Source: a virus. Taken from it: a DNA stretch of 22,611 nt. The stretch is taken from the IMG/VR virus record IMGVR_UViG_3300032342_000073, positions 1-22,611 of that record; one strand, written 5' to 3'. The notes below the pieces were generated by a model. It did no database searches. It was given only the letters and a program-made list of their open reading frames with translations, and had not been told where the DNA came from. Numbering within the stretch: the first letter of the stretch is position 1; the number at the start of each line of letters is the position of its first letter. Positions 1 through 22,611 of this stretch are shown here, in pieces. The translations under genes were made by a program, and so were the position numbers.

Positions 1-3000
1 GCTGAGTTCGTCCTGCGTCATCACGTCGACGGCGGCGTGGTAGACGTCGCGGTCCCGGTGTCCGAGTACGTCGACGATCACCTGGGCACGGGCCTCGAAC
101 TCCTCACGGCCCTTCCGCGTCGTGGTGTCGGCGTCTCTGTCCCATTCCTTGACGTGCGCCAGAAGGTCGTGCAGGGCGTCGTTGGTGGCTGGGGTGTGGA
201 CGAGGGTATCCAGGCGCCAGCCAAGTTCAGCCTCCAGCGAGGCGAGGTCGTCCTGCTGGAACTTGGTCAGCGGGGCGTCTTTGGCCTCTTCCTCGAGCTT
301 GGCGATGGCGTCTTCGACGTTCGCCAGGCTCATCTCGAAGTGCTCGGGGTTCGGGCGGGCGGAGGCCGGCGCGGGGACGTGCTTCTCGGCCGGTGCCTTC
401 TCGGGCTCCGCTTCGAGATGCATCACGCGGGAGACGGGGATCCAATGCGAGAGCTTCTTGTCCGGTTCGATGGCGACCTTGACGTTGGAATTGTCTCCGT
501 CGAATCGCTGAATCTCTCCGAATCCCTCGTCCACGGAGACCCGGTCCCCGACCTTGAACCCGCCGACCTCCGTGACCTCCGTCTTGATGCCCGTGCGCGT
601 GGGGATGATCTTGGCCTTCGTGAAGGTGACGGTCGGTACGGCTTCGGCAACTGCCGTTTTCGTTTCCGCAATTGCGGCTTTCTGCGTGGTTTCCGTGGTA
701 GGCGCCTCCGCCTGCCCCGGCCGCGCGACGCCGGTCACGTTGTAGACGGTGTCCTCGATGCCGGGGCCGGGCTTGTGATACCAGACCTTCGACGGCGGGC
801 TCCACTTCCAGCCCTGCTTCTTCAGGCCGTCGAGGACAACGGGGGCGGGCTTCTTGGCGAAGCGCAGCTCGAGGTTACCGTTCGCCGCTCTGCGACGGAC
901 GCTGGCCTTTGGCCCCTCCTGCCATGAATCGTCTGGAGGGAAGGCGCCGAACGATGTGCCGGTCGCGGTGGGCGCTGTTGGTGCCTGTCGGACCGTGTCG
1001 GTGCCTGTCGGTTCGGTCTGGGCCGACACTGGAGCGGGCGCTGCGGGTTCCTCGGGCATCCCGCCAATCTCGCGCAGGCGGGCCTCGACGGGGGCGAGGT
1101 CGGCGCGGAAGCCTGCCATCTGGTCACGGCGGGCTCGCACCATCGCGCCCTGCTGCGCGTTCGCGGGCTGCTTGGCGACCCACTGTTCGCCGTTGTCGAT
1201 CTCGCGGAGCAGATACATACGGCGAAGCCTGAGTTTGGCCGCTTCGGCGGCAGCGCCCTCTCCTTCCGCCGGCTTCCCCGCCTCGACATGCGCCTGAGTC
1301 GTTACCTCGGCGAGATGGTCGCGGGCCTCTTGGATGGCGTCAGCGCGGGCGGCCGGGGTCTCGTGCTCCGCGTTGATGACGTCCGCGAACTCCTGCCGCG
1401 CCGTCTCGATGCGGGCCGCGCCCTCGGCGGTGGCCTTGCGGGCGCCGACGTTGGGGCCTAGCTCGGCGGGCGCCGCTTCCGCCTTCTCTTCCTTCGGTAT
1501 CAGCCCGGCCTCCTGCATGAGGCGCTTCATCTCGGCCTTGGCCGCGGCCTTCTCGTCCGGTGTGGCGGCCGGCGCTTCGACCGCTGGCGTCGGTTGTCCG
1601 GCGGTGGCTGGAGTGGGTTTCGGCGTCCGCATCGCCGCCTTGACGGACTTCACGAACCTGTTTTCCGCGCTCTCTAGATCGCTTCGCCCTGCCATCTTGA
1701 AGTCGTCCTCAACCGCCTCGCGGAAGCGATCAAGCGCAGACTGAAGCGACTCCGGGGCTTTCCCTTCTCCGACGAGCGTATCTACCGCATCTGCGAGGTC
1801 GCGCACGGTCGGTAGTTGGCCCGTGCCGTCGTACTGCTCCCAGGCGTCGGCTAATGAGGCGATGGGCTGTTCGGCCTTGGCCGCGGCTTCATCTCGGAAC
1901 ATCGCCTCCATGTCACCCGCACCGAACAGGCTGGTCGGTGGTTCAGGTTGTCCGGCGGTGGCGGTCAAACCTTCGGCCGCCGCAGGGACGGGCGGCGGGG
2001 GCGGGACCACTGCTGTCCGAACCTCGGACCTGTCTTGTCCGGTCGGGACAGGGGTTGTCTGAGGTGGTGCCACCACCGCGCCTTGTTCGGCGACAGCGCG
2101 CGCCCGGTCAGCCAGGACCGCCGGCAACGACGCCGCCGGCACCCCACGGTGCCCGAGTTCGGCGATGAGGAGTTGGGCGTCAAGCCCTCCCCGCTTTGCG
2201 GGTTTGATGGCCGCCAGATCGGTAAGGAGGGCATCGGTGCTCGCCGCACGGTAGTCGATCCCCAGGACCTCGCCGGGGGTCTTCGAGGCTTCCGGCGCGA
2301 TCGACACCTCCGCGACGGTGCGCGACTTCGGCCAGCCGCCCAGGTCATGCGATGGAGTTGTCGCCCCGAGTTCCATCTGACGTCCGCCGAAGGACTCCAA
2401 CTGCGAGACCAGCGTGCCGACCCGGGCGACCTCTGCCGCCGAGGCGCCAGCCTCACGCAACCCTTGGTAGACTTTGTTCGCCCCGCCCACCGCGACGAAC
2501 GTGGCCGCGAGGTTCTGCACGAACCGCTTGGTGGCAGGCGAGGCTCCGGCGGCGTCGGCCGCCACGCCAGCGGCGAGAGAGGCCGCGTAGGTGGCCGCCA
2601 GGGCCACGGCCGTCGGCCCGGCGCTCATCAGCATCCCGGCGACGGCGAGAGGCGTGGCGGCCCCGCCAAGGCCCTCCATCGTCTCCGAGAGCGCGTTCAT
2701 CGTCTGCTCGGGATGCGGCGTGGCAACCTGGCCGAGTGGGCCTCCACGCAGGACGAACCCCGATTGCCCGCCTTCGATGACGCCCTTCCCGATCTTCTGG
2801 ACGCCTTCGATGGTCGTGGCGGCGAGACCCGGGGGGCCGGCCGCTTCCTGCATCTCCCCGACGTTGTACGGGTCGGTCGCTACGTCGCGGAGCGTGGCGT
2901 TCGTGCGGGCCACCGCCGAGAGTGGCGCCGGCGTCGGCGCGTGGCTCGGGACCGGCGCGATACGATCGAGCCCCACGAACCGCGGCGGGTTGAACGGCGT

Positions 3001-3573
3001 CGGAGTGCGAGCGGCCAGCGTCGAGAGGGCATCGTGCGCCGGCTTCCAGACGAGGCCCGGGTCCACCGGAGCGGGCGGCACCGCCTCCCCGGGCTGGTAG
3101 ACCTTCACGCTGCCTGGGTCAGTCACGCCTCGGGCGACCATTGGCACAGTCGGGCGCGACCCCTCCGGCGTCGCGGCCAAGTCGGCCGCGGCCTGGGGTT
3201 CCCATCCGACGTCGACGAGGTCTTGGAAGTCGCCCCGTGGCATGTTCGGTACGCGGGCGCCGGTGATGGTGTTGAATCCTCCGGCTATCTCGTTGGGGTG
3301 GCCCGGAAGTTTGAAGTCCGACGGCCAATGCCCGGAGGCATCGGGCCCGGTCACGCCGGCCGCTCGTGCCGCTTCGTAGTTGTAGACCTCGGGCTCGTGG
3401 CTGGCGATCGGAGCCGGAACCTCAGCCATCGTCTCCCGCTGCCGGAGGAATCCCAACGCCGAGGAACGCCAGTCGCCAGGCGTCGGTTCGGGCGTCAACG
3501 ACTCGGCGAGCGGCGATTCGACCTGCAGCCGGCTGTCGAGAAACGAACGAGCGGAGGTGCGCCAGTCGGGCAT
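1..3573 (-). CDS. Very large polyvalent/ejection-type protein, partial (left end cut)
   Basis: An open frame of 1191 codons runs from ATG 3573 to the left edge without a stop, so the C-terminus is missing. The start lies 4 bases after the stop of the upstream gene, with GGGG at a suitable distance. Residues 3-12 and 34-43 repeat the pattern DWR(S/T)SAxxFL. Residues about 81-93 (GHWPSDFKLPGHP) match a motif I associate with internal virion proteins of phages. Residues 306-343 are an Ala/Gly/Leu-rich hydrophobic stretch that could insert in a membrane. Pro-rich linkers and charged helices follow. Residues 898-934 (LELRF..KP...LDGLKKQGWKW....VWYH) resemble a small domain seen in polyvalent proteins and near antirestriction modules. 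Residues 1006-1050 look like an SH3/KOW-type barrel. By position it corresponds to the last ejection protein (gp16 place). Delivery into the host with DNA is inference; the enzymatic role, if any, may lie outside the window. Confidence 0.85.
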   Translation of the reverse strand, partial: MPDWRTSARSFLDSRLQVESPLAESLTPEPTPGDWRSSALGFLRQRETMAEVPAPIASHEPEVYNYEAARAAGVTGPDASGHWPSDFKLPGHPNEIAGGFNTITGARVPNMPRGDFQDLVDVGWEPQAAADLAATPEGSRPTVPMVARGVTDPGSVKVYQPGEAVPPAPVDPGLVWKPAHDALSTLAARTPTPFNPPRFVGLDRIAPVPSHAPTPAPLSAVARTNATLRDVATDPYNVGEMQEAAGPPGLAATTIEGVQKIGKGVIEGGQSGFVLRGGPLGQVATPHPEQTMNALSETMEGLGGAATPLAVAGMLMSAGPTAVALAATYAASLAAGVAADAAGASPATKRFVQNLAATFVAVGGANKVYQGLREAGASAAEVARVGTLVSQLESFGGRQMELGATTPSHDLGGWPKSRTVAEVSIAPEASKTPGEVLGIDYRAASTDALLTDLAAIKPAKRGGLDAQLLIAELGHRGVPAASLPAVLADRARAVAEQGAVVAPPQTTPVPTGQDRSEVRTAVVPPPPPVPAAAEGLTATAGQPEPPTSLFGAGDMEAMFRDEAAAKAEQPIASLADAWEQYDGTGQLPTVRDLADAVDTLVGEGKAPESLQSALDRFREAVEDDFKMAGRSDLESAENRFVKSVKAAMRTPKPTPATAGQPTPAVEAPAATPDEKAAAKAEMKRLMQEAGLIPKEEKAEAAPAELGPNVGARKATAEGAARIETARQEFADVINAEHETPAARADAIQEARDHLAEVTTQAHVEAGKPAEGEGAAAEAAKLRLRRMYLLREIDNGEQWVAKQPANAQQGAMVRARRDQMAGFRADLAPVEARLREIGGMPEEPAAPAPVSAQTEPTGTDTVRQAPTAPTATGTSFGAFPPDDSWQEGPKASVRRRAANGNLELRFAKKPAPVVLDGLKKQGWKWSPPSKVWYHKPGPGIEDTVYNVTGVARPGQAEAPTTETTQKAAIAETKTAVAEAVPTVTFTKAKIIPTRTGIKTEVTEVGGFKVGDRVSVDEGFGEIQRFDGDNSNVKVAIEPDKKLSHWIPVSRVMHLEAEPEKAPAEKHVPAPASARPNPEHFEMSLANVEDAIAKLEEEAKDAPLTKFQQDDLASLEAELGWRLDTLVHTPATNDALHDLLAHVKEWDRDADTTTRKGREEFEARAQVIVDVLGHRDRDVYHAAVDVMTQDELS
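1592..1962. repeat. Pair of identical 17-bp direct repeats inside the large protein gene
   Basis: The plus-strand word ggttgtccggcggtggc occurs at 1592-1608 and again at 1946-1962. On the coding strand both copies are read in the same frame and encode ATAGQP, each within a Pro/Ala-rich linker. The repeats probably arose by duplication within the low-complexity linker and have no visible regulatory role. The feature span covers both copies and the unique sequence between them. Confidence 0.6.
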
Positions 3574-3577
3574 CCGT

Positions 3578-5038
3578 TTACCCCGCGAGCAGTCGACGGA
3601 GTTCGGCGAGACGCTGCGCGTAGAGGGGCGACTTGACCTGTCCCTGGCGCTCGAGGCCCTGAATCTCGGCCATCAACGCCTCGACACGCGCCTGCAGCGC
3701 CGCGTCGTTGGTCGGCCCGACCGCGGGCCCCGGCGGCACCGCTGGTGTCGGGGCGACGGCCGGCGGCGGCACACTGGCCGGAGCGGTCACGGGTCCATGT
3801 GAGGCGACGGCTGGCGGGAGCGCCACCGCCGCGGGCTTCGTCAACGCCGACAGGGGCGGGGCCAGGCCAGAGTTGACGGGCGCCTTGAGTTCCATCGTGC
3901 CCGGCAACCGCTTGCCCGAGAGCGGATCGTATCCAGGCGACGCCTGCGGCCAGTAGACGTCGATGGCCTTTTGCAGTTCGAGCCCACTCATGTTGGGATG
4001 GTCCCGTTGCAGGTCCGGCGTTGCTCGCGCCAACTCCGCCTCGGCCTGGTCGCGGCTGTAGCCGCGGTTCCGCATGTCGGTCAGGTAGCGGTCGACACCG
4101 ACGGGGAACTTCGGGTTGTCCTTGAACGGGGTCCCGGCTCCCGCGGCGTCCGGCTTGCGCTGCGCGGCGCTATAGGCCGAGATTAGCGCGGCACTATCCT
4201 TCACGGTTTTTGGTTCGCCGTGTTCCTGCTCCCACCCGTGGTAGAACACCGCGAACTCTGACGTCGGGGCCTTCGCCTCATCAAGGACCTTCAAGGCTGC
4301 CGCCCTCTCCTGCTCCGTCTGCGGGCCGAACGTCGGCGTGAACGTCGGCATGAGCGACTTGCCGCCGACCATCTCGGCCAGTCGTGTACTCGCGGCGATC
4401 CGTTGATCCAAGTCGGCCTGATCCGTGACGGGGGTGGCCCACACCTGAGCACCAGCCTTCAAGGCATACGGGAGGGATTTGAGTGCATCGAGCGCCCGAG
4501 CCTGGGCCTTGTCCTTCTCCTCCTGCCGGTCCTTCAGATACTTGCTGGTCATCTCCGGGTCGACGGCCATCCCCTGACTCCGCACTTCCTCGGGGTTGTC
4601 CTCACCGTACACACCGATCAACGCACCCACCTGTTGCTTGTTGGACTGGTTGATCTGGTCCTGGCCCATCTTGGCGTAGGCGGCCGATTCCTTTTCAAAG
4701 CCCGCGTCCGCAAACACCTTGGCTCGCGCCATCAGCGGCAGACCGGCTGTGGTCTTCGTCAAGACATCGACCCGCGCCGCGTCGTTTTCCTCGCGGGTCA
4801 AACGGACGGTCTGCGCCTCACGCAGCTTGCGTTCCGGCTCGCCAGCCTGGTACTTGACAAGATCGGACATCGTGCGCCCGGTCGTGTCGATGAGGTTGCC
4901 CCACAGGTACGCGTTCGCGGCGCCCTGCTGGTTGGCCGCGTTCGCGGCGATGGCACCGCGAGACCGGATGAGGTCCGACATCCTCGCTGCAGAGGCGTCA
5001 TTGCGATACGCCGGCCGAACATAGGGAATTGAGGCCAT
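3578..5038 (-). CDS. Putative internal virion / DNA-ejection protein (486 aa)
   Basis: The gene starts at ATG 5038 in a TAATG overlap with the preceding stop, so it is translationally coupled to its neighbour. Residues 1-330 are mainly helical and charged, rich in Ala, Gln and Asp, without a signal peptide. Residues about 385-445 form a long Pro/Ala/Val linker, and the last 40 residues form a helical pair with regular Leu (LQARVEALMAEIQGLE, then LAELRRLLAG) that may be a coiled-coil oligomerisation element. No enzyme motif was recognised. Its place directly before the very large last protein and after the tail-neck genes matches the ejection-protein block of P22-like phages (gp7, gp20, gp16). 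I infer that it is packaged in the head and expelled at infection. The family is not identified, so the role rests on position and composition. Confidence 0.8.
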   Translation of the reverse strand: MASIPYVRPAYRNDASAARMSDLIRSRGAIAANAANQQGAANAYLWGNLIDTTGRTMSDLVKYQAGEPERKLREAQTVRLTREENDAARVDVLTKTTAGLPLMARAKVFADAGFEKESAAYAKMGQDQINQSNKQQVGALIGVYGEDNPEEVRSQGMAVDPEMTSKYLKDRQEEKDKAQARALDALKSLPYALKAGAQVWATPVTDQADLDQRIAASTRLAEMVGGKSLMPTFTPTFGPQTEQERAAALKVLDEAKAPTSEFAVFYHGWEQEHGEPKTVKDSAALISAYSAAQRKPDAAGAGTPFKDNPKFPVGVDRYLTDMRNRGYSRDQAEAELARATPDLQRDHPNMSGLELQKAIDVYWPQASPGYDPLSGKRLPGTMELKAPVNSGLAPPLSALTKPAAVALPPAVASHGPVTAPASVPPPAVAPTPAVPPGPAVGPTNDAALQARVEALMAEIQGLERQGQVKSPLYAQRLAELRRLLAG

Positions 5039-6144
5039 TAGGTTGATGCTCCTAGTTCTGCCATCCAGCGGCGGCGTTCCTCGGCCATAACCTCACGCTT
5101 CCAGGCGTCGCTTTCTGCCGCCACCGCCTTGCGATAGACGTCATCGGTGCTATACACCGTTTTCCGGAAGTCGTCATCGGCCATGAACACCATCCGTCGA
5201 TACGTGTCATCGCGGTTGTAGAGCTCCTTTTGCCAGTCCCGATCGAAGGTGAGCTCTGCGGCACGCTGGTCGTTCGCGGTCTTGGTCTGCCAGCCCAGGA
5301 GACTCGGCGAGTACTCGGCCTCTGACCCGGCGAAGGCGCGGTCCCACGCGGAGCGGCCCTCCCCCGCGTTGCGGTCCCACGCGGCGCCCTTCCGGGACTC
5401 AGCGGCTGCGTACTCCTTGGCCGCCATGTCCTGCCCGTAGGCGACGAGGTCCTTGAGCGTGCCTCCCGTTCTGAGGACCCCTTTAGCCGCAGCCGCGCCT
5501 TCGAGGGCTTTCTTGCCCTCGCCGAATCGGAAGGCGTAGCTCGGGTCGCTGGAGAGTTCGTCCGCCGTGAGCGTCCCGTAGGGTGTTGCCGGGGTATAGG
5601 TCGGTGCGGTGTAGGCCGGTGGCGCCACAGCAACCGGGGCCGCGAACATGGACGACGTCGATGGCGCGAGCGACTCGGGAAGCACCACCGGCGCCTCGGC
5701 TCCAGCCGTGGCCGGTGTCGTGACGGACGCCGGCGTGCTCGCAACGGGCGAGGTCCAGGCGGGTGCGGCCGGCTGTGCCACGGGTGGAGGAACGGAGACC
5801 GGCGCGGGCGTGGTCGCTAACGTGGGCGTCGACGGCGAGGTCGGAACTCCCGTGGGTAGCGTTTGGTCGGGGCCGATGTCGTTCGGATCCCAGTACAGTT
5901 GGCCGTCACCGCCCACCTTCCACCGGCCCGGCTGCCCGGACACGTTGATCTGACGTGGGGAGGGGGCCGGCGACGGCGCGGGCACGGGGGCCGGTCCTGG
6001 CGCGGGCGTCGGCGCCGGCGCGGGAATAGGATCGGGGACGGGCCCTGGTGCGGCCGACGCACCGCTAAAGGCTTCGCCAAACTCGTCTTCCGTGAGGGGT
6101 CGCCCGAGCGCGTTGCTGAGGTCGTCGTAGGGATAGGCTTGCAT
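5038..6144 (-). CDS. Putative ejection/internal virion protein with hendecad repeats (368 aa)
   Basis: ATG 6144 follows a GAGG about nine bases upstream and 5 bases after the previous stop. Residues 33-63 are an almost pure Pro/Ala tract, and residues 100-190 are Pro/Thr/Ala-rich and probably disordered. Residues 200-246 (DPSYAFRFGEGKKALE, then KGVLRTGGTLKDLVAYGQD) match a domain I have seen repeatedly in podovirus virion proteins, although I know no established function for it. Residues 245-360 are helical and highly charged with an aromatic residue every 11 positions: Y245, W256, W267, Y278, F300, then W304, Y315, F326, Y337, W348. Such hendecads favour long straight helical bundles. The neighbours and composition suggest an ejected protein forming part of a conduit, but that is inference. 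Confidence 0.82.
   Translation of the reverse strand: MQAYPYDDLSNALGRPLTEDEFGEAFSGASAAPGPVPDPIPAPAPTPAPGPAPVPAPSPAPSPRQINVSGQPGRWKVGGDGQLYWDPNDIGPDQTLPTGVPTSPSTPTLATTPAPVSVPPPVAQPAAPAWTSPVASTPASVTTPATAGAEAPVVLPESLAPSTSSMFAAPVAVAPPAYTAPTYTPATPYGTLTADELSSDPSYAFRFGEGKKALEGAAAAKGVLRTGGTLKDLVAYGQDMAAKEYAAAESRKGAAWDRNAGEGRSAWDRAFAGSEAEYSPSLLGWQTKTANDQRAAELTFDRDWQKELYNRDDTYRRMVFMADDDFRKTVYSTDDVYRKAVAAESDAWKREVMAEERRRWMAELGAST
5065..5235 (-). repeat. Five tandem 33-bp (11-codon) repeat units
   Basis: The 3' end of the 368-residue gene is built from degenerate 33-bp units. The encoded units are LYNRDDTYRRM, VFMADDDFRKT, VYSTDDVYRKA, VAAESDAWKRE and VMAEERRRWMA. Three of them share a GATGAC core at the DNA level followed by an aromatic codon and two basic codons. 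This is a tandem internal duplication that has diverged while keeping its period. Confidence 0.7.
5956..6048 (-). repeat. Low-complexity Pro/Ala codon tract
   Basis: Residues 33-63 of the 368-residue protein are built from alternating Pro and Ala with a few Gly, Val and Ser. The DNA is a run of related GCG/CCG/GCC triplets. Tracts of this kind act as stiff extended linkers and change length easily by slippage. No other function is visible. Confidence 0.6.
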
Positions 6145-6149
6145 CGTGA

Positions 6150-7034
6150 CTACCTCTTCATCGCCGGCAGGGCCAGCGTGCTCAACGACGTGGGCGTCGG
6201 ACTCTGCACGAGGAGACGATAGGCGTCTTCCGACATCCCTTGGTACGGATTCGTCGACGCGAATTGTGGCGCGGAGCCGTAGTCCCGTGGCGTGTAGGCC
6301 AGACCCGGGACGCTCACGGCGCTCGGAAGGGCCGTGGTGGAATCCGTCGCGGTCGTCTCAGGAACGTAACCAGGCCCCCCGGCTGGCTGCCAGGTCGGCG
6401 ACCACAGTCCCGCGCCGGACCCGCCGAAGACATCGAAGGTGCTGATCCCCTCAAATGCCGGATCCAAGGTGCCGCCGATGACGAGCTTGTCGCCACTCAA
6501 CGTGGCGTTCTTGAAGTAGCCGCTCGGATCGGCGCGCAACATCGCCAGCATCTGTTCGCGCTGCGACGGGTCGGTCGTATCGAAGTTCGACGCGATCCTG
6601 GCGAAGTTGTACTTGGGCGTGCGGTGTGTGAGGTCCGCGAGCTTCCCCGCGTCCCACGACGTTGACTTCCCCGCGTACTTGCCGACCGGGACGTCTCCAG
6701 TCGCCATCCCCGATGACCCGGCCGCAGACTGGGAGGTTACGAGACCGGCCCACGTCGAATCGTCGACGGTTTTCACGACGCCGCCGTGCGCTTTGACGTA
6801 GGTAGTGGCGGACGCGACCTCACCCGGCTGAAGCCACCGATAGTTGCCGTGCTCGAAGAGCATGGCCCCGCCCGCGGCGTTCGTGTAGAGGGTCGGCACC
6901 GCCGGTTTCGCGGCCTGCGTCCGTGCTTGCTCGGCCCCCAGGTCGTAGCCATAACCGGCCGTCGGGTCGTCGGGGGTGGTGGACGCGCCAACCTGATTCC
7001 AGAACGTCGGCACCGCCGTATCGGCTTGGATCAT
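6150..7034 (-). CDS. Virion-associated protein of unknown function (294 aa)
   Basis: The start codon overlaps the previous stop as ATGA at 7031-7034, indicating coupled translation with the 256-residue protein. The protein is rich in Gly, Ala, Thr and Ser, has no signal peptide or membrane segment and no motif that I recognise. Residues about 60-75 (HGNYRWLQPGEV) and 140-180 (RIASNFDTTDPSQREQMLAML) are the best-ordered stretches. The C-terminal third is Pro/Ser/Thr-rich, ending in a helix-like segment. It lies in the middle of the ejection-type block and is probably a virion component. A tail-tip or plug role would also fit the position. Function is not assignable from sequence. Confidence 0.8.
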   Translation of the reverse strand: MIQADTAVPTFWNQVGASTTPDDPTAGYGYDLGAEQARTQAAKPAVPTLYTNAAGGAMLFEHGNYRWLQPGEVASATTYVKAHGGVVKTVDDSTWAGLVTSQSAAGSSGMATGDVPVGKYAGKSTSWDAGKLADLTHRTPKYNFARIASNFDTTDPSQREQMLAMLRADPSGYFKNATLSGDKLVIGGTLDPAFEGISTFDVFGGSGAGLWSPTWQPAGGPGYVPETTATDSTTALPSAVSVPGLAYTPRDYGSAPQFASTNPYQGMSEDAYRLLVQSPTPTSLSTLALPAMKR

Positions 7035-7801
7035 GACTGGTACACCTGCGCCCTTCTCGACCGCGCCAACGCACTCAGGGAGGCCCCGCCTCTGCCCGCC
7101 CGCACCAGGGCCGCGACCTGTCCAGGGGTCAACGCGCCCATCACGGCCGGGCGTGGTGCCGCGAGACCCTGGTACGCGGCCGACGCCATACTTGGCGCCG
7201 TCGCGGCCGTGGCGGCCGGCGCGTCAATGACGGTCGGCTCTGGCGCCGAGGTCGGCGGAAGAAGCTGCGGGTTATCAAGAAATGAACGGTCCGTGGTGTC
7301 GGTGGTTTCCGCCGTGGTCGTGGCTTTGGACGTGCCCGCGGTCACGGGGTCTCCCGCTTTCCAGTCTTTCGGCATCGTGTCGAGGAGTGGCGCGGGCGAC
7401 GCCGCCTGAGCTGGTGGTCCGGCCACACCGGACAGCGTGGCGAGTTGCGCGAGAGCGCCGACGCCGGCCGCTCGGTACGGGGCCATCTGTGACTGGCGGT
7501 CGGTGTACTTCTGCTTGGCCAGCGCGAACTCCGCCTGACGGATGGCGAGCGTATCGCCGTACTGCGTCTCTTCTTTGGCCTGCTCGGCGTCCCATTGGGC
7601 TTTGGCTTCGGTCTGTTCCCGTTCCCATTCGGCCCTGGCCTCGGCGGCCTGTTCTTTCTCGAAGGCCAATTGGTCGGCATTCGCGGACAGTTGCACGTCG
7701 GCCGCTCGCTTAGAGGACCCGGACTCCGACCTCGCAGCCACCACACTCGCCGTGGTTTTAGCCGCCGCGGTTATTATTGCGGCGACAACGATTGCTGGCA
7801 T
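7031..7801 (-). CDS. Putative ejection/internal virion protein, coiled-coil (256 aa)
   Basis: The frame is open upstream of 7801, but ATG 7801 has a strong AGGAGG a few bases upstream and gives the compact start MPAIVVAA; it overlaps the end of the acetyltransferase gene by 28 bases. Residues 1-22 are hydrophobic and Ala-rich, either an amphipathic helix or a membrane-seeking segment. Residues 36-108 are a charged helix with aromatic residues at F47, W59, W70, Y81 and F92, mostly 11 apart. PYRAAGVGALAQL (108-120) resembles a motif common after such helices in phage virion proteins. The remainder is Pro/Ala/Thr-rich with a basic C-terminal helix. By position and composition it would be the first ejection protein of the block (gp7/gp20 place). 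The assignment is inference. Confidence 0.82.
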   Translation of the reverse strand: MPAIVVAAIITAAAKTTASVVAARSESGSSKRAADVQLSANADQLAFEKEQAAEARAEWEREQTEAKAQWDAEQAKEETQYGDTLAIRQAEFALAKQKYTDRQSQMAPYRAAGVGALAQLATLSGVAGPPAQAASPAPLLDTMPKDWKAGDPVTAGTSKATTTAETTDTTDRSFLDNPQLLPPTSAPEPTVIDAPAATAATAPSMASAAYQGLAAPRPAVMGALTPGQVAALVRAGRGGASLSALARSRRAQVYQS

Positions 7802-8187
7802 GATGCCTCCTCTTGGTCGAACGCCATCGGCAGGGCAAAGGCTGTTCCTGGCACCTCGACACCCCCGAACTTCTGACTCAGCGCCCGGACGTGGTCGGTC
7901 GTCGCATTCGTCAATACCGCCCGCACGTGCCAGTCCTTCGCAATACGCTGCATCCCACGAATCAACCGATAGCCGATGCCTGGCGAGTGGCGTCGGTCGG
8001 GCGCGATCCAGAGACACTCTGCATGCACAACACGGAGGGCCATCCACACCCCGACAATCTGCCCTTCCTGTTCCACCACAAGCACGCGCGTGTTGACCGG
8101 GTCCAGGTTCTGCCACACCTCCGCCGCCTCGGTGCCGGCAAGTCTCGGCCATTCGTCCGGCGGTAAGAGGTGTGCAAAATAGCTCAT
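7774..8187 (-). CDS. GNAT-like N-acetyltransferase (137 aa)
   Basis: The fold is suggested by the ordered elements RVLVVEQEGQIVGVW (34-48), then a beta strand HAECLWIAP (55-63), the acetyl-CoA loop region RRHSPGIGYRLIRGM (65-79), and a second strand and helix RAVLTNATTDHVRALSQKFGG (89-109). The usual Q/RxxGxG/A loop is seen as HxxGxG (H67, G70, G72), so the first position is atypical. The ATG overlaps the previous stop as ATGA at 8184-8187 with GGAG seven bases upstream. GNAT enzymes move an acetyl group from acetyl-CoA to an amine. The substrate here cannot be read from sequence; a virion protein or a host protein are both possible. Similar proteins occur in the tail regions of other phages, as I recall. 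Confidence 0.8.
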   Translation of the reverse strand: MSYFAHLLPPDEWPRLAGTEAAEVWQNLDPVNTRVLVVEQEGQIVGVWMALRVVHAECLWIAPDRRHSPGIGYRLIRGMQRIAKDWHVRAVLTNATTDHVRALSQKFGGVEVPGTAFALPMAFDQEEASCQQSLSPQ

Positions 8188-8672
8188 GTGGCGACTCCGG
8201 GTATTGCTTCAACAACCAGATCGAGCGCGTACTGCATCGTTGTCCCGCCCGCGCTGGCGTAGACCACACCGTACGTGAGCGGACCATCCTGATCACATCG
8301 CACGAGCACAGACCCGCTCTGCACGCTGGCGGTCGTGTTCCCGGTGAGGGCCGCGAACGCCTGGCTGCAGGCCACTCCACCATCCGTCCACCCAAGCGTG
8401 ACGGTCGCCGATGAACTCGACGACGCGGCGCGCGTGACACGCAGGCTGACACTGACCCGGTACAGACCCGTGGTGAGCGAGGCGATCGGGACAGACGTGG
8501 TCACGATCGTCGCGCCTTGCGCGGTAAGGCTCACGGTCTGCAGCCGAAACGACGCCGCATCGACTTGCTGGGCGAGGGCCTGGAGCCAGGAGGCCCACAC
8601 CCGCGGAATCACGCCGGTGCCTTTCTCCGCAATCGGGTCACGCGGCAGGCCGGGCAGACGGAGGCGCAGCAT
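8184..8672 (-). CDS. Beta-sandwich virion protein after gp10-like gene (162 aa)
   Basis: ATG 8672 overlaps the previous stop in TGATG. Residues 1-45 include a basic, Pro-rich start and one helix (VWASWLQALAQQV). Residues 48-158 are alternating beta strands rich in Ser, Thr, Val and Ala, with GLYRVSVSLRVTRAA and LTYGVVYASAGGTTMQYALDLVVE as clear strands. I recognise this beta-sandwich type from phage virion proteins, but I know of no defined function for it. Two cysteines (in GVACSQ and LVRCDQ) could pair. In P22 the tail needle gp26 follows gp10, so this protein occupies the needle position, yet it lacks the long trimeric coiled coil expected of a needle. A small fibre, decoration or plug protein is more likely. 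Confidence 0.82.
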   Translation of the reverse strand: MLRLRLPGLPRDPIAEKGTGVIPRVWASWLQALAQQVDAASFRLQTVSLTAQGATIVTTSVPIASLTTGLYRVSVSLRVTRAASSSSSATVTLGWTDGGVACSQAFAALTGNTTASVQSGSVLVRCDQDGPLTYGVVYASAGGTTMQYALDLVVEAIPGVAT

Positions 8673-10132
8673 CAGGCGCCTCCATGATCGCGCACGGTGA
8701 TAGTGGCGCCCATAATGCGAAACGGCACCGGGTCCGTCACGACAAACTCACCGACAAGGTCCTCCCCGGACCCACACCGCCACCAGCGCACGCGCTTCGA
8801 GTAGTCCCATATCTGCCCGATGCTCCTGGTCCGTTCGGAACCCCAGGTCTTCCCGCCATCCTTCGAGAGTCGCATCGACATCACCGAATCGGCGCCTCGG
8901 CCGGCGTAGGTGCTCACGCCAGACTCGAGGAGGACCTCCACGCAATCGAGCCCGATCGGCTCGCGGTCGTTGAACACGCTCGGCGTCCGGCGCACACGCC
9001 GAATCGGCAGCCCGTCAACGTCGTAGCCGTAGGTTTCGGAGACCTCGTAGATCGTGCCCGTCGTGCTATCGAGCGCCAAGTGCCGGCCGAAGGCGTGGAC
9101 GTGATAACGCGGGCGCCAGGCGACGTAGGCATTGGACCCACTCACCCATGTCCCTCGACGCGCCCACATTTGCGTGGTGAGGTCGAGCGCCCACGTCACA
9201 TCCTGCGTCGGGAAGGTCAGCAGATAGAACGTATGGCCCGCGGCCGAATAGCTCGACCCGATAGCATCGTCGATCGTGGCGTAGTTGTGGATGGCCCACG
9301 CGACCGCGTTGGTGCTGGCCGGTTGTGGCGCCCCGCCGTTGACGAGGACGACTTCACCGTGGCCGTCCGCGGTCTGAGAGACCCAGAGAATCCCTCCGAG
9401 GATTTCCTTGGCCGAGAAGGGGGCCGCACAGCCGTGGGCCAGCAGCGCGCCAGGAATCGGCACAAACGGGAAGGGATACGTCCCGGCGTTGTTCCACACC
9501 TCCGAGGTTTCCTCGCCGAGGAGCCAGATTTCGCGGGCACTCTTCGGCACGATGAGGGCCACCCAGCGGTCAGGTGCGGTGGACCGTTGAGCAAACTGTG
9601 TGGGATCCCATGTCGTGCAATCGAGCAAGTCCGACACGAAGAAGGTCGAGGTCGACGAATCCAGCACGAGGAAGTAGCCGTCAATCCACGCGCACATCGT
9701 ATTGCCGCTGGCGCGCTCGACGGTCAGGGTGTTCGTGTCGAGATCTAAGCTGTACCCCACGTCCCCGGAGGTGATGAAGAGTTGCCCCGACCCATCATCG
9801 CCACCACAGATCGTGGCGGGGTTGGCATCGACCGCCACCGCGCCACGATTCACCAAGGACAGCGTGCCATCTCCGGCTTCGAGGAGTTCGTACACGACGC
9901 CCCCGATCACCGCAAAGGCACGGCCGCTCTTATGAAAGAACCCTCGTCCTGGTGTTTCGACGGGTGTCAGCCGGGCTTCCACGCCCGGTGTCGGGTAGAG
10001 GTTGATCGGGGTCTTCCCGCCGACCACCTGGCGAGGTTCCGGGTAGTAGTTGACGGTATCCTGGCCGTCCGCAATCGACGATTGCGAGATGTTCGATCCG
10101 CCGCAGAACATCGGCCAGGGTATCCGGCTCAT
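8672..10132 (-). CDS. P22 gp10-like packaged-DNA stabilisation / tail hub protein (486 aa)
   Basis: The protein matches the P22 gp10 family (phage stabilisation protein) in length (P22 gp10 is 472 residues) and style. It starts MSRIPWPMFCGGSNISQSS, followed by NYYPEPR and repeated beta-rich segments of propeller type with ordered signatures such as TSTFFVSDLLDCTTWDP and GREIWLLG-like strands with EVWNNAG. Gp10 closes the neck below gp4, keeps packaged DNA in the head and gives an attachment point for the tail needle. The start follows the gp4-like stop by two bases with GGGAG upstream. The gene order gp4-gp10 supports the assignment. No truncation is visible. Confidence 0.9.
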   Translation of the reverse strand: MSRIPWPMFCGGSNISQSSIADGQDTVNYYPEPRQVVGGKTPINLYPTPGVEARLTPVETPGRGFFHKSGRAFAVIGGVVYELLEAGDGTLSLVNRGAVAVDANPATICGGDDGSGQLFITSGDVGYSLDLDTNTLTVERASGNTMCAWIDGYFLVLDSSTSTFFVSDLLDCTTWDPTQFAQRSTAPDRWVALIVPKSAREIWLLGEETSEVWNNAGTYPFPFVPIPGALLAHGCAAPFSAKEILGGILWVSQTADGHGEVVLVNGGAPQPASTNAVAWAIHNYATIDDAIGSSYSAAGHTFYLLTFPTQDVTWALDLTTQMWARRGTWVSGSNAYVAWRPRYHVHAFGRHLALDSTTGTIYEVSETYGYDVDGLPIRRVRRTPSVFNDREPIGLDCVEVLLESGVSTYAGRGADSVMSMRLSKDGGKTWGSERTRSIGQIWDYSKRVRWWRCGSGEDLVGEFVVTDPVPFRIMGATITVRDHGGA

Positions 10133-10134
10133 GC

Positions 10135-10866
10135 CTAACTCCCGGTGTACAGGTCGTACCGACCGCTCCCACGCAGACCCGGCGTGCCCGGGTCGAGTGA
10201 GGCGTCAGTCGGGCGCAGGTTGGCCCGCTTGATGGCGGCAAGCGCCTCAATCGCGACGCGTTCCACCCGCGGGCTCGGGGTCTTGCCAAAGTCCTCGGCC
10301 AACTCCAACGCGAGGTTGTACCGATACATCCGGCTCCACCCGGGCGGCATCGCGTAGACCGTCGTGAGATCGGCAAACGTGGAGGCGGCGGCTGGCGTGT
10401 AGAGCACGAGGTCACACAGGCCCGTGTTCGGCACCGGGTAGACCCTGATGGTGCCCAAGCCCGCAGCCCACGCGAAATCGTAGTAGCAGGCGGTCGGCCA
10501 CGGACCCGTGGCACTCTTGTCGGTGAGTCCTTGCCACTCGGCGATGTTGATCGGGCGCCCGATCGGCACTTCGATCGACGGACTCGCTGTGCGATCGGGG
10601 ATGACACTCGCGTTGTCGATCCAGACCGGGCGGGCCTGGTTGAATGTGCCGCCGGTGCCAATCGTGTAAGCCGCCACTCCACTTGAGAGCGGGTAGACGT
10701 TCCGGCTCACCGTGAAGATGCTCGCCCGTTCGAGGCCCAGACTGTCGACGAAGTCGTCCAGCGCGATCTTGCCGACCGCGAGTTCTTCGGCCTCGGGCGT
10801 ATCGGTGGCCCCGACGACGCCCAAAAGACGGAGCGACCGCGTGATGATGTCGGTGGCGCTCGGCAT
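10135..10866 (-). CDS. P22 gp4-like tail accessory / head completion protein (243 aa)
   Basis: The N-terminal helical part (DIITRSLRLLGVVGATDTPEAEEL) and the later pattern RPVWIDNASV, RPINIAEWQGLTDK, PTACYYDF, IRVYPVPN, LVLYTPAA and the helical C-terminal region (MYRYNLALELAEDFGK) match the gp4 family of head-to-tail connectors. P22 gp4 binds the portal as a dodecamer and seals the packaged head. The family also includes a cell-wall hydrolase role in P22, but I see no convincing catalytic motif here. It is longer than P22 gp4 (166 residues) with an added C-terminal extension. The start ATG 10866 has GGGAG eight bases upstream, after the 63-residue protein. The gp10-like gene follows directly. 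Confidence 0.87.
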   Translation of the reverse strand: MPSATDIITRSLRLLGVVGATDTPEAEELAVGKIALDDFVDSLGLERASIFTVSRNVYPLSSGVAAYTIGTGGTFNQARPVWIDNASVIPDRTASPSIEVPIGRPINIAEWQGLTDKSATGPWPTACYYDFAWAAGLGTIRVYPVPNTGLCDLVLYTPAAASTFADLTTVYAMPPGWSRMYRYNLALELAEDFGKTPSPRVERVAIEALAAIKRANLRPTDASLDPGTPGLRGSGRYDLYTGS

Positions 10867-10884
10867 GGCGTGAACTCCCGCCGG

Positions 10885-11076
10885 CTACGTCGAGCCGTGT
10901 TTCTTCGACGCCTTCGTCGGTGTGGCCGGCACGTCAGCCTCTGGTTCCACCGGCACACGCACGGGAGACAGGGAATCGGACCATCCTGGCCCGAGTTCAG
11001 CCTCTTCGGCCTCCGACTGGACGAGTCGCTTGCCTGCCGTTGGGTGATACCGCCAACCGGGAAACTTGATGACCAT
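10885..11076 (-). CDS. Small conserved-type phage protein with W/H/P motif (63 aa)
   Basis: The frame is open upstream, but ATG 11076 is preceded by GAGG five bases away and gives a compact protein MVIKFPGWRYHPTAGK. The motif FPGWRYHP followed by EEAELGPGWSDSL (about residues 22-34) recurs, as I recall, in small proteins next to phage head genes; no function is established. The C-terminal half is Pro/Val/Ala-rich and ends in a basic KASKKH tail. It sits between the exported-type proteins and gp4, so a minor head or connector part is possible. Confidence 0.75.
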   Translation of the reverse strand: MVIKFPGWRYHPTAGKRLVQSEAEEAELGPGWSDSLSPVRVPVEPEADVPATPTKASKKHGST

Positions 11077-11096
11077 CGAATCCTCGCTACTGCGTG

Positions 11097-11708
11097 CTAC
11101 GGGAGCACTTCGGTAATCAGATAGAACGTGACCGACCCCGCGTTGAGGTTGGTCGCGGCGCCGCTGCCCAGGTTGCCGGTCCCGCTCGTGAGGCGCATCG
11201 TAACAATCGTGCCGGCCCACGACAGGAGGCCACCCTGAATCGCCGCGGCGCGGGTCAGTCCGGTGCCGAGCTCGGTGTCCGCGTCGCCAAAGAGGGCGGT
11301 TGCCGCATCGACATCGAAGCTCGCCAAGACGTCACTCCCTCCCGCGGACGTGCCCACGGTCGCTGAGAGCGTGCCGTTTGTGCAGACAGACGCGCAGACG
11401 AACGTAGCGGTGACGTCCGCATAGACGCCGATCAGACGTGTCTTCGCCGGCAAGGTCGCAATCGTCCAGTCGGCGTTGACGGCCGCCGCGATGAACTGCG
11501 CGTACGTGACCGTGGCCTTGTAGACCACGCGCCGAACGGACCCGGCGTCATTGACCGTGACGCCCGTTCCGCTCCCCGGCGCGATACGGGCAACCGCGAC
11601 CGAGACATTGGCGGGACGAATCTCGGCCTGGTCACGGCCAAGGACGTCCGAGAACGAGTACGCGATGAACACCAACGAGAGACACGCCGCGACAATGGCG
11701 CGGATCAC
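11097..11708 (-). CDS. Membrane-anchored or exported virion-type beta protein (203 aa)
   Basis: GTG 11708 is chosen because GGAG lies six bases upstream and the codon overlaps the previous stop as GTGA (11705-11708); a GTG at 11723 would add five residues. Residues 1-20 (MIRAIVAACLSLVFIAYSFS) are one Arg followed by an uninterrupted hydrophobic run, a signal peptide or membrane anchor. The rest is beta-rich: VVYKATVTYAQFIAAAV, then the stretch TIATLPAKTRLIGVYADVTATF, a CASVC pair and LSATVGTSAGG. I have seen this LPA..LIGV..DVTATF type in phage virion proteins without leaders. It is the last of three consecutive genes with leaders. The function is unknown; surface or periplasmic location is predicted only by the leader. 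Confidence 0.83.
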   Translation of the reverse strand: MIRAIVAACLSLVFIAYSFSDVLGRDQAEIRPANVSVAVARIAPGSGTGVTVNDAGSVRRVVYKATVTYAQFIAAAVNADWTIATLPAKTRLIGVYADVTATFVCASVCTNGTLSATVGTSAGGSDVLASFDVDAATALFGDADTELGTGLTRAAAIQGGLLSWAGTIVTMRLTSGTGNLGSGAATNLNAGSVTFYLITEVLP

Positions 11709-12043
11709 TGTCGACTCCAGCACCAGACGTTGAGCAGACCGCTCGTGGCCCCGGTGCGAATGAACGTGATGCGCTGCAAGTCCTCTCCCCGATCCACGGT
11801 CAGCACGTCGCCGACCTCGAGGAGCGTGCCGACGCTGGCGGTCGGGGCCACGTCAATCCGCCATCGGACCTGCGCGGTCTCCAGCCTGAACCCGCAGCCG
11901 GCCATGCCCGCTCGAATGGCGGCCGTCACGCCAATGGCTGTATTGGCGACCGTAATCTGTTCGAAGGTCGTCGCCCGCTGGCTCTGTGCGGGTGCCCCCA
12001 CGAGGAGGGCCAGCGCGAGGGTCAGAAGCAAGACTCGTCGCAT
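11705..12043 (-). CDS. Exported-type small virion-like protein (112 aa)
   Basis: ATG 12043 has AAGGAG seven bases upstream, overlapping the stop of the previous gene. Residues 1-20 (MRRVLLLTLALALLVGAPAQ) form a textbook Sec leader: RR, a Leu/Ala core and AxA-type cleavage near residue 19. The mature domain is a short beta sandwich: TFEQITVANTAIGVTAA, RLETAQVRWRIDVAPTASVG, LLEVGDVLTV and RITFIRTGATSGLLNVWCW. The pattern ETA.(I/V)RW..D..PTA..G.LL..GD is one I associate with small phage head proteins that normally have no leader. The mature part has exactly two cysteines (in MAGCGF and NVWCW). It is tightly coupled to the next gene by GTGA. Confidence 0.85.
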   Translation of the reverse strand: MRRVLLLTLALALLVGAPAQSQRATTFEQITVANTAIGVTAAIRAGMAGCGFRLETAQVRWRIDVAPTASVGTLLEVGDVLTVDRGEDLQRITFIRTGATSGLLNVWCWSRQ

Positions 12044-12053
12044 GGGTCTCTCC

Positions 12054-13190
12054 TTAGCGGGTGATTTCCCACCAATTGATGCGGATATTCGCGTCGATCG
12101 TGCCGCCCGCCTGGAGGTAGGTGATAAACGGGTCCATGCCGATGTCCGCGGTTTTGGCGGTGCCGCTATTGGTCATCGTGATCGGCGTGCCATTCAGGAA
12201 CGCCGTGGGCACGCGCGCCGCGCTGATACACGATTTCAGGGTGTAGGTGCCGGCGTTCGCCGCGTTGACGCCGCTATCGTCACTGAGGGTCCCGCCTCCG
12301 GCGACTTCCCCGAGCGAGAACACCGACCCGTCGACGTTATTGATGCCCACAACGGACCAGTCCGCATACCCGGTGTAGACGTTGCCGGCCTGGAATGCCT
12401 CATGTTTGCGCCAACCAATGAGCATCTGGTCGGTGCCGGCAATCAGCGCGATGGTGAAGTTGACCGTGAAGCAGCCCCCGTTGACGCCCGTGGTAATCCA
12501 CGAGGTTGCGTCCGTCACGATGCCGTCTCCGAGGTAGATTTCGACGCCCTCGTTGTCGGTCGTGTTGTCGGCCGATATGTCGAGCTTATTCGCCGCCACA
12601 ATCCACGACGAGGCCGACTTGACAAGCTCTTCCCGATAGGTGATCAGCCCGGATGGGCTGCCCCAGACATAGTTGGTGCCGGTGGCCGCGATCGTCTTCG
12701 CACCGGCCGCGGTCGTCGCCAGCACCAAGAGGGGCCGGGTGAAGTCTTCGCGGGCGTAGGTCGTCCACATATTCGTGGAGGCGCCCAACGCCGCACCGGG
12801 AATCGTCTCGGCCGGACCGCCCTTGATCGCAACGGTGGCGAACCCGCTCGTATAGGCCGTCATCTTGGCCCGAATCTGGCTAAAGCCCGGATTCGAGACC
12901 ACGAAGAGGTCGTTGGCCGTCGTCGTCGAGGCCAGGCCGTAGGTGGACTGGCGTATCACCGGGATGGCCGTCCACGTCCCCGCAATAGACGCCTCGAAGG
13001 TGATGGTCCCCGACCATGTGCCACTGACCTGAATGGTGACGCTCTTGTCGGCGCCCGTCGTGGCAGTGACCACAGCATCGGCAATCCCAAGGGTGCCCTG
13101 CGTGACCGGCTGCGCGAAGGCGGAGACGGCGGAGAGCATGGCGATGAGGAGCGCCGCCACGCTGACTCTGAGTAGTGAAGTTCGTCGCAT
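12054..13190 (-). CDS. Exported-type virion-like protein with jelly-roll C-terminus (378 aa)
   Basis: ATG 13190 is favoured over the upstream GTG 13199 because AGGAG lies eight bases before it. Residues 1-27 are a clear Sec leader (MRRTSLLRVSVAALLIAMLS, then AVSAFA before Q). The next 95 residues are a beta-sandwich domain (VTIQVSGTWSGTITFEASI, FSQIRAKMTAYTSGFATVAI) of a type common in phage virion proteins. The C-terminal region of about 230 residues, from WTTYAREDF to INWWEITR, is rich in strands and resembles lectin-like or jelly-roll folds, which suggests surface or carbohydrate binding, although no binding residues can be named. Two cysteines are present in the mature protein. The gene follows a strong hairpin. 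Confidence 0.85.
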   Translation of the reverse strand: MRRTSLLRVSVAALLIAMLSAVSAFAQPVTQGTLGIADAVVTATTGADKSVTIQVSGTWSGTITFEASIAGTWTAIPVIRQSTYGLASTTTANDLFVVSNPGFSQIRAKMTAYTSGFATVAIKGGPAETIPGAALGASTNMWTTYAREDFTRPLLVLATTAAGAKTIAATGTNYVWGSPSGLITYREELVKSASSWIVAANKLDISADNTTDNEGVEIYLGDGIVTDATSWITTGVNGGCFTVNFTIALIAGTDQMLIGWRKHEAFQAGNVYTGYADWSVVGINNVDGSVFSLGEVAGGGTLSDDSGVNAANAGTYTLKSCISAARVPTAFLNGTPITMTNSGTAKTADIGMDPFITYLQAGGTIDANIRINWWEITR

Positions 13191-13221
13191 GTTCTGCACT
13201 CCTGCATCGCGAGTTGAAGGG

Positions 13222-13252
13222 CTGGCCGCCCACGTCGGGTGTGGGCGGCCAG
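13222..13252 (-). promoter_or_regulatory. Perfect 12-bp hairpin between two virion genes
   Basis: On the coding strand CTGGCCGCCCAC is followed by a 7-base loop and its exact complement. The stem is 12 bp with only two A-T or T-A pairs near the ends. It lies in the 81-base gap between the stop at 13272 and the next start at 13190. There is no T-run after it, so it is not a standard intrinsic terminator; a partial terminator, processing stop or mRNA-protecting structure are the alternatives. Confidence 0.6.
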
Positions 13253-13271
13253 GAGGGTGCGCGAGACGGTC

Positions 13272-13868
13272 TTACGTGATCGTCCAGTTGTTGTTCGCCA
13301 GCACGAGCCACTTGCCCTTGGCCGCGACCAGGGAGAGGCAGGCGCCGATGTAGGCCGCCGACGTGTTGGTCGTGTGGAGACCAGTCGTGCCGTCGTGGCA
13401 CGAGACGGTGGTGATGACGTGCGCGGCATCGGTGAGGGTCAGGAAGCGGGCCACGAGCCCGTCCTGTCCAAACCCCGGATCGGCAAACGTGGTGCTCGCC
13501 AGGGCCGCCGCTTTCGTCAAGTGGTAGTCGGTGTCGCGGGTGGGGGCAGGAACAACGCCGTTCTGCCCGACGGTGATAACGTCCCGCTTGGATGGCGGTG
13601 GCACGTCCTGTTTCGCCCCGAGGCTGGCGAAGTCGGAATCCAGGCCGAACGTGACCTGCGCGAGCACGTCATGGGCCTGGGCCGTTCCGCCGCGGTCGCC
13701 GCGCGATCGGACGGTGATGAAGTTCGCCACGGGGATTGCCACGATCCGCATGAACTCGCCGGCAATCTGCATGATGCCGCCCACCGTCGCTCCGGTGGAC
13801 GCGGTCACGTTGAAGGTGAGCGAGTTTGCGGTGGCCGCGGCGGCCAGTGTGGTTCTCGTGATAGCCAT
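13272..13868 (-). CDS. Virion structural protein, possible head decoration (198 aa)
   Basis: ATG 13868 has AGGAG eight bases upstream. Residues 1-80 follow the pattern TLAAAATANSLTFNVTASTG, GGIMQIAGEFMRIVAI, FITVRSRGDRGGTAQAHDV, the beta domain with a GT..AHxx element often seen in proteins near the coat gene of phages. Residues 140-198 are a second beta-rich part ending GKWLVLANNNWTIT. There is no leader or membrane segment. Lying directly after the coat gene and flanked by hairpins that could modulate its expression, it is a good candidate for an abundant head-decoration or fibre-base protein. Neither role is proven by sequence. Confidence 0.82.
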   Translation of the reverse strand: MAITRTTLAAAATANSLTFNVTASTGATVGGIMQIAGEFMRIVAIPVANFITVRSRGDRGGTAQAHDVLAQVTFGLDSDFASLGAKQDVPPPSKRDVITVGQNGVVPAPTRDTDYHLTKAAALASTTFADPGFGQDGLVARFLTLTDAAHVITTVSCHDGTTGLHTTNTSAAYIGACLSLVAAKGKWLVLANNNWTIT

Positions 13869-13905
13869 AGTCGTCTCTCCTACTGCCTACGCCTGTGTGG
13901 ACTAG

Positions 13906-13939
13906 ACGAGGGACACGCCAGCGTGAACGCGCCCCTCGT
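13906..13939 (-). promoter_or_regulatory. Hairpin downstream of the coat gene
   Basis: ACGAGGG and CCCTCGT form a 7-bp outer stem, with an inner CACG/CGTG stem capped by CTGG and a bulge on one side. The structure begins about nine bases after the coat stop. No T-run follows. It could be a partial terminator or could protect the 3' end of the coat message; both would lower downstream expression relative to coat. Confidence 0.5.
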
Positions 13940-13948
13940 GAGCAAGGA

Positions 13949-15199
13949 TTACGAGCAGACGCGAGCGCCCAGGTCTGGGCGCACAGCGGACCAGCCGTAC
14001 ATGAGGTCCACCCGCGCGGGCGACTGGTCGGTCATGATCGAGTAGTCCTTGAGGAACCGCACGGCGATCCCCAGGGCCTTGTTGCTGATGCGCTCCGCCA
14101 CCCAGAGCCCCCCGGGCTTTTCGAGGTCGGCGAACACGAGCGCGTAGGCGCCAGGCAGATAGACGAGGGCCTGGGGCGAGGACACGCTCGCATACGTCGA
14201 GGCGTGACCGAAGATGGTCACGGCCGCGCTGTCGGCCGGTGAGGTGGTGCAGGTCTGGAGGGCACCAGACGTGACGATGGCCGGCGAGATCGGGACCGTG
14301 GCCGCGCCACCAGACGTGCCATACACGTCCGCCAGGACGACGAAGTCCTTGAGCTGGCCCGTGCTCTGGTAGTTCAGGGGGTTGATGTCGTAGACCGCGT
14401 CAAACTGGATCACGTCGCCCTCGCGCAGTCGGAGCGCGGCGGCCGACGTAAAGCCCTTCAACAGAATCGAGGCCCCCGTCTGCACGCCATCCACCTGTGG
14501 CGTGCCACCCAACGGGCCGACCACATGGGTGGCCACGTTCTGCGACATGAACCACTCGCTGATGCCGAGGGCTTCGTTCCCGAACTGACCCGTGCGGAAC
14601 GCCTTGGAGATGGCGGCGGCCGGGTTGAACAGGGCGAAGTTCGCCGACGAGAGGTAGGCGTGCATGTTCGGATCGAGGATGGCGATACGCCCGTCAGACG
14701 GGACCCCACCCTTCGACAGCTTCACGCCTGCCGCCAAGTACGGCATATTGGCCGCGCCCGGCAGCGTGCCCGTCGAACCCGGGACGACGCCAGGCGTGCC
14801 GGACGTCATGTACGTCTTCTTGTACATGCGGCTCAGGCCGTCGAAGTCGACCGCATTGATCAGGGAATCGACCGCCGGCTCGATGTACCGCTCCCGATAG
14901 TTGTCCACTTCCATCGTGAGGGACGCCATCGAGAACTCCAGACCGATGTTGGCCTGGTCGGTCAGCGTGATGGGGACGATCTGGTCCTGCACCGGCTGAG
15001 GGTTGAGGGCCTGGCCCTTGTTGACCTGATACCGCTGCGGCAGACGGGCGTTGACCGTGTAGCCGACCTTCGCGCCGCTCTGCTTGAACTCATCGCTGTA
15101 GCTGCGATCCACGTTGTTGGCGAACCGCATGTTGTTGACGAGACGGAGTCCGATCTGTTTCATCACCCACGTCGGGGTGACAAGGGTATTGGCTGCCAT
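13949..15199 (-). CDS. Major coat protein, P22 gp5-like (416 aa)
   Basis: The protein matches the P22 coat family in length (P22 gp5 is 430 residues) and in ordered segments. It starts MAANTLVTPTWVMKQIGLRL, followed by NNMRFANNVDRSYSDEF, VNARLPQRY, the region LTDQANIGLEFSMASLTMEVD and RYIEPAVDSLINAVD. The C-terminal part contains LRLREGDVIQFDAVYDINPL and ALGIAVRFLKDYSIMTDQSPARVDLMYGW, which is typical for this family. It forms the HK97-fold T=7-type shell with scaffold assistance. No leader is present. The start ATG 15199 follows a G-rich ribosome site (see hairpin at 15206-15221). Two Cys occur, one next to the C-terminus (VCS). Confidence 0.95.
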   Translation of the reverse strand: MAANTLVTPTWVMKQIGLRLVNNMRFANNVDRSYSDEFKQSGAKVGYTVNARLPQRYQVNKGQALNPQPVQDQIVPITLTDQANIGLEFSMASLTMEVDNYRERYIEPAVDSLINAVDFDGLSRMYKKTYMTSGTPGVVPGSTGTLPGAANMPYLAAGVKLSKGGVPSDGRIAILDPNMHAYLSSANFALFNPAAAISKAFRTGQFGNEALGISEWFMSQNVATHVVGPLGGTPQVDGVQTGASILLKGFTSAAALRLREGDVIQFDAVYDINPLNYQSTGQLKDFVVLADVYGTSGGAATVPISPAIVTSGALQTCTTSPADSAAVTIFGHASTYASVSSPQALVYLPGAYALVFADLEKPGGLWVAERISNKALGIAVRFLKDYSIMTDQSPARVDLMYGWSAVRPDLGARVCS

Positions 15200-15205
15200 A
15201 GGATG

Positions 15206-15221
15206 CCGCCCCCCTGGGCGG
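15206..15221 (-). promoter_or_regulatory. Hairpin enclosing the coat ribosome-binding site
   Basis: On the coding strand CCGCCC pairs exactly with GGGCGG around an AGGG loop, and the G-run that would serve as Shine-Dalgarno for the coat ATG at 15199 lies in the loop and the 3' arm. Folding would hide the site unless ribosomes finishing the scaffold gene, which ends at 15233, open it. Regulation is inferred from the sequence only. Confidence 0.45.
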
Positions 15222-15232
15222 TCGCCTGATGG

Positions 15233-16402
15233 CTAACGGTGAGCGCGAGCGAGGCGAGCGTCGTTCTGACGCCGGACGTATTCCGGCCCAAACTCGATGT
15301 CGTCGTCGTCTCCGCGTGCGCCGCCAGCCGATCGCGTGGCGCCCACTGGCCGGATGGGCGGTCGCGCAGAAGTGACAGGCGGTGTCGGGGAGGGCGAGCC
15401 GTTCTTCGCACCCTCATCCGACAGGTGAGCAACGAGACGACCGAGCGCCAAGAGTTGGCGGGGAGGATCGAGATGGGCGATCCGCGAGTGTTCCTCCGGG
15501 TTCCGAGCGAAGTAGAGGAGGAGCGGCGCAGGATCGGGCGCCTCCCGAACGGCGTCTATGATGGGGCGCGTCATCGGAAGGGTCGCAAGAATCTTCGCTT
15601 CGGCGGGATGTTCCGCCAGTTGGTAGAGCAGTTCCATGCCGGCCTCGTGCCGACGCACCACCGTCGTCATGAACGGGGTCTGTGGCACATCGGCCAGGTT
15701 GGCGGCGATCTTCTCTTCCCAATCGGGATACTTCTGGATGGCTGACTGGCGCCGCGACTCTTCACGGGCTTCTTCGGCCGCGGCGAGGTCTTGCTCCTTG
15801 GCCTTCGAGAGCAAGCTGGTCACGACGCTGGTTGCTTCGCGGCGGGCTTCCTTGACAGATTCGGCCTTGTAGAACGCGCTGAGGTCCTTCTGATATTTGG
15901 AGAACGTCTCTCCACGGGCCTCGTACTCGTCCCAATCAGGCTGTCCCTCCGCCAGATCCAACTTGGCGGCTTCGGCCGGGCTGTCAGGAACCTTCTCGTC
16001 CGCCTTCTCGGGCGCCGGTCGAGCGTACCGCTTGCGTTCTCGGTCGGCTTCCTCGGCCTCGAAGGCCCGCCTGGCGTCCTCACGCTGGCGCGTGATGGCG
16101 TTGAACTCCGCCTGGAGGACGGCCTTGCGCTCGGACGCGGTCAGTTTCTTCTTCTTCGGATGCTCGGGTTCCCCGGCTGGCGTCTCCCGGTCGGGCGCGT
16201 CGTCGAGGTCGTCGTCGGTCTCTGCCGCCGCGGCCTCAGCCTTGGGCGGATCGGGTTCATCACGCAGCCGAGCGGCGAGCTGTTCGCTCGAGGGCTGGTC
16301 AGCCGACGAGGATTCGACGTCCCACCCGTCCACCGAGGCGGAGGACACGGGACGGGCCATCGAGTTGGAGTCGTGCGAGTCGGTCGGCTGAAGGTCTGCC
16401 AT
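15233..16402 (-). CDS. Scaffolding protein (389 aa)
   Basis: The gene lies between portal and coat, which is the scaffold position in P22-like phages. The protein is very charged and helical: an acidic disordered N-terminus, a KKKK block near residue 83, then long Glu/Arg/Lys/Ala helices through about residue 230, and an N-rich middle part. It ends in a Pro-rich linker, an acidic DDDDIEFG and a basic terminal helix (EYVRRQNDARLARAHR). P22 scaffolding protein also binds coat through a basic C-terminal helix-turn-helix, so the ending fits. It should direct procapsid assembly and leave before or during packaging. The ATG has AGGAG overlapping the portal stop (TAGGAG). No protease signature or separate maturation enzyme was seen. 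Confidence 0.8.
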   Translation of the reverse strand: MADLQPTDSHDSNSMARPVSSASVDGWDVESSSADQPSSEQLAARLRDEPDPPKAEAAAAETDDDLDDAPDRETPAGEPEHPKKKKLTASERKAVLQAEFNAITRQREDARRAFEAEEADRERKRYARPAPEKADEKVPDSPAEAAKLDLAEGQPDWDEYEARGETFSKYQKDLSAFYKAESVKEARREATSVVTSLLSKAKEQDLAAAEEAREESRRQSAIQKYPDWEEKIAANLADVPQTPFMTTVVRRHEAGMELLYQLAEHPAEAKILATLPMTRPIIDAVREAPDPAPLLLYFARNPEEHSRIAHLDPPRQLLALGRLVAHLSDEGAKNGSPSPTPPVTSARPPIRPVGATRSAGGARGDDDDIEFGPEYVRRQNDARLARAHR

Positions 16403-16410
16403 CTGAGCTC

Positions 16411-18882
16411 CTATACCGGCGAAGAATCAGGCGCGATGAACTCCGACTCCCCCTTGACCGGCGGATAGGCCGGCTCGAGGGCGGCGTCGCGCACCGCGGC
16501 ATGGTCTTCGTGCGAGGCGTCACGCCTCGCCGCACGTTCTTCTTTGGCTTCCTCGCGCCTGGAGGCGTGTTCCTCGTGCGCGGCGTCTTGGGCTTTCGTG
16601 TGGTCGGCGTGGACCATACTCGCGGCCTGGCTTTCGCGCTTCGTCTGGTCTTGCATCGTGGCGATGCTTTCCTTCGACCCGAGCTCGGCGCCCTTCGTGG
16701 TGGTATTCGCCCGAATCTTGGCGGCTTCGATGCGTTCCCGGCTGGCAATCTCGAGTGTCTTGATGCGTTCGTTCGACGCGACGCGCAATTCCTCAACCGG
16801 CAGGCCGCTCTTCGCCTTGGCGAGCTCCTGTTGAAGCGCCTGCATCTGCTGTTGCATCTGGGCCATCTGCGCCTGCACTTCGGGCGGAATCTCCGCCGGC
16901 CCGCCTTCTTCCTCGTCCTTCAATTGCGGGTTGATCTTCTCCAGCCGGTCCTTGACGCGCTTCCCGATGTCCGTCCCTTCGAGGTCGGCCGCGATGTCGA
17001 TGAGATAGGGCGCGAGGTTCGGGGCGGCCTGAATCACGCCGAGGACAAACGCCTTCTGCGCGTCCTGCTGTGTGGCGAACGCCTGGCCGATGGTGACGGC
17101 CACGGTGTAGTCGCCGTCGTCGAGGTTGTAGGTCTTGGCCTTCTCGAGGGGCTTCTTCCCGCGCATCTTCTGGAGCAACGCGGGAATCAGCCCTGGCGCG
17201 TTGGGCTCGGCGGAGACCGGACGACCGTCTGGGCCAGTGATGAACGGCTGTTTCAGCAGGACTTCCCGCTCATCTTTGGGATCATCACCCAGGAGCCGCA
17301 CCACGCGGCCCGGACGGTCGTAGACGTACTTGAGGAGGTCGAGCAGGACCCGACCCTCGTAGACCATGCTGATGTTGGCAAGGTTCTCGAGGTAGTTGGA
17401 ACTCGATTGCTCGCCTTGCTGCTTGAGGGCCTGAATCGCCTTGCCCGAGCGGTTGCTGTCCTGTTTGCCGAGGGACGGGTTGAACCGGCCAGTCGTGGCC
17501 TGGATGTCCATGTCGGCCTCGCGGGCCATCAGGACGGAGGCGGAGATGTTCGTTGAACTCAGATCGTTACGCTTAGGTGACTCGACAAGATGGCCTTCGA
17601 ACGTGGTCGGCTTGTACTTCAACCGTGTGAACGCCCGGGTATTCGCCTCGTCCCACATTTGCTCGTAGCCTTCGTCCTGGCCTTCGGCCATGACCCACGG
17701 GGCAAGCGATTCAAGGCCAGAACGTAGCGCCTGCGAGCTGCGGGCGTAGTTGTAGAGGCGCTGGGCGTCCTTGGCATTCGAGACGACGCCCTTCCACGCG
17801 GCCTCTCCGTCGACGTTGTATTCCTTGCCGATCACCGGGATGATCGGAATGTACCGGCCCTCCCACTCTTCCTCGTCCAGCATCTCGTGGGCGTTGATCA
17901 CGGCCCACTTGACCTGGCGCTTCTGCACCGTGCGGCTCACGAGCACGCCCTCGGACGGCTTGACACCCTTCGGCAGCAATTCGTTCTTACCCGTCTGCGG
18001 GTTGAGGATTAACTCCCGCGCCTCGTACTCCACGTAGAAATACTCGGCGACGCGAATCGTGCCGGTGTCCTTGCCCCCGTCCGTCACCCATCCCGGCGAA
18101 TTGTCGGTGACGCTCTGCAACTCTTCCGCGCTCATGGCGGCCAGCGCCGATTTCCCGTAGAGGCGCTTGTATTCCTTCACCGGCATGTCGTCGGTGATGA
18201 ACGCGAACTCGCCGTCGGACCAATCCGGCTCCTGCGCGTAGGGGTCGAGGTAGACGCAGCCCTGGTTCTTGATGCGCTGCACGACGAGGTCCATGTCGAA
18301 GTCCCCGTCGTTGGCTTGGGTCTTGAGGATGCGGTAGGCGCCGCGGCCACACTTCACGGCCCGTTCCAGCGCCCAGATCCGGGCGATGTTGGCCCGGCTA
18401 TCGTTCTCAATCGACCGAATCATGCCCTGGCGTAGTTCGGCGCCTTCCTTGTTCGCGCCGTTGCCCTTGGGCTTGATGATGATGCCGAGACGAGCCTTGC
18501 GGGCCTCGTTGATCACTTGCTGGACAGGCTGATCGACCTTCGAAATGACCAAGCATGGACGGGCAGCAATCACACTCCCGTCAGGAGCAATCCCGCCCGC
18601 CCGTGCCTTCCGCAAGGACTCTGGCCACTGGTCATCGGGCAGCGCCCGGTCAAACTTCAGGTCCTCGACTTCACGATCGCGCTGGTCGCCCTCGATCTCA
18701 AGGATGAGCTTAAAGCGGTCCATCGCCTCGGCGACGATGTCCGCGTTTCGTTTCGCGTGGTCTTTCTTGGTGGGGGTGCCGTCGGCCTCGAGGTCTCGGG
18801 CCGTGGCAAGCGAGGCGTCGTAGTCAGACGCCTCATCACGAAGAAGCTGCATCCCACGTCGCGGCGACAGGCGGTCAGCCAT
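16411..18882 (-). CDS. Portal protein, P22 gp1-like (823 aa)
   Basis: The P22-type portal is recognised from the order IEGDQRDREVEDLKFDR, the central VYLDPYAQEPDWSDGEFAF, VAEYFYVEYEARE, and the stem/crown part SGKAIQALKQQGEQSSSNYLENL near residues 479-501. The protein forms a dodecameric ring at one vertex, threading DNA and docking terminase and gp4. Residues about 665-800 are a long charged helix, presumably the barrel, with an exact 11-residue period from 700 to 800 including HADH 758, HEEH 769, KEER 780 and HEDH 791. The family member in P22 is 725 residues, so the C-terminal extension is longer here. The start overlaps the previous gene by 8 bases, with GAGG before it. Confidence 0.94.
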   Translation of the reverse strand: MADRLSPRRGMQLLRDEASDYDASLATARDLEADGTPTKKDHAKRNADIVAEAMDRFKLILEIEGDQRDREVEDLKFDRALPDDQWPESLRKARAGGIAPDGSVIAARPCLVISKVDQPVQQVINEARKARLGIIIKPKGNGANKEGAELRQGMIRSIENDSRANIARIWALERAVKCGRGAYRILKTQANDGDFDMDLVVQRIKNQGCVYLDPYAQEPDWSDGEFAFITDDMPVKEYKRLYGKSALAAMSAEELQSVTDNSPGWVTDGGKDTGTIRVAEYFYVEYEARELILNPQTGKNELLPKGVKPSEGVLVSRTVQKRQVKWAVINAHEMLDEEEWEGRYIPIIPVIGKEYNVDGEAAWKGVVSNAKDAQRLYNYARSSQALRSGLESLAPWVMAEGQDEGYEQMWDEANTRAFTRLKYKPTTFEGHLVESPKRNDLSSTNISASVLMAREADMDIQATTGRFNPSLGKQDSNRSGKAIQALKQQGEQSSSNYLENLANISMVYEGRVLLDLLKYVYDRPGRVVRLLGDDPKDEREVLLKQPFITGPDGRPVSAEPNAPGLIPALLQKMRGKKPLEKAKTYNLDDGDYTVAVTIGQAFATQQDAQKAFVLGVIQAAPNLAPYLIDIAADLEGTDIGKRVKDRLEKINPQLKDEEEGGPAEIPPEVQAQMAQMQQQMQALQQELAKAKSGLPVEELRVASNERIKTLEIASRERIEAAKIRANTTTKGAELGSKESIATMQDQTKRESQAASMVHADHTKAQDAAHEEHASRREEAKEERAARRDASHEDHAAVRDAALEPAYPPVKGESEFIAPDSSPV
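16483..16785 (-). repeat. Hendecad (33-bp) repeat tract encoding the portal C-terminal helix
   Basis: Residues 700-800 of the portal read as successive 11-residue units, for example VASNERIKTLE then IASRERIEAAK, and later HADHTKAQDAA, HEEHASRREEA, KEERAARRDAS, HEDHAAVRDAA. The last four units are exactly in phase and three of them carry HxxH at the same place. The DNA is related between units in the His/Glu/Ala codons. Confidence 0.65.
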
Positions 18883-19198
18883 GAAGGGCCTCTGCCTGCA
18901 GGGCGCGTCGTGCGACGCGAAGCGCGGCGTCCGCTAAGGCGGCACGCGCCCGGGCCCGGGCTCGCTTCCGCGCCTTCTTTTCGGCCTTGGTCACGGCCTT
19001 GATGTGGCGATAGCGCACCCCCTGGAGGGTCTCCTCGACAATCTGCACACGGCGGAAGGCCCCGCTGATCTCGACGACATAGGCGTCGTCGCCATCTCGC
19101 ACGACGGTCCCTGCCGCGTGCGGCTCACCCTTCTTGTCCCGGGTGAGGATCTTCGCGGTTAACGTCACGGGCTCCGGCCGGGTACAGACGTCAGCCAC
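18875..19198 (-). CDS. Small basic-tailed protein before portal, unknown (107 aa)
   Basis: GTG 19198 has GAGG seven bases upstream and overlaps the previous stop by 8 bases; ATG 19210 would add four residues without a better ribosome site. Residues 1-70 are mixed strands (VTLTAKILTRDKKGEPHAAG, AYVVEISGAFRRVQIVEETL), compatible with a small barrel domain. The final 35 residues are an Ala/Arg/Lys helix (KAEKKARKRARARARAALAD) that would bind nucleic acid or acidic protein. The gene ends inside the portal start, so the two are co-translated. The family was not recognised. An adaptor or DNA-contacting role is only a guess from charge. Confidence 0.75.
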   Translation of the reverse strand: MADVCTRPEPVTLTAKILTRDKKGEPHAAGTVVRDGDDAYVVEISGAFRRVQIVEETLQGVRYRHIKAVTKAEKKARKRARARARAALADAALRVARRALQAEALHG

Positions 19199-19448
19199 GG
19201 GTTGCCTCATACCGCCGAGGGCGCTTGACCGTCACGGTGGCGCCGGTGCGGGTGTCGAGGTTGGCGTAGATGGGCCGACCGTACGAGTCGACAAGCCGGA
19301 AGTGCTGCGCCGCCGCCGGCGCCATCAGCGCCACGAGCACCTTGAGCAACGTCGTGATGGGCGCGCCATCGAGGCGGGCCTGCGTCACGATCTGGCCCCA
19401 CTTGTGGCCCTCATCCGACCGCAGGTTGCCTCGGGCCTCACGTCCCAT
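19191..19448 (-). CDS. Hypothetical phage protein (85 aa)
   Basis: ATG 19448 starts one base after the previous stop. The first half is helical (HKWGQIVTQARLDGAPITTLLKVLVALM) with a short hydrophobic run that is too brief for a sure membrane segment. The second half has strands (HFRLVDSYGRPIYANLDTRTGATVTVKRP) and a basic end. No known family was recognised. It is part of the small-gene run between terminase and portal. Confidence 0.72.
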   Translation of the reverse strand: MGREARGNLRSDEGHKWGQIVTQARLDGAPITTLLKVLVALMAPAAAQHFRLVDSYGRPIYANLDTRTGATVTVKRPRRYEATRG

Positions 19449-19449
19449 C

Positions 19450-19866
19450 TCAGTTCACCAACCGCTTGATGATCTCTTCCGGGTGGCCGTCCGGGCCGTA
19501 GAAGTAGCGCCGGCCTTCTTCACTGGAGAAAGATTCCACTTCCCAGGCGTTGTCAATCTCGCGCTGGGTGGGTGTTGAGGGCACGACCATTGTGTCGAGG
19601 ACCTGACTGGCTCGCACGCCATGCCCGTAGCGGAGTTGAACCTGTTGGCAGAAGAACGCGAAGATGCGGTCGGAGATGGATGCGTCGATCGCGACGCCTG
19701 GGAAGGTACGGAGGAACGTGCTGCGCCAATGCTGCGGGCCGGCGGCTACCACTTCGAGCAGTAAGGGCGCCTGACTCGCCACGCTCATCATGGTCTCGGT
19801 GACGACATAGCGCGTCTCCGCCTTCCGGCGGTCGTTGGCGGTCTCGTGCTTGGTCCTCAGCAGCAT
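19450..19866 (-). CDS. Hypothetical phage protein (138 aa)
   Basis: The start ATG 19866 follows the previous stop by one base; eleven extra codons upstream are open but lie inside the previous gene. The protein has helical segments (RRKAETRYVVTETMMSVAS, PLLLEVVAAG) and a Phe-rich centre (DRIFAFFCQQVQLRYGHG). It ends WEVESFSSEEGRRYFYGPDG followed by a basic helix EEIIKRLVN. No recognised motif. Its co-linear position suggests a packaging or minor head role, with no sequence evidence for a specific one. Confidence 0.75.
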   Translation of the reverse strand: MLLRTKHETANDRRKAETRYVVTETMMSVASQAPLLLEVVAAGPQHWRSTFLRTFPGVAIDASISDRIFAFFCQQVQLRYGHGVRASQVLDTMVVPSTPTQREIDNAWEVESFSSEEGRRYFYGPDGHPEEIIKRLVN

Positions 19867-19867
19867 G

Positions 19868-20116
19868 TCAGCGGTCCAATTCCCGGCGGTAGAACTCAAG
19901 ACGCTCTACGTGGGTGGGCTTGACCTCGTCGGCCCAGGCCGGGGCGGTGTGCAGCGGGTCGGTGTTGTGGGCTTGGATGCGCAGGGACCGAGCGAGGATG
20001 AGTTCGTCATGGGCCGCGCCGAGTTGTTTTCGGGATCGGGCGTCGCGGGCCCGGTCGTGAGCCGCTCGGGACTCAGCTAAGAACAATGCGACAGTCTCAG
20101 CGAGCGAATCCGCCAT
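19868..20116 (-). CDS. Small helical phage protein (82 aa)
   Basis: ATG 20116 is taken as start; a GTG at 20134 would add six residues, and neither has a good ribosome site. The protein is helical and charged, with AHDELILARSLRIQAHNTDP and TAPAWADE, then a final helix ERLEFYRREL. The AHxxDPxHTAPAW pattern is one I recall in small phage proteins near head genes, without assigned function. The preceding 90 bases (20117-20206) contain no gene, one small hairpin at 20140-20157, and no clear promoter. Confidence 0.72.
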   Translation of the reverse strand: MADSLAETVALFLAESRAAHDRARDARSRKQLGAAHDELILARSLRIQAHNTDPLHTAPAWADEVKPTHVERLEFYRRELDR

Positions 20117-20139
20117 CGGCGAGAAGCGTAACACCGAGT

Positions 20140-20157
20140 CACGCAGAAAACTGCGCG
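20140..20157 (-). other. Small hairpin in the 20117-20206 gap
   Basis: CGCGCAG, a TTTT loop and CTGCGTG form a 7-bp stem with one G-T pair. It has no following T-run and is too small for confident termination. It sits just before the start of the 82-residue gene. Confidence 0.3.
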
Positions 20158-20206
20158 GTCACTAGATTTTGTCGCCACCGCGCCATCGGAGCCGATTAGC
20201 GAGTCG

Positions 20207-20335
20207 TCAACAGGTGGATGCCTTTCTTGAACTGGCCGAGCTGACCTCACCAACGACGGCATCGTGGTCGTCCGGTCCTGCTTTCTTGAAACGGTAGACC
20301 GGGTATTCCTCGTCTATGCTGATGCGGATCTTCAT
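20207..20335 (-). CDS. Very small protein after terminase (42 aa)
   Basis: ATG 20335 overlaps the terminase stop as ATGA (20332-20335), so it is very probably co-translated. The sequence MKIRISIDEEYPVYRFKKAG followed by PDDHDAVVGEV looks like one strand-turn-strand and a short helix. I have seen the MKI.ISIDEEYPVY type in other phages, with no known role. The ORF is longer in the same frame upstream, but that part overlaps the terminase coding sequence. Confidence 0.65.
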   Translation of the reverse strand: MKIRISIDEEYPVYRFKKAGPDDHDAVVGEVSSASSRKASTC

Positions 20336-21831
20336 GCCATCCAACTTGAGTCCTGGCTCTGTTGCCCTTGGAACACGCCGCGCGGTCGCGGCTTCTGAAT
20401 GCCGTCCTTGCCCCGCACGACGGCGGCAAAACTTAAGCACAGTGCGTCCGCGTCGTCCGGACTCCCCACACCGCGGGCCTTCATGCTCTCCTTCGATTCG
20501 AGCACGAGCCGATCGCTCTTGTCGTGGTGGTAGCCGGGCCCACACAGGTCTTGTTCGAGGCGGCTGTCCGTGTCGATGGCCCCGCGCGGCAGCCAGTCGC
20601 GCACTTTGCCCCACATGTACGAGCGCATGTTGGCGAACTTGGGATCAGGCGCTTCGGCCCCGAACTGGACCTCCATCACGTTGCGGTGGCCGAGCTGCTT
20701 GAGGCGGTCGACGATGGGCCCGCCTATGCCCGTGCCGTCCACGAAGAGCATCGCGACCTTGCGGCCATTGAACGTGCGACCCAGGATGTCCGACGCCGTC
20801 GTCACGAGGCGCATGGAGTCCCGGGCCTGCTCGCCGGGGATGCGCAGAGACGGAATGGACCGAGCATCCAAGCCCAGACGGAAGCGGAAGACGCACGCGT
20901 CGCCTCCGCCACGCGCCACGTCGAGCCCACACACCAGCGGCTCGTCCGGCAGGACGATGACCTCGCGCGTCTGCGCGGCGTACACGAGGTCGGAGCCGAT
21001 GTATTGCAGGTCTGAGGCGCGAGGCGGCAGGCCACGCACGCGCACCCGGACGAAATCCGAGTCCTCGCCGTAGTCCTGAATCCACTCGGCGATCTGTTGC
21101 TTGTTGGTGAACCGACTGTCCCGGCTATCGACGATGACCTGGTGCCAGCGTTCGCGCTCGCTCCCAAAGCACACCCGATGAAACTTCCCGGTCGTACGGG
21201 TCGGGTTCCCGAAGAGGAAGATCATCGGCTCGCCGTCGGTCAAGCCGCCCTCGGCGACCTCGTGGGTGGCATCCGGCACGGCCGAATCCTCGTCGAAGAT
21301 GTAGAACGACGTCGAATCCGCGGCGTGCTGGCCGGCGAACGCCTCCGAGTTTTCCTCCTTCGAGCTCTGTGGGGCGCAGAACCACGATTCCTTGTGGGCC
21401 GGGTGATACATCCGGGCCGACGTGGCCACGAACCAATGCCCGCAGAGACAGAGCTTGGTCCATCGCTGGATGGCGGCCCAGGTCTTCGTTTCGAGCTGCG
21501 TGAACGTGTTGGCGGTGATGGTGCCCTGCGCGTTGGGCCGGGTCGCCATGATCCAATCGACGAGCCAGGCCACAATCGTGCTCTTGCCGATCCCATGTCC
21601 CGAGCTCACGGCCATGCGTATCGGCGCGACAGGGCTCGTGCCGTCGAATCCACGATCCCGCACCTGGCTTCCCAGGTCTTCGAGGAACCGCGCCTGCCAG
21701 ATGTCCGGACCCGTGTGGTCTTGCAGCGGGCCAGGCTCGCCCCAAGGCCACATGTGAAGAACGAACTCAAGCGGGTCGGCGTAGTAGCCGGCGACCGTGT
21801 CGTGCAGTTGAGCCTCGAAGGACTCGCTCAT
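20332..21831 (-). CDS. terL: Terminase large subunit (499 aa)
   Basis: The ATPase part shows Walker A SSGHGIGKST (76-85), Walker B FYIFDED (176-182) and a coupling motif FGNPT (207-211). The nuclease part shows GLDVARGGGD with D304, FVDGTGIG with D365 and SPDDADAL with D459/D460, the acidic triad expected of the RNase-H-like fold. The protein cuts concatemeric DNA and pumps it into the procapsid through the portal. The start ATG 21831 has GAGG seven bases upstream. The length is normal for the family. A short C-terminal tail rich in Gln and Ser follows the nuclease. P22-type order supports headful packaging, which cannot be proven from this window. Confidence 0.95.
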   Translation of the reverse strand: MSESFEAQLHDTVAGYYADPLEFVLHMWPWGEPGPLQDHTGPDIWQARFLEDLGSQVRDRGFDGTSPVAPIRMAVSSGHGIGKSTIVAWLVDWIMATRPNAQGTITANTFTQLETKTWAAIQRWTKLCLCGHWFVATSARMYHPAHKESWFCAPQSSKEENSEAFAGQHAADSTSFYIFDEDSAVPDATHEVAEGGLTDGEPMIFLFGNPTRTTGKFHRVCFGSERERWHQVIVDSRDSRFTNKQQIAEWIQDYGEDSDFVRVRVRGLPPRASDLQYIGSDLVYAAQTREVIVLPDEPLVCGLDVARGGGDACVFRFRLGLDARSIPSLRIPGEQARDSMRLVTTASDILGRTFNGRKVAMLFVDGTGIGGPIVDRLKQLGHRNVMEVQFGAEAPDPKFANMRSYMWGKVRDWLPRGAIDTDSRLEQDLCGPGYHHDKSDRLVLESKESMKARGVGSPDDADALCLSFAAVVRGKDGIQKPRPRGVFQGQQSQDSSWMA

Positions 21832-21878
21832 CGCGCGGCCTCGACCATGTTGCGGGTGTCGGCAATATGGTCCATCAT
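21828..21878 (-). CDS. Possible 16-codon linking ORF
   Basis: An ATGA at 21875-21878 joins the previous gene to an ORF of 16 codons (MMDHIADTRNMVEAAR), and its stop overlaps the terminase start as ATGA at 21828-21831. The ORF thus bridges a 43-base gap with overlaps at both ends. The initiator has a GGAAGA just upstream. It may be a peptide or merely a re-initiation relay; coding is unproven. Confidence 0.35.
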   Translation of the reverse strand: MMDHIADTRNMVEAAR

Positions 21879-22378
21879 GTCTTCCGCGCCTGCCACGTCA
21901 GCCATGCGGCTTCGTTGACGCACAGGTGAATGGCGTGGTCAGGGCTCGTGCCACGCGGGAGACGGTAGGCCCCGTCCAGCACCGCCCGTGCCGCCGCGAG
22001 GTCGGCTTCATGCTGGTTCGCGGCCCGCTCCATCGTGACGAACGCCTCGCGCAGATGGGCGACCTCGATGCGCTCGGCCTCCAGCTCGTGCCTCACGGCG
22101 TGGAATTGCAGGTTGGTGACGTTGTGCCCGTCCGGGCCGTGGCTCTCGTACTCCACGATCTTCTGCCGCGCCGCCGCGAGGTCGGCTGTCATCCTGTCGC
22201 GGTCGCCCGCGTGCATCCCACACTCCACACAGGCGCAGTCGTCACGAAAGGCGATGGCCCGCGCCGCCGCGAGCGCGGCCTCCAGGTGGCCCATGCGTTC
22301 AGATAGGCACAGCGGGCAGATGATGAACTTCAACGCCAACTCGCGTTGCTCCGGGTCATGGATGCACGCTGGTTTCAT
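21875..22378 (-). CDS. CxxC/coiled-coil protein upstream of terminase (167 aa)
   Basis: ATG 22378 has AAGGAG seven bases upstream and overlaps the previous stop as ATGA; the open frame further up is not used. Residues 5-60 include cysteine pairs CPLC and CVEC with CIHD nearby and HAGD, a possible zinc site. The rest is helical with repeated LAAAR heptad-like units (HLEAALAAARAI, MTADLAAARQKI, EADLAAARAVL) and ends in NEAAWLTWQARK. Its length and position are close to those of the P22 small terminase gp3 (162 residues), so this is the only small-terminase candidate in the window, but no DNA-binding fold was recognised. Confidence 0.75.
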   Translation of the reverse strand: MKPACIHDPEQRELALKFIICPLCLSERMGHLEAALAAARAIAFRDDCACVECGMHAGDRDRMTADLAAARQKIVEYESHGPDGHNVTNLQFHAVRHELEAERIEVAHLREAFVTMERAANQHEADLAAARAVLDGAYRLPRGTSPDHAIHLCVNEAAWLTWQARKT

Positions 22379-22530
22379 GGCTGCTCCTTCGCGGCCCACG
22401 CGCCGCAGGTGAAATTCACGGTCGCGCACGAGATTGGCACATGTCCGCAGTAGGGATAGTAGTCAACCGAGTTGGCGCGTTGATGCCGACACGTCCCACA
22501 CACCCGCCCCCGCACCGCCGCGAGCGCGGT
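21991..22530. repeat. Four copies of a 16-17 bp LAAxR-coding block
   Basis: On the plus strand ccgccgcgaggtcggct is present at 21991-22007 and identically at 22171-22187. Close variants (ccgccgcgagcgcggc/t) are at 22264-22279 and 22515-22530. On the coding strand they encode DLAAAR, LAAAR or LAAVR in two neighbouring genes, always in the same reading phase. The feature covers the region holding all copies. Confidence 0.55.
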
Positions 22531-22611
22531 TTCAGCCTTGAGGCAGCGCCCTTCCCAATGGCTCATGTAATGCGCGATGGAGGGGCTTCGTATCGCCGCC
22601 TCAATGATGCA
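22375..22611 (-). CDS. Small Cys-rich protein, cut by right edge
   Basis: The frame is open to the edge. The ATG at 22566 gives 63 residues but has no ribosome site, and the 15 codons before it read naturally (CIIEAAIRSPSIAHY), so the true start may be outside the window. The C-terminal half has CGTC, then YCGHVP, CATVNF and CGAW, five cysteines with histidines that could hold a zinc ion. The LKAETALAAVRG helix is related at DNA level to repeats in the next gene. Function is unknown. The next gene starts inside its stop. Confidence 0.65.
   Translation of the reverse strand, partial: CIIEAAIRSPSIAHYMSHWEGRCLKAETALAAVRGRVCGTCRHQRANSVDYYPYCGHVPISCATVNFTCGAWAAKEQP

Follow-up and report, generated by a model that had tools for sequence, protein, structure and literature searches.

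Does the aromatic ladder in two neighbouring proteins of a P22-like virus form a genuine structural repeat, and what would such a repeat do during DNA ejection? The question was raised by positions 5065-7801 of a viral DNA of 22,611 nucleotides (the window, meaning the whole stretch that was analysed), for which it had been predicted that an aromatic residue recurs every 11 positions in two ejection-type proteins, here called A and B. The features concerned are listed by their coordinates in the window.

5038..6144, minus strand: protein A, 368 residues, most likely the second (C-terminal) half of a gp7-type DNA-ejection protein that is split; its N-terminal part contains a linker rich in Pro and Ala
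5404..5559, minus strand: conserved core of A, residues 196-247, DPSYAFRF...LRTGGTLKDLVAYGQ...EY, recognised by a PHROG match
5311..5412, minus strand: first hendecad array of A, Y245 to Y278, with rungs at 245, 256, 267 and 278
5065..5247, minus strand: second hendecad array of A, F300 to W360, with rungs at 304, 315, 326, 337 and 348, and at 309, 320 and 331
7031..7801, minus strand: protein B, 256 residues, probable N-terminal half of the split gp7-type protein

All fifteen residues listed in the original prediction, for A and B together, were found at the positions given for them. In A, aromatic pairs at a distance (lag) of 11 residues numbered 11 relative to 2.6 expected, a count reached in none of 5,000 shuffles (family-wise p 0.0002 across lags 1-30), and pairs at lag 22 were likewise in excess. 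Shuffled sequences thus never gave an equal periodicity, and with the phase also kept in homologues (see below) the claim of one aromatic every 11 positions was borne out for this protein. A further register that had been overlooked, Y309-F320-Y331 (spacings of 11 and 11), means that the second array bears two aromatic stripes, and alignments of relatives gave this array a conserved unit of its own, of the form DD-x-[FYW]-R-[RK]. The lag-11 excess of aromatics was absent from the other proteins tested in the window, including proteins M and C described below. No 33-base tandem repeat was found in the DNA, so that the 11-residue pattern looks maintained rather than freshly duplicated, and a recent DNA duplication was rejected as the source of the array.

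Alignment-based scans, and tblastn with relatives as queries, supplied the relatives of A, which came from viral contigs, cultured phages and one genome contig. When A itself was the query, cultured phages gave no match at either the DNA or the protein level, nor did a genome scan with alignment A3 give one; the genome scan with alignment A5 gave one contig, from an Acidobacteria bin, which does not settle the host. Across 55 non-redundant relatives, pooled aromatic pairs at lag 11 numbered 303 relative to 96 expected (z 23.7), with further signal at lag 22 (z 22.7) and lag 33 (z 14.6), and the lesser peaks (lags 4, 7, 15, 18, 26, 29 and 40) were those expected of an 11/3 helix with its 3.67-residue repeat. 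The 11-residue phase of A was therefore conserved among its homologues, in these pooled counts as well as in the alignments, and A displayed the apolar 11-residue period, kept in homologues, by which hendecad coiled coils are recognised.

Length changes among the relatives followed the same period. Among 32 relatives, the spacing between the conserved Tyr that follows the core and the next [FYW]xP, a landmark that may be non-homologous in the most divergent relatives, was divisible by 11 in 18 (22, 33, 44, 55, 66, 88 and 132), with a binomial probability of 2e-11 that should be read loosely, as the relatives are not independent. Six more of the 32 gave distances of 4 mod 11 (15, 26, 59 and 81), corresponding to one extra turn, and about a quarter were neither 0 nor 4 mod 11. 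Independently of these mod-11 probabilities, steps of 11 residues were seen in the close pair formed by A and its closest relative (L059), in whose alignment the flanks match well and the gaps measure exactly 33 and 11 residues, the second array of L059 having exactly one unit of 11 more than that of A. Two and three units, respectively, were present in the Vibrio phages L054 and L055, and the array length ranged about nine-fold across the relatives. As judged from these sequences, the pattern marks the helix of A as a modular rod that lengthens and shortens mostly by whole 11-residue steps.

5182..5460, minus strand: predicted single continuous helix of A, residues 229-321 (93 residues; AlphaFold2, 22 homologues, mean pLDDT 81.9)

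The expectation of a near-straight helix in A agreed with this AlphaFold2 model, in which the first array lies within one continuous predicted helix; pTM was low in the models of both A and B (0.41 and 0.45, respectively). A PDB sequence search with A gave no match to a solved structure, and Foldseek gave no significant fold match for A, a lone helix holding little fold information. The chemistry of the repeat was taken from a profile of 44 array units, in which position a was aromatic (His counted) in 95%, position e was Tyr/Phe or Arg, position h was Ala/Gly/Ser in 64%, and the remainder was mostly Asp, Arg, Asn and Ala, with Arg and Asn found at c and d and Asp occurring in the unit roughly as often as Arg. 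GRAVY values were -1.0 to -1.4 in the repeat regions, with about 37% charged residues (-1.0 to -1.2 and 37% in the array of A), and the net charge of A245-366 was -3; the helix is otherwise polar, and the aromatics supply its main apolar stripe. Such a narrow stripe of aromatic and small residues, polar elsewhere, points to burial between helices rather than to contact with lipid or a DNA lumen, and from the unit profile the aromatic/alanine stripe of A most likely packs helix against helix.

The description of the two proteins as 'ejection-type' was supported by family matches. Residues 196-247 of A, within which LRTGGTLK is invariant in alignment A3, matched phrog_598 ('DNA ejection'; profile positions 85-136, E 2.1e-9). 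This placed A in the family of P22 gp7, which itself matched phrog_598 at 2e-95 and the Pfam model PF25688 at 9.2e-129; neither A nor B matched PF25688. Presence in the virion, ejection before the DNA and a requirement for infection are characteristic of the P22 gp7/phrog_598 family. B matched phrog_598 weakly (profile positions 39-76, E 0.057), over a region that precedes that of A, and the B-type protein of a relative (L019) matched positions 39-73 at 1.8e-4; B accordingly looks like the N-terminal half. Both halves were found in a single chain in one metagenome relative (L045), in the Vibrio phages L054, L055 and L058, and in Pseudomonas phage PAE2 (L057). The gp7-type protein of PAE2 (L057 5695-6606) carries the annotation of a C-terminal chaperone of endosialidase (pfam13884), an unusual tail. 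Taken together, the phrog_598 matches, the single-chain relatives, the P22-type portal and coat and the gene order make it most likely, on comparative sequence grounds, that B and A are a split gp7-type ejection protein, made as two chains in this phage lineage.

6150..7034, minus strand: protein M, 294 residues, between B and A, without a ladder
3578..5038, minus strand: protein C, 486 residues, at the P22 gene 20 position by gene order relative to P22, without an 11-residue period
1..3573, minus strand: open reading frame of 1,191 residues or more, truncated where the window ends and placed by gene order at the position of P22 gene 16

The window encodes a P22-type portal and coat, and its gene order is also of the P22 type: in the P22 record the head-completion gene is followed by genes 7, 20 and 16, and here B, M and A stand at the place of gene 7, after a gp10-type gene, followed by C and the large frame, the gene 20 and 16 positions being assigned by order alone. 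P22 gp7 differs in being a single chain of ~230 residues, relative to B (256 residues) and A (368 residues) with M between them, and the hendecad arrays of A were not seen in it. In one relative (L035) an M-like stretch lies at the start of a 661-residue protein bearing the A core, which indicates that gene fusions and splits occur at this place. C had no match among the PHROGs and none in Pfam that passed the cut-off, and the frame at the gene 16 position had almost no family match. A single frame of ~8 kb follows the gene 20 position in two of the Vibrio phages (from 7402 onward in L054 and from 7417 onward in L055); it is annotated as a DNA methylase/methyltransferase and is probably a giant ejected protein.

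7430..7747, minus strand: predicted single helix of B, residues 19-124 (106 residues; AlphaFold2, 16 homologues, mean pLDDT 84.1)
7526..7663, minus strand: aromatic ladder of B, F47, W59, W70, Y81 and F92, partly conserved
7736..7792, minus strand: hydrophobic N-terminal stretch of B, residues 4-22 (mean Kyte-Doolittle 1.9)

The companion ladder proposed for B stood only in part. Three lag-11 aromatic pairs were observed relative to 0.4 expected (p 0.005 for lag 11 alone), the pooled relatives of B had 17 such pairs relative to 4.8 (z 5.9), and several of them kept a 12-11-10 spacing from F/Y/L to a PY motif. The family-wise p of 0.13 for B is not convincing alone, and in the nearest relative (L059) two of the five rungs are occupied by Q and L and a 7-residue indel (an insertion in L059) separates the two sequences, so that a ladder in B equal to that in A was rejected as unproven. 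B is thus best described as a long helix studded with aromatics, for which a strict hendecad ladder is not established. The length of the B helix followed that of the A array in a subset (rho 0.80, n 13) and gave rho 0.19 over all 18, a comparison in which the B length of L037 looks mis-measured; a matched hairpin or ruler formed by B and A is only a possibility. The start of B is overlapped by a GNAT-type acetyltransferase gene (7774-8187, minus strand) that lies within the virion gene block, and what seems to be a gene of the same type is found at the same place, by B, in a relative (L004).

Three known systems bear on what the arm of A might do. T7 gp14, an internal core protein that makes up the ejectosome's outer-membrane end, is listed as the counterpart of P22 gp7 (PMC8954989). 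It is ejected early, and six copies, each with two antiparallel helices, form a channel located in the nozzle and the outer membrane (PMC11784390; PMC8954989). It resembles A and B in being all-helical with long helices, but it is one 196-residue chain that forms two-helix hairpins in a hexamer (PMC11784390), and no sequence match to it was found. The tube formed by the DNA pilot protein H of phiX174, which is known to conduct DNA, has hendecads in its sequence, and amide and guanidinium side chains make up most of its lining (PMC7354561). Like A, H is a helical DNA-delivery protein with 11-residue repeats; it belongs to an unrelated virus, and its repeats, three hendecads followed by heptads, consist of L/I/M and Q rather than an aromatic stripe. 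In the open-licence papers searched, no earlier description of hendecads or 11-residue repeats in gp7-type proteins was found; for ejection proteins, the searches led to phiX174 H. With hendecad (11/3) coiled coils in general, A shares the period of 11, apolar positions a, e and h, and a near-straight (predicted) helix, and it differs from them in having one aromatic per unit on an otherwise very polar sequence.

The reading that we favour, to which we give a probability of about 0.5, is that the ladder forms a modular, near-straight helical arm of a split gp7-type (T7 gp14-like) DNA-ejection protein, acting as a buried interface and as a segment of a channel. Position a (Y/W/F), together with e (Y/F) and h (Ala/Gly), would form a stripe of an 11/3 helix that is buried against other helices, the candidate partners being a second copy of A, B (the two forming an antiparallel hairpin) or, inside the head, the barrel of the portal. 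Once ejected, several copies may come together as a section of helical channel that prolongs the short tail across the cell envelope; the polar Asn/Arg/Asp surfaces would face solvent and DNA, and insertions of whole hendecads would lengthen the arm while leaving the register of the interface undisturbed. We infer the assembly, partner, timing and function of the A/B arm by analogy, that for tube formation being with T7 gp14 and phiX174 H.

16414..16797, minus strand: C-terminus of the portal, residues 696-823, a probable helical barrel (P22_portal Pfam match)

An arm that acts mainly inside the virion is compatible with, rather than exclusive of, this favoured reading. The hendecads of A would then pack along a hendecad-like C-terminal barrel of the portal and hold the ejection proteins at the exit. 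In support, apolar residues plus Ala show a weak 11-residue period of their own in portal residues 696-823. About 12 copies of P22 gp7, a number like that of the portal, lie close to the portal axis, and this protein has been suggested as the primary binder of the portal barrel (PMC4992974). In mature T7 virions, the gp14 helices are wrapped around the portal barrel (PMC11784390). Against this, the portal signal is modest (family-wise p 0.025), the P22 portal peaks at lag 18 and not at 11, and a nine-fold variation in array length would have to be accommodated; action mainly at the portal is a reading we take seriously while considering it unlikely. Somewhat less probable still is that the period reflects nothing more than the drift of any long soluble helix with sparse apolar residues and no specific partner. 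A period of 3.67 is indeed near the natural helical repeat, and B is only weakly 11-periodic, with a 7-residue indel relative to L059, but this reading would leave unaccounted for that the repeated residues are specifically aromatic, at almost one per unit and at a fixed position in the 44 later units, that the other window proteins tested lacked the signal, and that the indels of the nearest relative are of exactly 11 and 33 residues.

The original prediction had the aromatic faces lining a membrane- or periplasm-spanning tube, directed toward lipid or DNA. The protein family, the gene position and the confinement of the aromatics to one face are in keeping with a tube of that kind, but the arrays are strongly hydrophilic, with the aromatics as their main apolar stripe, and the lumen of the phiX174 H tube, described above, has a different lining. 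The membrane-spanning form of the proposal was not supported, a membrane-spanning array being rejected on polarity (GRAVY and 37% charged residues), and an aromatic-lined tube of either kind is very unlikely. The poorest prospect was a flexible rod that binds packaged DNA or another phage protein, the period reflecting the ligand: Arg and Asn at unit positions c and d would suit such binding, but the net charge is near zero or negative, as in A245-366, and Arg is balanced by about as much Asp, which makes this reading very improbable.

Within the ejectosome of short-tailed phages, the gp7/gp14-type ejection proteins are poorly understood, and the conserved, countable module of A offers a concrete handle on them, as the number of units can be set against the length of the channel, the oligomeric state and the length of the portal barrel. 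A gp7-type protein appears here split in two chains, and the arrays place double-stranded DNA podophages beside phiX174 in having 11-residue helices in their DNA-delivery proteins. A more speculative extension, to which we attach little probability, is that the arm serves as a quantised molecular ruler, in which the number of units in A, matched by the helix of B, sets the length of the trans-envelope channel segment. If this were true, phages would fit the length of the channel to the thickness of the envelope by gaining and losing whole hendecads.

Follow-up and report, generated by a model that had tools for sequence, protein, structure and literature searches.

Genes and leaders between coat and gp4

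The present analysis concerns a window of 22,611 b, which is the whole of IMG/VR record IMGVR_UViG_3300032342_000073 and represents a fragment of a P22-type podovirus. Its minus strand carries, in order, the genes for TerL, portal (Pfam P22_portal, 5e-114), scaffold and coat (P22_CoatProtein, 1e-25), then g198, g378, g112 and g203, and after these a 63-aa protein, a gp4-like protein, a gp10-like head-closure protein and ejection-type proteins. The interval from coat to gp4, which contains g378, g112 and g203, has the following features.

13949..15199, minus strand: P22-type coat protein, the upstream neighbour, without leader
13272..13868, minus strand: g198, without leader in the window phage and its close relatives
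13222..13252, minus strand: perfect hairpin of 12 bp with a 7-nt loop and no T-run, between g198 and g378
12054..13190, minus strand: g378, leader, N-terminal beta module and C-terminal module of predicted ConA-like lectin fold
11705..12043, minus strand: g112, leader and beta module of ~90 aa with two cysteines
11705..11708, minus strand: GTGA overlap of the g112 stop and g203 start
11097..11708, minus strand: g203, hydrophobic leader and module of predicted Ig-like cement-protein type
10885..11076, minus strand: small acidic protein upstream of gp4, without leader, resembling proteins in PAE2 (L037) and L002
10135..10866, minus strand: gp4-like tail accessory protein, the downstream border of the cassette, without leader

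The earlier note had proposed Sec leaders on g378 and g112 and a hydrophobic run at the start of g203, and these proposals were borne out in coordinates, start codons and sequence. Translation of g378 starts at ATG 13190 (13199 is an in-frame GTG) with a textbook leader of 26 aa, MRRTSLLRVSVAALLIAMLSAVSAFA^QP (13190-13113, site SAFA^QP), and that of g112 at ATG 12043, preceded by AGGAG, with an equally textbook leader of 19 aa, MRRVLLLTLALALLVGAPA^QSQ (12043-11987, site GAPA^QS). The start of g203 is GTG 11708, which overlaps the g112 stop as GTGA; the overlap suggests translational coupling of the two genes and supports the leader-containing start of g203. Its leader, MIRAIVAACLSLVFIAYS, extends from 11708 to about 11655 and is the weakest of the three, with a positive N-terminus and a hydrophobic run followed by a poor cleavage site. 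Judged by Sec/SPase I features (n-region, core and A-X-A-type site), g378 and g112 were complete and g203 was complete with a weak site.

Leaders were called with a home-made rule rather than with SignalP, which looks for a positively charged n-region, a hydrophobic core free of charged residues and a cleavage site for SPase I. In a benchmark of 43 E. coli K-12 genes it called 10 of 12 exported, none of 24 cytosolic and 2 of 6 inner-membrane proteins. Among 17 window proteins tested, exactly three were positive, namely g378, g112 and g203, while composition shuffles of the same proteins reached the rule in 2.3%, 4.8% and 5.7% of cases (product about 6e-5). Of the window's own core proteins, TerL, portal, scaffold, coat, gp4 and gp10 all lacked a leader by the rule, in agreement with the earlier observation that the preceding head genes (portal, scaffold and coat) are leaderless.

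The hairpin between g198 and g378 may perhaps serve in attenuation or mRNA processing ahead of the exported cassette; a hairpin stands at the equivalent place in L002 (7938-7970), where G-C takes the position of one A-T pair, a compensated change. Elsewhere in the window, a possible GNAT-type acetyltransferase, recognised by eye, lies at 7774-8187 between the gp10-like and ejection-type genes and has a homologue in contig G001.

Conservation of leaders and cysteines

Homologues were sought with module sequences, and the patterns scanned (YREE/EGVEI, TIATLPAK, SFDLDA and FEQITV) exclude the leader. A leader was nevertheless found in 34 of 45 module-bearing proteins, usually with the cleavage site A^Q, which answers favourably a check suggested earlier, that homologues be examined for retention of the leader. 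The C-terminal module of g378 (g378C, residues 145-378) occurred with a leader-type N-terminus in 11 of 11 distinct proteins, nine of which pass the cleavage rule; all tabulated g112 proteins other than L082 and all complete g203 proteins other than L063 and L064 carried leaders. Leader identity was 47-54% as compared with 80% for the mature part (window against L002 for g378 and against L013 for g112), and the diverging leaders kept their charge, hydrophobic core and site. This pattern, rapid drift with preserved character, is apparently that of real signal peptides. For comparison, only 3 of 102 core proteins of the relatives' loci scored for a leader, and then only at upstream, non-native start codons. 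In L068 (3100-3420) there is a second g112 copy, its module in a different reading frame from the leader start (MRRLLL..), which points to an assembly error or a decayed leader.

As had been noted earlier, the mature parts of g378, g112 and g203 contain two cysteines each, the third g203 cysteine being located in the leader. The invariant cysteines of g378C are C240 and C321 (C96 and C177 in the module alignment), and the g203 pair C105xxxC109 is invariant in the module alignment. This CxxxC motif was absent from both leaderless members and also from leadered L066, L067 and L069, which have other cysteines. At least two mature cysteines were present in 34 of 34 leadered homologues versus 5 of 11 leaderless ones (Fisher 5.7e-5), a comparison among proteins that share ancestry and are not independent. 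A better test, in our view, comes from another 17 leadered proteins encoded in these cassettes, most of them without relation to the g378, g112 and g203 modules; 16 had an even mature cysteine number (binomial 1.4e-4). Among leaderless core proteins with cysteines, 31 of 76 were even and 45 odd (p=7e-5 against the 16 of 17), with a slight bias possible in that leaders were cut at the site judged natural. Even numbers in leadered proteins are predicted by disulfides formed after export, and such parity would not be easily explained by unused leaders. Unlike the exported proteins, the ejection-type proteins g294, g368 and g486b have no cysteines, nor does the 4483-aa ORF of G001 (G001:C1:16366-29817) that corresponds to the minus-strand ORF cut by the left end of the window at 1-3573.

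In five larger contigs, for which gene calls are approximate, leader-type proteins are concentrated either between coat and gp10 or in the fibre locus that precedes the lysis genes: two by rule in G001, one (a spike) in G002, four in G009, three plus one hydrophobic in G003, and two plus two leader-like in G008. A few lie in other places and resemble lipoprotein or membrane proteins. Four consecutive fibre-locus proteins of G003 have leader-type N-termini ahead of a lysis-type gene, and no leaderless fibre candidate was seen in the 40 kb covered. The closest relative, G001, has leadered proteins together with large leaderless ones of 1374, 669 and 400 aa in this interval, and its candidate adhesins therefore include leaderless proteins as well as exported ones. 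In cultured relatives the coat-gp4 interval contains short leaderless proteins in PAE2, PBR31, DSL-LC05 and P26218 and larger leaderless ones in EBPR podovirus 1, and such leaders were absent from the interval in cultured phages with related coats (BA3, EBPR podovirus 1, P26218, PAE2 and DSL-LC05). No close cultured-phage homologues were found for g112 or g203, and two partial ones were found for the N-terminal module of g378. An origin of the genes as secreted host genes was considered, and g378C was found in 0 of 396 genomes from the phylum of an Acidobacteria-labelled MAG, a weak negative.

Several further loci deserve mention. Manatee Spring phage ctLwi270 (L033) has two leadered proteins near the portal (6338-8878 and 9452-10243), one with Laminin_G_3, a ConA-like domain. 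In L043 (3431-10464) several leader-type genes follow in a row after coat and a g198-like gene, and the last two products are very rich in cysteine (10 and 23). The coat gene of L013 is broken after residue ~33 by about 0.75 kb (4943-5688) and resumes at ~26, resembling an insertion or intron.

Modules and predicted folds

Sequence searches of Pfam and PDB with g378, g112 and g203 gave zero matches. The modules recur in varied combinations. Neighbouring genes in L004 and L016 consist of a leader with the g198 module and g378C and then a leader with g112 and g378C, and L013 has leader, g112 and g378C followed by leader and g112. The g198 module, leaderless in the window, carries a leader and cysteine pair in L004, L016, L042, L044 and L046. 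The g112 module is also N-terminal in fibre-like and lectin-like exported proteins, and g203 is elsewhere the C-terminal module of tailspike- or fibre-like proteins, ending fibre-like proteins in L050, L055, L060, L061, L066 and L067 and a leadered 1018-aa protein of L009 that has PHROG tailspike and Pfam beta-helix matches and lies ahead of lysis genes. A single gene in L068 (from a MAG that carries the label Acidobacteria and the isolate name LacPavin) combines leader, g112, fibre and g203 and precedes genes for gp4 and gp10 homologues that share 71 and 74% identity with those of the window. From their sequences, g112 and g203 of the window look like such a fusion taken apart, with each part given its own leader. 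Relatives such as L009 and L068 thus join a fibre or beta-helix body to a C-terminal module, and the window modules stand alone. The same modules also occur without leaders in structural regions (L032, L063, L064 and L082).

AlphaFold2 applied to L068 (23 sequences) gave confident all-beta regions for g112 and g203 (pLDDT mostly 70-95 in the latter), with the middle unmodelled. Foldseek against PDB placed cement proteins at ranks 1-3 (Pam1 7eel, KHP30 7dn2 and KHP40 7dou) and GP4 cement protein 8h89 at rank 7, with E 7e-4 to 0.03, prob 0.99-1.00 and target TM 0.50-0.60, the assignment of these matches to the g203 part resting on alignment length. No PDB chain resembled g203 in sequence at E<=1 (profile A5). 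The models suggest that the g203 module has the fold of Ig-like trimeric cement proteins, these proteins in Pam1, KHP30, KHP40 and GP4 being trimeric with an Ig-like topology (PMC9698820). The g378 model (pLDDT 63) resembles ConA-like lectin and PL7 folds, matching ERGIC-53, Emp47p, PL7 lyases and other jelly-roll lectin-like domains; this predicted resemblance is at the level of fold and is silent on activity. A match of the same model to XepA (6i56) was discarded at TM 0.17. The folding and structure searches advised earlier yielded a cement-protein fold for g203, by way of L068, and a lectin-like fold for g378. The earlier comparison of the mature parts with beta proteins of phage heads holds insofar as they are virion-type, and it was too narrow in naming heads alone, since g203 and g112 belong equally to tail fibres and spikes.

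Export and fate of the proteins

Tailed-phage virions are taught as cytoplasmic products, and we know of no tailed phage that draws virion parts from the periplasm. The leaders, their conservation, the cysteines and the virion-type modules together support export of adhesin- or decoration-type proteins well, and Sec export of g378, g112 and g203 is highly probable from their sequences. The earlier interpretation is supported in part: export gains from the conserved leaders and even cysteines, the mature parts are virion-type with the head being only part of the picture, and the three fates offered there (coating of the cell surface, a superinfection block and joining of virions at lysis) stand as candidates. 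Under the explanation we favour, the three proteins would be translated with the late head genes and passed through SecYEG, signal peptidase I would cut the leaders (clearly for g378 and g112, uncertainly for g203), and the conserved cysteine pairs would be oxidised to disulfides in the envelope. The mature parts would then be adhesin or decoration modules, lectin-fold g378, small beta g112 and Ig-like cement-type g203. Head and tail core would be assembled in the cytoplasm; these accessory proteins, already folded and oxidised, would stay in the periplasm until lysis and then bind finished particles as decorations or adhesins. We infer export, oxidation and joining alike, and the chain as a whole seems about evenly poised between being right and wrong. 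Somewhat more tentatively, there may be an environmental group of short-tailed phages with two-compartment virions, in which a cytoplasmic core is joined at lysis by periplasmic, disulfide-bonded fibres or decorations.

Joining at lysis is favoured by the full-length leadered spikes and fibres in the usual locus and by the cement-protein fold of g203, given that decoration proteins can bind finished heads externally. Against the favoured explanation, the three proteins showed no recognisable segment for binding capsids or tails, the g203 leader of the window has a poor cleavage site, G001 retains large leaderless proteins, and the cultured phages with related coats lack such leaders in the interval. 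The strongest rival is that the proteins are exported and never enter virions, acting as adhesins, free or bound to surfaces, that cover the receptor or glycans used by the phage itself and so prevent superinfection as well as the trapping of progeny on debris. This is a distinctly less probable explanation but a serious one. It is favoured by the lectin fold of g378C and by the stand-alone leader-g203 and leader-g112 proteins (window, L010, L059 and L069), which resemble fibre ends without a recognisable virion anchor, and it has a loose parallel in a known exported late-region protein, lambda Lom, encoded between tail-spike and tail-fibre genes (PMC12309495). Against it are the cement-like fold of g203, the leaders on full-length tailspikes and fibres encoded where spikes usually are, ahead of the lysis genes, the leaderless occurrence of the same modules in structural regions, and the presence of several distinct leadered proteins in a row, more than one masking protein would need. 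A Lom-type outer-membrane beta-barrel was rejected, as matches were of beta-sandwich or lectin type only.

It is improbable that the leaders remain uncut as inner-membrane anchors, with the modules tethered in the periplasm to serve in exclusion or in the timing of lysis. The g203 proteins of the window, L004B, L042 and L060 do lack a good AxA site by rule, and a weak PHROG match of g203 (PHROG 20969) is labelled Rz-like spanin, but the site is clear in the majority of homologues (typically A^Q), and the lipobox, coiled coil and C-terminal TM seen in spanins are missing. A spanin identity for g203 was rejected on the absence of a lipobox and of a C-terminal TM (C-terminus NAGSVTFYLITEVLP) and on its all-beta model. 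Least probable by far is that chance hydrophobic N-termini or wrong starts lend leaders to ordinary cytoplasmic virion proteins. Prediction was by rule alone and 2-6% of shuffles are leader-like, but recurrence in many contigs, the RBS and GTGA overlap at leader starts and cysteine parity all argue otherwise, and we regard this explanation as ruled out by the homologues and cysteines.

Among known systems, the Ig-like cement proteins of cyanophage Pam1, H. pylori phages KHP30/KHP40 and Ralstonia phage GP4 share the g203 fold and are encoded near the coat gene, but they are capsid proteins for which no leader is mentioned (PMC9698820), as opposed to the leader and cysteine pair here, and the g203 module, unlike them, also ends fibres and spikes. 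Phage L Dec decorates the surface of P22-type heads as an accessory protein and can bind finished capsids externally, with nanomolar affinity for finished P22 heads in vitro (PMC6449081), but it has an OB-fold and no leader reported. Phage tail fibres and tailspikes (PHROG 2234 and 7458) share beta-helix spike, fibre repeats and C-terminal modules with proteins of L009, L050, L055, L066, L067 and L068, which differ in having an N-terminal Sec leader and even cysteine numbers. Lambda Lom and similar exported morons are signal-peptide proteins encoded among tail genes (PMC12309495), but Lom is an outer-membrane beta-barrel whereas the window proteins have predicted beta-sandwich or lectin modules common to virion proteins. 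Sec-exported and SAR endolysins such as fOg44 Lys44 are late phage proteins exported by Sec before lysis (PMC6116005), and, by contrast, no lytic domain was found in the window proteins. No precedent for Sec leaders on tailed-phage fibre or decoration proteins was found in the open-access literature, where phage signal peptides belonged to endolysins, Lom and the PBR31 esterase and not to virion fibres. Fibres, cement folds and exported phage proteins are known, and their combination is new to us.

If adhesins or decorations are exported and oxidised first, assembly would continue after lysis and production would depend on host Sec and Dsb; if the exported fibres are real, annotation pipelines miss such fibres. 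If the proteins are instead secreted decoys, phages would carry dedicated cassettes of free receptor-binding proteins. A leadered fibre-like protein is open to laboratory test in phiAX1 (L036 9313-10278), an inducible phage of Acetobacter sp. ATCC 21760 that its authors predicted to be incomplete (PMC8566455). The 321-aa fibre-like protein (BCZ75904.1, PhiAX1_440) has a clear Sec leader, MKRLAILAGLCVPALAFA^Q, which would place the mature start at Q19, and four mature cysteines. Its gene adjoins one for a leaderless dextranase-type protein.
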